Part shown: piece after piece, positions 1 through 57,488 of the stretch
Layout: the number at the start of each line of letters is the position of its first letter
Numbering within the stretch: position 1 is the first letter of the stretch
DNA from: Eubacterium sp.
GTDB lineage: Bacteria; Bacillota; Clostridia; Lachnospirales; Lachnospiraceae
Assembly (NCBI GenBank): GCA_017614395.1
Contig: JAGABX010000037.1
Span: forward strand, 1-57,488
Direction of reading: 5' to 3'
DNA: 57,488 nt
The notes under the pieces: model-generated
Seen by the model: only the letters and a program-made list of their open reading frames with translations
What the model was told of the DNA's origin: nothing
Databases searched by the model: none
Position numbers and translations under genes: made by a program

Positions 1-824
1 AATTTCAAGTTTACTTTTGAATCAATCAGTTTCTCAATGTCCGGACGGGCACGACTGCCGATCTGTTTCAGCATGGCGCCTTTTTTTCCTATGATAATGC
101 CCTTGTGTGAGTCCTTCTCGCACACGATAGTCGCCTCAATATCATATAATTCACGGTCTCCCCTCTTTTTAAAGCTATCGATCACAACAGCTATTCCATG
201 AGGTATCTCATCCGACAGCAGGTGGAGTGCTTTTTCCCGAATCAGTTCCGCCGCTATCTCCCGAACCGGCTGATCAGTGAGCGTATCCTCGTCATAGTAC
301 ATCGGTCCCTCGGGAAGAATACTGAAAACCGTGTTGATCAGATCATCAACATTTTCCCCTGTTTTCGCAGATAACGGAACAATCTCGGAAAAGTCCAAAA
401 CATCCTTGTAAGCATCAATGCAAAGCAGTAGTTCGTCCTTGCGGATACGATCAACCTTGTTCATCACGAGGATAACAGGAACACCTGACTTTTTCAAAAC
501 AGAAGCAATATGCTCCTCTCCGCGTCCGACGGTCACCTGCGGTTCCACGAGCCACAAAACGAGATCAGCATCCCCTATAGACTCCTGGGCCTGCTCTACC
601 ATGTAAACGCCGAGTTTGTTTTTAGCTTTATGAATTCCGGGCGTATCCAGAAATATGATCTGTCCGCGTTCGTCGTGATAAATCGTCTGAATCCTGCCGC
701 GAGTGGTCTGCGGTTTTGGTGAAGTGATCGCGATTTTTTCTCCGATGACGCGATTCATTAACGTTGATTTACCTACATTCGGCCGACCGACTATTGATAC
801 AAATCCCGATCTGTATCCTTCCAT
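1..824 (-). CDS. era: GTPase Era, C-terminus cut by window edge
   Basis: Era is an essential GTPase that binds the 3' end of 16S rRNA and helps mature the 30S subunit. The 274 visible residues begin MEGYRSGFVSIVGRPNVGKS, which contains the G1 P-loop (GRPNVGKS). DTPG (G3) and NKVD (G4) follow, and the KH RNA-binding domain (VIIGKKGAMLKQIG-like stretch) is running when the window ends. About 25 residues of the usual ~300 are missing beyond base 1. The start at 824 is chosen because GGAGG lies 8-12 bases upstream. The M16C peptidase gene lies just upstream on the same strand, so the two may share a transcript. Confidence 0.95.
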   Translation of the reverse strand, partial: MEGYRSGFVSIVGRPNVGKSTLMNRVIGEKIAITSPKPQTTRGRIQTIYHDERGQIIFLDTPGIHKAKNKLGVYMVEQAQESIGDADLVLWLVEPQVTVGRGEEHIASVLKKSGVPVILVMNKVDRIRKDELLLCIDAYKDVLDFSEIVPLSAKTGENVDDLINTVFSILPEGPMYYDEDTLTDQPVREIAAELIREKALHLLSDEIPHGIAVVIDSFKKRGDRELYDIEATIVCEKDSHKGIIIGKKGAMLKQIGSRARPDIEKLIDSKVNLK

Positions 825-896
825 AACTGTTACCTCCGGTTCCCGGTACTGTGATGACCACCTCACAGCCTCCCATAGTTTACCTGTTTATACCAA

Positions 897-3800
897 TTAT
901 ACCAGTGTCCGTATCGTGTCGAACATATCCTCACAGGCGTGGATCGGTTCCTCACCACCGAGTACGCAGATCAGATTGTTCGCCATAATCGCGTCAATCA
1001 TATCAGCGGTGCGGCGGATATCCTCCACGGTCGTCGAGAGAACCTCGTCACGCGTTTTCTGCAACAGCTCTATCGTTACCCCGCTCATGTAATGCTCGTA
1101 GGATCTCGCCCCCTCCGAGTGAGGTGTGAGTGGCGCATCCATCGAACGAACTGTTCCGATAATGAATTTCACTATATCCTCCTCGCTCACATCAAAGGAA
1201 CGGAGATACCCTGCCACCGTCTGATAGATTTCATTCGTCTCGCGCAGATGAGGATCACGGTATGACACAATATAGCCTGTGCCTGTATGGGAAAAACCAC
1301 ACATCACACCATAGGCCCCGCCCTTAACACGCACCTCATTCCACAAATACTCATAACTGAGGATTGTTTTCAACACGCGGAATGAACCGTGATACTCCAC
1401 ACCGTTCCGGCGAAAATCGCCAACCCGCGCCACATACTGGACGTTTCCGGCAGTGGCTATGCCCTCGTTTTTCGGGATTTCCGGCGTTTTATACAACGGC
1501 TCAGGCCGATTCGATGTGACGACAGTTCTCCCCACAACATAACTGCCTGCCTCACGGCCACCGGATACCCACCGGTCAAATGCACGCCCTGTTGTATCGC
1601 CGTTACCGACATCGGAATCGCCGGCATGGCCATCCACTGTATCTGTGCTGCTCACGCCGTCTGCCAGTGTCATCAAAAAGCCCGGCAGTGCTTTTTCACA
1701 GATATCGTAACCCTCCGGTGTGGATATCACATTGATGATCAGCCTCTTTTTATCAAAGATAACATGATTCAGCCACTGCAATACAGAGATAATGTCATCC
1801 CCATACCGTTCATATTCATCATCGGCTTTACATAAAAAGTCATAGTACCCGATGCCTCGCATATTCTCCATCCACGCAGCTTCTTCGCGAAAATATGAGA
1901 AACCGCGGTTGATTGCCGTGCTGTGCCCAACGGATGGCAGGCTTGCCTGACGAATGGAGCGTCGTTCAGCCAGAATCTCCTTGAGTCTCTCGCTGTCATT
2001 AAGGTGTGTTGTATGGAGTATTTCATCTATGATTCCAAGCACGTAGGCAGTCTCGTGATAGAGCACCTTCACCGATACCTCAAACCGAACACAATAATCA
2101 TCAGAATTCGCGTGATTATGCACACCGGTCGAGATGGAATAGCCACCCGCGTGCAATAACAGTTCATTTGACAACTCCAGTTTGTCATGTGAATCTGTGT
2201 CCATAACACCCAGCACGTCTGCCAGCAAAGCAATATACGGAGCATATTCTCTCAAGTCTGTTATATCAAAGGATAATTTAAGATATGTGATTCCATTGGT
2301 GAACACATCGTTAAAAACAGTTTTGACTCCATCAGTGTCACGCTCCTCCCACCGAATCGGCCGGGCTTTTTTTCCGATATCCTCCCTGCCGAGTCGGGGG
2401 ATTGTTGCCATCTGCTCCGGCGTAGAGGGCTCCTCCTGGTATTTTTTCAGTTCTGCCGTCTGACGGACGATTTCCTCACGTTCTTCACGTGACAACTGCT
2501 CACGATAGGCAGCCAGGCGCACTCTCTCCTGCTCATCCACCTCGGTTGCCATACCCGGCTTCGGACGAAGTGAAACAAATGCGCTATGTGTGTTATCCAG
2601 CAGATAAGTCTGAATTAAATTCTCAAAATAATCGGTTTCCACCTGTTCTCGTAAATATGAAAACGTATCGTTTACATGCAGATATAAGAAGGGCGTTCTA
2701 TCGTCGTAGAGCCACGAATCATAGATGCCCAGCCCATACATGAGTCCTTTCGGAAACCGTCCGAAGTCTGCCTCTCGAAATTGAAATTCCATTGCGTTTA
2801 AGGCGGCTTTTAATGATCTTTTGTTAATTCCTTTTTCAACCAACTCCATGAGGGTTTCACGAATGGTTCGCAAAAATTCACCTTTCTGTTCATCATTTGC
2901 ATTTTTAGCGCTGATCGTAAAAAACGGCTGACGGAATGGCTCACTGTAGGAACCGTCTATCTCGGTACCAATTCCTGCTTTAACTAATGCTTCTTTAATC
3001 GGCGCACCCGTTGCCTCAACAAGCGCATATTCGAGTACCTGAAATGCCTGTGATAAATGGGGATCCAGAGATGAACCGCACACGGCCGAATATGCAAAAT
3101 AGGTCTTTCCCTCCGTCGGCTCACCTGCCGGTATCGGATAATACCCGTCTGCCTCTCGCATCTCCTCAAATGCCGGTTGCAGGCGAATCTCAGAATCAAC
3201 CTCTAAAAAATCAAACTGTGAAAGGTACTCGCTGTCAATCCAGTTTAACCGTTCCTCCATATCCATGTTACCATACAGATATATATATGAATTAGACGGA
3301 TGGTAGTAACGTCGATGAAAATCGCGATACGCCTCCCACGTAAGCTCAGGAATCACCTTTGGATCACCTCCCGAAACAACACCATAAGAGTTGTCCGGAA
3401 ACAGCGTGGACTGAATCAGGGTATCAAAATACTCGTCCGGAGAGGAAAATGCCCCCTTCATCTCGTTGAAGACCACACCGTTATAGGTCAGTTCGCCATC
3501 CGGATCCTCCAGCTCGTAATGCCAGCCCTCCTGGCGGAATATTTTCTCCTCTTCATGCAGATTTGGGAAAAACACCGCATCCAGATAAACATCCATCAGA
3601 TTGCGGAAATCCTTGTCGTTTACACTTGCAACAGGATAAACTGTCTTGTCAGGGTATGTCATGGCGTTGAGGAACGTGTTGAGCGAGCCTTTGTCCAATT
3701 CCGCAAACGGATCCTTTACCGGAAATTTCCTGGATCCGCACAGAACTGTATGTTCCACAATGTGCGGAACTCCGGTGGAATCAACAGGCGGTGTCCGGAA

Positions 3801-3953
3801 TCCGATGTCGAAAACCTTGTTGTCATCATCGTTCTCCAATACAACCACTCTGGCCTTGGTTTTTTTATGGAAGAGCAGATATCCTGTACTGTTGACCTCC
3901 TGTATCTCCTCACTGGTAATCAGTTCATATGCCGGTGTGTTTTTAATATTCAT
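897..3953 (-). CDS. M16C family zinc metallopeptidase (PreP/Cym1 type)
   Basis: This is a large insulinase-superfamily protease of the M16C branch. The family folds four alpha/beta domains into a closed chamber that degrades short unstructured peptides; mitochondrial and plastid PreP are relatives. The 1018-residue length matches. The inverted zinc motif is HIVEH at residues 64-68, and the third zinc ligand is probably in the VFNEMKGAFSSP stretch near residue 165. There is no signal peptide, so it is probably cytoplasmic. A T/G/D-rich stretch near residues 790-810 is probably a flexible linker. The start at 3953 is preceded by GGAGG. It is followed by era on the same strand. The substrate in bacteria cannot be told from sequence. 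Confidence 0.9.
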   Translation of the reverse strand: MNIKNTPAYELITSEEIQEVNSTGYLLFHKKTKARVVVLENDDDNKVFDIGFRTPPVDSTGVPHIVEHTVLCGSRKFPVKDPFAELDKGSLNTFLNAMTYPDKTVYPVASVNDKDFRNLMDVYLDAVFFPNLHEEEKIFRQEGWHYELEDPDGELTYNGVVFNEMKGAFSSPDEYFDTLIQSTLFPDNSYGVVSGGDPKVIPELTWEAYRDFHRRYYHPSNSYIYLYGNMDMEERLNWIDSEYLSQFDFLEVDSEIRLQPAFEEMREADGYYPIPAGEPTEGKTYFAYSAVCGSSLDPHLSQAFQVLEYALVEATGAPIKEALVKAGIGTEIDGSYSEPFRQPFFTISAKNANDEQKGEFLRTIRETLMELVEKGINKRSLKAALNAMEFQFREADFGRFPKGLMYGLGIYDSWLYDDRTPFLYLHVNDTFSYLREQVETDYFENLIQTYLLDNTHSAFVSLRPKPGMATEVDEQERVRLAAYREQLSREEREEIVRQTAELKKYQEEPSTPEQMATIPRLGREDIGKKARPIRWEERDTDGVKTVFNDVFTNGITYLKLSFDITDLREYAPYIALLADVLGVMDTDSHDKLELSNELLLHAGGYSISTGVHNHANSDDYCVRFEVSVKVLYHETAYVLGIIDEILHTTHLNDSERLKEILAERRSIRQASLPSVGHSTAINRGFSYFREEAAWMENMRGIGYYDFLCKADDEYERYGDDIISVLQWLNHVIFDKKRLIINVISTPEGYDICEKALPGFLMTLADGVSSTDTVDGHAGDSDVGNGDTTGRAFDRWVSGGREAGSYVVGRTVVTSNRPEPLYKTPEIPKNEGIATAGNVQYVARVGDFRRNGVEYHGSFRVLKTILSYEYLWNEVRVKGGAYGVMCGFSHTGTGYIVSYRDPHLRETNEIYQTVAGYLRSFDVSEEDIVKFIIGTVRSMDAPLTPHSEGARSYEHYMSGVTIELLQKTRDEVLSTTVEDIRRTADMIDAIMANNLICVLGGEEPIHACEDMFDTIRTLV

Positions 3954-4196
3954 ATTGTTTTATCCCTCCTGGACTCAGATTTCGCGTTGCATGTGTTTCC
4001 TCAATGATAACACGGCTTCTTCGCGAATTCGGGCGGTGTCCGGCTAAAAAATATTTGAGACACCACACTTGGTCAGTTTAACATAAAATCTAAAAAAAAG
4101 CAAGCAAGGTCAGGATGTTTTCCCCGGATGTCAATCCCGATGTGACGGAAAGTGATGCAGGTAAGTTTTTGCCGGAAAGATTTTTTCGATTTATAC

Positions 4197-4225
4197 TTGA
4201 CTTTTTCTGTGATTGGCTGTATTAT
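4197..4225 (+). promoter_or_regulatory. SigA-type promoter for tRNA-Arg
   Basis: TTGACT (4197-4202), a 17-base spacer and TATTAT (4220-4225). The expected transcription start is near 4232, about 20 bases before the tRNA. The rest of the gap from 3954 to 4196 shows no gene or clear signal. Confidence 0.75.
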
Positions 4226-4251
4226 ATATGTTGCGCGTCAATGATGTGTGT

Positions 4252-4325
4252 GCGCACGTAGCTCAGCTGGATAGAGCACTTGGCTACGGACCAAGGTGTC
4301 GGGGGTTCGAATCCTCTCGTGCGCG
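4252..4325 (+). tRNA. tRNA-Arg (anticodon ACG)
   Basis: The sequence folds as a cloverleaf. The acceptor stem GCGCACG (4252-4258) pairs with CGTGCGC (4318-4324). The anticodon stem CTTGG/CCAAG encloses loop CTACGGA with anticodon ACG, whose first base is normally edited to inosine to read CGN codons. The T-loop is TTCGAAT. The 3' CCA is not encoded. Confidence 0.95.
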
Positions 4326-4338
4326 AGTTATGTAAATA

Positions 4339-4370
4339 AAGGCCGGAGTAGATTTATTCCGGTCTTTTTT
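4339..4370 (+). terminator. Rho-independent terminator after tRNA-Arg
   Basis: AAGGCCGGA and TCCGGTCTT form a 9-bp stem with one G-U pair around a short AT-rich loop, followed by a run of T. It lies 13 bases after the tRNA. Confidence 0.8.
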
Positions 4371-4450
4371 AATGATTATTTAATAATTCATGTGTATTAT
4401 AATAATCAGAATTAGCAATATCTGATATTGTGATGCCATGGAGGTGCGAG

Positions 4451-5707
4451 ATGGAAACGGGAAAAAGCGGAAATTTTAAACGGTTTTTACTCCTGTGGGG
4501 GAGTGAACTGATATCCTCGATCGGAGGTGGTCTGTCAAGCTTCGGTCTGAGCGTATATGTATTTACCCTGACCGGCAGCGCTGCATATACTACTCTGATC
4601 ACACTGCTGGCTTTTCTGCCGACATTGTTACTCAGTGTGCCTGCAGGGGTTTTAGCCGACAGGTATGACAGGCGCCTGCTGATGATGATCGGCGATGGCT
4701 GTTCTGCGTTAGGTTTAGTCTTCATACTGATCTGCATGTACACGGGAGAGGCCGCCATCTGGCAGATCTGTCTCGGGGTTTCGATCAGTTCCATATTCTC
4801 GGCACTGCTGTCGCCCGCCTATCGCGCCACTATCACGGATCTGTTGACCGAGGAGGAGTACTCACGCGCAACCGGATTAGTCGGCTTAGCTGACAATGCG
4901 CGGTATCTGATCTCTCCACTGCTCGCTGCAGGTCTGTTGGCAATCTCTGATATCAAGCTGCTTCTCATTATCGATATCTGCACCTTTTTCCTGACGGTAG
5001 TTGCAACGAGTGTTGTCCGTCGCCACATAGAGGCAAAGCCGTCTAAAACGAGCGGAAAATTCATACAGGACATGAAAGACGGCTGGCACGCAATAACAGA
5101 CCGGAAGGGATTATTCCTGCTGATCATATTAGCGTCACTCATTTCACTGACCATGGGTGCCATCCAGACGTTGTCATCCCCGATGGTGTTGGATTTTTCA
5201 GACAGCAAAACTCTCGGTATCATGGAAACTATCTGCGCCTGCGGCATGCTCGTGACCGGTCTGATATTGGGTATACGCGGAATTAAAAAGCATTTCGTCC
5301 TCGTTATGTCAGCCTCACTCGCTCTGGCAGGATTGGCGATGCTGATTTTCGGATGGAAGGAAAATATCCCTCTCATTACCGTATCCGGATTTCTCTTTTT
5401 CAGCATGCTTCCGCTCGCCAACAACTGTTTAGACTATTTAGCACGAACCAACATTCCGGACGAACTGCAGGGACGCGCGTGGGGCCTGATCGGATTTCTC
5501 TCGGGGATTGGCTGCGTAGTATCATATGCATTCGGTGGATTATTGGCAGACTGTCTTGCGAAATGGCAGAATATCAGTGTAGGAAGAGGCTCCGGCGAAG
5601 TAATTATGATCTCAGGAGGTGTGCTCATATTTCTCGCTGTTTTATGCGGAACCAGAAAAAGCATACGGAGCCTGCAACACACCGCAGAAGCAAAAAATCA
5701 GTCATGA
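4451..5707 (+). CDS. MFS transporter, MefA/EntS-like exporter
   Basis: A 418-residue major facilitator superfamily protein with about 12 hydrophobic helices. The motif A region between helices 2 and 3 reads GVLADRYDRR, typical of proton-driven drug or metabolite exporters of the macrolide-efflux/EntS group. The substrate cannot be assigned. The ATG at 4451 is preferred over the upstream in-frame GTG at 4430 because GGAGG lies 7 bases before 4451. The gene stands alone after tRNA-Arg. Its last 10 bases overlap tail-to-tail with convergent trmO and no terminator lies between, so the two transcripts must overlap. Confidence 0.85.
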   Translation: METGKSGNFKRFLLLWGSELISSIGGGLSSFGLSVYVFTLTGSAAYTTLITLLAFLPTLLLSVPAGVLADRYDRRLLMMIGDGCSALGLVFILICMYTGEAAIWQICLGVSISSIFSALLSPAYRATITDLLTEEEYSRATGLVGLADNARYLISPLLAAGLLAISDIKLLLIIDICTFFLTVVATSVVRRHIEAKPSKTSGKFIQDMKDGWHAITDRKGLFLLIILASLISLTMGAIQTLSSPMVLDFSDSKTLGIMETICACGMLVTGLILGIRGIKKHFVLVMSASLALAGLAMLIFGWKENIPLITVSGFLFFSMLPLANNCLDYLARTNIPDELQGRAWGLIGFLSGIGCVVSYAFGGLLADCLAKWQNISVGRGSGEVIMISGGVLIFLAVLCGTRKSIRSLQHTAEAKNQS

Positions 5708-6462
5708 GCTACAACCTTTACAACTCCGTCCTGCACTGTAAACCTCACATCATATGATCCCCACTTAAGCCCATACACACGATCGGGATCATCATGATAC
5801 GCAGGACGCGGATCCTGGCGAAGGATAGCCACGACAGCCTCCCTGTCAATGTCATCAGGAAGGTTTTCCAGTCCCTCGACTCCATGCAAAAGTTCCGGTG
5901 GCGCAGATGCAAATCCGGATTCGGCGTCCGCATGTGAATCCGCATAGGCTATGTAAGGCTTGATATCGAGTATCGGCGTTCCGTTCATGAGATCAGCGCC
6001 GCGCACATAGATAACCGGTCCATCCTGTGTCTCCGATTCAACATGATCAATCTCAACACATGAAAGACCTATCGGGTTCGGTCTGTTAGGCGAACGGGTA
6101 GCAAACACGCCCACACGCTCGTTTCCACCGAGTCGCGGAGGACGAACAGTAGGCGACCAATCATGTATGGTCGGCTTTCTTTCGTCATTGCCCGCCAAAT
6201 CCTCATAAGTCTCAGGTGACAATCCGCCATCATACGCACCGCTGCCACCTCTCTGCGAAACAAACTGCTCCGAGAACACCCAAATCAGCCACAGATGCGA
6301 GAACCCTTCCATACCGCGCAACGCGTCGGAGTTCCTATACTCTTTCTCAAAAACAATACGGGACACCACCTCATTCACCAAACCGCTCTGACGTGGTATC
6401 CCGAATTTCTCAGTAAATTCATTTTCTATATGGGCAATCGGCTCACATACAAACTGTTGCAT
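5698..6462 (-). CDS. trmO: tRNA (N6-threonylcarbamoyladenosine-37)-N6-methyltransferase TrmO
   Basis: TrmO (TsaA/YaeB family) methylates t6A37 of tRNA-Thr with S-adenosylmethionine to give m6t6A. The 254-residue protein has the typical opening (PIAHIENEFTEKFGIPRQSG), the FATRSPNRPNPIGLS motif, and the VYGLKWGSYDVRF-like C-terminal domain. The ATG at 6462 has AGGAG six bases upstream. A TTG six bases further upstream in the same frame has no room for a ribosome binding site. It lies between a convergent MFS gene and the PsuG-like gene upstream on the same strand. Confidence 0.93.
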   Translation of the reverse strand: MQQFVCEPIAHIENEFTEKFGIPRQSGLVNEVVSRIVFEKEYRNSDALRGMEGFSHLWLIWVFSEQFVSQRGGSGAYDGGLSPETYEDLAGNDERKPTIHDWSPTVRPPRLGGNERVGVFATRSPNRPNPIGLSCVEIDHVESETQDGPVIYVRGADLMNGTPILDIKPYIAYADSHADAESGFASAPPELLHGVEGLENLPDDIDREAVVAILRQDPRPAYHDDPDRVYGLKWGSYDVRFTVQDGVVKVVAHD

Positions 6463-6518
6463 GCTCAACTCCTATCGACCTCTCTGTTCGTCTAATGTTT
6501 TACTCCGTCCCACAGACC

Positions 6519-7592
6519 TTAATCCACTGTGTCCTCATATTCCTGACGCAGGCGTTCCTTTTCCGAATCAGGGAGATTATTAAATATCAACAGGGCAACA
6601 TCATAATTCTGCGCGAACTTTTTAACAGCAAAAAGCCAAACCTCAAAACTCATCGATTTTTCCTTTTTCGGTATGGATGAACGTTTTGAATTTTTGTTGT
6701 CGATATTCGGATCAAGATCCATTGATATCGCCATCGCAATCCATGCGGCGAGGGTAACATTATCATTGATTACATCAGTGAGGTGTTTGGCATTTTTCTC
6801 CGCATCATACAAATCATCATCAGACAGAGTCGGTTCAGTCGGATTTAACACCAGGATAGAACCATCCATGTCAAGAGACCGCTTCACTGCCAATGCCTCC
6901 GCTATATCCGTAGGATCATTGACACGATATTTCAGTTTATGCTCCTTCTCCGGCAGCCAGTGTGTGTAGAAATGATCTGTCCGAAAACCCACTACAGGAA
7001 CTCCGTGTGTCTCGAGGTACTCCATCGTCCTGACAGGATCCGAACCCGGATTAATTCCGGTTGCGACAACAACCATGCGATTGCGAAACATCTCTTTCAA
7101 ATCCGAAGAAACCCGCTGTGTCTCGTTAAAACTTGAATTCACTCCTCCTATCGCGAGGGAAACAACAACCGATATCCCGACCATCTGCGCAATCAACATA
7201 GTCGCAGAGACGGTCATTACCCCATCACGCGGTATGGCAAGAGCCATAGGCAGATCACTTTTGGAGACACGCGCGAGCTCACTCTGGTGTTCATCAAGAT
7301 ACTTTCGCTCATCCTTGTGCAATCCTACATGAACCTTGCCGTCTATCACCGCTACCAGAGCCGGCACAGCTCCATTCTGAATAATCAGTTTTTCGACGTT
7401 CTCAGCTATTTCAAAAAAATTCGGACGATCTCCCTCATTTTTTTTGACACCCTCCGAGCCTATCCCATCCATCAGGGCGCCGCTGCCGGTCAGACCAAGG
7501 TATATTCCGGCCGTTTCTATGGCAATCACGGGCATCTTTTTATCAATTGCTTCCTGAACGCGGGAAGACACGACAAGATAATCATTTTTCAT
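6519..7592 (-). CDS. PsuG-family protein with substituted active site
   Basis: The fold and most blocks match pseudouridine-5'-phosphate glycosidase, which cleaves the C-glycosidic bond of pseudouridine 5'-phosphate. Matching blocks include NGAVPALVAVIDGKVHVGL, VSATMLIA and EYLETHGVPVVGFRTD. Aligned by eye to E. coli PsuG, the proton-donor Glu31 is kept as E26. The nucleophile Lys166 is N181, the Mn ligand Asp145 is R160, and substrate-binding Lys93 is R108. There is an insertion of about 20 residues at 30-55 and a C-terminal extension beyond about 310, for 357 residues against about 310 usual. No psuK kinase is adjacent. The start has AGGGAGGGAG upstream. It is either a non-catalytic binder or an enzyme with changed chemistry. 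Confidence 0.75.
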   Translation of the reverse strand: MKNDYLVVSSRVQEAIDKKMPVIAIETAGIYLGLTGSGALMDGIGSEGVKKNEGDRPNFFEIAENVEKLIIQNGAVPALVAVIDGKVHVGLHKDERKYLDEHQSELARVSKSDLPMALAIPRDGVMTVSATMLIAQMVGISVVVSLAIGGVNSSFNETQRVSSDLKEMFRNRMVVVATGINPGSDPVRTMEYLETHGVPVVGFRTDHFYTHWLPEKEHKLKYRVNDPTDIAEALAVKRSLDMDGSILVLNPTEPTLSDDDLYDAEKNAKHLTDVINDNVTLAAWIAMAISMDLDPNIDNKNSKRSSIPKKEKSMSFEVWLFAVKKFAQNYDVALLIFNNLPDSEKERLRQEYEDTVD

Positions 7593-7686
7593 TAAATGCT
7601 CCCTCCCTTAAACCGCAGGTCATATCCTACTGGCGCCATCCGGTTGCATCTGAAACCATATCACTTGATTTTACAAAAACCACTTT

Positions 7687-9543
7687 TTACTGGAGTTTGA
7701 ACATATGCACTATCTCGTCCAGCATATGTACATAATCCTCACATTCACGAACTTTTTCCGTAATATCACCCGCGCCGGTAACAATAACCGATGTTTTTTC
7801 AGCAACATCCGTGATACCACTTGCTGACTCACCTACAGTTACCGAAATATCTGACACAGCCTTCACAATGGTATCGATTGAATCTGTCAGGCGGCTCATG
7901 CCGGTCTCGATCTCCATCATGCTGTCTTTGAATTTATCCGCATCATCATGGTACTGATCGCTGACCTTGGTGAAATTATCATAATCCGAAAGCACTGTCT
8001 CCTCAAGGAACCCTGTCATCTCTGTCAGACACTCGCTCATCAGTCCTACAGCCTCATGAACCTCTCCGACGATTGTATCAATATCCGCAACAGCGCTCGA
8101 TGTCTGACCTGCCAGGTTGCCTATTTCAGATGCAACAACCGCAAATCCCTTGCCGGCTTCTCCCGCTCTCGCCGCCTCAATGGAAGCATTCAGCGCAAGC
8201 AGGCTCGTCTGTGAGGATATGGACATAATAGTCTCGGTCAGAGCGTTAATCTTGTCAACAGCCTTGGAGGACTCAATTGCCTCATCCGACTTGACACGAA
8301 CATTCTCGTACATAGTCCTTGTCTTGTTGGATGCAGACTGCGTGGATTTTCTGAGCTCCTCCGCGCGTGAACGAACCTCGTCCGACATGGAAGTACCGTT
8401 CCTTGTCAGGTCATCGATGCCCACAGCATCGTTATGCATTCCCTCAAGGTTCGAATTGATGGTATCCGTAGATGCTGATGTCTCCTGCATGGCAGCAGCC
8501 AGCTCCTCTGTCGTAGCCGAGTTATCCGAACACATTCCGCTCACATCCCCGGTTGTCGCAAACAGCGCATCCACGTCCTCGGTTATCCGGTCAGCGGCAT
8601 CTGAAATCCTGCCCACGATATCGCGGAGATTATCGCGCATATACCGCATCTCCTGAGCGATCAGACCTATCTCATCATTCCTCTTGACGAGTTTGTCACT
8701 GCCCTCCTGATGACGGAAATCAAAATGCGCGGTAGCCGCAACAATATTAAACAGCTTGTGCATCGGACGAATCACAAACATGATTGCCAGATATGCTATT
8801 ATCATCGCTACCACAAGCATGATAACGGCAGTCCAGATCAGTGTAACACGCATCCCCGATACCGGAGCCATAACCTTGTCATAATCACCTGTAACAACTA
8901 CTATATTGCCACCCTCGGTAAATGCGTAACCGGCGTATTTGTCATCACCCTTGAACTCATACACGATGGAGCCCGGGCCGATACTCTCTGCCGATTCACC
9001 GCCCTGGAGACGGGTAACCAATTCGGTTACAGCTGCATTTTCCACCTTGGCGCCGATTTTTTCAGCAGTAGGATGGAAAACCATCAGTCCGTCCTTGCTG
9101 ACATAATATGCATATGAACCCTCAACACCATCCAGCTTCACATTTCCGAGAACACCGGAGAAATAGTCACTCATCTCCTTTTTCACTTCCTCATTCTCGG
9201 GATCGGCAGCCAGTTTTGAGATAACTTCATTCTCATTTCTTGCTATCTCTGTTGATGTACGTCCGGCCTTGCCTCCGCTGAAAATACCGTTCAGACCCTC
9301 CGCCGTAGCCTCCGCTACGTTTTTGGTATAATTAGTATAAATCTCTTCCGTTGTCAGTCTGGCCGTCCTCGATGATAAAAAGATCGAAACACTCACAACC
9401 GCCAAAATAAGTACGAAAAAGACCATGACCATCTTGAACGACATGGACTGAAAAGGATTAACATGATCCTTGACATCCTGAATTTTCGTTCCCTGATGCT
9501 CCGGTCTCTCCTTTCGCTCGACTAAGTTCTGGTCTTCTGCCAT
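7687..9543 (-). CDS. Methyl-accepting chemotaxis protein
   Basis: A transmembrane chemoreceptor that signals to CheA/CheW. It has 618 residues: a cytoplasmic lead of about 35 residues, TM1 at about 37-57, an extracellular Cache-like sensor to about 265, TM2 at about 268-292, a HAMP domain, and a long coiled-coil domain. The highly conserved hairpin tip [20 protein letters not shown] identifies the MCP signalling domain. The ligand is unknown. The ATG at 9543 is chosen because AAAGGGG lies 7 bases upstream; an ATG 48 bases further upstream has no such site. It fits the flagellar genes at 17-20 kb. No SigD-type promoter was recognised. Confidence 0.95.
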
Positions 9544-9665
9544 AATGATACCCCTTTCGTATTTTGTCGCCACGTCGGCACTATATTTCATCTACACACA
9601 ATGATACCATAAAACATGAAATTTGAAAAGGACTTTTTCAAAAAACAGCACCTTTTTTATGTCAT

Positions 9666-11105
9666 TCACTTTCGCGTTTCAGGCTTCCTTCCCAGAGATC
9701 GAATATAGAAAATCATTGTGAAAAAGGAGGCGCTCCCTCCTATGACATTGGATACGGGTTCAGCCGCGAATACACCGTTAACTGATGGCGTAAAAATGAG
9801 CGGCAGCAGGTACGTCAGCGGAACAACAATAATAACCTTGCGGAAAATCGAGAAAAAGATTGCGCGCGCCCGCCTGTTCAATGCCTTGTAGGTCGTCTGG
9901 CCGATAAATTGCAATGTCATAAACATAAATGCAATAAAATATACCCGTACCGCCGGCATGCTGTCAGCGAAAATTGCTGTATCGTTTGAAAAAATACGGA
10001 TAAAAACGTCGGGAATCACCATCATCAGTATCCATATGATGAATGTGTAGCCAAGGCTCATATACGACATCACCCGGACCGACCTGCGGACACGGTCATA
10101 TAACCCTGCGCCGTAGTTGTAGCTGATAACAGGCGATGCGCCGTCGCAAATCGCGAGAATCGGCGTTTCAAACAACTGCCTGAGTGACGAGATTATCGTC
10201 ATGATCGACACATATAACTGCCCACCGGTTCGCAACAGCACAGCGTTGCAGACAATGCTGACCAGCGCATTGGTAAACAGCATGATAAACGATGAAAAAC
10301 CCAGCGTTATAATCTGGCTGATGAGCAGTCTGATCGAGCCGGCCTGACTTGCGATATGCCTGCGGACACCGGATTTATCGTCACCTGTAGTGCCTGAATG
10401 CTTCCGGCCTTTTTCTCGAATCACCGACAAACTTAAACCTATCGGCATCCTCCTTGAGAGAAGCACGATAACAACCATACATGCCGAGACCGCCTGCGAG
10501 ATCACAGTCGCCACCGCGGCTCCGCGAATACCCATATCACACGCAAAGATCAGCACCGGATCCAAAATGATGTTAAGCACAGCCCCGGTCACAACGGAAA
10601 TCATACCGTAAACCGGAAAACCCTGCGCGTTTATAAACGGATTCATGCCGGCTGAAACCATAGAGAATACTGTCCCTGTGAGATAAATCCTCAAATACGG
10701 AAGAGCATAGAGCAACCCATCTCCCTTCGCTCCGAACAGATTCAATATCGGTTCGGCAAACACCATCCCGAACGCCATCAGAACTGCTGCCGTCACTATT
10801 TCCAGGAAAAAGCAAAGCCCCTCTATTTTCTCCGCCCTGTTAACCTTACCTCCGCCCCGTGCGATTGCAAACAGAGTGGCGCCTCCGCCGGAATACAGCG
10901 CCGTAAATGCCGTGATCAGAATAATAACCGGAAATGTGAGTCCCAGTCCGCCCAGAGCCTCAGTGCCCACTTCGGGAATCCGCGCAATATAAACCCGGTC
11001 AACCAGACTGTACAACAGATTGATCAGCTGAGCGACCATCATCGGGATCGAAGAATACAGTATGTTCCGCGTAATACTGCCGCGCCCGAAATCCAGTTGT
11101 TTCAT
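9666..11105 (-). CDS. MATE family efflux transporter (first of three)
   Basis: A 479-residue multidrug and toxin extrusion protein with about 12 membrane helices and internal two-fold similarity. The N-terminal signature SSIPMMVAQLINLLYSLVDRVYIARI is the NorM/DinF-type lead helix. Export is probably driven by H+ or Na+; the substrate is unknown. A hydrophilic insert near residues 225-250 separates the two halves. AAAGG lies about 11 bases before the ATG. It is transcribed divergently from the LacI-family regulator at 11426, and the promoters are only 10 bases apart, so regulation by that protein is likely. Confidence 0.9.
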   Translation of the reverse strand: MKQLDFGRGSITRNILYSSIPMMVAQLINLLYSLVDRVYIARIPEVGTEALGGLGLTFPVIILITAFTALYSGGGATLFAIARGGGKVNRAEKIEGLCFFLEIVTAAVLMAFGMVFAEPILNLFGAKGDGLLYALPYLRIYLTGTVFSMVSAGMNPFINAQGFPVYGMISVVTGAVLNIILDPVLIFACDMGIRGAAVATVISQAVSACMVVIVLLSRRMPIGLSLSVIREKGRKHSGTTGDDKSGVRRHIASQAGSIRLLISQIITLGFSSFIMLFTNALVSIVCNAVLLRTGGQLYVSIMTIISSLRQLFETPILAICDGASPVISYNYGAGLYDRVRRSVRVMSYMSLGYTFIIWILMMVIPDVFIRIFSNDTAIFADSMPAVRVYFIAFMFMTLQFIGQTTYKALNRRARAIFFSIFRKVIIVVPLTYLLPLIFTPSVNGVFAAEPVSNVIGGSASFFTMIFYIRSLGRKPETRK

Positions 11106-11220
11106 TTGTCAGAAAACCTTTCTGAGAATAATAATATCCATTCACGAACCAACAGAAAAGGTACATACAAATGCATACATTCAATATACCTTTGTTCCGG
11201 GATCAACGTGAACAGTAAAA

Positions 11221-11249
11221 AGTATAGCACAAAAAAGCAATTTTGTCGA
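11221..11249 (-). promoter_or_regulatory. Promoter for MATE gene at 9666
   Basis: On the minus strand, TCGACA (complement of 11244-11249), a 17-base spacer and TATACT (complement of 11221-11226), with TG one base before the -10 (extended -10). The leader is about 108 bases and contains a possible AAAGGTA/TACCTTT hairpin. Confidence 0.7.
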
Positions 11250-11258
11250 GAAAATCAC

Positions 11259-11287
11259 TTGCACATGGAAAAAGTTTGTGATAAAAT
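11259..11287 (+). promoter_or_regulatory. Promoter P1 for LacI-family regulator
   Basis: TTGCAC (11259-11264), a 17-base spacer and TAAAAT (11282-11287). It is back to back with the MATE promoter at 11221-11249. Confidence 0.6.
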
Positions 11288-11387
11288 GGTCGTAACGAAA
11301 ATTTGCGTTCGATTGCTTTCGATAATCGAGTCGTCCGGCATTCCTTCCTCTCAGACCATATTCAAGCGCTGCGAATGAATACCGGGC

Positions 11388-11396
11388 TGCTATAAT
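11388..11396 (+). promoter_or_regulatory. Possible extended -10 promoter P2 for LacI-family regulator
   Basis: TGCTATAAT is a perfect extended -10 without a good -35. A start near 11403 would leave a short leader holding only the AAAGGGG ribosome binding site. Confidence 0.4.
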
Positions 11397-11425
11397 AGGG
11401 TTTTTTCAGAAAGGGGTTATTTCAT

Positions 11426-12427
11426 ATGACTACGATAAAGGACATTGCGGATCGTTTAGGTGTTTCCTCCGGTACAGTTTCCAAAGGATTGAACGGCGCT
11501 GACGATATCAGTGAAGCACTGCGTGACAAAATCCTGGAAACTGCTGTCGAGATGGGCTATACAAAAAAAGGGCTCCATAGGCAGGACACCCGCAAGCTCT
11601 GTATTTTTATAGAGAATATGGACTATTATCTGGAGGATGATTTCGGATATGACATCATACTCGGATTCCGGCAGGCAGCCTTCAAGGAGAGCTGGGATGT
11701 CGAGGTAATCCCCGTCAGTCACGATTTTCAGATCAAACGCCCGTATGACCCTTTTATGTTAGGACGCAACATCAGCGGCTCGCTCCTGATCGGTTTTGAG
11801 CTGAACGATCCCTGGATGAAAGAACTATCCACGACCAAGGTTCCGACCATTCTTTTTGACAACTATATTCGGGATAACCCGATGTGCGGATCAGTCGGCA
11901 GCGATTCAGATGAAGGCATAGGACTGGCCATAGATCATCTGGCTTATCTAGGGCATCGTAAAATTGCGTTTTTGGATGGTCCGCAGGGTTCCATGATCTC
12001 AGAAAACAGGATGAACGCCTACAGGCACAATATGGAGAAGCATGATTTTGCCTATTCAAATCGTTTCATCGCATATGAACCATACAGCATGGAGGCGGCA
12101 TCAAAACACGTATCCCGTTTTTTGGATGTAGGGGTAACAGCCATTATCTGCGGCAATGACACACTCGCCTTCGGCGCCATTGAAGAATGCAAACGGCTGG
12201 GCTACAGTGTTCCCGATGATGTCAGCATAATCGGATTTGATGATATTCCGGGCTGTGACAAATGCGATCCTCCCCTGACCTCCGTCAAACAGGATAGAAT
12301 TCAATTAGGAAAATGCTGTTACTATGTTCTGTACGCTCTGGTCAACGGAGTCTCTCTGAGCCGGAATCTGATGCGTACCACGCTGACCGTCCGTTCATCA
12401 ACCGCAAAGGCAAAGCCACGCAGATAA
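11426..12427 (+). CDS. LacI/GalR family transcriptional regulator
   Basis: A 333-residue repressor-type regulator. The N-terminal helix-turn-helix with hinge helix reads TIKDIADRLGVSSGTVSKGLNG. A periplasmic-binding-protein-like effector domain follows, with the typical GRKI-type (GHRKIAFLDGP) and PDDVSIIGFDDI motifs. The effector is probably a sugar or nucleoside. AAAGGGG lies 10 bases before the ATG. It is flanked by two MATE exporter genes, divergent from one (9666) and convergent with the other (12437), and no sugar gene is adjacent, which is unusual for this family. It may control the divergent MATE gene and itself. Confidence 0.92.
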   Translation: MTTIKDIADRLGVSSGTVSKGLNGADDISEALRDKILETAVEMGYTKKGLHRQDTRKLCIFIENMDYYLEDDFGYDIILGFRQAAFKESWDVEVIPVSHDFQIKRPYDPFMLGRNISGSLLIGFELNDPWMKELSTTKVPTILFDNYIRDNPMCGSVGSDSDEGIGLAIDHLAYLGHRKIAFLDGPQGSMISENRMNAYRHNMEKHDFAYSNRFIAYEPYSMEAASKHVSRFLDVGVTAIICGNDTLAFGAIEECKRLGYSVPDDVSIIGFDDIPGCDKCDPPLTSVKQDRIQLGKCCYYVLYALVNGVSLSRNLMRTTLTVRSSTAKAKPRR

Positions 12428-12436
12428 CATGCTGGG

Positions 12437-13897
12437 TCACAGCGTCTTCACCATTCTCCGATAAATCCTCCTGAAAAAGATAGTCGACAGGAGCAACGAT
12501 GAACCCTCGGCAATGGGAAATGCCCACCAGATGCTTGTCACCACACCGGTCAGTGACAACAGCCACGCAGCTGGGATCAGAACCACGAGCTGTCTGCCGA
12601 TTGAAACAAACAGTGAGTACAAACTCCTTGAAAAAGCCTGGAACACCGATCCCATTATTATACAGATTGCGGCTAACGGGAACGACAGGCTGATTATCCT
12701 GAGCGCCGGAACTCCTATGGATATCATTTCCGGTCCCGCATCAAACAGCTCCAGTAAAATCTCCGGAATCAACTGGAATAAAGCGGTTCCGGCTCCCATT
12801 ACAATTACCGCCAAAACTATTGAAAATGTCAATGCTTCTTTTATTCTGTCCTTCTTCCTTGCGCCGTAATTGTACGCCAAAACAGGAATCAATCCATTGT
12901 TCAATCCGAATACCGGCATGAAGAAAAAGCTCTGCAGTTTGAAGTATACTCCGAACACGGCAGTAGCGGTATCTGAAAACGCGCCGAGTATCTGATTCAT
13001 CATATAGGTCATTATCGAACCGATTGACATCATCAATGTCGTCGGAATCCCTACTGCATATATCTGCTTGATTACCACTCCGTACGGACGGAAAATTGCC
13101 CGCCATGACAGATGAATATCCTTGTTGCATTTTACATTCAGAATTACGCCCACACATGCCGCCACGGTCTGTCCGATTACCGTAGCGTATGCCGCGCCGG
13201 CTACACCGAGTTTCGGAAAACCTGCTAAACCGAATATCAGTATCGGATCTAAAATCAGATTGATGACTGCGCCTGTCAGCTGTGATGCCATAGAATGCAG
13301 TGTACGTCCGGTCGACTGCAGCAATCTCTCCAGTGTAACCTGTAAAAAGAGAGGCAAAGCAAGACATGTAACTATGCCTAAATAAGTCGTCCCGTATGAT
13401 ATGACAACAGGATCCGAATTCTGCGACCGGATGAACGGCTCTGTTCCGAACAATCCGACAAACAGAAAAGCCAGTCCGCTGAGAATAATAACTAACAATC
13501 CATTGTTAGCAGCCTGGTCAGCGCGGTCGAATCTTTTTTCACCCAACGAGCGCGACAAAAGAGCATTGATACCTACGCCTGTTCCCGCTGCAACCGCAAT
13601 CATCAGGTTTTGCATCGGGAAAGCAAGTGTGACTGCCGTCAATGCCTTCTCTTCTATTTTTGCAACAAAAACAGAGTCTACAACATTGTAAAGAGCCTGT
13701 ACCAGCATGGAGATCATCATGGGAAGCGACATGGATACGATCAGCCGCTTGACCGGCTGCACGCCCATCTTGTTTTCCTTTCGCCCTTTACCCCCGTTTT
13801 CTCCGTCCGGATAAGGCTCTTCTGTTTCCGAATCTTTCAGAATCTCACGAATCAGTTTTTCCTCGGACTCATCCGTGAGATTATTATTCTTTTTCAT
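12437..13897 (-). CDS. MATE family efflux transporter (second of three)
   Basis: A 486-residue MATE exporter with a charged 40-residue cytoplasmic lead before the first helix and about 12 membrane segments. Family blocks include SLPMMISMLVQALYNVVDSVFVAK and GLNNGLIPVLAYNYGARKKDR. Its start lies 5 bases after the yvyF stop, with GGGG inside the end of yvyF, so it is probably translationally coupled as the last gene of a comFC-yvyF-MATE operon. It converges on the LacI gene with a 9-base gap. The substrate is unknown. Confidence 0.9.
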   Translation of the reverse strand: MKKNNNLTDESEEKLIREILKDSETEEPYPDGENGGKGRKENKMGVQPVKRLIVSMSLPMMISMLVQALYNVVDSVFVAKIEEKALTAVTLAFPMQNLMIAVAAGTGVGINALLSRSLGEKRFDRADQAANNGLLVIILSGLAFLFVGLFGTEPFIRSQNSDPVVISYGTTYLGIVTCLALPLFLQVTLERLLQSTGRTLHSMASQLTGAVINLILDPILIFGLAGFPKLGVAGAAYATVIGQTVAACVGVILNVKCNKDIHLSWRAIFRPYGVVIKQIYAVGIPTTLMMSIGSIMTYMMNQILGAFSDTATAVFGVYFKLQSFFFMPVFGLNNGLIPVLAYNYGARKKDRIKEALTFSIVLAVIVMGAGTALFQLIPEILLELFDAGPEMISIGVPALRIISLSFPLAAICIIMGSVFQAFSRSLYSLFVSIGRQLVVLIPAAWLLSLTGVVTSIWWAFPIAEGSSLLLSTIFFRRIYRRMVKTL

Positions 13898-13902
13898 TTC
13901 AA

Positions 13903-14313
13903 TTACCCCAGGAAACGCATCTTATCACTCTCCGGAGACTTTTTCTTCGGCTGTTCCGGTTTGGTCTGACGCTTGATTCCCGCTGCCTCCTCTAAATCAC
14001 GGGTCATCCCGTTTTTACAATTTTCACAATAACGTCCGGATTTGATTGTTTTTCCGCAACGCTCACATGGAATACCTATCGGAGAATCAGCTGAAAACAC
14101 AAGTCGATCCTCTCTTACCCAACGCTGAATCTGTTTCGGACTTACCTCGCATTCCTTGGAAAGCGTCCTCATGTCAATGTTGGGATGCTCCCGCACGTAC
14201 TGTTTGACCTCCATGAATTTTTCTTCCATCTCCTTGTTACAACCCTGGCATACACGCGGACCCGAAATATAATTAAAAAGTTTTCCGCATTTCACACAAG
14301 CAATTAATTCCAT
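13903..14313 (-). CDS. yvyF: YvyF-like flagellar operon zinc-ribbon protein
   Basis: A 136-residue protein of the family named flagellar operon protein (B. subtilis YvyF). It has two cysteine-pair knuckles: CVKCGKLF...CQGC at the N-terminus and CERCGKTI...CENC at about 93-112. Between them is a helix-turn-helix-like stretch (MRTLSKECEVSPKQIQRWVRE). The exact role is unknown; the family sits between comF and flgM genes in Bacillus and may regulate flagellar gene expression. Here it also follows comFC, 49 bases downstream. GGAGG lies before the ATG. The C-terminal 25 residues are Lys/Pro-rich and look disordered. Confidence 0.85.
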   Translation of the reverse strand: MELIACVKCGKLFNYISGPRVCQGCNKEMEEKFMEVKQYVREHPNIDMRTLSKECEVSPKQIQRWVREDRLVFSADSPIGIPCERCGKTIKSGRYCENCKNGMTRDLEEAAGIKRQTKPEQPKKKSPESDKMRFLG

Positions 14314-14362
14314 ATCAGCATCCTCCTGTTATTTATTATTCAACTGTAAACGCAAGAATTAT

Positions 14363-15073
14363 TCAAAAGCCCGAGCCAATGCACAGGCATAATCCGAAAA
14401 CTCTCCCGACACCTGTATCCTTCAATGTACGCGCGCATGTATCAAGCGTCGCGCCTGTTGTATAGACATCATCTATCAACAGAACTCTCTCATGCGGCAC
14501 ACTGTTCAGAACATCCGTATCCGCAAGAATACCCCGACTGAGGTTTTTCCTGCGCTCTGACGGAGTCATTTCCTTCTGTGGTGTCGTGGCCCTTATCCTG
14601 ATCAGAGCCTCGCACACAGGCAATGCCATCCGCTCTCCAAGAGCCTCCGCCAAAACTTCCGCCTGATTGTAACCGCGAAACCATTCCCGCCTCCTATGGA
14701 TCGGTACCGGCACGATCACATCCGGCGACCATTCCCGAATCCTGTCACGAAACCGCACCTCCAATTCGTTAGCATAAAACGTGGCGTCGCTCCGGCATCC
14801 ACCGTATTTGTAATCCATCATGGCCGCTTTGGTTTTCGGGCGGTAAACCCACAATGCAGCATTCTGATCAAGTGATGAACCATGATTGCGTCTGCAATCC
14901 TCACAAACGGATTCACTATTATCATACAACGGTTTACCGCAATGAACGCATACAGGCTCATTCACATATGGCAAACGAATTTTACATGCTCTGCATGCGC
15001 CAAACTCATCACTACGAAGAAGCCTGCCGCAAAACACACATTTTCGCGGGAACAGTAATCCTGAAATCCGCAT
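14363..15073 (-). CDS. comFC: ComF family protein (ComFC-type phosphoribosyltransferase)
   Basis: ComFC proteins are needed for DNA uptake in competent bacteria and may process incoming DNA with the ComFA helicase. The 236-residue protein has an N-terminal double zinc finger (CVFCGRLL...CRAC and CVHCGKPL...CEDC) and a C-terminal phosphoribosyltransferase domain. The PRPP-binding motif is VLLIDDVYTTGATL near residue 205. It is the first gene of comFC-yvyF-MATE, behind a strong promoter at 15140-15168. AAGGGAG lies 5 bases upstream of the ATG. No comFA is in the window. Confidence 0.92.
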   Translation of the reverse strand: MRISGLLFPRKCVFCGRLLRSDEFGACRACKIRLPYVNEPVCVHCGKPLYDNSESVCEDCRRNHGSSLDQNAALWVYRPKTKAAMMDYKYGGCRSDATFYANELEVRFRDRIREWSPDVIVPVPIHRRREWFRGYNQAEVLAEALGERMALPVCEALIRIRATTPQKEMTPSERRKNLSRGILADTDVLNSVPHERVLLIDDVYTTGATLDTCARTLKDTGVGRVFGLCLCIGSGF

Positions 15074-15139
15074 GGGAACTCCCTTCCCATATCCGCTGTC
15101 CGAATTCGTGAAACACCAATTCAGATTAAATCATATCAG

Positions 15140-15168
15140 ATTATAACACATTTTTGGTTTATCTGCAA
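15140..15168 (-). promoter_or_regulatory. SigA-type promoter for comFC operon
   Basis: On the minus strand, TTGCAG, a 17-base spacer and a perfect TATAAT (complement of 15140-15145). The expected start is near 15133, giving a leader of about 60 bases. Confidence 0.75.
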
Positions 15169-15260
15169 GTAGGTAATCGCTGAATTCTCAAAAAATGGTA
15201 TGACGCCCTTATTCGGACTCTAAATGTGGTGCTTTGCTAAATAAGTCTGCCTGCTCGTTC

Positions 15261-17540
15261 CTATATCTCCCGAATCCGCTCAGCAAGGGACGAGAACCTG
15301 TTTTGTCGACTCTCATTGTCTATCATCCTCTCAACTGCCTGCCTGCTCCCGATGATCATTACACAGCGTTCTCCTCGTGTTACGGCTGTATAAAGGATAT
15401 TGCGTGTCATCAGAGTCGCAGGTCCGCCCATCATCGGAAGAATAACTGCCGGATACTCCGCACCCTGTGATTTATGAACAGTCACGGCATACGCAAGCTC
15501 TAAATCCGAAAGATCCGATCTCTCATAGGTAACATGCCGTTCCCCGTCAAAACAAACTGTTAACTGCCCCTCCTGGGGCTCTATTTTTTCCACGATTCCG
15601 ATATCCCCGTTATATATCCCGGTACCTTCATCTATGACAACTCCGTTATAGCCTAAAACGCGATAAGGCATGCGGTAGTTGTTTTTAGTCTGCATTACCT
15701 TATCCCCTTCACGGAATGTAACGTCATGCAAAATCCACTCTGTTTTATTCGGAGCAGGCGGATTCAGTGCCTGCTGCAAAACCTCATTACAGTGGAACAC
15801 CCCCAACTCGCCCTTTTTCATAGGCGCCAGCACCTGTATATCCAACGGATCACAGTCAAAATACTCTGCCATCTTGCTGCCGGCAATGGAATACAACATT
15901 GTTTTAATCACAATCTCAGATGTATCGCATTCGGCAAAGAAAAAGTCCCCCTTGTTTTTTTTGAGATCTATATGCTCACCCGCTAATATGTGATGAGCAT
16001 TCATGACAATATCGCTCTCCCTCGCCTGCCTGAATATCTTGTCCAGTTTTACGACAGGGAACTTTCCCGAATCAATAATATCCTTCAAAACATTTCCCGG
16101 ACCGACACTTGGCAACTGATCAACATCTCCGACTAAAACCAGTCTCGTCTCCACAGTAAGGGCTTTCAGCAGATTTTGAAATAAATAGATGTCAACCATC
16201 GACATCTCATCTATTATCACATAATCTGTTTCCAGAGGATTTTCCTCATTTCGTCCGAAACGGCCTGTCTCTCCATCCTCACTTTCCTCAAAGACACCAC
16301 TGCACTCTAACAGGCGATGTATTGTCTGTGACGGATAGTCAGTAGCCTGCTCCATCCGTTTTGCCGCACGTCCGGTGGGGGCTGCCGTCAGGATGCTGTA
16401 TCCCTCACTGATCAGAACCCGGATCAGTGTGTGTATGGTCGTTGTTTTTCCGGTACCCGGTCCTCCCGTGATCACCGTTACGCCTCTGTTACAGGCTTCT
16501 GATACAGCCGTTCTCTGATTTGTGTCGAGATCTATGCCTGCTTTCCGCTCCATCTCCCTGATCCGATCATCCTGTACGATCCGGTCACCGGTATGTGAAA
16601 GATTCAGATCCTTCAAAATGCGCGCGCAGTTCAATTCCGCGTAGTATAATGCAGGCAGATAAATCCGTATTTCAGTCACAGGATCGCCTGCACACCCGTT
16701 TCCCGTATCAGCATCCTCAGCTCCTCTGTTAACCTCATTTTTTCTGCGAACCAGAACCTTGTCAATTGTCATGGTTGCAATAAAATCCCTGATCAGTTCC
16801 TCGTCCACCATCAGCTGTTCCACAGCAGTTCGAACCAGCAGTTCTTCCGGCAGGTAAGTGTGTCCCTCTCCACTCGCAACAGACAAAAGATACATGATAC
16901 CGGCGCGCACCCGTCCCGGCGAGTTTTTCTCGAATCCGGCCTTGCCTGCGATCTCATCCGCTTTTTTAAAACCGACTCCCGGAATATCCTCCGCAAGACG
17001 ATACGGATTTTTTTCCAAAACCTCAAATGTCTCATCACCGTAGAACTTGTAGATACGTACGGCAAGGGCATTGGTAATTCCGTATTTCTGTAAAAAGATC
17101 ACGGCGCGTCGCATTGCGCTGCGTTCCTGAAAATCAGCAGCGATATCGCGCGCCTTTTTTTCGGAGATGCCTTTCACAGCCTTCAGCTCCTCAGGATGTC
17201 GTTCCATAACCTCGAACGTCCGGTCCCCGAATTTATCGACGATCCGTTTGGCTAATCCCCCGCGTATTCCCTTAACCGCCCCCGATGACAGATAACGCAG
17301 TATAGCGATTTCATTATCCGGCTCGGCTACATCAAACGAAGCAACCTTGAACTGCTCATTATAAACAGGGTGAACCGTCATCTCGCCCTTCAAACTGACA
17401 AACTCACCCTCATTTATAAATGGAAAATTCCCGACACATGTGATATCATCACCGTCCGGGATTTCCAATTCAAAAACCGTATAACCGTTTTCGTCATTTC
17501 GAAATACGATATGAGTAATATAACCTTTCTTCTCTTCCAT
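15261..17540 (-). CDS. recD2: ATP-dependent RecD-like DNA helicase RecD2
   Basis: RecD2 is a 5'-3' superfamily 1B helicase found in bacteria outside the RecBCD complex and linked to replication-fork maintenance and repair. The 759-residue protein has the N-terminal OB-like and helix-hairpin-helix region (about 1-210, with VKGISEKKARDIA and IPGVGFKKADEIA), Walker A GGPGTGKT at 359-366, Walker B VIIDEMSMVD near 440, and the C-terminal AYAVTVHKSQGAEYP motif. A hydrophilic insert near 270-285 is variable. The start is 2 bases after the flgJ stop with GGGAG in the end of flgJ, so it is coupled to a flagellar gene. Confidence 0.95.
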   Translation of the reverse strand: MEEKKGYITHIVFRNDENGYTVFELEIPDGDDITCVGNFPFINEGEFVSLKGEMTVHPVYNEQFKVASFDVAEPDNEIAILRYLSSGAVKGIRGGLAKRIVDKFGDRTFEVMERHPEELKAVKGISEKKARDIAADFQERSAMRRAVIFLQKYGITNALAVRIYKFYGDETFEVLEKNPYRLAEDIPGVGFKKADEIAGKAGFEKNSPGRVRAGIMYLLSVASGEGHTYLPEELLVRTAVEQLMVDEELIRDFIATMTIDKVLVRRKNEVNRGAEDADTGNGCAGDPVTEIRIYLPALYYAELNCARILKDLNLSHTGDRIVQDDRIREMERKAGIDLDTNQRTAVSEACNRGVTVITGGPGTGKTTTIHTLIRVLISEGYSILTAAPTGRAAKRMEQATDYPSQTIHRLLECSGVFEESEDGETGRFGRNEENPLETDYVIIDEMSMVDIYLFQNLLKALTVETRLVLVGDVDQLPSVGPGNVLKDIIDSGKFPVVKLDKIFRQARESDIVMNAHHILAGEHIDLKKNKGDFFFAECDTSEIVIKTMLYSIAGSKMAEYFDCDPLDIQVLAPMKKGELGVFHCNEVLQQALNPPAPNKTEWILHDVTFREGDKVMQTKNNYRMPYRVLGYNGVVIDEGTGIYNGDIGIVEKIEPQEGQLTVCFDGERHVTYERSDLSDLELAYAVTVHKSQGAEYPAVILPMMGGPATLMTRNILYTAVTRGERCVMIIGSRQAVERMIDNESRQNRFSSLAERIREI

Positions 17541-17542
17541 GA

Positions 17543-18109
17543 TTACTGGCTCCCGAGAAGCGAACCTGCCAACGTGCTCTCCGTTGCCAGCGCAGCGGCC
17601 TCAGCCTTCTGCTTGGCAGTCATTGTCTCTACATCCTCAGTATCCATTCCGAGCATCGATGCAAGAGCGCTCGTTCCGGAATCAGTCGCCTGTTTCTGCG
17701 CAACCTCAGCCGCTGCCTGCTCGAGTGTTGTCGTGTCACGGCTGATACCGAGTTTCTGGTTCGTGATGCTCTGGTAAAGCTGCTCCGCGATTCCGACTCC
17801 CTGTCCTGACGACATCATTCTCTTCGCGATATCCTGATAGTAATTATCCTCAAACATCTCAACATACTGATGGGAAGTCGAATCCTCCTCCTCATCGTCA
17901 GACAAAAGCTTTGCAGAGTCGTTCATTCTCTTGAATATCTGCTCCAGCATATATGCTTCAAAATCCTTGCACGCCTGCAGTGTATCATCGTCTGAATCCG
18001 CTGACTCTATCTGCTCGGACAGGCGGTTTGCCGCAGTGAGCTGGGCGTTGTTATATACACTGCCCGTATTCATATACGCCGACATTGTCGGATCAAGTGT
18101 TATTGCCAT
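17543..18109 (-). CDS. flgJ: FlgJ-type rod-binding protein, N-terminal domain only
   Basis: A 188-residue protein with the rod-binding FlgJ domain (CKDFEAYMLEQIFKRMND, then DNYYQDIAKRMMSSGQGVGIAEQLYQSI). It lacks the C-terminal muramidase domain found in the E. coli and Salmonella protein, as is common in Firmicutes. FlgJ caps and helps assemble the flagellar rod. AGGAGG lies 6 bases before the ATG. It follows the FlgG-like gene by 68 bases. The N-terminal 45 residues and the Ala/Thr-rich tail look disordered. Confidence 0.85.
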   Translation of the reverse strand: MAITLDPTMSAYMNTGSVYNNAQLTAANRLSEQIESADSDDDTLQACKDFEAYMLEQIFKRMNDSAKLLSDDEEEDSTSHQYVEMFEDNYYQDIAKRMMSSGQGVGIAEQLYQSITNQKLGISRDTTTLEQAAAEVAQKQATDSGTSALASMLGMDTEDVETMTAKQKAEAAALATESTLAGSLLGSQ

Positions 18110-18177
18110 GGGAGCCTCCTAACCGGTTGATTCGCTGCCGGTGGTCTCATTCGATCCCGATCATCGAATCATAACTC

Positions 18178-18990
18178 TTATGATCTCAGGTTGTTGGCCT
18201 GCTGCAGCATCTCATCCGATGCGGTTATAGCCTTCGCGTTCATTTCATATGCGCGCTGGGTAATTATCATGTTAACCATTTCATCAGCCGCATTTACATT
18301 TGACATCTCGAGGTAGCCGGATTTTATCTTGGAGCCGAGCGCGTATGCCGTCCATGAAGTCGGAACGCCTGACGCCTCACTTTCCGCATAATTCGAACCG
18401 GATATTTTCTCCAGACCGCCCTCGTTCGGGAACGTCGTCAATCCTATCTGCATCCCGAGGTCATATCTGTTACCTTCCTCGTTGACGTAGGAAAGCTTGC
18501 CATCCATATCAACCTGAACGAGATCCGTGCGCATGCCTTCCTCCAGGTGAATAATATTTCCCGCGGTATCCAAAACCGGATTTCCTTCACTATCCGTCAG
18601 GGTCGTTCCCCCGTCACTGTCAACTGCCATAATAAAGTGGCCGTTCCTGGTATATGCAGTCGATCCGTCTATCAGTCTCACACTGAAAAAGCCTTCGCCC
18701 TGTATCGCGTAATCAAACTCACCATGCGACTCACCGAACGCGCCCTGTGAAAAGTCAGCCGATATGGAGCCCACCCGTGTTCCCAGTCCGACCTGAGCGC
18801 CTACCGGTTTCGGTTCACCGGTAGTAGTCGTAGATCTTCTCTGAAGGTTCTGGTATATCAACGATTTAAAATTCGTTGTTTGAGTCTTATAGCCTGTGGT
18901 ATTGATGTTTGACAGGTTGTTCGCGGTGACATCGAGAGCCGTCTGCTGGCCGATCATGCCGCTCGCCGCTGTCCACAATGATCTCATCAT
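18178..18990 (-). CDS. flgG: Flagellar basal-body rod protein FlgG-like (FlhP position)
   Basis: A 270-residue rod/hook family protein. The N-terminal signature reads MRSLWTAASGMIGQQTALDVTANNLSN, followed by the central EFDYAIQGEGFF motif and the C-terminal heptad helix (SNVNAADEMVNMIITQRAYEMNAKAI) that packs in the rod. It forms the distal rod. GGGAGGGA precedes the start; ATG at 18990 or the next codon is possible. It follows the FlgF-like gene, in the mbl-flhO-flhP order known from Bacillus. A palindromic element separates the two rod genes. Confidence 0.92.
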   Translation of the reverse strand: MMRSLWTAASGMIGQQTALDVTANNLSNINTTGYKTQTTNFKSLIYQNLQRRSTTTTGEPKPVGAQVGLGTRVGSISADFSQGAFGESHGEFDYAIQGEGFFSVRLIDGSTAYTRNGHFIMAVDSDGGTTLTDSEGNPVLDTAGNIIHLEEGMRTDLVQVDMDGKLSYVNEEGNRYDLGMQIGLTTFPNEGGLEKISGSNYAESEASGVPTSWTAYALGSKIKSGYLEMSNVNAADEMVNMIITQRAYEMNAKAITASDEMLQQANNLRS

Positions 18991-19027
18991 ATTTAGTCCC
19001 TCCCTGTATAGTCCGGAGCCGATTGGG

Positions 19028-19168
19028 CTTCATTCGCTCGGGGCACGTTCACGCCCTCCTCGTTCCTCGTCGGGCTCCACACCTTCGCTTCGCTACGGAT
19101 AAGCTCGACCACGAAAATCATAGATTTACGTCTCGCATATCCGGGGGAATGCCCCTCGCCGAATGAAG
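19028..19168. repeat. Intergenic palindromic element R1
   Basis: A 141-base imperfect palindrome in the 242-base gap between the two rod genes. The left arm CTTCATTCGCTCGGGG (19028-19043) is complementary, with one bulge, to 19152-19168. The interior is GC-rich with short sub-hairpins. It shares the stretch TTCGCTCGGGGCACGTT with element R2 and CGCTCGGG with R3 and R4. It lies 65 bases after the stop of the minus-strand gene at 19233. Confidence 0.65.
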
Positions 19169-19232
19169 GTCATGCAAATCCAGCTAATAACTATTAATCC
19201 ATTCCGGCTACTAATCTATACTACATGTATTA

Positions 19233-20012
19233 TCATCCGTTTACCTGACCGACTGAATTTGCTGCGCTCTGAAGCATTGTATCATATGATCTTATGACCT
19301 TCTGGTTTGCCTCATACGCCCTCGTCACAGTGATCATGTCCACCATTTCCTTGACCACATTGACGTTCGATTGTTCGGTGTAACCCTGTATTACCTGTGC
19401 TTTCGACTCTATCTGTGTTGCGCCGTCAACAGGTTCAAAAAGAGTATTGCCGAACTTTTTCAAATAATCGTAATCCTCAAAATCGGTTATCTGAAGAGTG
19501 TCTATAACCTCATCATCGGCGCTGATAACACCCTGCTCCGATATCTGAATCTTTTTCGCGTCGGTCGGAACATAAATGTCGCCGCTCTTGCCCTGGACCG
19601 CGTTACCGTCAGCATCGACGAGCAGTCCCTCCTTCGTCAGCATGAAACGACCGTCCCTCGTATAACGCGTGTGTGTTTCACCGCTTGCCGTCACGCATTT
19701 GACCGTGAAAAAGCCCTTGCCGCTCAGAGCGCAATCGAAATCGCCGCCCGTGCCGCGTATCGAACCCTGCGCATGGTCGGTAAAGGTTTCGCCGATCTTG
19801 ACACCGAGTGACAGGTGCCCGATCGCCTGATTATGATATGCCTGGGATCCATCCCTGATTTTTAGATCTAATACCTGATCGAATGCCTGAGAAGTAGACT
19901 TGTCAAGCTTGAATCCGACAGTAGTCGCATTGGCCATGTTGTTTGACAACACATCCATCCGTTTCTGCTCATTGACCATCCCTGTCCAAGCAGTGTAAAG
20001 GCCTCGTAACAT
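19233..20012 (-). CDS. flgF: Flagellar basal-body rod protein FlgF-like (FlhO position)
   Basis: A 259-residue paralogue of the FlgG-like protein. It starts MLRGLYTAWTGMVNEQKRMDVLSNN, has the DFDCALSGKGFFTV central motif and ends with the helix SNVNVVKEMVDMITVTRAYEANQKVI. It is likely the proximal rod protein of the flagellar basal body, exported by the flagellar type III apparatus without a cleaved signal. GGAGGG lies 6 bases before the ATG. A terminator lies between it and mbl upstream, so it should have its own promoter, but none of SigA or SigD type was recognised. Confidence 0.9.
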   Translation of the reverse strand: MLRGLYTAWTGMVNEQKRMDVLSNNMANATTVGFKLDKSTSQAFDQVLDLKIRDGSQAYHNQAIGHLSLGVKIGETFTDHAQGSIRGTGGDFDCALSGKGFFTVKCVTASGETHTRYTRDGRFMLTKEGLLVDADGNAVQGKSGDIYVPTDAKKIQISEQGVISADDEVIDTLQITDFEDYDYLKKFGNTLFEPVDGATQIESKAQVIQGYTEQSNVNVVKEMVDMITVTRAYEANQKVIRSYDTMLQSAANSVGQVNG

Positions 20013-20127
20013 AGAATCCCTCCACTGTTTAAACTTAATCTGTACAAACGTCGTAAAATCGTCTGTTTTCCGGAACTACCCAGTTATGAATGAATAGTCT
20101 CCGGCATTTCCTAACGTATATGTCGGC

Positions 20128-20157
20128 AAAAGGGGGCGGAAACTCAACCCCCTTTTT
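20128..20157 (-). terminator. Terminator after mbl/mreB
   Basis: AAAAGGGGG (20128-20136) pairs with CCCCCTTTT (20148-20156); the U tail is the end of the stem only. It lies 18 bases after the mbl stop. Confidence 0.55.
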
Positions 20158-20175
20158 GAAAATTCTATAAAAAGT

Positions 20176-21180
20176 TTACTCCTCAGCGGACGGTCCCGGG
20201 CCTCCGCCGGCGATGAACTCAACGTACATACCGGTTCCGATTGCAACAGCCGTCATCGGATCCTCCGCTGTCATAGTCGTTATTCCGGTCTTGGATTCTA
20301 TTAGTTCCTCCAAACCATAGAGCAACGCTCCTCCACCGGTCAGGACTATGCCACGATCAGCTATGTCCGCTGCCAGCTCGGGCGGTGTTTTCTCGAGCAC
20401 GCCGTGTATCGCCTCGACGATCTGGCTCGTAGCCGTCTGAAGCGCCTCCTCCGTCTCCTCCGAGGTCACCGTAATGGTCTTCGGCAAACCGGTTACCAGG
20501 TTTCTGCCTCGCACGTCTACGGAAACACTCTCCGGACGCGGGAACGCCGAACCGATTTTTATCTTGATATCCTCTGCGGTACGCTCACCGATCAGGAGAT
20601 TATGTTTTGATCTCATATGCCGGACGATGGCATCATCAAAATCATCCCCGGCAATCTTGATAGATGCGCTGACAACCGTGCCACCGAGAGAGATTACGGC
20701 GATATCGGAGGTTCCGCCCCCTATATCAACGATCATATTTCCACACGGTCTCGAAATATCTATACCCGCGCCGATGGCAGCCGCAATGGGCTCCTCGATG
20801 ATTTTGACATCACGAGCGCCGGCAGCGAATGCCGCATCCTCAACAGCCTTGCGCTCAACCTCCGTAACCTGGCTCGGTACACAAATACTGATCAGAGGCT
20901 TGCGAAAACGCTGTTTCCCAACTGCTTTCTGAATAAAATACTTCAGCATTTTCTCTGTTACCGAGTAGTCAGAAATGACTCCCTGACGCAGAGGACGAAC
21001 CGCAACTATATTACCCGGAGTACGCCCGAGCATCTGGCGGGCCTCCTCACCTATTGCCTTTATCCTGTTGGTGTCACGATCAAACGCCACGACACTCGGC
21101 TCCTTCAGCACGACTCCCTTGCCTTTCAAATATACGAGGATGCTGGCCGTACCTAAGTCAATTCCTATATCAAAAGCCAC
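20176..21180 (-). CDS. mbl: Rod shape-determining protein, MreB/Mbl family actin
   Basis: An actin-like cytoskeletal ATPase that guides cell-wall elongation. The 334-residue protein has the phosphate 1 loop (GIDLGTASILVYLKGKG), the phosphate 2 loop (DIGGGTSDIAVISLGG) and the adenosine motif (GIVLTGGGALLYGLEE). The next genes are the two rod genes, as for mbl in Bacillus, so mbl is preferred over mreB; mreC and mreD are absent. The GTG at 21180 is chosen because AAAGGAG lies 7 bases upstream. An in-frame TTG 24 bases earlier would place that site inside the gene. Confidence 0.93.
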   Translation of the reverse strand: MAFDIGIDLGTASILVYLKGKGVVLKEPSVVAFDRDTNRIKAIGEEARQMLGRTPGNIVAVRPLRQGVISDYSVTEKMLKYFIQKAVGKQRFRKPLISICVPSQVTEVERKAVEDAAFAAGARDVKIIEEPIAAAIGAGIDISRPCGNMIVDIGGGTSDIAVISLGGTVVSASIKIAGDDFDDAIVRHMRSKHNLLIGERTAEDIKIKIGSAFPRPESVSVDVRGRNLVTGLPKTITVTSEETEEALQTATSQIVEAIHGVLEKTPPELAADIADRGIVLTGGGALLYGLEELIESKTGITTMTAEDPMTAVAIGTGMYVEFIAGGGPGPSAEE

Positions 21181-21222
21181 TTTACTGCTCCTTTCACACT
21201 TCAATCGTTCATTCGTTATTCC

Positions 21223-21251
21223 ATTATAACCACATCACCAAAAAAATTCAA
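21223..21251 (-). promoter_or_regulatory. SigA-type promoter for mbl/mreB
   Basis: On the minus strand, TTGAAT, a 17-base spacer and a perfect TATAAT (complement of 21223-21228). The leader is about 37 bases. Confidence 0.8.
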
Positions 21252-21316
21252 GGGGTAATTTTCTGAATTTCTTAGTACATACGGAAATCTGTCAACCGTT
21301 TTCGCTCGGAACTCCG

Positions 21317-22771
21317 CTAATGCACGGCTGCCTTCAGCATTATTGCGCACTCGATTCGCTTTTTCTGTAACCTGCAGCCTATATCGTATGCGCCGTTTAT
21401 GTCGCCCGTAGAGTGAAATGCGTTCGCGGCACAGCCACCGGAACAGTAATAACGCGCGAAACAATTCCGGCATTCGGGTTTTGCGAAAACATTACAGAGT
21501 TTGAATTTTTCAACGAGTTCCTTATTAGTGACTCCGTCAAAAACAGAACCGAGACAAAACGACTCATCGCCGACAAACTGATGACATGGATACAGGTCCC
21601 CCCACGGCGTCACGGCGAGATACTCCGTGCCCGAACCGCAACCGGACAGTCGTTTATAGACACATGGTCCTCCGGTCAGGTCTATCATGTAATGGAAAAA
21701 GTTAAACCCGCGTCCTTCCTCTTCACGTTTCAGCATCTCACGTGCGAGCTCATCGTACCCCTCGCAAATGGTTTCGATATCTTCATCCGTGATGGCATAG
21801 GGTTCTGAAGGATCAGCCACCACAGGCTCAACGGAGATCTGTTTAAACCCCTCATCAGCCAGCGCCAAAACATCCTTCACAAAATCCGTGTTATAATGCG
21901 TAAATGTTCCCCGCACATAATAGCGTTCCTGATCTCGTGACTCAGCAACCCTTTTGAATTTATCTATTATTTCATCATATGAACCGCGTCCGTCTCTGAA
22001 CGGTCGCATCCGGTCATGTACCTCGCGACGCCCGTCCACCGACAGGACGATATTGTCCATCTCTCTGTTCGCGAATTCAATCACTTCATCATTAAGCAGC
22101 ACCCCGTTGGTTGTCAGCGTAAACCGGAAATGCTTGTCAGTTGTTTTTTCCAGCTCACGACCGTATGCAACGAGTTCCTTTACTACATCAAAATTCAGCA
22201 AAGGCTCTCCACCGAAAAAATCCACCTCTAAGTTATGCCTGTTTCCGGAGTTCCCGACTAAAAAATCAAGCGCTTTTTTTCCAACCGAAAGACTCATCAG
22301 TGCTCTGTCACCGTGATATTCTCCCTCACCGGCAAAACAATACTCACATTTCAAATTGCAGGCATGAGCAATGTGCAGACAAAGTGCTTTCACCACCGTC
22401 GGACGTTTTTTAAAATCGATGATCCTTTTTTCCATACTGTCACATCCGGCGTCCTCCTCCGGATCGGAACATGAGCTGTCGCACTCCCCTGAAACGAGAT
22501 AATCCTCCTCAGTAAAAAGCGTCCCGTTTTCCGCTAATTCCCGCAAGTCGTCAAAAATCTCTCTCATATCATCCATCGTCAGATTCTCCGACGGATAGCG
22601 TTTCGAAACAATTTCGAAAATCCGCTCCAGTTCCTCATCCCTAAACCTGTTGTTGTCATTTTCATCCAGCTCAGCCAGGACATCATACACTACATCATCC
22701 ACGACATGCACTGATGACGAGTTGACATCCAGCACGATATTATAGCCGTTGTTTTTATACTGATGGATCAT
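21317..22771 (-). CDS. scfB: Radical SAM/SPASM maturase for SCIFF thioether peptide
   Basis: The enzyme installs Cys-to-Thr (or similar) thioether bonds in the SCIFF peptide with S-adenosylmethionine, as characterised for CteB and Tte1186. The 484-residue protein has an N-terminal RiPP-recognition-like region (about 1-90), the radical SAM motif CNLKCEYC at 138-145, and a C-terminal SPASM region rich in cysteine (about 365-470, ending CRNCFARYYCSGGC) for auxiliary Fe-S clusters. An acidic stretch at 97-110 carries three extra cysteines. GGGGGAGA precedes the ATG. It follows its precursor gene scfA by about 240 bases and a terminator, and no own promoter was seen, so it may depend on read-through. 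Confidence 0.93.
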   Translation of the reverse strand: MIHQYKNNGYNIVLDVNSSSVHVVDDVVYDVLAELDENDNNRFRDEELERIFEIVSKRYPSENLTMDDMREIFDDLRELAENGTLFTEEDYLVSGECDSSCSDPEEDAGCDSMEKRIIDFKKRPTVVKALCLHIAHACNLKCEYCFAGEGEYHGDRALMSLSVGKKALDFLVGNSGNRHNLEVDFFGGEPLLNFDVVKELVAYGRELEKTTDKHFRFTLTTNGVLLNDEVIEFANREMDNIVLSVDGRREVHDRMRPFRDGRGSYDEIIDKFKRVAESRDQERYYVRGTFTHYNTDFVKDVLALADEGFKQISVEPVVADPSEPYAITDEDIETICEGYDELAREMLKREEEGRGFNFFHYMIDLTGGPCVYKRLSGCGSGTEYLAVTPWGDLYPCHQFVGDESFCLGSVFDGVTNKELVEKFKLCNVFAKPECRNCFARYYCSGGCAANAFHSTGDINGAYDIGCRLQKKRIECAIMLKAAVH

Positions 22772-22870
22772 GTTTCTCCCCCAGACAAGTATATCTGACT
22801 GAAGCCGTTCGGCTCGTTCCGTTCATTATCAATCGAGTGCCTGAGCTTGTCTCTTATACTTGTCCCTGCG

Positions 22871-22910
22871 ATAATAAAACAAGCCTGATCCCATAACAAC
22901 AGGATCAGGC
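22871..22910 (-). terminator. Terminator between scfA and scfB
   Basis: GCCTGATCC (22883-22891) and GGATCAGGC (22902-22910) form a 9-bp stem. On the minus strand the tail is TTGTTTTATTAT. It lies about 100 bases after the scfA stop and would limit scfB expression relative to the peptide. Confidence 0.75.
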
Positions 22911-23011
22911 ATGATACCTGAAACCAACCACACTGTTCAACGTTAGAAAGCGCCGATCAAACGGCCATACCAGATTTGTTGATACCACCATTACGATCGG
23001 ATTCTCGTCCG

Positions 23012-23158
23012 TCAGCGTTTTGACTGCTCACAGGACTGGTTCCCTACCGTGCATGAGGTCTTGCATGCCGACTGACATGAGGTCTGGCACTCGCCGCAAC
23101 CGCCCTTCTTAACAGTGTCCTTGAGGTTTTTAGTGGTTATCGTTTTAATGCGTTTCAT
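23012..23158 (-). CDS. scfA: SCIFF ranthipeptide precursor (six-cysteine peptide)
   Basis: A 48-residue ribosomal peptide precursor. It opens MKRIKTITTKNLKDTVKKGG, the conserved leader of the SCIFF family, and carries six cysteines at 21, 24, 28, 32, 36 and 43 (core start CGECQTSCQSACKTSC). The cysteines are the donors for thioether links made by ScfB. The GGGAGGAA ribosome binding site and the perfectly spaced promoter at 23192-23220 support strong expression. The family is near-universal in Clostridia; its function is unsettled, with roles in quorum sensing and metabolism reported for ranthipeptides. No dedicated peptidase-exporter is adjacent. Confidence 0.95.
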   Translation of the reverse strand: MKRIKTITTKNLKDTVKKGGCGECQTSCQSACKTSCTVGNQSCEQSKR

Positions 23159-23191
23159 AATCAATTCCTCCCGTTTTCAACAGTTTCAAAC

Positions 23192-23220
23192 ATTCTAACA
23201 CAGTATCCCACAGTTGTCAA
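23192..23220 (-). promoter_or_regulatory. Consensus SigA promoter for scfA
   Basis: On the minus strand, a perfect TTGACA, a 17-base spacer and TAGAAT (complement of 23192-23197). The leader is about 26 bases. Confidence 0.85.
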
Positions 23221-23288
23221 TAGTCGTAGCGCAATCACCGTTTTCTGCGTTTCTGATGCATTGCTGTCATGACCTTATCACGATGCCA

Positions 23289-24881
23289 TTATACACTGAC
23301 AGATTCCACAGCTGCTTTTTCCGCTGTCAGGCCGGATTTGTATCTCTCGATGAATGCATCAAAGCCCTTGACACCCACCGGATCCGGAGTCAGTTCCTCA
23401 CCGCTCTCTCCGGCAAACACCTTGTTATCAAGGTAATCGGCCAACGCCTCGCCATCTGATTTTTCGACCATATATGCTGCGAGAACAGCCATGCCCCAGG
23501 CGCCGCCCTCACCGGCTGTCTCCATCACGGAGATCGGTGTATTCAATGCATCTGCCAGTACCTGTTGCGCAACGCCCTTCGTCTTGAAAATACCTCCGTG
23601 TCCGAGAATTTTATCCGCCTCGACTCCCTCTTCTTTAAAAAGTATGTCGTTTCCTATTTTCAATGTTGCAAATGCTGAATAGAGATGCGCGCGCATGAAA
23701 TTCGAGAGATTCCACTTGCTGTTCGGCGTGCGGATGACCATAGGGCGTCCTTCATTAAGTCCCGTGATGTTTTCACCCGACAGATAGTTGAACGCTAAAA
23801 TATCACCGCAATCAGCATCGCCCTTCATGGCGCCGTTATACAGTGTTCCGAATATTTTTCCCATATCGGCATCAGCGCCGATCGCATCTGCAAATTCTTT
23901 AAAAAGTCCGACCCATGCATTCAAATCGGAAGTGCAGTTATTGCAATGCACCATGGCAACCGCCGAACCATCCGGAGTTGTAACGATATCAATTTCAGGA
24001 TGGACTTTTTTCAGATTATTCTCCATTACGATCATGGAGAACACACTGGTTCCGGCGCTGACATTTCCGGTTCTCTGACGGACAGAATTAGTTGCGGTCA
24101 TACCGGTGCCTGCATCACCCTCCGGCGGACACATCGGCACACCGGCCTGCAACAGTCCGCTTGGATCAAGCAGTTTCGCTCCCTCCTCAGTCAGAGTGCC
24201 CGCTTTTTCACCGGCCGTTTTAACTGCAGGGAAAATGTCAAGCAGTTTGTACGGCAACCCGTTGTTTTCAAGAAGTCCGTCAAATTTTGCCACCATTTCG
24301 GCGTCAAACTGTCCTGTGACCGGATCGATCGGGAACATCCCCGATGCCTCTCCTACACCGAGAACTTTTTCTCCTGATAATTTCCAATGTATATAACCGG
24401 CCAGAGTCGTCTGGAATTTGATTCGATCGATATGGTCTTCCTTGTTCAAAATCGCCTGATATAAATGCGCAATGCTCCAACGCTCAGGAATATTAAATCC
24501 GAACAGGTCAGTCAGCCGTCCCGCCGCTTCACCTGTTATCGAATTGCGCCAGGTACGAAACGGCACCAGCAGTTCATCCGATGAGTCAAATGCCATATAT
24601 CCATGCATCATTGCGGAGAACCCGAGTGCCTTCAGCTGCCTTATCTCAACTCCGTATTTGTCTTTCACGTCCATTGCAAGTCCACGATAAGCATCCTGCA
24701 AACCATTCCATATCGCGTCGAGTGAATAGGTCCAGATACCGTTTTCATACTGGTTTTCCCACTCGTGATCCCCAGTGGCCAGTACTCCGGTTTTCTCGTC
24801 GATCAGCACCGCCTTGATCCTGGTCGAGCCAAACTCAACACCTAAAATTGCCTCACCGTTCTCAATAATTGATTTGCTCAT
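23289..24881 (-). CDS. FGGY-family carbohydrate kinase
   Basis: A 530-residue sugar kinase of the FGGY family (xylulokinase/ribulokinase superfamily), which phosphorylates a ketopentose or related sugar with ATP. Seen are the N-terminal phosphate motif [15 protein letters not shown], the central [14 protein letters not shown] phosphate loop, and the C-terminal [13 protein letters not shown] region. The substrate is not certain; L-ribulose or another ketose is possible. It is clearly different from the xylulokinase at 33120. It follows galE by 18 bases and is probably the last gene of the SEC-C-tgt-yajC-galE run. The scfA promoter lies downstream of it. Confidence 0.85.
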
Positions 24882-24899
24882 CTTTTAACCTCCTGTGGT

Positions 24900-25901
24900 T
24901 CAAAAATTCTGAGATGCAAAACGCCAGCTGTCCTCACACATACGTTTCAAATCATACTCTGCTTCCCAGTCAAGCTCCTTTTTTGCCTTAGCCGGATCTG
25001 CATAGCAGGTCGCTATATCCCCGGCGCGCCTGGGCTTGATCTGATAGGGAATCCTGATATTATTTACCTCCTCAAACGTCTTCACGATATCCAAAACCGA
25101 ATAACCATTGCCGGTTCCGAGATTATAAACGTTGACTTCATTTGTGGTGGTAACTTTTTCCACAGCATTAACATGACCTCTGGCGAGATCAACAACATGG
25201 ATATAATCACGCACTCCTGTTCCGTCCGGTGTATCATAATCATTGCCGAATACACCCAACTCCGGCAGTTCACCGACAGCCACCTTCATAATGTATGGCA
25301 TCAGGTTGTTCGGGATTCCGTTCGGAGATTCACCGAGCAATCCGCTCTCATGCGCGCCGATCGGATTGAAATAACGCAAAAGCACCACCGACCATTCAGG
25401 ATCAGCGTGCTGTATGTCGGTCAAAACCTGCTCCAGCATGGATTTCGTCCATCCATACGGATTTGTGCAGGTCCCCTTCGGACATTCCTCTGTAATGGGA
25501 ATCTGTGCCGGATCTCCGTAAACTGTTGCAGATGAACTGAATATTATTCTCTTGCAACCATACTCGTTCATAAATTTACACAGTTTGATAGTACCGGAAA
25601 TATTGTTCTCATAATACATCAGCGGTTTTTCAACAGACTCTCCAACGGCCTTTAATCCTGCAAAATGAATCACGGCGTCGAATTTGTGGTCTTCGAAAAC
25701 AGGACGCATGCTTTCCGTGTCACGCAAATCCGCCTTGTAAAAAAGGGGGCGCGTTCCCGTAATTTTCTCTATACGCGAAAGCACCTCTTCTTTTGAATTA
25801 TACAGATTATCAAAAATAACGACCTCATACCCGCGATTGATCAATTCAACGCAGGTATGCGATCCAATATAGCCGGTTCCACCTGTCACCAGTATTTTCA
25901 T
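24900..25901 (-). CDS. galE: UDP-glucose 4-epimerase GalE
   Basis: Interconverts UDP-glucose and UDP-galactose for the Leloir pathway and for cell-surface glycans. It is a 333-residue extended short-chain dehydrogenase with the NAD-binding GGTGYIGSH motif at residues 7-15, FSSSATVYG, the catalytic YGWTK (YxxxK), and NPIGAHESG typical of GalE. The ATG at 25901 is preferred because GGAGG lies upstream; it is 1 base after the yajC stop, so the two are translationally coupled. No galK or galT is near, so a role in supplying UDP-galactose for surface polymers is as likely as galactose catabolism. Confidence 0.95.
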   Translation of the reverse strand: MKILVTGGTGYIGSHTCVELINRGYEVVIFDNLYNSKEEVLSRIEKITGTRPLFYKADLRDTESMRPVFEDHKFDAVIHFAGLKAVGESVEKPLMYYENNISGTIKLCKFMNEYGCKRIIFSSSATVYGDPAQIPITEECPKGTCTNPYGWTKSMLEQVLTDIQHADPEWSVVLLRYFNPIGAHESGLLGESPNGIPNNLMPYIMKVAVGELPELGVFGNDYDTPDGTGVRDYIHVVDLARGHVNAVEKVTTTNEVNVYNLGTGNGYSVLDIVKTFEEVNNIRIPYQIKPRRAGDIATCYADPAKAKKELDWEAEYDLKRMCEDSWRFASQNF

Positions 25902-25902
25902 A

Positions 25903-26190
25903 TCAGTCCTCCGAACCCTCCTTCTCAACCTCTACGATAGCAGATTTCTGCATCGGAATACGACAGTTTTTGTTACTGCCGAACTCTACAATGATAACGT
26001 CGTCACTCGGGATATCAATCACAACACCGTAAAATCCGCTGGTAGTCAGTATAGAATCTCCAACCTCAACAGCATTTACCAACGCTGCATGCTCCTTCTC
26101 CCTTTTCTTGTTCGGTCTGATCGCGATAAAATAAAAAGCTGCGATGATCACCACATAAATCGCAATAATTCCAATTGTTCCTGTTGACAT
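25903..26190 (-). CDS. yajC: Preprotein translocase subunit YajC
   Basis: A small single-pass membrane protein associated with SecDF and SecYEG. The 95 residues have a membrane helix at about 4-25 followed by the signature FIAIRPNKKREKEH and a beta-barrel-like tail with VGDSILTTSGFYGVV. It lies downstream of tgt, the widely conserved tgt-yajC order. AAAGGAAG precedes the start. The 146-base gap from tgt is AT-rich; no clear promoter was seen in it. Confidence 0.95.
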   Translation of the reverse strand: MSTGTIGIIAIYVVIIAAFYFIAIRPNKKREKEHAALVNAVEVGDSILTTSGFYGVVIDIPSDDVIIVEFGSNKNCRIPMQKSAIVEVEKEGSED

Positions 26191-26336
26191 GTTTTGTTAC
26201 TTCCTTTCTTTTTCTTAATTAGTATATAAATATATAAATATAAAGTGCCCTTTCACTGCATACCTGTGATATTTGCCGATGCCGAATCATTCGGACACTT
26301 ATACTCACGTAAGGTCAGAAAATCCGATATGGAAAT

Positions 26337-27461
26337 TCAACCTGCCATTTTGTCTATCTTGTCTCGTTTATATGATTGGTAACAACCATTCCGGATTGCC
26401 CGGCGTGCCTCACTCATCATTGTATTATAAAAGTAAAGATTATGCAAGACCAAAAGTCTGAGTCCCAGCATTTCACCGGATTTCAGAAGATGTCTGACAT
26501 ATGCGCGGGAAAAATGTCTGCAACAGGGACATGAGCATCCCTCCTCAACAGGGCGGTCATCCCGTTCGTACTGCGCATTGTTCAGATTCATTCTGCCGTT
26601 ATTCGTATAGGCATGACCATGTCGGCCGTTTCTCGACGGATAAACACAGTCGAAAAAGTCAACCCCTCGATCTATTGCCTCGAGGATATTTTCCGGGGTG
26701 CCTACTCCCATCAGATATACAGGTTTGTCCTGTGGCAGGTGAGGGATCGTCACATCGAGTATATGATACATCTCCTCATGTGTTTCACCGACTGCGAGAC
26801 CGCCCAGTGCATATCCGTCCAAATCCAGTTCCGCTATGGTTTCCGCGTTCGCTATGCGAATATCCTCACAGATTCCGCCCTGATTGATTCCGAACAGGAG
26901 CTGTTTGTCATTTAACGTATCTGGCAGACTATTCAGCCTTTCCATCTCAGACTTGCAGCGGTGAAGCCATCTGGTAGTTCTGTCCACAGAGTCCTGAATA
27001 TACGAACGATCAGCCGTGCTCGGAGGACACTCATCAAACGCCATCGCTATTGTTGAGCCGAGATTCGACTGAATCTGCATACTCTCTTCCGGCCCCATGA
27101 AAATGCGATGACCGTCAATATGTGACCGGAACTCTACTCCCTGCTCAGTGATCTTCCGCATCTCCGCTAACGAAAAAACCTGAAATCCACCCGAATCTGT
27201 CAAAATCGGACGATGCCAATTCATAAATTGTCGCAATCCACCTAATTCTTTAACGATCTTATCTCCCGGGCGAAGGTGCAGATGATATGTGTTGCACAAT
27301 TCTACCTGGGTTCCGATATCCTCCAGATCAATTGATGACACGGCTCCCTTGATCGCGGCAACAGTCCCGACATTCATGAATACAGGTGTCTCTATGACAC
27401 CGTGTACCGTTTCCATGTGAGCGCTCCTTGCAAGACCATCTGTCGCAACTACCTGATACAA
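26337..27461 (-). CDS. tgt: tRNA-guanine transglycosylase
   Basis: Exchanges guanine 34 of GUN tRNAs for preQ1 on the way to queuosine. The 374-residue protein has the substrate-binding DSGGFQVFSL motif, the catalytic region GVDFFDCVYPSRNGRHG, and a zinc site of the C-x-C-x2-C...H type (CSCPCC, then H about 26 residues on). The TTG at 27461 is chosen because GGAGGAGG lies 5-6 bases upstream; a TTG 15 bases earlier would put that site inside the gene. It follows the SEC-C gene by 33 bases. Confidence 0.93.
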   Translation of the reverse strand: MYQVVATDGLARSAHMETVHGVIETPVFMNVGTVAAIKGAVSSIDLEDIGTQVELCNTYHLHLRPGDKIVKELGGLRQFMNWHRPILTDSGGFQVFSLAEMRKITEQGVEFRSHIDGHRIFMGPEESMQIQSNLGSTIAMAFDECPPSTADRSYIQDSVDRTTRWLHRCKSEMERLNSLPDTLNDKQLLFGINQGGICEDIRIANAETIAELDLDGYALGGLAVGETHEEMYHILDVTIPHLPQDKPVYLMGVGTPENILEAIDRGVDFFDCVYPSRNGRHGHAYTNNGRMNLNNAQYERDDRPVEEGCSCPCCRHFSRAYVRHLLKSGEMLGLRLLVLHNLYFYNTMMSEARRAIRNGCYQSYKRDKIDKMAG

Positions 27462-27494
27462 AGCCGCCTCCTCCAATACTGTAGAATTATCTGA

Positions 27495-28004
27495 CTAGTT
27501 CCGTCCGCAGCACTGTTTGTACTTTTTTCCGGATCCGCATGGACATGGATCATTTCTGCCGATTTTTCGGTCCTCGCGAATTATGGTGCCGGATGCTTTT
27601 TGCTCTTTGTACAGCTCCTTGCGGCGTTCCTCCGTCAGGAGTTCATTCCACTGCGGAAGATTGTAGAGCCACTCCGCATTACAATCAACCATATTTTTGT
27701 AGAGCGTTTCCAAATCTATATCAATGGAAACAACCGTATCCTCCTCCATCTCCTCTATCGGATTAGGAGTCTTCAGACTGTCGTTGATCCCGTCTAAAAA
27801 TCCAACCATCATGGACAGCGGTACATCGTATTTTTCGGCAAGTTCCTTGACCGTGCCTGTGACAACCTCGTCCGGCGAAGAGAGGAGCTGTTCATAAATC
27901 CCCTTCTCAAGTTCAAAATACCGTTTCCATAGTTTCTGTCCTTCTTTGGTTTTATTTAATTCCTCGCCATACGCGTAATCACGCCATTCCTGTAATAATG
28001 CCAT
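27495..28004 (-). CDS. SEC-C motif-containing protein
   Basis: A 169-residue cytoplasmic protein ending in a SEC-C zinc-binding motif ([17 protein letters not shown], residues 151-167), as found at the end of SecA. The all-helical upstream part (about 1-145) resembles a family of clostridial SEC-C proteins with no assigned role; an interaction with ribosomes, SecA or unfolded proteins is only inference. It is the first gene of the run SEC-C, tgt, yajC, galE, FGGY kinase, behind the promoter at 28121-28149. A GGAGGAAAGA site precedes the ATG. Confidence 0.85.
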
Positions 28005-28120
28005 TCTTTCCTCCTATTGACATTCCTGATTCGTGTTACCTTTCGTAGTGTATGATGAACACATCACAGATATTCATCAAATGATATCCATTTATTTCGA
28101 ATCTGACAATTAACCCGTTT

Positions 28121-28149
28121 ACTATAACATACGCAATTGAAAAAATCAA
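28121..28149 (-). promoter_or_regulatory. SigA-type promoter for SEC-C/tgt operon
   Basis: On the minus strand, TTGATT, a 17-base spacer and TATAGT (complement of 28121-28126). The leader is about 110 bases. It is back to back with the small-protein promoter at 28171. Confidence 0.7.
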
Positions 28150-28170
28150 TAAAAAATCCTCATTTTGGCG

Positions 28171-28199
28171 TTGATTTTTTTACGAGAGTATGGTAGAAT
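28171..28199 (+). promoter_or_regulatory. SigA-type promoter for 42-residue membrane protein
   Basis: TTGATT (28171-28176), a 17-base spacer and TAGAAT (28194-28199). The leader is about 73 bases to the ATG at 28279. Confidence 0.75.
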
Positions 28200-28278
28200 T
28201 GCTATCAGAGTGTTAAGATATCGTCTGATTGCCCGATGAGTCGGGTTGTTATACATTCTTCATGGGAGGTGTAGAATT

Positions 28279-28407
28279 ATGGATGCAGGATTGTGGATAG
28301 GCTTAGGAGTTGTGTTATTTATCGTGATCGTAGCAGTCATCGTTGTTGGGAGTGTAGTATCGTCAGTGATTGGCGGCGCAGTGAAGGATACTTTGGACGA
28401 GGATTGA
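28279..28407 (+). CDS. Small single-pass membrane protein (42 residues)
   Basis: A 42-residue protein with a single very hydrophobic helix of about 27 residues (LWIGLGVVLFIVIVAVIVVG and onward) and an acidic end, KDTLDED. It was found by its signals: a GGGAGGT site 8 bases before the ATG, a well-spaced promoter at 28171-28199, and a strong terminator from 28471. It is therefore a monocistronic gene of its own. The family was not recognised. The glycine- and valine-rich helix without a basic flank suggests a structural or regulatory membrane microprotein rather than a toxin, but that is inference. Confidence 0.75.
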   Translation: MDAGLWIGLGVVLFIVIVAVIVVGSVVSSVIGGAVKDTLDED

Positions 28408-28470
28408 TCTGAATCCTTCTGAATTTTACTCATCGCGCATCATTACCATGTAATTCCAAAGATAAACAAC

Positions 28471-28506
28471 AAACCGGACAGGGTTCATAGCCCTGTCCGG
28501 TTTTTT
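28471..28506. terminator. Strong bidirectional terminator
   Basis: A 13-bp perfect stem AAACCGGACAGGG/CCCTGTCCGGTTT with a 7-base loop and T runs in both directions. It serves the 42-residue protein gene on plus and the secreted protein gene on minus. Confidence 0.9.
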
Positions 28507-28526
28507 ATCGCATGAGTTGTGAAGTA

Positions 28527-30866
28527 TTATGCTATTACATTCTCAGCATAGCAGCCCTTACCGTTTTTCACATCGGAAGCAATCACGAAATTCTGTGTCC
28601 CGACTCCGCCACTTACCGTGCATGTGTCAATAACAAACAGGTTCAGAGCTCCCGGAGTGCTGTCATAAGCATGAGGACCTATCTTCCACGTCATGACCGT
28701 AACATTGACTGAGCTTGTGTTTCCGGTAACTCCTCTGAACGGAGTTGTCAGTTTGGTCTTCAACTCATTAGCTATCGCAGTGGCGTCCCTGCCAGTAACC
28801 GGATAGCCGCTGACACCCGTGAAATCAATATCAACAACCAGGCTGTCTCCGGTATTCAAATACTGGGTTACCAGTGATCCATAGGTTGCATAGTTCGGCA
28901 AAGCTCTGACCTGTGCATCTCCTGCGCCTGCATTGACATAATCGGTGATTTTGGTAACCGATGTGTCAATCATGGAATCAACCTTCCACCATCTCTGAGC
29001 TGTGTTCAAATGGCTGATCGTGAAATCACCGTAACTGTTGGCCTCACTCACGACCGTCCCGATGGCGCTCGCCGCTGCTATTCGCTGAACCTCTCCCTTG
29101 ATCTGGCTATCAGCGATCTTGTAGTCTGCAACACCTGATGCCGGATTGCCGCCGGAAGCCTTTTTCCTGACATGGACATACTGTCCGGTTACAATCCCGA
29201 TCTCACGTGATGAGTTGAATGAATACCAGTTCATGCTGTTCGGATAAGCGACTGTTGCATTATAGTCAACAAAATACTCATAAATAGAAGTATCCACATT
29301 GTTCAGTCTCGTGGTACCGATTGTACCGCCCACACCGAAATTGCTAACTGCAAAATCCGGAGGTGTCAGACCGACTGTAAATGATGTAGTTGCCAGAACA
29401 TAATTCAGGTTGGTGCTCAGTGTAATATAATAGGTACCGGCATTTAATCCGCTGTTGGTTACCAATTTGTAATAAGGTCTGTTGCCGTCAACCGATGCAA
29501 CCCTGTTTGAATTCATGATCGACCCTGACGAGCTTCCGCTGCGAACATAAAACTGAAAAGCGCTGTTATTCAGATCAAGTCCTGACGGAGATGTCAGGTA
29601 AAAACCTACAGTTGATGATCCAATCGGAACTGTTGAAACTGCTATCGATATTGTGGTTTTCGTAACAATGATAGGATCGATATACTGAGTGTAGGTCGTT
29701 CCGTTTCCGCGTGTAACCTGATTTGTGATCGGAGAACCGGAACGGTTATAAATGATCAAACCTACATTCATTCCTTCTTTGCTGATAACGCGATCAACAA
29801 CATAACTGTTTATGTTTACTACAGAGCTGCTATTCGCGTTTGAAATGTCTACAGTAGTATATTTATTTGTGTTTCCGTTGAAGGTTGCCGTTCCATCGTC
29901 ATTAACCATAAACGAGACAACCTGAGCTGAATTGTTTATTGAAACATCCATAGATGATCCCGCCGAGATATTCGCCGATCTAATGAGTGAATTTCCGGTG
30001 AGTACTACTGCGGTTTTAGTCTTGAGACTGTTTGTCAAAACCTCTATGATACCGCTTTTTACTTCGATAGTGTGATTGTAGGTAGAAATACCGGTTACAA
30101 ATATGCTGGCAACTGATCCCCCGTTTGCATCAACCGTTATCCTCGTTGAACTCGTTGCCGAAAGGGTTATATTATTACCGCTTGCATACTCGGTATAAAC
30201 CTGCTTTACGGCCTGAATCTCTATCGATTTAAATGTAGCATAATTGAAAACCGCTGCGTTCGGAGCATTAACGATCAGGTCAACATCCTTATAAGTTCCC
30301 GACTTAATTACCAAAGAATTTATGGCCTGACTGCCGATCGTTATTTTTTTATTTCCATTTGCGATTGCCTGGTTCAATTCCGCTTCCGAGCATACGGTAA
30401 CACCCGGCTGAGGTGTAGCAGTCGGTGTAACCGGCGCCTGCGTCGGATTCGGTGCCTGTGTCGGATTCGGTGCCTGCGTCGGAGCAGGATTTTTGGATTT
30501 CACTGTCACCTTCAGCTTTTTGTTGAAAACTTTTTTCTTGTTTTTGGCATTCAACGCCGTGATCTTAACCTTGATTGTGCACTTTCCGGCCTTTTCGCCC
30601 TCAACATTGATCATTTTTTTGTTCCAGTCGAGATCAACGTACGGATCGACCGCGTCCTCATTTGTGATGTCAACATCATCGATCGTATAGGATCCCTTGT
30701 TGACCTTGACCTTTTTAGTAGCGCCGACCTTGACGGTAATACCGCTTTCAGACAATGACGGTGCAGTAGCTGCCGTCGCCGGTATTACAGTTCCGATGGT
30801 TCCCGCTGCCATGGCAAATGACATGGCAACAGCCATAACTCGCATCCTTGCTTGTTTCTGTACCAT
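28527..30866 (-). CDS. Large secreted surface protein with Ig-like, linker and beta-helix-like regions
   Basis: A 779-residue exported protein. Residues 1-33 are a signal peptide ending PATAATA. About 38-128 is an Ig-like beta domain rich in lysine (ITVKVGATKKVKVNKG). About 129-155 is a Pro/Thr linker with three NPTQAP-type repeats. About 160-380 reads like stacked beta-helix turns (repeated short V/I/N/S strands), and two further beta-rich regions follow, the last from about 510 with no recognised family. No LPxTG, SLH or membrane anchor is visible, so it is secreted or held non-covalently. GGAGGG lies 8 bases before the start. The function is unknown; binding of a surface or polysaccharide is possible. 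Confidence 0.7.
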   Translation of the reverse strand: MVQKQARMRVMAVAMSFAMAAGTIGTVIPATAATAPSLSESGITVKVGATKKVKVNKGSYTIDDVDITNEDAVDPYVDLDWNKKMINVEGEKAGKCTIKVKITALNAKNKKKVFNKKLKVTVKSKNPAPTQAPNPTQAPNPTQAPVTPTATPQPGVTVCSEAELNQAIANGNKKITIGSQAINSLVIKSGTYKDVDLIVNAPNAAVFNYATFKSIEIQAVKQVYTEYASGNNITLSATSSTRITVDANGGSVASIFVTGISTYNHTIEVKSGIIEVLTNSLKTKTAVVLTGNSLIRSANISAGSSMDVSINNSAQVVSFMVNDDGTATFNGNTNKYTTVDISNANSSSVVNINSYVVDRVISKEGMNVGLIIYNRSGSPITNQVTRGNGTTYTQYIDPIIVTKTTISIAVSTVPIGSSTVGFYLTSPSGLDLNNSAFQFYVRSGSSSGSIMNSNRVASVDGNRPYYKLVTNSGLNAGTYYITLSTNLNYVLATTSFTVGLTPPDFAVSNFGVGGTIGTTRLNNVDTSIYEYFVDYNATVAYPNSMNWYSFNSSREIGIVTGQYVHVRKKASGGNPASGVADYKIADSQIKGEVQRIAAASAIGTVVSEANSYGDFTISHLNTAQRWWKVDSMIDTSVTKITDYVNAGAGDAQVRALPNYATYGSLVTQYLNTGDSLVVDIDFTGVSGYPVTGRDATAIANELKTKLTTPFRGVTGNTSSVNVTVMTWKIGPHAYDSTPGALNLFVIDTCTVSGGVGTQNFVIASDVKNGKGCYAENVIA
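30433..30486. repeat. Three 18-base tandem repeats coding for a Pro/Thr linker
   Basis: Three near-identical 18-base units (GGTGCCTGTGTCGGATTC type on plus) encode the NPTQAP repeats of the secreted protein. Copy number is likely to vary between strains. Confidence 0.8.
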
Positions 30867-30911
30867 TTCTTTCCCTCCGTTTCTTTAATGAAATATTTGT
30901 GTGAAATTGAT

Positions 30912-30950
30912 CTATGAAATAAGGGAACGCAGATTCAACCCGCATTCCCT
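30912..30950 (-). terminator. Possible weak terminator after apt
   Basis: AGGGAACGC (30922-30930) pairs with GCATTCCCT (30942-30950) with one G-U. The minus-strand tail TTATTTCATAGA is only moderately T-rich. Confidence 0.4.
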
Positions 30951-30957
30951 CATATCA

Positions 30958-31482
30958 TCATGCACCGGGATATGTGATCACTGCATCCACATCATACCCC
31001 TTTAACTTTTCACGACCATTCAGACCGGCCAATTCAATTAAAAACACCGTTTTCACAACCTCTCCGCCGAGCTTCTCAACAAGGTCGATCGACGCGCGGA
31101 TAGTCCCGCCCGTAGCAATGAGATCGTCAACAAGAACAACCTTCTGACCGGGCTTGATCGCATCCACATGCATTTCAACAGTAGCCTTGCCGTATTCCAG
31201 CTCATACTCCTGCTCTATGGTCTCACACGGGAGTTTACCCTTTTTTCGAACCAGCACAAATGATTTGCCGAGAGCATATGCTATCGGAGCTCCGAAAATG
31301 AACCCCCTCGACTCCGCTCCGACGACAACATCAAAATCAACGCCCTCCAGCTTTTTCAAAAACTCATCAATAGCGAGTTTGAATCCGTCGGCATCCGCCA
31401 GAACAGTTGTTATATCTCGAAAAATGATACCCGGCTCAGGAAAATCGGGAATACTGCGAATATAATCCTCAAGCTTTTTCAC
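30958..31482 (-). CDS. apt: Adenine phosphoribosyltransferase
   Basis: Salvages adenine to AMP with PRPP. The 174-residue protein has the type I PRTase PRPP loop VVLVDDLIATGGTIRA, the family N-terminus IRSIPDFPEPGIIFRDIT and the AESRGFIFGAPIA region. The start is GTG at 31482 with GGGAG 8 bases upstream. It begins 13 bases after the stop of the sugar isomerase gene, so it appears to be co-transcribed with a pentose gene, an uncommon pairing. In Firmicutes apt is more often next to relA or recJ. Confidence 0.93.
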   Translation of the reverse strand: MKKLEDYIRSIPDFPEPGIIFRDITTVLADADGFKLAIDEFLKKLEGVDFDVVVGAESRGFIFGAPIAYALGKSFVLVRKKGKLPCETIEQEYELEYGKATVEMHVDAIKPGQKVVLVDDLIATGGTIRASIDLVEKLGGEVVKTVFLIELAGLNGREKLKGYDVDAVITYPGA

Positions 31483-31495
31483 GGTCTGACTCCCT

Positions 31496-32986
31496 TCATG
31501 AAAAAGGATTCTCGCCCGGATACGGCAATGATTTCGGATGATTATAATCCAAATCCTCTACCGGCACTCCGGCATACTTGAATACCTCGAATAACAATTT
31601 CCCATAGTGACCAAACGCAACAGCGCCGTGATGCGGGAAATTCTTGCCTACTAATACATGGCGATAGAAACGTCCCATCTCCGGAATGGCGAATACACCG
31701 ATTCCACCGAACGAACGCGTTGCCACCGGCAGAACCTCACCCTCAGCAACATAAGCGCGGAGTTTCCCGTCAGATGTGCTCTGGAGACGATAGAAAGTGA
31801 TATCACCGGGAGCAATATCGCCCTCGAGAGTTCCGTTTGTAACCTCGATCGGCAGAGCTCTCGCCATGATCTTCTGATATTTCATCTCGCAGGACGCCAT
31901 TTTTTTGGAGCATGTGTTGCCGCAATGGAATCCCATAAATGTATCGGAGAACTGATAATCAAATTTACCCTTGATCGACTCCTCATACATATCCTTCGGA
32001 ACTGAGTTGTTGATGTCGAGAAGTGTAACGATATCATCACTGACACATGTTCCGACAAACTCTGACAGAGCGCCGTAAATATCAACCTCGCAGCTAACCG
32101 GGATACCGCGACCTGTCAGGCGTGAATTAACATAGCACGGAACAAATCCAAACTGTGTCTGGAATGCCGGCCAGCATTTGCCCGCAATTGTAACGTATTT
32201 TCTGTATCCTCTGTGATCCTCGATCCAGTCAAGAAGTGTCAGCTCATACTGCGCGAGTTTATTCAGGATTTCAGGCTTTTTGTTGCCAGCGCCGAGTTCA
32301 GCCTCCATGTCTGCAACTACTTCCGCTATACGGCTGTCATTCTCATGCTTGTTGAATGACTCAAACAGATCGAGTTCGGAGTTCTCCTCGATCTCAACTC
32401 CGAGATTGTACAACTGGGCGATCGGAGCATTGCATGCGAGGAAGTTCTGCGGACGGGGACCGAATGAAATGATCTTGAGATCCTTTAATCCCAAAAGCCC
32501 TCTCGCAATAGGAATGAACGTGTGTATCTCGTCTGCCAGATCACCGGCATCCCCGACCGGATTCTCCGGAATATACGCATTTACATTACGCAGGCGAAGA
32601 TTATAGCTGGCGTTCAGCAGACCGCAGTATGCATCACCACGTCCGTCAAGCAAAGACTCCTGTGTCTCCTCAGCAGCCGCCACAAACATTTTGGGGCCGT
32701 CAAAATGCTTTGCCAGAAGAGTTTCGGAAATCTCCGGTCCGAAATTCCCTAAATAGACACACAACGCATTACATCCGGCCTTTTTGATATCCTCAAGCGC
32801 CTGTACCATATGGATTTCGCTCTCCACAATACAGATCGGACATTCATAGATGTCAGCCGCATCATACTTCGATGTGTACGCCTCCACCAGCTTTTTCCTG
32901 CGGTCCACCGACAGCGGCTCCGGGAAACAGTCACGGCTGACTGCCACGATTCCGAGTTTCACCTGTGGAATGTTTGTCATGTTCAT
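31496..32986 (-). CDS. L-fucose/L-arabinose isomerase family protein
   Basis: A 496-residue aldose-ketose isomerase homologue of the L-fucose/L-arabinose isomerase superfamily, Mn-dependent cytoplasmic enzymes. It opens with KLGIVAVSRDCFPEPLS and has a central Rossmann-like half (FVAAAEETQESLLDGRGDAYCG) and a C-terminal half with VDIYGALSEFVGTCV and DTFMGFHCGNTC. The sugar is not clear. Next to a xylulokinase and a beta-xylosidase, a role on D-xylose, L-arabinose or D-arabinose is plausible; no xylA-type isomerase is in the window. AAAGGAGGG lies 8 bases before the ATG. It lies 133 bases after the xylulokinase gene and is followed by apt. Confidence 0.82.
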   Translation of the reverse strand: MNMTNIPQVKLGIVAVSRDCFPEPLSVDRRKKLVEAYTSKYDAADIYECPICIVESEIHMVQALEDIKKAGCNALCVYLGNFGPEISETLLAKHFDGPKMFVAAAEETQESLLDGRGDAYCGLLNASYNLRLRNVNAYIPENPVGDAGDLADEIHTFIPIARGLLGLKDLKIISFGPRPQNFLACNAPIAQLYNLGVEIEENSELDLFESFNKHENDSRIAEVVADMEAELGAGNKKPEILNKLAQYELTLLDWIEDHRGYRKYVTIAGKCWPAFQTQFGFVPCYVNSRLTGRGIPVSCEVDIYGALSEFVGTCVSDDIVTLLDINNSVPKDMYEESIKGKFDYQFSDTFMGFHCGNTCSKKMASCEMKYQKIMARALPIEVTNGTLEGDIAPGDITFYRLQSTSDGKLRAYVAEGEVLPVATRSFGGIGVFAIPEMGRFYRHVLVGKNFPHHGAVAFGHYGKLLFEVFKYAGVPVEDLDYNHPKSLPYPGENPFS

Positions 32987-33119
32987 TTTCTAAACCCTCC
33001 TTTAAATAATATTTTGTTGTTGTGAAAAAAAAGTGTCATTTTATGTTAAAAAATATGTCAGTTCGTTTATGGATTATCACAGCCTGTCATTTAACGGAAT
33101 TTGTATTTATGCCCAGAAT

Positions 33120-34586
33120 TTATCCCCGATGGTAAAAATCAGACAGTGCCGGATACAACTCACGGAAAGCCTGATAGCGCTCCTCGTATTTCCCGACGAT
33201 TTCCGGTTCCGGCTCCTGCGTCTCACGCACCTTCACTATCGCGTCCGCTGCCTCGCGAACCGATGAATATGCTCCACAGGCAACCATGGCAAGCATCGCT
33301 CCACCCATACCCGGGCCCTCCTCACAAACGGGAACATCGATCGGAATGTTCAATATGTCAGCAATCATCCTTCTCCACAACGGGCTTTTGGCGCCGCCGC
33401 CGCAGATCATCGAACGATCAATGGAAACTCCCGCTCCCCGGGCCGCTTCATACATATCCCGTACTGCAAAAGCGACACCCTCTAACATCGCCTGAGTCAT
33501 ATCCGCCCGGGTCGTGTCCATTGACATGCCTATGAACGCGCCTCTCGCCAAAGGATCGTTCCATGGACTCCTCTCTCCCATGAGATACGGTAAAAAGTAA
33601 ACATGGTTCTCACCGAGTTTTGAGATAGCCTGTTGCTCTGCCGCATAATCCTTTACGCCTATGATCTCATCCATCCACCATTTGTTGCAGGAAGCTGCTG
33701 AAAGCATACATCCCATCAGGTGGAAATTGCCGTCCGCATGAGCAAAAGCATGGAGTGCATTATCATCATCCACACAGAAATTGTCAGAGGTAATGAATAT
33801 CGTTCCACTGGTACCCAATGAAATATTGCAGCGCCCGGCTCCGACCACACCGGTACCTACGGCTGCTGCCGCATTATCGCCTGCGCCCGCTGCCAGAACA
33901 ACCGACTCGGGCAGACCTAATTCTGCAGCTATCGCCGGTTTCAACGTCCCCACTTTATCAAAGCTGTCATGCAACTCGGCTAATTGTCCTTCATTTATTC
34001 CGCAGATGTCCAGCATCTCACGGGACCATTTTTTATGCTCAACATCGAGTGTCAACATACCGGACGCATCGGAGTAATCCGTGCAGAAACTCCCCGACAG
34101 GCGATAGATCAGATAATCCTTAGGCAGCATAATCTTCCGGATTTTATCAAATTTATCCGGTTCGTTTTTCTTCATCCACAGAATCTTCGGTGCAGTAAAG
34201 CCTGCAAAGGCGATATTCCCTGTATATGATGAAATCCGGTCCCTGCCGATCGTTTCATTGAGATATGCAACCTCATCCATCGTGCGTCCGTCATTCCACA
34301 GGATAGCCGGACGGATAACATTATCATTCTCATCCAAAACAACCAGACCATGCATCTGTCCGCCCGCACCGATGCCCGCAACCTGCGACGCATCCACTCC
34401 CTGAATGAGTTCCTTCAGACCATCCATCGTCTGTGTGAACCAGTCCTCCGGATTCTGCTCGCTCCAGCCAGGTTGCGGAAACGCCAGTGGATACTCTCTG
34501 GAAACAACTATTTTTATCTCGCCGGTTTCCTCCATAAGGAGCAGTTTTACCGCCGATGTACCCAAATCCACGCCAATATAATACAT
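33120..34586 (-). CDS. xylB: Xylulokinase
   Basis: Phosphorylates D-xylulose to xylulose 5-phosphate, feeding the pentose phosphate or phosphoketolase pathway. The 488-residue FGGY kinase begins with the ATP-phosphate motif YIGVDLGTSAVKLLLMEE and contains GQMHGLVVLDE (substrate loop), GTGVVGAGRCNISLGTSGT and ICGGGAKSPLWRRMIADI, all typical of XylB. GAGGGGGT precedes the ATG. It lies 133 bases downstream of the ABC transporter genes, with its own possible -10 (TATACT, complement of 34650-34655) and a 13-bp inverted repeat at the predicted start of transcription. Confidence 0.93.
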   Translation of the reverse strand: MYYIGVDLGTSAVKLLLMEETGEIKIVVSREYPLAFPQPGWSEQNPEDWFTQTMDGLKELIQGVDASQVAGIGAGGQMHGLVVLDENDNVIRPAILWNDGRTMDEVAYLNETIGRDRISSYTGNIAFAGFTAPKILWMKKNEPDKFDKIRKIMLPKDYLIYRLSGSFCTDYSDASGMLTLDVEHKKWSREMLDICGINEGQLAELHDSFDKVGTLKPAIAAELGLPESVVLAAGAGDNAAAAVGTGVVGAGRCNISLGTSGTIFITSDNFCVDDDNALHAFAHADGNFHLMGCMLSAASCNKWWMDEIIGVKDYAAEQQAISKLGENHVYFLPYLMGERSPWNDPLARGAFIGMSMDTTRADMTQAMLEGVAFAVRDMYEAARGAGVSIDRSMICGGGAKSPLWRRMIADILNIPIDVPVCEEGPGMGGAMLAMVACGAYSSVREAADAIVKVRETQEPEPEIVGKYEERYQAFRELYPALSDFYHRG

Positions 34587-34607
34587 ATGACTACCCCCTC
34601 ATTATGA

Positions 34608-34636
34608 TAACGACTCATCCAACGGATGAGTCGTTA
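34608..34636. promoter_or_regulatory. Perfect inverted repeat upstream of xylB (possible operator)
   Basis: The arms TAACGACTCATCC (34608-34620) and GGATGAGTCGTTA (34624-34636) form a perfect 13-bp palindrome with a 3-base centre. It begins 13 bases downstream of a TATACT -10 on the minus strand (34650-34655; the -35 is weak). It has no T run after it on minus, so it is not a terminator. An operator or a 5'-leader hairpin is likely. Confidence 0.6.
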
Positions 34637-34719
34637 AATGACAAATATCAGTATAACACAGTAACTGTTTTTTTTCTACCCCTTTTTAGACTTTTTTATA
34701 ACTTTTTTCGATAAGCGGT

Positions 34720-35679
34720 TTATCCCTTCACAGCTCCTGCCATCATTCCTTTAACGAGCTTGTCCTGCATAATGATGAACAGGATTATCATGGGCAGAAC
34801 CGACAGTGTCAGACATGCCATGATCATTGCAGTGTTTGACGCGTACTGTCCCTGGTAATTCCAAATCGCCAACGGCAATGTACGATTCTCATTAGACTGT
34901 GTCAGAGTGAATGCGAATATGAATTCATTCCAAATGTTAACACCATTGTAGATCGCCAGTGTTGACAGTCCCGGTGTCGAGAGTGGAAGTATTACCTTGA
35001 AAAATCTTTTGTAACGGCTGCAACCGTCAATATCTGCCGCCTCCTCCAAATCTCGGGGAATTCCCTCCATAAAACCTACCAGGATGAATATCGAGATCGG
35101 CAGGGCAAATGCCACAGACGTCGGTATCAGCGCCCAAATGGTATCATACAACCCCATCCCGATAGTCATCTGGAAAATCGGGATCATCGTGACGTGGATC
35201 GGTACCGACATCGCTGCAACGATCAGCAGATAGATCGGTTTGCGCAGTTTAAACCTGAACCTCGACAGCGGATATGCCGCGCATGCCGAAACAAACAACA
35301 ATATTATCAGTGATAATACAAGGACGATAACAGAGTTTTTGAAATACATCCAATAGTTTGCATCAGTTACGACATCCACATAGTTCTGGGTAAAAATCTT
35401 CTCAGGCAGATGGAACGCGCCGTACATGATCGTTTCCAGTTTCTGTTTGAAACCTGTCAGAACCATAAAAAGGAACGGTACCAAAGCAACCAGCAACCAT
35501 AGTATCGCCAAAATCATTACGAACACCCAGCTGGTTCTTTTTTTACGTCTCGCCTTGGCGTAGACTTTTTCCAGATCAGGTGCCGGTCCGCGTGATTCTC
35601 TGATTTCTTTGATTATTTCCTTTAAATCCTGATCCTGGGCGGGGGAGTCATTCTTTATTTCCTTTTTTTCATCTGCCAT
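34720..35679 (-). CDS. Sugar ABC transporter permease, MalG type
   Basis: The second inner-membrane subunit of a CUT1 (oligosaccharide) ABC importer. The 319-residue protein has an unusually long charged cytoplasmic lead of about 48 residues, then six membrane helices. The EAA loop that contacts the ATPase reads EEAADIDGCSRYKRFFKVILPLS. It starts 3 bases after the stop of the MalF-type gene, with GGGGGG at the junction. No ATPase gene is in the locus, so a shared MsmK-type ATPase elsewhere probably powers it. Context suggests xylo-oligosaccharides as cargo. Confidence 0.92.
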   Translation of the reverse strand: MADEKKEIKNDSPAQDQDLKEIIKEIRESRGPAPDLEKVYAKARRKKRTSWVFVMILAILWLLVALVPFLFMVLTGFKQKLETIMYGAFHLPEKIFTQNYVDVVTDANYWMYFKNSVIVLVLSLIILLFVSACAAYPLSRFRFKLRKPIYLLIVAAMSVPIHVTMIPIFQMTIGMGLYDTIWALIPTSVAFALPISIFILVGFMEGIPRDLEEAADIDGCSRYKRFFKVILPLSTPGLSTLAIYNGVNIWNEFIFAFTLTQSNENRTLPLAIWNYQGQYASNTAMIMACLTLSVLPMIILFIIMQDKLVKGMMAGAVKG

Positions 35680-35682
35680 AAA

Positions 35683-36582
35683 TCAGTCACCCCCCTTCCT
35701 GTTCAGCAATTGCATTACCACGGCAGCAAACACTGTGATAAGTATGAACATGCCTCCGGCAATGGCTGAACCGTATCCCATGTTGAACGTGACGAATGAA
35801 TTTTTGTACATGTATGTCGCCATCAATTCCGTAGAGGTTCCGGGACCTCCGCCGGTCATAACATATATCAGGTCGAAATATTTGAGTGAGCCGATGAGCG
35901 AGAGAATAACCGCACTCTTGATTGTCGGCTTCAGCAAAGGCAGGGCAATCTTTCGTATGTACTGGGAATGTGTCGCACCGTCAACCACCGCTGCCTCATA
36001 AACATCGGTCGAGATACTGGAATAGCCTGCCATATAGTAGACCATGTAAAACGGTATAAACTGCCAGCATATAACTGCTATGACCGCAAAAAGCGCCGTT
36101 CCCTGATCACCGAGAAGATCTATTTTCCCTCCGCCGAACAATTCGGAAATGGAAGACACCAATCCGCCGTTTGTCGCTAATGCGTACCTGAACAAATATC
36201 CGACCGCAACGGAACTCATCAGCATCGGCAGGAACCATACCATTTTGAAAAAGTTGAACTTTTTCCCACCTGCATCCAAAAATGTCGCAAGCAGAATTCC
36301 TATCGGCATCTGGATGACCAGTGATAAAACCATGATCAGGATATTGTTTTTGAACGCGCCCCAGAAATTACTGTCCTTTATCAGTTCGACCCAGTTATCA
36401 AGCCCGATAAAACTTTTATCGGCTGATATTCCGTTCCACTGAAAAAGACTGTTTATAAACGTGGCGATGATCGGATATAACAGATAGGCTGCTAAAAAGA
36501 TCAATGCAGGCAACAGAAAAACAGTCTCGCATATCACCATAGAGCGTCGTCTCTTTGACAGCACTTTGCTTTTCTTCTCCAT
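35683..36582 (-). CDS. Sugar ABC transporter permease, MalF type
   Basis: The first inner-membrane subunit of the CUT1 importer. It has 299 residues with six helices and the EAA loop YEAAVVDGATHSQYIRKIALPLL. The ATG at 36582 is chosen because GGAG and GAGAGGG lie upstream at workable spacing; in-frame starts up to 36615 do not fit. It follows the binding-protein gene by 100 bases, including a hairpin at 36604-36636 that probably lowers permease expression relative to the binding protein. Confidence 0.9.
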   Translation of the reverse strand: MEKKSKVLSKRRRSMVICETVFLLPALIFLAAYLLYPIIATFINSLFQWNGISADKSFIGLDNWVELIKDSNFWGAFKNNILIMVLSLVIQMPIGILLATFLDAGGKKFNFFKMVWFLPMLMSSVAVGYLFRYALATNGGLVSSISELFGGGKIDLLGDQGTALFAVIAVICWQFIPFYMVYYMAGYSSISTDVYEAAVVDGATHSQYIRKIALPLLKPTIKSAVILSLIGSLKYFDLIYVMTGGGPGTSTELMATYMYKNSFVTFNMGYGSAIAGGMFILITVFAAVVMQLLNRKGGD

Positions 36583-36603
36583 ATGCTCCATCCCTCTCAC
36601 TCT

Positions 36604-36636
36604 CAAAAAGCGCATGCAGGGTATCCTGCCTGCGCT
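36604..36636 (-). terminator. Hairpin between binding protein and permease genes (attenuating)
   Basis: AGCGCATGCAGG (36609-36620) pairs with CCTGCCTGCGCT (36625-36636) with one mismatch, and a short T run follows on the minus strand. Such partial terminators or 3'-end stabilisers are common after binding-protein genes. Confidence 0.6.
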
Positions 36637-36682
36637 CCTTGAGTCATACAGAAAGTTATTTCATTTAATTAATTACTTAATA

Positions 36683-38071
36683 CTATTTACTGTTTTCCGA
36701 CAGCCATTTGTCCATCGCATCCTGCTGATCCTTGGCCACATCCTCTGCGGACTCAGACTCGTCAAACAGTTTCTGAGTTGAGGACTTGTGTACATCGGCT
36801 ACCGCAGCCGGAAGATACTGATCCCACCAGAGCTGTACAGAGCTTGCCGTGTTCAGGAATGACAGGATATCCTGCCATGCAGGCTCACTGGAAGATGCTG
36901 CCTTGAGAGGCGGAAGGTTACCACTGTCGATATCCATATTCATCCACTCATCTGTGGAGTACATAGCAACCATCTTGAATGCTTCCTCGAGTTTCTTGCC
37001 GTCGCAGTTGAAGGAGATGAATGTATCACCCAGAGTACCAACGACTGCCGACTGATCGGCACTTGATCCCTCCAGTTCAGGGAATGGGAACGCACCGAGG
37101 TTTGCGTAGAAATCCTCATTCTCGGATTTGATAGAGGATACCTGCCATGAACCATGGAGCATCATGCCTGCACCCTGGTACAGCAGCGCGCGGTCGTCGC
37201 CGTTATCCGGCGAGAGAGAGTTTACGCCATCAGGGAAATATCCTTTTTCAGCCCACTCACGAATCTTGTCACCGGCATATTTGGTAGAATCGTTTACAAG
37301 GCTTCCGGTGCCGTCATATGCATTTTTCACAATTTCCGGTCCGCCGTGACGTGTTACCAGATACATATAGTACATGGAACCTGTCCACTGAGCCTGGTTT
37401 GCAAGAGCGAACGGAGTGATACCATCCTTAACCATCTTGTCACAGAGCTTCTCGAGCTCATCGATGGTTTTCGGAACCTCGTAGCCCTTTTCCTTCCACA
37501 TCTTTTTATCATAGAAGAAGCATGCCACTGAGGTTGACTTGATCGGAATAGCATATATCTTGCCGTCGATCGTTGCCTGCTCCAGAGAAGCTTCCGTGTA
37601 CTTGTCGCGAAGTCCGTACTGGTCAACCAGCGCTGTCAGATCCTTGGCATATCCTGATTTAACGTACTCTACCAGTGAACCACCGGTCCAGTTAGTGTAC
37701 ATATCCGGGCACTCGCCTGCGCCCATTGCTACGGCCAGCTTCTCTTTGTACTGGTCATTCACCGTCGCTACCTGTTCGATTTTGAAACCGCTGTTTGCGC
37801 TTTCTTCATTATTGTACTTGTCAACTGCCCATGTGTAAAGAGTCTTGTCCGGCTCATCTGTCGCGATATCCCAGAAACTGATTGTTCCGCCTTCATCTCC
37901 CGACGCACTGCCGGAATCCGATGAACTGCCTGCATCTGCCGAACTTGCCGTATCGCCACTTCCCGAGTCATTGTTTCCGCCTGCTGCATCAGGCTGTTTT
38001 CCGCAGCCGGTAAATGCCATCGTTGCTACCAGCATGCATGCCACCAATTTGCTTAACCATTTCTTTTTCAT
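36683..38071 (-). CDS. Sugar ABC transporter substrate-binding lipoprotein
   Basis: The extracellular receptor of the CUT1 importer, tethered to the membrane by a lipid. The 462-residue protein has a signal peptide with lipobox FTGC (Cys23), then a disordered Gly/Ser/Asp stretch to about 60, then a cluster-D type binding fold (EKLAVAMGAGECPDMYTNWTGG; IYAIPIKSTSVACFFYDKKMW). The many tryptophans fit oligosaccharide binding. The ATG at 38071 sits 7 bases after AAGGAGG; another ATG two codons upstream is too close to it. Neighbouring GH120 and xylB suggest xylo-oligosaccharides. Confidence 0.92.
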   Translation of the reverse strand: MKKKWLSKLVACMLVATMAFTGCGKQPDAAGGNNDSGSGDTASSADAGSSSDSGSASGDEGGTISFWDIATDEPDKTLYTWAVDKYNNEESANSGFKIEQVATVNDQYKEKLAVAMGAGECPDMYTNWTGGSLVEYVKSGYAKDLTALVDQYGLRDKYTEASLEQATIDGKIYAIPIKSTSVACFFYDKKMWKEKGYEVPKTIDELEKLCDKMVKDGITPFALANQAQWTGSMYYMYLVTRHGGPEIVKNAYDGTGSLVNDSTKYAGDKIREWAEKGYFPDGVNSLSPDNGDDRALLYQGAGMMLHGSWQVSSIKSENEDFYANLGAFPFPELEGSSADQSAVVGTLGDTFISFNCDGKKLEEAFKMVAMYSTDEWMNMDIDSGNLPPLKAASSSEPAWQDILSFLNTASSVQLWWDQYLPAAVADVHKSSTQKLFDESESAEDVAKDQQDAMDKWLSENSK

Positions 38072-38146
38072 GATCATTCCTCCTTAGGTTTTGGGAGCCG
38101 GGATCACCCGGTTTCCCCGATTCAGAACAACTATGTTAGGTATAGA

Positions 38147-38176
38147 ATAGTACAAATCAGCCTTGACTTATATCAA
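38147..38176 (-). promoter_or_regulatory. Probable promoter for ABC transporter operon
   Basis: On the minus strand, TTGATA, an 18-base spacer and TACTAT (complement of 38147-38152). It overlaps the divergent araC-type promoter, so the two polymerases should compete. Confidence 0.5.
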
Positions 38177-38190
38177 AAATCTGTTACAAT
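38163..38190 (+). promoter_or_regulatory. Probable promoter for AraC-family regulator
   Basis: TTGACT (38163-38168), a 16-base spacer and TACAAT (38185-38190), overlapping the divergent promoter of the transporter operon. Confidence 0.6.
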
Positions 38191-38244
38191 TATAAAGAAA
38201 CTTTGTTGTTATTGGTTTTTTCAAAAAAAGTACGAGGAAATCCA

Positions 38245-39498
38245 ATGAATATCCACTATTTGCTGCAACAGAGTGCAATGCGCCTGTACACCTCGGCACG
38301 TGTCTATGACAAGGACGGCTGTCTGCTGGAGCTGTGCCGCATGGATCCGGAACTTGATGATGGTAACGTCGTGGCTGCACTGACCGAAAACGGCATTCTC
38401 GTCGCGCCGGATATCAATCCTATTCTTTTTTCCGTTAATGAACAGATTTATTACGGTCTGGTGCAGGCCCCCGAACGGGATTATCTGCTGGGACCGACCC
38501 ACTTTTTACTGGACACACCGGCAGGACGGATTGCCCCGCCGCGCATGAAAACAGATATTCCCCTGCCGGAGATAGATTTGGAACCGCTGCTGCGCCTCAT
38601 CCCCGACTGTTCACTCCAGATACTGGCAGAGGATACCGTGACTCTCTACAATTTGGAGCACGACGACCTCCGGGAATACATGGATCCGGCGACTCTGATC
38701 GAAACATCCATCCATCCGCCGGGAAAATCCGAGGACACTATGGAAACCATGGTCATGACAATGTTTGATCAGGTGGAAAACAGCTTTGTCCACAATCCCT
38801 ATAACCATGAAAAACTGGAGGTATCTTATGTTCGAAACGGTGATGTTGAGAGTCTGCGGACACTGTTGAAGGAACGATTTCCGGGACGTTATGGGCGTCT
38901 CTCCGACAATCCGATACAACAGGAGATTTATTTAGGAATTGTCGCCATCACGTTGGCAAGCCGTGCCGCCATCGATGCCGGTCTGCATCCGGAAACCGCT
39001 TTTTACCTGAGTGACGTTTCTATACACCGCATCGGTACCAGCCGCGATGTCAATGAAATCATCCGGCTGACCGTGGAGGCGGAACTGCACTATGCTGAGC
39101 TTGTGAGAGAAATGAAACTGACCGCAGACGACGAGGCCTCCGAGGAAAACCTGCACATATCACGTTGCAAGGATTATGTTTTTGCACATATGCACGGAAA
39201 AATCACCGTGCAGGAGATTGCTTCTGCGATCGGACTTGAAACCAACTATCTGTCAACGCTTTTTAAAAAATGCGAGAAAAAGACACTGAAAAACTACATA
39301 ACAGAAGAAAAGGTCAAGCTGATCAAAAACCTGCTGACCTTTTCGACATATTCTTATATTGAAATAGCAAACTATCTCGGGTTTGCCTCGCAGTCCCACA
39401 TGGGGATGGAGTTTAAAAAGATTACCGGCATGACGCCGGGTGAATACCGGTCCCGCTATGTCCGGGAGGATTTTATCAAGGACTCGATAGATGAGTAA
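38245..39498 (+). CDS. AraC-family transcriptional regulator
   Basis: A 417-residue regulator. The C-terminal 100 residues are a double helix-turn-helix AraC domain (KITVQEIASAIGLETNYLSTLFKKC and SYIEIANYLGFASQSHMGMEFKKITGMTPGEYR). The N-terminal 310 residues are not a cupin. The middle part, with DNPIQQEIYLGIVAITLASRAAIDAGL, is a helical region found in many Firmicute AraC regulators; the first 150 residues may be the sensor. GAGGAAA precedes the ATG. It is divergent from the sugar transporter and convergent with the GH120 gene, so it is the likely activator of the xylo-oligosaccharide locus. Confidence 0.9.
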   Translation: MNIHYLLQQSAMRLYTSARVYDKDGCLLELCRMDPELDDGNVVAALTENGILVAPDINPILFSVNEQIYYGLVQAPERDYLLGPTHFLLDTPAGRIAPPRMKTDIPLPEIDLEPLLRLIPDCSLQILAEDTVTLYNLEHDDLREYMDPATLIETSIHPPGKSEDTMETMVMTMFDQVENSFVHNPYNHEKLEVSYVRNGDVESLRTLLKERFPGRYGRLSDNPIQQEIYLGIVAITLASRAAIDAGLHPETAFYLSDVSIHRIGTSRDVNEIIRLTVEAELHYAELVREMKLTADDEASEENLHISRCKDYVFAHMHGKITVQEIASAIGLETNYLSTLFKKCEKKTLKNYITEEKVKLIKNLLTFSTYSYIEIANYLGFASQSHMGMEFKKITGMTPGEYRSRYVREDFIKDSIDE

Positions 39499-39511
39499 AC
39501 GTTCTCACGGA

Positions 39512-39570
39512 TGACATGTGACCATTTCGCTCAGGGCACGTTACGGCCGCTTCGCGGCATGAGCATGTCA
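39512..39570. repeat. Intergenic palindromic element R2
   Basis: TGACATG (39512-39518) and CATGTCA (39564-39570) bracket a GC-rich core with GCCGC-TTC-GCGGC. It shares TTCGCTC(A/G)GGGCACGTT with R1. It fills the gap between two convergent genes and its right arm includes the GH120 stop codon, so it could also act as a bidirectional terminator, though it has no T run. Confidence 0.55.
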
Positions 39571-41574
39571 GAACAACGGATTATTCATCTCCTCCACTGA
39601 TGAAAACGGACCGGGCAACGGGGTTCCGCTTCTGTGGTTACCGAAAAAGTCACTGTCAAAAACTATGTCGGAACCATCGGGGTTTTCAAAACGCATCTCC
39701 GATTCGAAGGCGGGCCGCAGTGTCGCGGACGAAACAACCATGGTTGATAAAGGAGGGAGGAACTCATAGAGATTCGTCCTAAACACCGGCCTTCCTTCAG
39801 AATTCTCCAACGACCATGTGACGGCGTGCTCAGCGTCCACATAGGCATCGGTTTCGGTGCTGTTCGCTTTAGCACCGTTATAATATAGATTGCCCGCTCC
39901 GTCAACCGGAAGATGATCATAGAACTTGTCACGATTTTTCTCATCATCCGGAGACCACGGTCCGAAGTTCGCGAAATACTCCTTACCTGTCGGATACCCC
40001 TCGTAAACCCCGGTCCCGACCTCAAAATTATACTCATCTACCGTACCGTACTGTTCGGCATGAGCCACATAATCCTTACGGATTTCCGGCTGGATAAATA
40101 CATTGTTATAGAACTGCATGTCGCCGTGGAGTATTGTCATAAAGCCTGCGACCTCTGTCCTGTGAGGGATATGATACGGAGTATATCGCGGCGTCGGCAA
40201 CTCTACCCCTCCGTTATTCACACCTGCTCCTACCCATGTGAACGACCCTGCAATTGTATTGTGTACAAAAGCAACGCCCTGCGTACTGATCCTGGCCGCG
40301 CACGGTGATAAAAACAGATTATTGTCAACCAGTGTCGGGCCATGCGATACCTCGATAAATATATCCTCGCCCAATCCCAGCAGATCCGTAATCTCTGTTC
40401 CCTCAGGCGGTGTATTATCGTGAAAAAGATTCTGAGTCACACGTGTTCCCTGCGCCTGCCAATCCAGCCACAAGCCTCGCGTACAATGATGGATATGATT
40501 GCGACGATATGTGACATCGATTGCGGCGTGCATCTTTATTCCACCGATCTCTGCGCCCGCCAGATCCTGTTTATTATTTATATTATGGATGTGATTGTCC
40601 TCTATCAATGAGAACACTCCGCCTAAATGCCCTACAATACCGGTCTGTCCGCAGTGATGAATATGACAGCGACGTACTATATGCGAACCTATGCTGTCCT
40701 TCGACCAGCCCTCCGCCTGAGCCTGACATATGTTCTCACGTTCAGTCTGAGTCCCGTCCTTGAGATATCCCGTTGTCCATTTATTATCGTTGTTCGGCTG
40801 GAGATATTTACCGAGAGTTATTCCTGAGCAGCGTGAATGAGATATCTCACAGTCCTCGATGATCCATCCCTTGGACCAGTGCGGTCCCACCATACCGTCC
40901 TGATATGCTGTCGGCGGAGCCCACTGGGTTGCAGCCTTTGTTATGGTAAATCCCGACAGTGTAATGTATCCGATACCCTCGCAGGAAGGATAAAAGCAAT
41001 TTCTGCGAACGTTGATCTCCACATTCTCCGAATTCGGATCTGCACCGCCGAAATTGGCATAGATCACCGTATAATCCCCGTCCTGCTCTGTATACCACTT
41101 TTTAATGGTTATTTCATCCGGCTCCCATGACATCGCATAGGGCTTCGGATCCAGAACCTCCTCCAGTTTTGAAACCTCATACATGGCAACATCATTCAAA
41201 AATACTTCACCGGTATGCACCGGATCCGGAGCAAAATACCAGTCTCCGCTGACATATGTCGTATAGGGATTGTACTCTCCGAAAACCCCGTTTCCGATTC
41301 GCACCACCCATGTGTCTCCCTTGTATCGTTCCCAGTCGGAAACTTTTTCAGCACCTGTTATTACTGCCTCTCCCTGTTTTTCGGAGATATAACTGATCCT
41401 CGCATTTTCTGTTCCCGCATTTGCCGGATTGACATACTCACGGTAAACTCCCGGAGCAACGAAAACAGTATCCCCCGGACAGGCTATACCCGCTGCCTCT
41501 GATATAGTCTTGAACGGACGGTTCCTGTCACCGTCACCACTACGGAATGCATTCGCGTTTACATAATAATCCAT
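39568..41574 (-). CDS. GH120 family beta-xylosidase
   Basis: Releases xylose from xylo-oligosaccharides. The 668-residue protein is closely similar along its length to XylC of Thermoanaerobacterium, founder of GH120: GVYREYVNP, FGEYNPY, VEINVRRNCFYP, WSKGWIIED, IVGHLGGVFS. The catalytic residues by comparison are Asp371 (GLWLDWQAQGTRV, nucleophile) and Glu408 (FIEVSHGP, acid/base). A right-handed beta-helix is interrupted by a beta-sandwich. There is no signal peptide, so it acts in the cytoplasm on imported oligosaccharides. AAGGAGG lies 8 bases before the ATG. It is downstream of yesL with a 60-base gap. Confidence 0.93.
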   Translation of the reverse strand: MDYYVNANAFRSGDGDRNRPFKTISEAAGIACPGDTVFVAPGVYREYVNPANAGTENARISYISEKQGEAVITGAEKVSDWERYKGDTWVVRIGNGVFGEYNPYTTYVSGDWYFAPDPVHTGEVFLNDVAMYEVSKLEEVLDPKPYAMSWEPDEITIKKWYTEQDGDYTVIYANFGGADPNSENVEINVRRNCFYPSCEGIGYITLSGFTITKAATQWAPPTAYQDGMVGPHWSKGWIIEDCEISHSRCSGITLGKYLQPNNDNKWTTGYLKDGTQTERENICQAQAEGWSKDSIGSHIVRRCHIHHCGQTGIVGHLGGVFSLIEDNHIHNINNKQDLAGAEIGGIKMHAAIDVTYRRNHIHHCTRGLWLDWQAQGTRVTQNLFHDNTPPEGTEITDLLGLGEDIFIEVSHGPTLVDNNLFLSPCAARISTQGVAFVHNTIAGSFTWVGAGVNNGGVELPTPRYTPYHIPHRTEVAGFMTILHGDMQFYNNVFIQPEIRKDYVAHAEQYGTVDEYNFEVGTGVYEGYPTGKEYFANFGPWSPDDEKNRDKFYDHLPVDGAGNLYYNGAKANSTETDAYVDAEHAVTWSLENSEGRPVFRTNLYEFLPPLSTMVVSSATLRPAFESEMRFENPDGSDIVFDSDFFGNHRSGTPLPGPFSSVEEMNNPLF

Positions 41575-41634
41575 ATCTCCGTCCTCCTTGCTTTTTATTC
41601 AATAATGTTCAGCATGTATGGTATATATCATATT

Positions 41635-42288
41635 CTATACATTTATCCTATTATTCTCCTGTTCAGGTTCTTCCTCAAGTTCCCGGAACACCGGCCTGTA
41701 CAAACACGCACCGATCATTCCCGGAACACTGATCCCGAACATCAGGAACAGGGGCAGTGTCAGAATGCTTCTTGCTGCAAAATACGGCAGCACCAATGTT
41801 GCCGCCATCAGAACGGTCCTCGGGAACCTCGCAGTTGCAAGCAGAAACGTCATCCGCAAAACCAACCCGCTGCTACCGGAAAACCTGGCCAATATCGGAC
41901 ATAGCCACTGAAATATGAACAACGTTAACAGACCTGCTACTCCCGCAGGTATCAGAATGTAATTCGGCAGGAGACCAGGAGATGTCAGCATAATGATAAC
42001 ATCCGCAACAACTCCGGAGAATATCAAAAGAAACGGCAGCCACAGCAGTGTTGCCTGTTTGAAATTCGATCTGAATGATTTGAAGAATCGACGGGCGATA
42101 TAGCCGTCTTCCTTTCGAAGTATCTGCTGAAGGCAGTCATGCATCGCCGTCAGCGACGCGCCAATTGTAATAACCGGCAGGCATGTCAGCAGAGTCAGAA
42201 AATTGATGAGCAAAAGATTCGTCAACATGGTTGACACGCGAATAACTAAATTGTTTTCGCCCTGTAAACGGCTTTGTCTCTGTTCCAT
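41635..42288 (-). CDS. YesL-family (DUF624) membrane protein
   Basis: A 217-residue membrane protein with about five helices. It begins with the family signature region of a short cytoplasmic lead, LTNLLLINFLTLLTCLPVITIGASLTAMH, and contains FFKSFRSNFKQATLLW. DUF624 proteins accompany CUT1 oligosaccharide transporters and glycosidases (for example yesL beside yesMNOPQ in Bacillus), but their role is unknown; help in transporter assembly or regulation is guessed. The ATG at 42288 follows GGGAGGGG. It is upstream of and probably co-transcribed with the GH120 gene. Confidence 0.85.
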   Translation of the reverse strand: MEQRQSRLQGENNLVIRVSTMLTNLLLINFLTLLTCLPVITIGASLTAMHDCLQQILRKEDGYIARRFFKSFRSNFKQATLLWLPFLLIFSGVVADVIIMLTSPGLLPNYILIPAGVAGLLTLFIFQWLCPILARFSGSSGLVLRMTFLLATARFPRTVLMAATLVLPYFAARSILTLPLFLMFGISVPGMIGACLYRPVFRELEEEPEQENNRINV

Positions 42289-42433
42289 GAACACCCCTCC
42301 CATCGTCGGCGTCCGATGGATACACAAACATGATCACATTCCACCGACCGGACATTGCCGACTATGGGTTCAGTATAGGAGTTTTGACATAGCTTTTTAT
42401 ATCATAAATCTTTTCTGTTTATAAAAAAACTTG

Positions 42434-44173
42434 TTATTTTTGTTTTTCGCCGAGTTCCTCTTCCTCCAACTGCCTGTATGCCACCTTTCCTACAAGCGTT
42501 TTCGGAAGTTCATCACGGAACTCAATTTCCCTGGGCATCTCATACTTCGCGAGATGCTTTTTACAATAATCCATGATTTCTCCGCGGGTTACATCATCAG
42601 CGGGAATGCCCGGTTTCAGCATCACAAATGCTTTCACCGCCTGCATCCTGTATGTATCGGGCACGCCTATTACGCAACTCATCTGCACTTTTTCATGAGA
42701 GTCAATGATATTCTCCAACTGGGCAGGATAAATATTATACCCGGAAGAAACGATCATACGTTTAGCGCGCCCCTTAAAGAAAATAAAGCCTTCCGAATCC
42801 ATTACTCCCAGATCACCGGTATAAACCCATGTCAGCCCGTCGTTGTGAGGGCGCAGCGTCTGGGCGGTCTCCTCAGGATTGTCCATGTACTCTTTCATGA
42901 CCGTAGGCCCCGCCAGAAGTATCTCTCCCTCCTCACCATAGGGCAGCTCCTCGTCAGTTCCGGGCTTCACTATTTTGATATATGTATCCGAGAACGGCAA
43001 ACCGATGCTGCCTTCCTTGAACATATGAGGCGGTGTCAGGCAACACGCCGTAACGGTCTCTGTTGTCCCGTAACCCTCACGTACCATAACCGTGCTCTGG
43101 TGGTCATTTAAAAAGTGATCGAGCTTCTTTTTCAACTCAATTGAGAGGGAATCACCACCGGAAAAAACGCCCTTCAGAAAACTCAGGTCAGCGCCGTCCA
43201 TCGACTTGATGCGCAGCAGCGCCTCATACAAAGTCGGTACTCCGGCAATAAAATTGCATTTATATTTCGTGATCAGTTTGGCATAGCTCTCTGCGGTAAA
43301 CCTCGGAACAAGAATGCATCGTCCGCCCTGAGTCAGCATAGTATGGATGCATACACCCAGACCGAAACCGTGAAACAACGGCATGGCTGCGAGCATTTTG
43401 TCACCCGGTCTGAACATCGGATTAGCGGAAACCACCTGCGCGCTCAAAGCATTAAAATTCATGTTGGTCAGAACAATGCCCTTTGTCGTTCCCGTCGTAC
43501 CGCCGGAATACAGTATGACAGCAGGATCCTTCGCATGGGAACGAACCTTGTAATTATAAAAACAATACCGTCCCAAACGGATGAAATCCTTCCACATTAT
43601 CACCGGAGCATCCGATGGGATTTTGATCTTGCGTCCCTCAGTCAGCATATATCCGGCCTTGAGCGGTTTTGTCAACTCATCCTTCACGCTTGCGATTATT
43701 ATATTCACGACACCGGTATTCGCCCTTATACTCTCAAATTTGCTGTAGAACTGATCCAGTGTGATGGCTGTCACGGATTTGGACATGTTGAGATATTCCT
43801 CTATCTCCTTCTCCGCGGACAACGGATGAATCATATTTGCCACGGCGCCGATGAGATTTACCCCGTACAGCATAAATATCGCCTGCGGACAATTCGGCAT
43901 TGCGATAGTCACGCGGTCTCCTGCCCTGACTCCTATTGTCCTGAGCGATCTCGCGCATTTGTGGATTTCCTCGACCAGTCTTTTGTATGTGGTTGATCGT
44001 CCCATGAAATCAAACGCCACATAATCGGGATATTTGTGGGCCACCTGCTCGATCATCTCGTACATGGTTCCCTCAAAATAGGGAATCGTCAGGGGTACCT
44101 CGCCCAAATGAGCCGCCCAGGGGGTGTGCGCCGTTATCGGGCGGTCGTTCCATTTTCTCTTAACCTTATCCAT
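42434..44173 (-). CDS. AMP-forming acyl-CoA ligase (long-chain fatty-acid-CoA ligase type)
   Basis: Activates a carboxylic acid to acyl-AMP and then probably to acyl-CoA. The 579-residue ANL-superfamily protein has the P-loop YSGGTTGTTKGIVLT, the A5 motif GYGTTETVTACC, YTGDLGVMD, KRMIVSSGYNIYPAQLE and the C-terminal catalytic lysine context PKTLVGKVAYRQLEEEE. There is no signal peptide and no carrier domain. The ATG at 44173 has GAGG 9 bases upstream. It lies 90 bases after the E2/CAT-fold gene, with repeat R3 in the gap. The pair suggests activation and use or sensing of an acyl group; the substrate is unknown. Confidence 0.88.
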   Translation of the reverse strand: MDKVKRKWNDRPITAHTPWAAHLGEVPLTIPYFEGTMYEMIEQVAHKYPDYVAFDFMGRSTTYKRLVEEIHKCARSLRTIGVRAGDRVTIAMPNCPQAIFMLYGVNLIGAVANMIHPLSAEKEIEEYLNMSKSVTAITLDQFYSKFESIRANTGVVNIIIASVKDELTKPLKAGYMLTEGRKIKIPSDAPVIMWKDFIRLGRYCFYNYKVRSHAKDPAVILYSGGTTGTTKGIVLTNMNFNALSAQVVSANPMFRPGDKMLAAMPLFHGFGLGVCIHTMLTQGGRCILVPRFTAESYAKLITKYKCNFIAGVPTLYEALLRIKSMDGADLSFLKGVFSGGDSLSIELKKKLDHFLNDHQSTVMVREGYGTTETVTACCLTPPHMFKEGSIGLPFSDTYIKIVKPGTDEELPYGEEGEILLAGPTVMKEYMDNPEETAQTLRPHNDGLTWVYTGDLGVMDSEGFIFFKGRAKRMIVSSGYNIYPAQLENIIDSHEKVQMSCVIGVPDTYRMQAVKAFVMLKPGIPADDVTRGEIMDYCKKHLAKYEMPREIEFRDELPKTLVGKVAYRQLEEEELGEKQK

Positions 44174-44205
44174 TAAAAAATACCTCTGTTCTCGGTGGCT
44201 GCCTA

Positions 44206-44259
44206 TGTCTGCCCCGCTCGGGACTCCGCTCGCGCCTTGCGGAAACGCAGCGGTCACCG
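44206..44259. repeat. Intergenic repeat element R3
   Basis: A 54-base GC-rich element directly after the stop of the gene at 44263. It shares an identical 20-base stretch (CCTTGCGGAAACGCAGCGGT) and the flanking TGTCTGC and CCGCTCGGG with R4 in the same order, but lacks R4's second half and so is not itself a full palindrome. Confidence 0.65.
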
Positions 44260-44262
44260 TTT

Positions 44263-45132
44263 TTATTTTGTGGTTTTACGCGGTTTCTCGTCTAACCGTC
44301 CCTCCAGTAAATCCGGGTGCTCGAGGAGGTATTTGAGAAGTTTGACCGATCTGGAATAGTAATAGCCGTCGGCGATGCGCTCGTCAACTGTGAGACCGAG
44401 GTCCACGCTCGGAATCATCTTTGTCTTGCCTTTCTCATTGATAAACGGACGCTTTTTGATAATGCCCATTACAACAAATATCGAGTTGGTTCCCCAGTTA
44501 GACAGATGATGGTAGCCTGATTTCATTCCTATCGATCCTAAATTTGTGATCATCACGGATGAATAACCGGGATCGCCCTTGGTCAGAGACGGAAAAACTA
44601 TTCCATGTCTCTCCAGCCAGCATATAAAACGTACGATGAATCTTCCGATAAATCGAGGCATCTTCTGAAATATATCAATAGTCTCCACTGCATCTCCACC
44701 GCCACCTTTACGTGTTTCATATATCTGCCGATAGATTTTTTCATGAATGGAATCTAACGTATCCGCCCGGACCGCATCTATAAACGCAAGCCCCTCGTCA
44801 CTCGAATCCTCGAATTTCTTTTTAACAGTGAACGATACCGACATATTGTTCCTTTGATACATCGAACCATTGGTAATAAATCTGTTCAATTGCGGACGCA
44901 GTGTCAGAGTCTTCAGTATGGCGGTCACAACTAACTGGAACACAGTATAATGATACCCATCGTTATCCTTATTCTTTTTCTCCAGGAAATCAAGCGCCGC
45001 CGTCAGATCAACCGTCTCCGAGATATACCCCTCATTATCACACCTGCCCGGGTAGATAAACGGCATCAGAAAGTGAATCGCATCAACGTCACGTATCAGT
45101 TTCCCGTCAAATCTGTCTCCTAATCTTCTCAT
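44263..45132 (-). CDS. 2-oxoacid dehydrogenase E2/chloramphenicol acetyltransferase-fold protein lacking catalytic His
   Basis: A 289-residue protein of the E2 catalytic/CAT fold. It shows NRFITNGSMYQRNNMSVSFTVKK, VMITNLGSIGM and the C-terminal LTVDERIADGYYYSRSV. In true E2 and CAT enzymes the last motif is HxxxDG with His as general base; here it is E251-R-I-A-D-G, so the base is glutamate. No lipoyl or E1-binding domain is present and no dehydrogenase genes are near. It may be an acyltransferase with altered chemistry or an acyl-CoA-binding protein. GAGGAGGG lies 5 bases before the ATG at 45132. It is the first gene of a pair with the acyl-CoA ligase. Confidence 0.8.
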   Translation of the reverse strand: MRRLGDRFDGKLIRDVDAIHFLMPFIYPGRCDNEGYISETVDLTAALDFLEKKNKDNDGYHYTVFQLVVTAILKTLTLRPQLNRFITNGSMYQRNNMSVSFTVKKKFEDSSDEGLAFIDAVRADTLDSIHEKIYRQIYETRKGGGGDAVETIDIFQKMPRFIGRFIVRFICWLERHGIVFPSLTKGDPGYSSVMITNLGSIGMKSGYHHLSNWGTNSIFVVMGIIKKRPFINEKGKTKMIPSVDLGLTVDERIADGYYYSRSVKLLKYLLEHPDLLEGRLDEKPRKTTK

Positions 45133-45167
45133 CTTGCCCTCCTCTTCAAAAGCATGTACTATCTGAC

Positions 45168-45196
45168 ATTTTCTCATATTTTTCCGAATTCGTCAA
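45168..45196 (-). promoter_or_regulatory. Possible promoter for E2-fold/acyl-CoA ligase pair
   Basis: On the minus strand, TTGACG, a 17-base spacer and GAAAAT (complement of 45168-45173). The -10 is weak. Confidence 0.4.
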
Positions 45197-45231
45197 CATT
45201 AAAATTACTGTCAATGACTGCGACTTAGTTA

Positions 45232-45260
45232 TTGATTATTTTGCCGGTTCATGTTATAAT
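45232..45260 (+). promoter_or_regulatory. SigA-type promoter for gdpP-rplI-dnaB-degV
   Basis: TTGATT (45232-45237), a 17-base spacer and a perfect TATAAT (45255-45260). The leader is about 42 bases. Confidence 0.8.
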
Positions 45261-45308
45261 GACATGTGCGTCTGCGAAAACACACGCGGAGCATATGGAG
45301 GTTTGCAA

Positions 45309-47393
45309 ATGAATACCGAAAAAATGAAGGGAGTCCTTACCAGTTACCTGCGTTGGCCGCTGATTTTAGGTATACTCCTCATCATCATGAATATACATGC
45401 CTATACCATCGATGAAACCGTCGGATTATATACGACGGTCTACGTTGGTGTGTATTTTATTTTCGCCCTGCTGCTTTTTCTGGTAAAAAGGCGCACTGTA
45501 CTGCGCGATTTAGTTACCTATGCCATGAGGTTCCATGTTGCAACCAAAAAAATCGCATCTGAATTTGAAATGCCCATGTGCATACTTGACTCCAATTTCA
45601 TCAGTATCTGGGACAACGATCTTTTCAGGAAAAAGTTTGCGGCTGAGTTAGGACGGCGTTTCGGAATCACCGAGGCAATTCCCGCTATTGACACAAAATC
45701 CATGCCAAAGGACGACGGTGAAACTGCGGACATCCATTTCCATATGAACGATACATACTATCATGCGTTTATTCGGCGTCTCCATATCGACCACACTTTA
45801 GAGGGTGATAAAAAGGTTGAAAAAGAACTGAAACGTCGCGCACACCATATAGGAATCTCGGGACAGTTATTTGTTCTCTACCTGTTTGATGAAACCGATT
45901 TAGTCAGGGTAATGCAGGAAAACTCAGACCAGCGCCTCGACATAGGTCTTCTCTATATCGACAATTACGAGGAGAGTCTGGATAGCGTTGATGATGTCCG
46001 GAGGTCTCTGCTGATCGCGCTCGTTGACAGAAAGATAAACAAATACATGCTTCAGCATGATGCAATTGTCAGAAAACTTGAAAAAGATAAATACATCTTC
46101 ATATTACAGCATAAATACTTAGCGCACATGCAGGCGGAAAAGTTCTCTATTCTGGAAGATATCAAAAGCGTAAACTCCGGAGTGGCTGAGGAAACCAACA
46201 TAACCATTTCAATCGGAATCGGTTCACAGATTGAAACATACCGCAAACGCCAGGAATACGCGCGTTCCGCAATCGATCTTGCGCTCGGGCGCGGTGGTGA
46301 CCAGGTTGTAATAAAAACAAAGGACAATACTTTGTATTACGGCGGAAAAAGCATTGAGCAGGAAAAAAACACCCGTGTCAAAGCGCGTGTCAAGGCGCAT
46401 GCCCTGCGTGATTCCATCGAGGTTGCAGACCGCCTGATCATAATGGGACATAATATGCCTGATGTCGACGCCATCGGCAGCGCGCTCGGCATATACAGAA
46501 TCGCGACAGATCTCGGAAAACCTGCGCGAATTGTTGTTGACAGCATGACATCGGCTTTGGAACCGTTGCTGAATTTATTTAAGGGCAACAAGGACTATCC
46601 TTCGGATCTGTTTTTAAATGCCGGACAGGCTGCCGAATATGTCGGGAACGGCGTGGGCGTGCTTCTCGTTGTTGTTGATGTCAACCGCCCATCCTACACT
46701 GATGCCCCGTCGCTCATTGACAAAGTGACCTCAACCGTTGTCATCGATCATCACAGACAGACCGGTGAGGTTTTTGAGCATGCAACACTCTCCTATGTGG
46801 AACCGTTCGCGTCATCAGCCAGCGAAATGGTTGCCGAGATAATCCAGTATTCAGGTGATGAGATCAAACTGCGCACGCTTGAGGCGGACGCCCTCTACTC
46901 CGGCATACTGCTTGATACAAACAATTTCATGAACAAACCGGGTGTGCGGACATTCGAGGCAGTTGCATTTTTGCGCAGGTGCGGCGCCGAGATGATCCGG
47001 ATACGCAAAATGTTCCGCACGGATTTGGAAGAATACAAGGTTCAGGCAGAGGCCGTCCGCAACATGAACCTTTTTATGGATGCGTATGCGATTGCGCCGT
47101 GCCGGGCTGACAATTTCCCGGATCCGACTATCATAGGTTCAAAAATCGCAAACTCATTCCTGGATATACAGGGAGTCAAGGCCTCATTTGTATTAACTGA
47201 ATACAACGGAAAAATCTTCATCAGCGCGCGCTCCATAGACGAGCTGAACGTACAGCTTGTCTGTGAGAAACTCGGCGGAGGAGGCCACATCAATATGGCC
47301 GGCGCGCAACTAACGGGAATATCGCTGGATGATGCTATTCAGCGTGTCAAGGATGTTCTGACAACCATGAGAAAGGAAGGTGATATCGATTGA
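45309..47393 (+). CDS. gdpP: Cyclic-di-AMP phosphodiesterase GdpP
   Basis: Hydrolyses the second messenger c-di-AMP, which controls potassium and osmolyte balance and wall stress. The 694-residue protein has two N-terminal membrane helices (about 10-60), a PAS-like domain, a degenerate GGDEF domain (about 190-330), and a DHH/DHHA1 phosphodiesterase domain. The latter shows GHNMPDVDAIGSA near 385, VIDHHRQTGE near 480 and the C-terminal EKLGGGGHINMAGAQL. The ATG at 45309 follows GGAGG by 7 bases; an upstream in-frame ATG has no such site. The stop overlaps the rplI start (TTGA), a conserved gdpP-rplI arrangement. Confidence 0.95.
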   Translation: MNTEKMKGVLTSYLRWPLILGILLIIMNIHAYTIDETVGLYTTVYVGVYFIFALLLFLVKRRTVLRDLVTYAMRFHVATKKIASEFEMPMCILDSNFISIWDNDLFRKKFAAELGRRFGITEAIPAIDTKSMPKDDGETADIHFHMNDTYYHAFIRRLHIDHTLEGDKKVEKELKRRAHHIGISGQLFVLYLFDETDLVRVMQENSDQRLDIGLLYIDNYEESLDSVDDVRRSLLIALVDRKINKYMLQHDAIVRKLEKDKYIFILQHKYLAHMQAEKFSILEDIKSVNSGVAEETNITISIGIGSQIETYRKRQEYARSAIDLALGRGGDQVVIKTKDNTLYYGGKSIEQEKNTRVKARVKAHALRDSIEVADRLIIMGHNMPDVDAIGSALGIYRIATDLGKPARIVVDSMTSALEPLLNLFKGNKDYPSDLFLNAGQAAEYVGNGVGVLLVVVDVNRPSYTDAPSLIDKVTSTVVIDHHRQTGEVFEHATLSYVEPFASSASEMVAEIIQYSGDEIKLRTLEADALYSGILLDTNNFMNKPGVRTFEAVAFLRRCGAEMIRIRKMFRTDLEEYKVQAEAVRNMNLFMDAYAIAPCRADNFPDPTIIGSKIANSFLDIQGVKASFVLTEYNGKIFISARSIDELNVQLVCEKLGGGGHINMAGAQLTGISLDDAIQRVKDVLTTMRKEGDID

Positions 47394-47842
47394 AAGTAGT
47401 ACTTTTTGAAGACGTCAAATCTCTCGGGAAAAAGGATGATATAGTTGAGGTCAGTGACGGATATGCGAGGAATTTCATTCTCAAGAAAAAGTTGGGCGCC
47501 GAAGCTACACCGAAGGCTCTGAACGATCTGAAACTGAAAAAACAGAACGATGAAAAACGCGCCGCCGAACGGTTGGAGGAGGCTCGCGCTCTCGCTGCGG
47601 AAATCGCAGACAAATCTGTCGAGGTGCATATAAGGGCAGGGCAAAACGGTCAGGCATTCGGAGCCGTCTCGACCAAGGAAATTGCCACAGCCGCGCGCAC
47701 TCAACTCGGAATGGAATTAGACAAGCATAAACTAGTTATGAAAGAACCAATCAAGGCTCTCGGAACATATGAGGTTCCTCTGAAGCTTCATCCCGAAGTT
47801 ACTGCAAAGCTAAAGGTTGTCGTCAAAGACAAGGGAAAATAA
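47390..47842 (+). CDS. rplI: 50S ribosomal protein L9
   Basis: L9 binds domain V of 23S rRNA and reaches out from the L1 stalk side of the large subunit. The 150-residue protein has the N-terminal signature VVLFEDVKSLGKKDDIVEVSDGYARNFILKKK, the long connecting helix and the C-terminal RNA-binding domain. The start is TTG at 47390, overlapping the gdpP stop by 4 bases with AAAGGAAGG upstream, so the two are translationally coupled. Confidence 0.96.
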   Translation: MKVVLFEDVKSLGKKDDIVEVSDGYARNFILKKKLGAEATPKALNDLKLKKQNDEKRAAERLEEARALAAEIADKSVEVHIRAGQNGQAFGAVSTKEIATAARTQLGMELDKHKLVMKEPIKALGTYEVPLKLHPEVTAKLKVVVKDKGK

Positions 47843-47866
47843 AAATCAAAAAGGGGCAATGATCAA

Positions 47867-49240
47867 ATGGAAGAAGAAGCAATTATCCGCAGAGTGATGC
47901 CGCATGATCCGCTGGCTGAACGATCAGTGCTCAGCGCAGTCATGATGGACAACGATGTTCTGCCCGATGTGTGTGACACACTGACGGAAGATGACTTTTA
48001 TGACAAAACCTGTCAGAAGATGTTTCAGGCAATCCGCGAATTATACCGCGAAGCAAAACCGGTTGATCCCGTCACTCTTTCCGACAAAATGAATTCCATG
48101 GGCGTTCCTGCCGATATGCGCAGTCCCGAACTCATCGGGCAGATAGTGAATGCTGTTCCAACCTCTGCCTATGTAGGAGAATATATCAAAATAGTACGTG
48201 GAAAATCCTATTCACGTCAGATAATCAGATTCGCCGAAGGACTCATGGAACGCGGATACAAGGACGAAAACGCTCATGATCTGATCCAGAGCGCAGAGTC
48301 GGAGGTGTTCCGTCTCTCCCAGAGTTTTACCTCAAATACTCATAAAGAAGGCACCATGTATGAGATCATGATGAAGACATTGGCCAGCATTGAGGCTGCT
48401 GCGAACTCAGGCGGTCGTGTCACCGGCATACCTACCGGTTTCCGTGATCTCGACTACCAGATTGCAGGACTCCAGCCCTCCGATCTGATACTGATAGCAG
48501 CCAGGCCGTCAATGGGAAAAACCGCGTTTGCATTGAACATCGCGATGAACGCTGCATTGAAAAGCAATATTTCCACTGTCATTTTTTCGCTGGAAATGTC
48601 AAGCGAGTTATTGGCAAAAAGGCTGCTTTCCATGCAGTCCGGAGTGGATTCGCAAAAAATCCGAACCGGTCAGCTGAGCATAAACGAATGGAAAGAGATT
48701 TCAATGGGCGCGAATCAGTTTTCAAAATCCGATATTATTATCGATGACACGCCCGGAATCACACTGACTCAGCTGCGTACAAAATGCCGCAAACTGAAGG
48801 CTCAGCATGACATAAAACTCGTTTTTATCGACTATCTGCAGCTGATGGTCGGTGAAGGACGCGTAAACGGACGTCAGGAAGAAATTTCCAACATATCGCG
48901 CGGTTTAAAAAGCATCGCGAGAGAGTTGGAGTGCCCGATCGTAGCGCTGTCGCAGTTATCAAGAGGTCCCGAATCAAGAAATGACAAACGCCCTATGCTA
49001 TCGGATTTACGCGAGTCCGGTGCCATAGAACAGGACGCAGACGTCGTCATGTTTTTGTATCGGGACGAATACTATAACAAGGATCAGACGGAGGAAAAGC
49101 TGAAAGGGATAACAGAAGTCATTATCGGAAAACAGCGAAACGGTCCGGTCGGAACGGTCCGTCTGAAGTGGCTGGAACATTTGACGAAATTCGGAAATCT
49201 CGACCACGAAGAAAAAAAGAAATTTGATGATGAAGAATAG
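47867..49240 (+). CDS. dnaB: Replicative DNA helicase DnaB
   Basis: The hexameric 5'-3' helicase of the replication fork (named DnaC in Bacillus). The 457 residues include the N-terminal helical domain (PHDPLAERSVLSAVMMDNDVL), Walker A ARPSMGKTAFALNIA, Walker B VFIDYLQLM, the SLEMSSELLAKRLL motif and the C-terminal RESGAIEQDADVVMFLYRDEYY. There is no intein. It lies 24 bases after rplI with a GGGG site before the ATG. Confidence 0.97.
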   Translation: MEEEAIIRRVMPHDPLAERSVLSAVMMDNDVLPDVCDTLTEDDFYDKTCQKMFQAIRELYREAKPVDPVTLSDKMNSMGVPADMRSPELIGQIVNAVPTSAYVGEYIKIVRGKSYSRQIIRFAEGLMERGYKDENAHDLIQSAESEVFRLSQSFTSNTHKEGTMYEIMMKTLASIEAAANSGGRVTGIPTGFRDLDYQIAGLQPSDLILIAARPSMGKTAFALNIAMNAALKSNISTVIFSLEMSSELLAKRLLSMQSGVDSQKIRTGQLSINEWKEISMGANQFSKSDIIIDDTPGITLTQLRTKCRKLKAQHDIKLVFIDYLQLMVGEGRVNGRQEEISNISRGLKSIARELECPIVALSQLSRGPESRNDKRPMLSDLRESGAIEQDADVVMFLYRDEYYNKDQTEEKLKGITEVIIGKQRNGPVGTVRLKWLEHLTKFGNLDHEEKKKFDDEE

Positions 49241-49267
49241 ATTTTTTATGGGAGGTATTGTTAAACT

Positions 49268-50104
49268 ATGATTCGAATCATTACTGACAGTCTGAGCGAC
49301 CTTACATTGGAACAGGGGAAGGAACTGAACATTGACATTATGTGCCTGAATGTCCGGTTCGGAGATGAGGAGTATGTATGCGGAAAGGAAATGACCAACG
49401 AACAGTTTTATGAAAAACTGGCGACATCACCGCATCCGCCGTCCTCCTCTGCAGTGAATCCGACTGCGTTCACAGAGATATTTAACCGTTATTTGGAGGA
49501 TGACGATGATATCATCTGTATTCTGTTCTCATCAAAAATGAGTGCCACATACCAGAATGCGGTAATAGCTGCATACGAAATCAGCTCAGACAAAATCCGT
49601 ATCATTGATTCGCAGACCGGTCTGACGAGTCAGGCTCTGCTGGTAACACATGCGGTAAAGCTGCGTGATCAGGGAAAGACCGCAGAACAGATTGAAACTG
49701 CGATCAGAGAACTCATCCCTCGCGTACGTACATATCTTGTTGTCGACACAATGGAATACCTGAAACGCGGAGGACGAATTTCCAGTGGCAAAGCATTAGT
49801 CGGTTCACTCCTGCATGTTCACCCCGTAATGCAGATAGTTGCGGACGGGGCTCTGGCTATCGGAAAGGTCAAGGGAAAAAAATCCTGCAACGCCTGGTTA
49901 GTTGACAAACTGCTCGCCGAACCCGCCGACCCGGACTATCCGGTTGTTATCGGACACTCAAATGCATTAGAACGCGCTGAACAATTCGAGGAACAGCTTC
50001 GTGAGGCAGGGATAAGAAATGATTTCATGACCAACTGCATCGGACCTATCATTGGCACGCATGCAGGTCCCAACTGCCTGGGAATCGGCTATATTCTGAA
50101 ATGA
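49268..50104 (+). CDS. DegV family fatty-acid-binding protein
   Basis: DegV (FakB-like) proteins bind a fatty acid in a closed pocket; some present it to the FakA kinase for phosphorylation. The 278 residues have the family opening IRIITDSLSDLTLEQ, SSAVNPTAF with the conserved serines, SSKMSATYQNA, and RIIDSQTGLTSQALL, and the C-terminal GPIIGTHAGPNCLGI. GGGAGG precedes the ATG. It is the last gene of the gdpP operon, 27 bases after dnaB, and is followed by a strong terminator. No fakA is in the window. Confidence 0.93.
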   Translation: MIRIITDSLSDLTLEQGKELNIDIMCLNVRFGDEEYVCGKEMTNEQFYEKLATSPHPPSSSAVNPTAFTEIFNRYLEDDDDIICILFSSKMSATYQNAVIAAYEISSDKIRIIDSQTGLTSQALLVTHAVKLRDQGKTAEQIETAIRELIPRVRTYLVVDTMEYLKRGGRISSGKALVGSLLHVHPVMQIVADGALAIGKVKGKKSCNAWLVDKLLAEPADPDYPVVIGHSNALERAEQFEEQLREAGIRNDFMTNCIGPIIGTHAGPNCLGIGYILK

Positions 50105-50143
50105 TCGACATCATGATAAAATGTCAGACATAATATTGGCAAT

Positions 50144-50177
50144 AAAAAACCTCTCGTTTACCGCGAGAGGTTTTTTT
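50144..50177. terminator. Bidirectional terminator between degV and tRNA-Cys
   Basis: AAAAAACCTCTCG and CGAGAGGTTTTTT form a strong stem with a 7-base loop and T runs on both strands. It ends the gdpP operon on plus and tRNA-Cys on minus. Confidence 0.9.
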
Positions 50178-50179
50178 CG

Positions 50180-50251
50180 AGGCGACTGCCGGATTTGAAC
50201 CGGCGCATCAGGGAGTTGCAGTCCCATGCCTTACCGCTTGGCTAAGTCGCC
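50180..50251 (-). tRNA. tRNA-Cys (anticodon GCA)
   Basis: On the minus strand the acceptor arm GGCGACT/AGTCGCC, anticodon loop CTGCAAC (GCA) and T-loop TTCAAAT form a standard cloverleaf with discriminator U, as expected for tRNA-Cys. The outermost anticodon-stem pair appears to be a mismatch. CCA is not encoded. Confidence 0.93.
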
Positions 50252-50321
50252 ATTTATCCAACGAATGATATATTATCACAATTCCAAGAAAAAAGCAAGT
50301 ACTTTTTATCAGTATTTCTCT

Positions 50322-50455
50322 AGAATGTCTGCGCCTGTTCCGCTCGGGGATCCGTTCTCACCTTGCGGAAACGCAGCGGTGCATGCCTCGAAAATACCTC
50401 GGCTACGCACCGGCGTTTCCTAAAGTCCCCTCGCGAAACAGGCGCAGAGCATTCT
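50322..50455. repeat. Intergenic long palindrome R4
   Basis: A 134-base element whose outer arms of about 30 bases (from AGAATG at 50322 and ending ATTCT at 50455) are complementary with few mismatches; both carry CTGCGCCTGTT. Inner arms GGAAACGC..CGGTGC form a second nested inverted repeat. It lies 18 bases after the stop of the phosphatase gene and shares a 20-base block with R3. The remaining flank, 50252-50321, shows no gene. Confidence 0.75.
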
Positions 50456-50473
50456 CTCGTGCTATGGATGAAA

Positions 50474-52630
50474 CTAATCACGCTTTCCAAAATAATGAAA
50501 TGCCATCATTGTGATGTCATCGAACTGCGGGGCTTCGCCGACAAACGTATCAATGCCGGCGCGGACAATGGGCAGTAGCTTCTCGGGGGATGCGCCCGGC
50601 TCCGTGTTAAGCGCCGTCACAAGGCGTTCCTCACCAAACAGTTCATTGTTCGCGTCTGTTGCCTCGGTCACACCGTCGGTGTAAACAAATACGGTATCAC
50701 CAGGCTCCAGCCTGAACTCATGCTCGCGGAACGGCAGTCCCTCCATCGTTGCGACAGCAGCCCCATGCCGGTATTTTACAAGCTCGTATGCGCCTCCCTC
50801 ATGACACAGCGCCGGATGCTCGTGACCGGCATTTGCAGCCAGTCCCTCGCCGGTTTTGAAATTGAGGATTGCCAGCCAAACCGTAACAAACAGTTCCTCC
50901 TCATTGCCTACGCAGAGCTGGTCGTTTACATCGGACAGGATATCCGACGGGCCTCCGCCCATCAGGGCACGTGTTCGAATCGCTGTCATCGCCCTCACCA
51001 TGAACAGCGCCGCCGGCACACCCTTGCCGGACACGTCCGCCATTACCAGAGCGATATGTTCTCCGTCAACCAGGAAAAAGTCATAAAAATCACCTCCGAC
51101 CTCCTTGGCCGGATCCATTGACGCAAACAGTGTAAAATGTCCCAGTCCGTCAAATTCATTGAAATCTGCCGGCAGCATGCTGGCCTGGATGCGCGTCGCG
51201 ACATTCAGTTCCGCCCCGATACGCTCCTTTTCCTTTGTTATCTCGGTGATATCACGGATATACTGTTTCATGCGCTCCGTCAGCGAACCAAACGACTCGG
51301 CCAGAACCTGGATCTCATCACCGGTATCCTCCTCCCAGACGAAGTCCAGATTATCCCCTTTGATCTCACTCACTTTGGTCGTCAGCAAAGACACCTGCCG
51401 AACCAGCATACGTGAAGCGCGACGTGACAAAATCAGCGCAACCACGCTCAACAGGAAGATTATTACGATAAACATAATTATCATAAATCTGATCTGATTA
51501 TAGGAGGCGGTAACAGTCTCCTCAGTAGATTCCTTTAACATACTTACGAGTTCCTCAGTCGGCTGATTAACCTCCTCTGAAGAGATGATAGTAAGGAATG
51601 ACCATCCTACGGTTTCCAGCGGGGCATAGGCAACATAACTGCTCACGCCGTCTAAATCAAGGAGGCCTATTCCGCGTTCTCCGTCAACCGCCTTGGTGAT
51701 CAGATCCGCCAACGCCGTCTGATTGCTTTTCCGGAGATCCTTCAATTGCTCGGGTTCTGATGAAAAAATCTTACCGCCTCCTGATGAGAATATAACCTGT
51801 CCCTCTCCGTCAATCAGGCAGGCATATCCGTTTTCGCCGACCTTGGTCTCGACAACGGCCTTCTCCAGGTCATCCAGATACATCCCGGCGCCTGCAACTC
51901 CCATAAACTCATCGCCCTTGTAAAAAGGCACGCCGCACATGATTCCGACACCCGAGGTATGCGCGTCTCTGGAAAGGGATGTAAAAAACGGTTTGCCTGT
52001 TTCTTTTGCTCCCTTGTACCACGGCCTGTCCGCCGCCTCATAGGGTAGAATGTTTCCGTTTTCGTCAAACTTTTTCGCGGAGATATAATCTGCCTGGATC
52101 ATTATTCCGCTTTCCGAAGCAATGTAATTCGATACCATATTAGGATCACTTTCATTAATTGACAGCAAAGTGTCCTGCCCGTTTGCGAGTAGTCCCAGTT
52201 CCTTTTGAATAGCAGGATCATTCTGATCTGTCTTTTCCGAAAAAAGCAGCTGCGGTGATAGTTTTCCGTCCATTGATGCATCCGGCAAAGGCACCTGTCT
52301 CACACCGTACGAATCCGGATTATCATACATACGTGTCACCGTATCGGCCATGATCTTTACTGAATTCTGAAATTCCTGCAAAGCATGATCGGCAATCTTA
52401 GCCTGACCGTCAGCCGCCAATTGCAGGGATTGTTCAATCTGTTCCTCCATCGTTACAGCGGAAATCACCGAAGCTTTACCTCCGGCAGTCTCACTGGACT
52501 CTATAAAATCGCTTCTCATCCGTAAAAACATAAAAAATGCAACGAGCGACACAACTAACAAAGAAGACAATGTCAACTGCACTGCTACAATCGCAATCTT
52601 TTTTTGTAATGACTTTTTCTTTTTTTTCAT
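50474..52630 (-). CDS. Cache-HAMP-SpoIIE/RsbU-type protein serine phosphatase
   Basis: A membrane receptor phosphatase. Residues 12-34 are TM1, about 45-375 an extracellular double-Cache sensor, about 385-405 TM2, then a HAMP domain to about 460, a short coil, and a PP2C/SpoIIE phosphatase domain to 718. Metal-binding motifs are present: GGDFYDF near 508, ADVSGKG near 530, TDGVTEATD and FDDITMM. Such enzymes dephosphorylate STAS-domain antagonists in partner-switching pathways. GGAGGAGG precedes the start. It is 64 bases downstream of the GNAT gene and probably in one operon with it and the MATE-HATPase gene; no STAS gene is in the window. Confidence 0.92.
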   Translation of the reverse strand: MKKKKKSLQKKIAIVAVQLTLSSLLVVSLVAFFMFLRMRSDFIESSETAGGKASVISAVTMEEQIEQSLQLAADGQAKIADHALQEFQNSVKIMADTVTRMYDNPDSYGVRQVPLPDASMDGKLSPQLLFSEKTDQNDPAIQKELGLLANGQDTLLSINESDPNMVSNYIASESGIMIQADYISAKKFDENGNILPYEAADRPWYKGAKETGKPFFTSLSRDAHTSGVGIMCGVPFYKGDEFMGVAGAGMYLDDLEKAVVETKVGENGYACLIDGEGQVIFSSGGGKIFSSEPEQLKDLRKSNQTALADLITKAVDGERGIGLLDLDGVSSYVAYAPLETVGWSFLTIISSEEVNQPTEELVSMLKESTEETVTASYNQIRFMIIMFIVIIFLLSVVALILSRRASRMLVRQVSLLTTKVSEIKGDNLDFVWEEDTGDEIQVLAESFGSLTERMKQYIRDITEITKEKERIGAELNVATRIQASMLPADFNEFDGLGHFTLFASMDPAKEVGGDFYDFFLVDGEHIALVMADVSGKGVPAALFMVRAMTAIRTRALMGGGPSDILSDVNDQLCVGNEEELFVTVWLAILNFKTGEGLAANAGHEHPALCHEGGAYELVKYRHGAAVATMEGLPFREHEFRLEPGDTVFVYTDGVTEATDANNELFGEERLVTALNTEPGASPEKLLPIVRAGIDTFVGEAPQFDDITMMAFHYFGKRD

Positions 52631-52694
52631 TTACATAACCTCCTCCGACTTGAACCCACCGGCAAAACCCTAATTACAATTCATACGCATTCTT

Positions 52695-53852
52695 CTAATC
52701 CGTTATTCGCCTGCCATAGAACTCTCCTATGTCATCCGCTATCTCACGGAAGGAATCCGTTAACACGTAATCCTCCATGAACAGATTCCATTCATCCATC
52801 CACTGCATAAAAAACTGTTCTCTTTTTCCGCATACCGGCTTTAATCCGGTGAAGAAAAATCCGATCTTTTTCAACCTCTCATATATCTCCAATACGGAAG
52901 GCGTATCATCAAACAGGGCTATCTGTATTGTGTACATACCCTTTCCCCGGTACTCAGAGACCAGTGCGCGCATTTTCTCCGCCAGATCCCGTCCTTCAGT
53001 GATTACCTGAACTCCGACAAACTGCTGCACTTCATCAACAGTGATATCGACTTCACTCTCCTCAAAACATTTATGTTTATCTGACTGAACCCGTCCGGTT
53101 GCCGATACCGTGTTTTTCGTATCTGTAGTTTCGGTAACCGCAACTTCCGTATCCGTAGTTTCCGTAAGCGTATCGGACGCAGTCAGAATACGGCAGCTGA
53201 CACCCAGCCTGTCGTAAATCTTTTTGCCAAACGGCACCAATTCCTCCGGCAGCCATATTGTGCCTGCGGAGCGCTTTGCCATCGGAAGTATCATTATTCC
53301 CTCGGAGTATTTGTCCGGACGCCCCTTGGCATAGCTGATATGCAGGTTTTTTGATAAAAAGCGGCCGAGCCTGAATCCGACAGGAATCATTCCTTCCTTT
53401 TCACAAGTAATCTGCGTTGCATCATGAAACGTAACTGCATGTACAAACACGGCGCAGGGTGAAACACGATCGAGAATCCGGTAAGTATAGTCAACAAGCG
53501 CTGGTGACAGGCCGGTTCCGCGGTAATCACTGTGCAGGATTTCCGAGGCCGGCTCTATGCATTCATCCACTCCATGGGAATACACGAAAATCTCCATCCC
53601 GGCTATCCTGCCCTCAGTCTCAGCTACAAAAAAAGTATATTTATCGGAATGTGCATGTTCCCTGATCCAGCAGGGATCATAGAAATAAGACTTGAAATAC
53701 TTCTCTCCGTATTCCGAACGGATGCACTCTATCATGCCTGTCTCATCGCCATCCCTATAGAGCCTCAGGATAAATCGGTGATCCTCACCTGTATTTCTGT
53801 TTTTTAATTCAACAGTTTCTGGTTCGATCTTCAACTCGTTTACAGGTATCAT
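52695..53852 (-). CDS. GNAT-family N-acetyltransferase with C-terminal extension
   Basis: A 385-residue cytoplasmic protein. About 20-185 is a GNAT acetyltransferase domain with the acetyl-CoA loop DYRGTGLSPALVDY and a beta-bulge strand before it (CIEPASEILH). About 230-250 is a Thr-rich linker with a duplicated TETTDTxxxV unit. About 265-385 is a second alpha/beta domain (VQVITEGRDLAEKMRALVSEY; FFTGLKPVCGKREQFFMQW) that may be a second, degenerate GNAT fold. The substrate is unknown. GGGAG precedes the ATG at 52695-53852's start. Its position between an RsbW-like fusion and a SpoIIE phosphatase suggests a role in that signalling unit. Confidence 0.75.
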   Translation of the reverse strand: MIPVNELKIEPETVELKNRNTGEDHRFILRLYRDGDETGMIECIRSEYGEKYFKSYFYDPCWIREHAHSDKYTFFVAETEGRIAGMEIFVYSHGVDECIEPASEILHSDYRGTGLSPALVDYTYRILDRVSPCAVFVHAVTFHDATQITCEKEGMIPVGFRLGRFLSKNLHISYAKGRPDKYSEGIMILPMAKRSAGTIWLPEELVPFGKKIYDRLGVSCRILTASDTLTETTDTEVAVTETTDTKNTVSATGRVQSDKHKCFEESEVDITVDEVQQFVGVQVITEGRDLAEKMRALVSEYRGKGMYTIQIALFDDTPSVLEIYERLKKIGFFFTGLKPVCGKREQFFMQWMDEWNLFMEDYVLTDSFREIADDIGEFYGRRITD

Positions 53853-53931
53853 TTTTACTCCCGTTTTTCTCAATCAGAATTCCCACATGTGTTACGACTA
53901 TGCGGGTGGCAACCCATACGCTCCTTATCAC

Positions 53932-54053
53932 ATAAACAGTCATGTTAAGCGGAGCGGATACCGTCCGAAGTTGCGAAGCGAAGCGAAGCAGCGAGGAATA
54001 CGGTATCGGCAACCGGACGGGTTCAGTCAGATAAACAATCATGTTAAGAGGAG
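53932..54053. repeat. Intergenic element R5 with flanking direct repeats
   Basis: Two 23-base direct copies (53932-53954 and 54031-54053, two mismatches; ATAAACARTCATGTTAAG core) bracket a GC-rich palindromic stretch. Inside, GATACCGT pairs with ACGGTATC and CCGTCCG with CGGACGG, the arms interleaved. The right copy contains the stop codon of the MATE-HATPase gene. The rest of the 191-base gap shows no gene. Confidence 0.65.
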
Positions 54054-55828
54054 AATATGGCTATCAGATTATTAACACCCAATGTCCTCTTGAAATAAAT
54101 CACATCTGCTTTTTCACTTATCAGTTTGATACCGAGTGTATCATCAGCCAACAGTTCCTCAGCAGACATAGTCTTCTGTCTGTCCTCATACCACTTGAGC
54201 GGGTCGAACAATTTTCCGCCGCAACGTATTCGCAAAACTATACCATCCTCATCGATCATTATACGCACATCCGCAAACCGGTTTTTGTCGTCACCTAAAC
54301 AGTGTTCCCCCATAACAACGAGAAGTTCCTCCAACGCCAGCGGGATACTCATGGCATAACGTGGATTCATATCATTTTCCTCGCAGAATTGTTCCATCAT
54401 CCGCGATGCCGAAACCGCGCCATCCTTATCTCCCGGCACGGAAAATGACAAAAGCCGCTCGTCCACCTTCAACGAATCATCCAGGAGCAACAGGCCTTTG
54501 TATCGAGGATTCTTTTTCGATTGATGACGGCACATGAGAAACATGATACCTATCCCGGCAAGCTCCGCCGCCGGAAAAGCAATCATATACCAATGTCCCA
54601 GGCCTGTCGCAAAAATAGCAAGGGCAAACAGCACAACCAGCACAAACGCTCTCAGAACAGTCAGGGAAATCGCAAAACGATTCCGTCCGACCGCTGTATA
54701 GTAATAGATATAAACATTCAGCAATGCCGCCGGAATCAGGCTTAACGCAGCCATTCGCACGCCGAATGCCGCCTCTGAAACCAATACGCTGTCATGTATT
54801 CCGAACAGCTCCGCAATCGGAGCAGCGGCGATCGCCACTCCTATAAATTCCAACCCGTGAATTATAAACGCATATCGGCAGGTCCGGTTCATCAGGAGTT
54901 TTATGCTCACGGGATCTCTCTCTCCGTAAAACACGCCGACTAACGGAGAAACAGTCTGACCGCACCCGAATACAGAGGCCGAGGCAAATGAAATTATTGA
55001 GCATGCCACGGCAAATGTACTTGCCCCGTCCGATCCGAGATTCCTCAAAACCAGCGCATTCAGGACAAGTGTCCTGAGCATATTGCACAGGTTATTGATA
55101 CCCGCTGCCGCACCCGTTACGAACACGGGAATCGTCAATAATAACAAGCGTAAAATTCCGGGAAACACCGGCTTGATCTGTCTCTTTTTCCCGAAAAAAA
55201 GTATGAAAACACCGACTAAATCCGCCACACCGGTACTGATCACGGTAGCCCAGGCAACTCCCGGCAACCCGAAACCCGCCCCCAAAAAAACAACGAGCAG
55301 AATAACATCCAGCACTCCCATGAAGATAAATATTACCATTGATATATTCGCCCGACCGTCCAAACGCAGGAAATTAAACGGGAAATACATCATAGTTGTC
55401 AAAAAGCCGAAAATCAGCATTATCCGCGCATAGCTTTTCATGAACTCATACAGGCTGTCGTCACAACCTAATAATGACATGAGCGGATGCATAAACATAA
55501 GCAGGAGTACGGAAATGATTGCCGGCATCAGTATTGAAAAAACAAAAGAATATGTCTCGTACTCGCCAACCTCTCCGTCATCTCCGCGTCCCATAGCAAC
55601 AGACGCACGCGCGCATGCTCCGATATTGATCAGGCAGCCGAACATGGCAAACAAAAACGTGAACGAACTCAGCAGATTCATTGCCGTGAGAGCCTGCTTA
55701 CCAAGGACGCGCCCGGCTAACAGCGTATTTATAAACTGTACTGCAGTTGTCCCGAGAATTGCAAGTATAGTCGGAACGAGATATTTCTGCAGTGTCTTTT
55801 TTATAAAATAATCATTTGAATCATTCAT
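54044..55828 (-). CDS. MATE transporter fused to RsbW-like HATPase domain
   Basis: A 594-residue fusion. About 1-440 is a MATE-type transporter with 12 helices (LVPTILAILGTTAVQFINTLLAGRV; SVFGCGQTVSPLVGVFYGERD). About 441-594 is a cytoplasmic domain of the RsbW/HATPase_c_2 type, recognised from EELLVVMGEH, RCGGKLFDPLKW and LGIKLISEKADVIYFKRTLGVNNL. The conserved Asn of the N box is V505 and the adenine-binding Asp of the G1 box is C536, so ATP binding is doubtful. It is followed by GNAT and SpoIIE phosphatase genes, the usual partners of RsbW-type proteins. AGGA lies about 9 bases before the ATG. Confidence 0.85.
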   Translation of the reverse strand: MNDSNDYFIKKTLQKYLVPTILAILGTTAVQFINTLLAGRVLGKQALTAMNLLSSFTFLFAMFGCLINIGACARASVAMGRGDDGEVGEYETYSFVFSILMPAIISVLLLMFMHPLMSLLGCDDSLYEFMKSYARIMLIFGFLTTMMYFPFNFLRLDGRANISMVIFIFMGVLDVILLVVFLGAGFGLPGVAWATVISTGVADLVGVFILFFGKKRQIKPVFPGILRLLLLTIPVFVTGAAAGINNLCNMLRTLVLNALVLRNLGSDGASTFAVACSIISFASASVFGCGQTVSPLVGVFYGERDPVSIKLLMNRTCRYAFIIHGLEFIGVAIAAAPIAELFGIHDSVLVSEAAFGVRMAALSLIPAALLNVYIYYYTAVGRNRFAISLTVLRAFVLVVLFALAIFATGLGHWYMIAFPAAELAGIGIMFLMCRHQSKKNPRYKGLLLLDDSLKVDERLLSFSVPGDKDGAVSASRMMEQFCEENDMNPRYAMSIPLALEELLVVMGEHCLGDDKNRFADVRIMIDEDGIVLRIRCGGKLFDPLKWYEDRQKTMSAEELLADDTLGIKLISEKADVIYFKRTLGVNNLIAIFSS

Positions 55829-55903
55829 TTCAACAATCCTGCTCTCTCATCTGCAAAACAGTATAATGGTTATAGAAATCGGTTATATATGATATTTATC
55901 GTA

Positions 55904-57166
55904 CTATTGAACCTTTTTATCAATAAAATTCGATTTAAATTTTGAGTAAACAATCTTCTGGCTGGTGTACAATCCGTAATACCCGGAGAACATATATGCG
56001 ATCGCGCATGCCAGCAGGAAATACGCAGCTCCGGAAAACCCGAACAGTTCCAGACAGATAAGCAACGATGTCACAGGACAGTTTGTCACACCGCAGAATA
56101 CGGTTCCCATCCCCACTGCCGCGCACAGAGCCGGTTCCCATCCGATGATATTGCCGAACAGACATCCGAACGACGCGCCTATGAAAAAGGTTGGCACGAT
56201 CTCGCCACCTCGATATCCGGCCACAATTGACAGAACCGTAAATACGATCTTGATCAGAAATCCCATAGGTTCAACAACGCCGTCTATACAGTTGTTGATA
56301 TAATGAACGCCCGCGCCGTTATACGACTGATTACCCACTAAAAGAGTCAACCCCAACACGGCAGTTCCGAGTATCAGCGCGCGTATATATCTGTTGCTCA
56401 GATACTTTTTCGCTAATACCTCGCCATAACGCAGCGCCAGACAAAACACGATTGACACCAATCCGCACAGTGCCGCCAATCCGGCAATTTTCAGGGCGGA
56501 TATTAAATCAAAATCCGGTATAATTCCAATGTCAAAAAACGGAGCCTCAGCACCGATATATTTTGCGACACCTCTCGCGACAAACGAGGCGATAACGCAC
56601 GGCATCAATGCCCCATAGTGCATTATTCCGACACTCACTACCTCCAACGGAAAAAAAGCGGCAGCCATCGGCGTCCCAAACAGCGCGGAAAACATTGCCG
56701 TCATGCCGATCATCGTCAGGACCTTTTTCTCGTTGACGGATATTTTTAAAAACCTGCCGCAAAAATTCCCTACGGCACCGCCTATCTGCAGGGCGGCCCC
56801 CTCACGGCCGACTGACGCTCCGACTAAATGCGACATCACGGTCGATACAAATATCAGTGCGGACATCCTGAGCGGAACATTCTCATCCGACTGGATTGAC
56901 AATAAAACCAGATTGGTTCCTCTGTCATTATCACCATGCAGGATGTGATAAAACCACAGAATAACAACCGCTGTTACAGGCAAAAAGAATATAATCCAAT
57001 TATTCTCAAAACGCAAATATGTCACATAGTTTATAGCAAGATAAAAAACGCCTCCGACGGCTCCCAAAACCACTCCTAAAATAAGGGAAAAAAACATAAT
57101 TCTGAACATCGCGATGTAGCGTTTTTCAGTATGTTTTACTTTATGCCTGACAAATTCCGAATCCAT
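55904..57166 (-). CDS. CLC-family chloride/fluoride transporter
   Basis: A 420-residue CLC membrane protein with about 16-18 helices. The gating-glutamate motif reads GASVGREGAALQ where chloride members have GREGP, and the last filter region reads GGEIVPTFFIGAS. The non-proline GREG motif resembles the fluoride-exporting CLC-F branch, but this is not decisive. No regulatory CBS domain is present. The ATG at 57166 is used with GGAG upstream; an in-frame TTG three codons earlier is too close to that site. The 78-base leader holds no recognisable fluoride riboswitch. Confidence 0.85.
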   Translation of the reverse strand: MDSEFVRHKVKHTEKRYIAMFRIMFFSLILGVVLGAVGGVFYLAINYVTYLRFENNWIIFFLPVTAVVILWFYHILHGDNDRGTNLVLLSIQSDENVPLRMSALIFVSTVMSHLVGASVGREGAALQIGGAVGNFCGRFLKISVNEKKVLTMIGMTAMFSALFGTPMAAAFFPLEVVSVGIMHYGALMPCVIASFVARGVAKYIGAEAPFFDIGIIPDFDLISALKIAGLAALCGLVSIVFCLALRYGEVLAKKYLSNRYIRALILGTAVLGLTLLVGNQSYNGAGVHYINNCIDGVVEPMGFLIKIVFTVLSIVAGYRGGEIVPTFFIGASFGCLFGNIIGWEPALCAAVGMGTVFCGVTNCPVTSLLICLELFGFSGAAYFLLACAIAYMFSGYYGLYTSQKIVYSKFKSNFIDKKVQ

Positions 57167-57244
57167 ACCAAACAAACTCCTGTTTCGATTGTTTCAAAAA
57201 CCGGTTACACTCCCCCGATCGATGTTTTCAATACAGGACTATTC

Positions 57245-57488
57245 CTACGCCAGCTCTATAGCTCCCGTATATAACTGATAATATCTGCCCTTCATGTCGA
57301 GCAGTTCCCGGTGAGTTCCCCTCTCAATAATCTCGCCGTTTTCCAGAACCATGATACAATCGGCATTCCTGACAGTGGACAATCGATGCGCGATAACAAA
57401 CGTCGTCCTGCCCTTCATCAATCGTTCCATTCCGTGATCGATATGCATCTCGGTTCGAGTATCAACGGAGCTCGTCGCTTCGTCAAGC
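57245..57488 (-). CDS. ABC exporter (MsbA/LmrA type), C-terminal fragment at window edge
   Basis: The last 80 residues of an ABC ATPase are visible: [13 protein letters not shown] (Walker B end and D-loop), [22 protein letters not shown] with the H-loop histidine, and [12 protein letters not shown]. This pattern is typical of fused permease-ATPase half-exporters. The rest lies beyond the window. It ends 78 bases before the CLC gene on the same strand. Confidence 0.9.

What the first reader, a model, noticed from the sequence alone, without database searches (positions are those of the whole stretch)
50474..55828. MATE transporter fused to an RsbW-like domain, encoded with a GNAT protein and a Cache-SpoIIE phosphatase
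The sequence shows three same-strand genes: a MATE-HATPase_c_2 fusion, a two-domain GNAT protein, and a membrane receptor PP2C phosphatase. RsbW-type kinases and SpoIIE/RsbU phosphatases act on STAS proteins in partner switching. Here the kinase-like part is attached to a transporter, so an extracellular signal sensed by the Cache domain could control transport through phosphorylation, or the transporter could report flux to the switch. I infer a candidate undescribed signalling-transport module; the STAS partner is not in the window.
Basis: partly seen in the sequence, partly recalled or inferred. Interest (0 to 1): 0.8.

Follow-up and report, generated by a model that had tools for sequence, protein, structure and literature searches.

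The report
Efflux pump wired to partner switch
Gut and rumen bacteria of several families carry an efflux-type membrane pump fused to a disarmed copy of a signalling kinase, encoded beside an outside-sensing phosphatase and often the real kinase and its messenger protein, which suggests that a switch known for controlling gene expression here directly controls a transporter.

Summary
The module is conserved. In a scan led by the GNAT alone, the next gene down shows SpoIIE in 52 of 65 loci (5 more are cut after the Cache part), a MATE-HATPase fusion lies near in 30, STAS in 33, a kinase in 45. In a neighbour-blind search, 7 of 7 inspected MATE fusions lay within 5 kb of SpoIIE. Best model: a pseudokinase receiver that STAS binds, so a partner switch gates a transporter, as SiaC acts on SiaD. 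The window lacks STAS and RsbW, but its genome holds a matching pair on contig C13 and no SigB/F/G-type sigma factor was found. STAS binding and transport control are inferred.

The parts
54494..55828 (-). MATE transporter part (residues 1-445) of the fusion protein
   Evidence: Pfam MatE E=4.4e-26, two stretches; nearest NCBIfam is generic matE, below its cut-off
54044..54493 (-). C-terminal RsbW/SpoIIAB-fold domain (residues 446-594) and stop; degenerate: N-box EELLVV (Val505 where kinases have Asn), G1 box RCGG (Cys536 where kinases have Asp), Glu501 kept
52695..53873 (-). Two-part GNAT-like protein (N-terminal GNAT fold, second part unassigned)
50474..52630 (-). Membrane dCache-SpoIIE/PP2C phosphatase (possible HAMP between)
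   Evidence: SpoIIE 154.3 bits, dCache_1 72.2 bits, HAMP E=0.058; nearest NCBIfam equivalog SiaA, below cut-off; catalytic motifs
53057..53119 (.). Copy of a dispersed short repeat, inside the GNAT gene near its low-confidence linker
   Evidence: 63-nt inverted repeat, 87%; 45 matches of the 82-nt query in the genome; pLDDT under 50 at residues 253-265
53975..54056 (.). Second copy of the same repeat, at the MATE-GNAT gap

Best explanation
A partner-switching module, independent of a sigma factor, whose output is a membrane transporter. The Cache domain senses something outside and controls the SpoIIE phosphatase; a separate (or phosphatase-fused) RsbW kinase phosphorylates a small STAS protein and the phosphatase reverses this. 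The RsbW-like domain on the MATE protein is a pseudokinase: it keeps the fold and is under selection but lacks the Asn and Asp that Mg-ATP binding needs in this fold (recalled knowledge), so it acts as a docking receiver for (probably unphosphorylated) STAS, which gates the pump. The adjacent GNAT is probably a second output, or the enzyme that modifies the exported compound. In the window's genome the STAS-RsbW pair acting in trans would be the one on contig C13. Shown: gene order and its conservation, folds, residue losses, selection, the C13 pair. Inferred: STAS docking, direction of control, role of GNAT. Unknown: ligand and substrate.
For: GNAT-led scan, 65 loci: SpoIIE domain next downstream in 52, Cache part only in 5 at or near contig ends; MATE fusion within 5 kb in 30, STAS-only gene in 33, kinase in 45, MATE+SpoIIE/Cache+STAS+kinase in 15. 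Neighbour-blind search: 7 of 7 inspected fusions near SpoIIE. All five genes with matches over Pfam cut-offs in L163, Sporofaciens musculi. N and D lost in the GNAT-nearest fusion in 31 of 31 loci; kinases in MATE-fusion loci keep both, 18 of 18 distinct. dN/dS of the dead domain 0.07-0.15 in 5 of 6 unsaturated pairs. STAS phosphosite-type motif in 37 of 37 STAS-only ORFs of the scan. C13 STAS and RsbW 64-66% and 57% identical to the module copies of L109 and L111. None of 7 Sigma70_r2 hits reaches the SigB/F/G cut-off.
Against: No binding, phosphorylation or transport data. Loss and linkage trace to one or two clades; independent pairs are too few to test. Some phosphatase- or STAS-linked fusions keep N and D (3 of 10 true GNAT-less linked fusions: L059, L068, L069; and L209, L210 keep N); three second paralogues within 6 kb of a GNAT keep both. 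35 of 65 GNAT loci have no MATE fusion within 5 kb; only 11 of these are cut by a locus end within 5 kb. The window locus has neither RsbW nor STAS beside it.
Confidence: 0.58

Rival explanations
1. The transporter is the input, not the output: its transport cycle changes how tightly the pseudokinase domain holds STAS, so flux is reported to the switch and freed STAS acts elsewhere, for instance on the GNAT.
For: The same anatomy and linkage fit it; 35 of 65 GNAT loci have no MATE fusion within 5 kb, so MATE is not an obligatory output.
Against: The Cache phosphatase already supplies an input; nothing here distinguishes the two directions directly.
Confidence: 0.2
2. One reading: the fused domain is a working RsbW kinase that phosphorylates STAS at the membrane.
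For: SpoIIAB/RsbW fold; the N-box Glu taken as general base is kept in 67 of 67 fusions; fusions of other lineages often keep N and D (27 and 33 of 67).
Against: Window-type domains lack both residues (31 of 31 loci), and intact kinases sit in the same loci.
Confidence: 0.06
3. An ordinary anti-sigma switch: RsbW controls a sigma factor, the operon is its regulon or neighbour, and the domain on MATE is a decoy without effect on transport.
For: RsbW and STAS families are classically anti-sigma and anti-anti-sigma (recalled); NCBIfam gives sub-cut-off RsbW/SpoIIAB matches for the kinases and an over-cut-off 'anti-sigma factor antagonist' superfamily match for STAS.
Against: None of the 7 Sigma70_r2 hits reaches the SigB/F/G cut-off; one is RpoD, one FliA/WhiG, the rest pass only the generic sigma-70 model; the genome is 94.7% complete, so one could be missing. 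The direct fusion is conserved and under selection.
Confidence: 0.12

Closest known systems
SiaABCD of Pseudomonas aeruginosa (PMC7647112: abstract and section list; PMC8457831: passages)
   Different: Output there is a diguanylate cyclase bound through its stalk; here the putative output is a MATE transporter carrying a pseudokinase copy of the switch kinase, with a GNAT. SiaC is DUF1987, not PF01740 STAS.
RsbU/RsbV/RsbW and SpoIIE/SpoIIAA/SpoIIAB anti-sigma switches (recalled, plus folds)
   Same: PP2C phosphatase, STAS with conserved Ser motif, GHKL kinase; the fused domain has the SpoIIAB fold.
   Different: No SigB/F/G-type sigma factor found; an extra, catalytically degenerate kinase-fold domain is fused to a transporter.
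SulP/SLC26 transporters with a STAS domain (PMC8256260: passages)
   Same: A transporter fused to one half of the STAS-RsbW partnership.
   Different: Mirror image: there the STAS half is fused, here the RsbW half; different transporter family.
BtrU/V/W of Bordetella (PMC8256260: passages)
   Same: Partner switch tied to a transport process (type III secretion), not only to a sigma factor.
   Different: No fusion of the switch to the transport machine is described in the passages seen.

Membership tests
Partner-switching system (phosphatase/STAS/kinase) | PP2C/SpoIIE phosphatase with catalytic motifs | tested here: met
   154 bits; each of four motifs present in 51-54 of 54 complete Cache-SpoIIE proteins
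Partner-switching system (phosphatase/STAS/kinase) | RsbW-type kinase with N-box Asn and G1 Asp | tested here: met
   Met in relatives: 18 of 18 distinct kinases in loci with a MATE fusion. Not in the window locus; an intact one lies on contig C13
Partner-switching system (phosphatase/STAS/kinase) | STAS protein with phosphorylatable Ser/Thr | tested here: met
   Within 5 kb in 33 of 65 GNAT loci; motif in 37 of 37 STAS-only ORFs. Not adjacent in the window; a pair partner on C13
Partner-switching system (phosphatase/STAS/kinase) | Phosphorylation-dependent exchange of binding partners | not testable with these tools
   needs biochemistry
RsbW/SpoIIAB serine kinase (the fused domain) | SpoIIAB-like GHKL fold | tested here: met
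RsbW/SpoIIAB serine kinase (the fused domain) | N-box Asn and G1-box Asp for Mg-ATP | tested here: not met
   Val505 and Cys536 in the window; both lost in the GNAT-nearest fusion of 31 of 31 loci
MATE efflux transporters | Pfam MatE, two repeats | tested here: met
   91.9 bits, two stretches; cation-site residues not tested
SiaABCD | DUF1987 (SiaC-type) target and diguanylate cyclase output | tested here: inconclusive
   L163 STAS scores as PF01740; not every neighbour was run against Pfam; phosphatase below the SiaA cut-off
SigB/SigF-type anti-sigma system | Cognate SigB/F/G-family sigma factor in the genome | tested here: not met
   7 Sigma70_r2 hits, none over the SigBFG cut-off; genome 94.7% complete

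The most novel reading that the evidence does not exclude
A general bacterial scheme in which the RsbW fold, stripped of kinase activity, serves as a plug-in receiver that puts transporters (MATE, perhaps SDF) and acyltransferases (GNAT) under direct post-translational control of a sensor-phosphatase/STAS partner switch without any sigma factor; related fusions beside NRPS, GH3 and STAS-phosphotransferase genes would extend it to export of natural products.
Probability: 0.42. Interest if true: 0.87.

Novelty: new variant of a known kind. Interest (0 to 1): 0.72.

Why it matters
Partner switches are known for freeing sigma factors, activating a cyclase or controlling a secretion system. A pseudokinase copy of the switch kinase fused to a secondary transporter would be a direct link from an outside signal to transport, without a transcription step, in gut and rumen bacteria. 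It makes testable predictions: the fused domain binds STAS but not ATP, and transport depends on STAS phosphorylation. It may also explain why this genome holds many SpoIIE, STAS and HATPase_c_2 matches (13, 12 and 13) without a recognised SigB/F/G-type target.

Tried and rejected
Sequence-only PDB search with the fused-domain profile gave only chance antibody hits; the fold search was needed. Chance neighbourhood: rejected. Decaying remnant: rejected by dN/dS, with the caveat that pair L109/L110 has dS only 0.035 and ratio 0.43, and window/L111 was saturated. A phylogenetically independent test of 'loss goes with linkage' failed for lack of power (4 to 6 independent pairs, sign test p=1); the Fisher test ignores relatedness and is not relied on. 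GNAT as universal partner: rejected; 1 of 7 neighbour-blind fusions has it, and in the first survey only the window had one (at looser thresholds a 151-aa GNAT also appeared in L063).

The tree groups used the uncorrected labels. The count of 58 with Cache/SpoIIE contains L173, whose next gene is a chemotaxis receptor. An SDF transporter in the L105/L161 operon, which I first took for a second degenerate HATPase fusion, shows no HATPase_c_2 in Pfam (nor does L066); its N-terminal part aligns weakly with such domains (E 0.003 over residues 5-44; three-row profile against A6 77.8% probability), so I no longer lean on it and lowered the novel case from 0.45 to 0.42.

Rows dropped: one fusion (L064, contig end) lost by the simple ORF picker; one GNAT locus (L135) without a GNAT ORF; two short rows; L133, L141, L146, L148 and L161 are the same contigs as L101, L100, L102, L103 and L105, and four of these supplied query rows of A5. 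Of 13 hit places outside the own genome, 9 were fetched and 7 held MATE fusions. Literature: ten searches of open PMC text (two returned no paper) listed none on a MATE-HATPase fusion, judged by title and start of abstract; subscription papers were not searched.
Full report
WHAT IS THERE. Pfam gives MatE (92 bits), a sub-threshold HATPase_c_2 (16.7 against 27.4 bits), sub-threshold GNAT families, and dCache_1 (72 bits) plus SpoIIE (154 bits), both over cut-off. The next gene upstream, a CLC-type gene at 55904-57175 on the same strand, does not seem to be part of it: in the relatives L109 and L111 the gene before the fusion is a tryptophan synthase alpha chain.

IT IS NOT ALONE IN THE GENOME. 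The same genome has two more MATE-HATPase fusions (contigs C16 and C128) and one protein with a sub-threshold N-terminal HATPase_c_2 (24.4 bits) on an SDF symporter (C41), with 13 SpoIIE and 12 STAS matches. In 150 genomes of the family, 32 had a match to the fused-domain profile at E<=1e-6; 33 MATE fusions plus the window were resolved with their neighbourhoods.

THE MODULE IS CONSERVED. The GNAT alone was found in 9 of 397 family genomes, own included. A scan of the GTDB genome collection with the GNAT alignment gave 66 loci, 65 with a GNAT ORF. On the same strand, the next 1.2 kb downstream begins a gene with a SpoIIE domain in 52 of 65, and with the Cache part only in 6: five at or near contig ends and one, L173, that is a chemotaxis receptor. 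A MATE-HATPase fusion lies within 5 kb in 30 (25 directly upstream), a STAS-only gene in 33, a kinase (separate or phosphatase-fused) in 45, all four kinds in 15. Several genes overlap by a few bases, as in operons. Two layouts recur: (STAS) - MATE-HATPase - GNAT - Cache-SpoIIE - RsbW (- STAS), and STAS - GNAT - Cache-SpoIIE-RsbW with or without a MATE fusion downstream. L163 is a complete example with all five genes matched over Pfam cut-offs. Because that scan was led by the GNAT, I made a neighbour-blind test: the fused-domain profile A6 matched 11 of 398 genomes of the phylum, own included. Of 13 hit places outside the own genome I fetched 9; 7 held MATE fusions, and all 7 have a SpoIIE gene within 5 kb on the same strand, 2 with STAS, 3 with a separate RsbW (up to 5.2 kb away), 1 with GNAT; 5 of the 7 have lost the N-box Asn. 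Thus the phosphatase link is general for window-like fusions and the GNAT is an addition in part of them.

THE DOMAIN ON THE TRANSPORTER IS A PSEUDOKINASE. On an alignment of 133 distinct HATPase domains separate RsbW-type domains keep the N-box Asn in 23 of 24 and the G1 Asp in 23 of 24, SpoIIE-fused ones in 36 of 36 and 35 of 36 (one gap). MATE-fused domains keep Asn in 27 of 67 and Asp in 33 of 67. Of 34 fusions within 6 kb of a GNAT, 31 lost both; these are the fusions nearest the GNAT in their 31 loci, and the three that keep both are second fusions in loci L115, L163 and L165. Of fusions with SpoIIE, STAS-only or kinase neighbours but no GNAT, 3 of 10 keep both; of the rest, 21 of 23 (corrected; as printed 5 of 12 and 19 of 21). 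In the window Val505 and Cys536 stand at these places; the N-box Glu remains in all 67. Kinases in loci that hold a MATE fusion keep both residues in 18 of 18 distinct cases. The dead domain is not decaying: dN/dS 0.07-0.15 in 5 of 6 unsaturated pairs, near that of the membrane part, with 12 invariant columns in 31 rows. The tree of the membrane part puts linked-and-lost fusions in two supported clades, perhaps one; the association is one or two events, and the independent-pairs test has no power.

WHERE THE MISSING PARTS ARE. The window locus has no RsbW or STAS beside it. Contig C13 of the same genome carries a STAS (98 aa) - RsbW (147 aa) pair that is the best match, among the own-genome loci compared, of the module STAS and RsbW of the nearest relatives L109 and L111 (64-66% and 57% identity); for some more distant modules another own pair (C69) scores best for RsbW. 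None of the 7 Sigma70_r2 proteins of the genome reaches the SigB/F/G cut-off; one is RpoD and one FliA/WhiG by cut-off, the others pass only the generic sigma-70 model. A classical target for RsbW was therefore not found.

HOW IT MOST LIKELY WORKS. Cache senses a ligand, the phosphatase dephosphorylates STAS, RsbW rephosphorylates it, and the state of STAS decides whether it docks on the pseudokinase domain of the MATE pump. The nearest precedent is SiaABCD, where phosphatase SiaA and kinase SiaB set the state of SiaC (PMC7647112 abstract) and unphosphorylated SiaC activates the cyclase SiaD (PMC8457831 passages); SiaA is also the nearest, sub-threshold NCBIfam equivalog of the window phosphatase. 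Steps not shown: STAS docking, its sign, the ligand, the substrate, and what the GNAT does; its presumed acetyl-CoA loop (recalled motif) keeps Arg118 in 45 of 45 and Gly121 in 36 of 45. The reverse direction, a transporter that reports flux to the switch, is not excluded.

WHAT IS KNOWN. Ten searches of the open PMC library listed no paper on such fusions, judged by title and start of abstract. STAS-bearing SulP transporters and the Btr switch of Bordetella are the nearest ideas that join these domains with transport (PMC8256260 passages). I rate it a new variant of partner switching with a new kind of output, at moderate confidence.

Noticed in passing
window 53057-53119 and 53975-54056: A dispersed short repeat (45 matches of the 82-nt query in the genome); one copy lies inside the GNAT gene at its linker and one at the MATE-GNAT gap, which may explain the longer GNAT and wider gap than in relatives.
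   Followed up: partly
L067, L068, L069, L074, L075, L076: Other MATE-HATPase fusions, nearly all with intact N and D, stand beside NRPS genes, several ending in a reductase domain, some with STAS or GH3 genes near; candidate exporters of NRPS products.
   Followed up: partly
L010:7870-11721 (own genome, C128): STAS fused to an APH-type phosphotransferase, a cytidylyltransferase-like gene, a MATE-HATPase fusion and a HAD gene in a row; an STAS-APH gene also lies next to the fusion in L080.
   Followed up: partly
L006 (own genome, C41), L066, L105: SDF symporters with an N-terminal region that looks like a degenerate HATPase; only L006 has a (sub-threshold) Pfam match; L066 stands next to a MATE-HATPase fusion and L105 in a complete module.
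   Followed up: partly
L062:8012-10666: An 884-aa MATE-HATPase protein with an additional HD-CE domain.
   Followed up: no
L168, L172, L174 (and N-terminal extensions of L104, L106): GNAT relatives with an N-terminal HATPase-like domain, in L174 beside a Cache-SpoIIE-RsbW gene; GNAT may be another output of such switches.
   Followed up: no
L199:145-1881: A 578-aa protein with an ECF-type sigma domain near its start in the window's genome.
   Followed up: no
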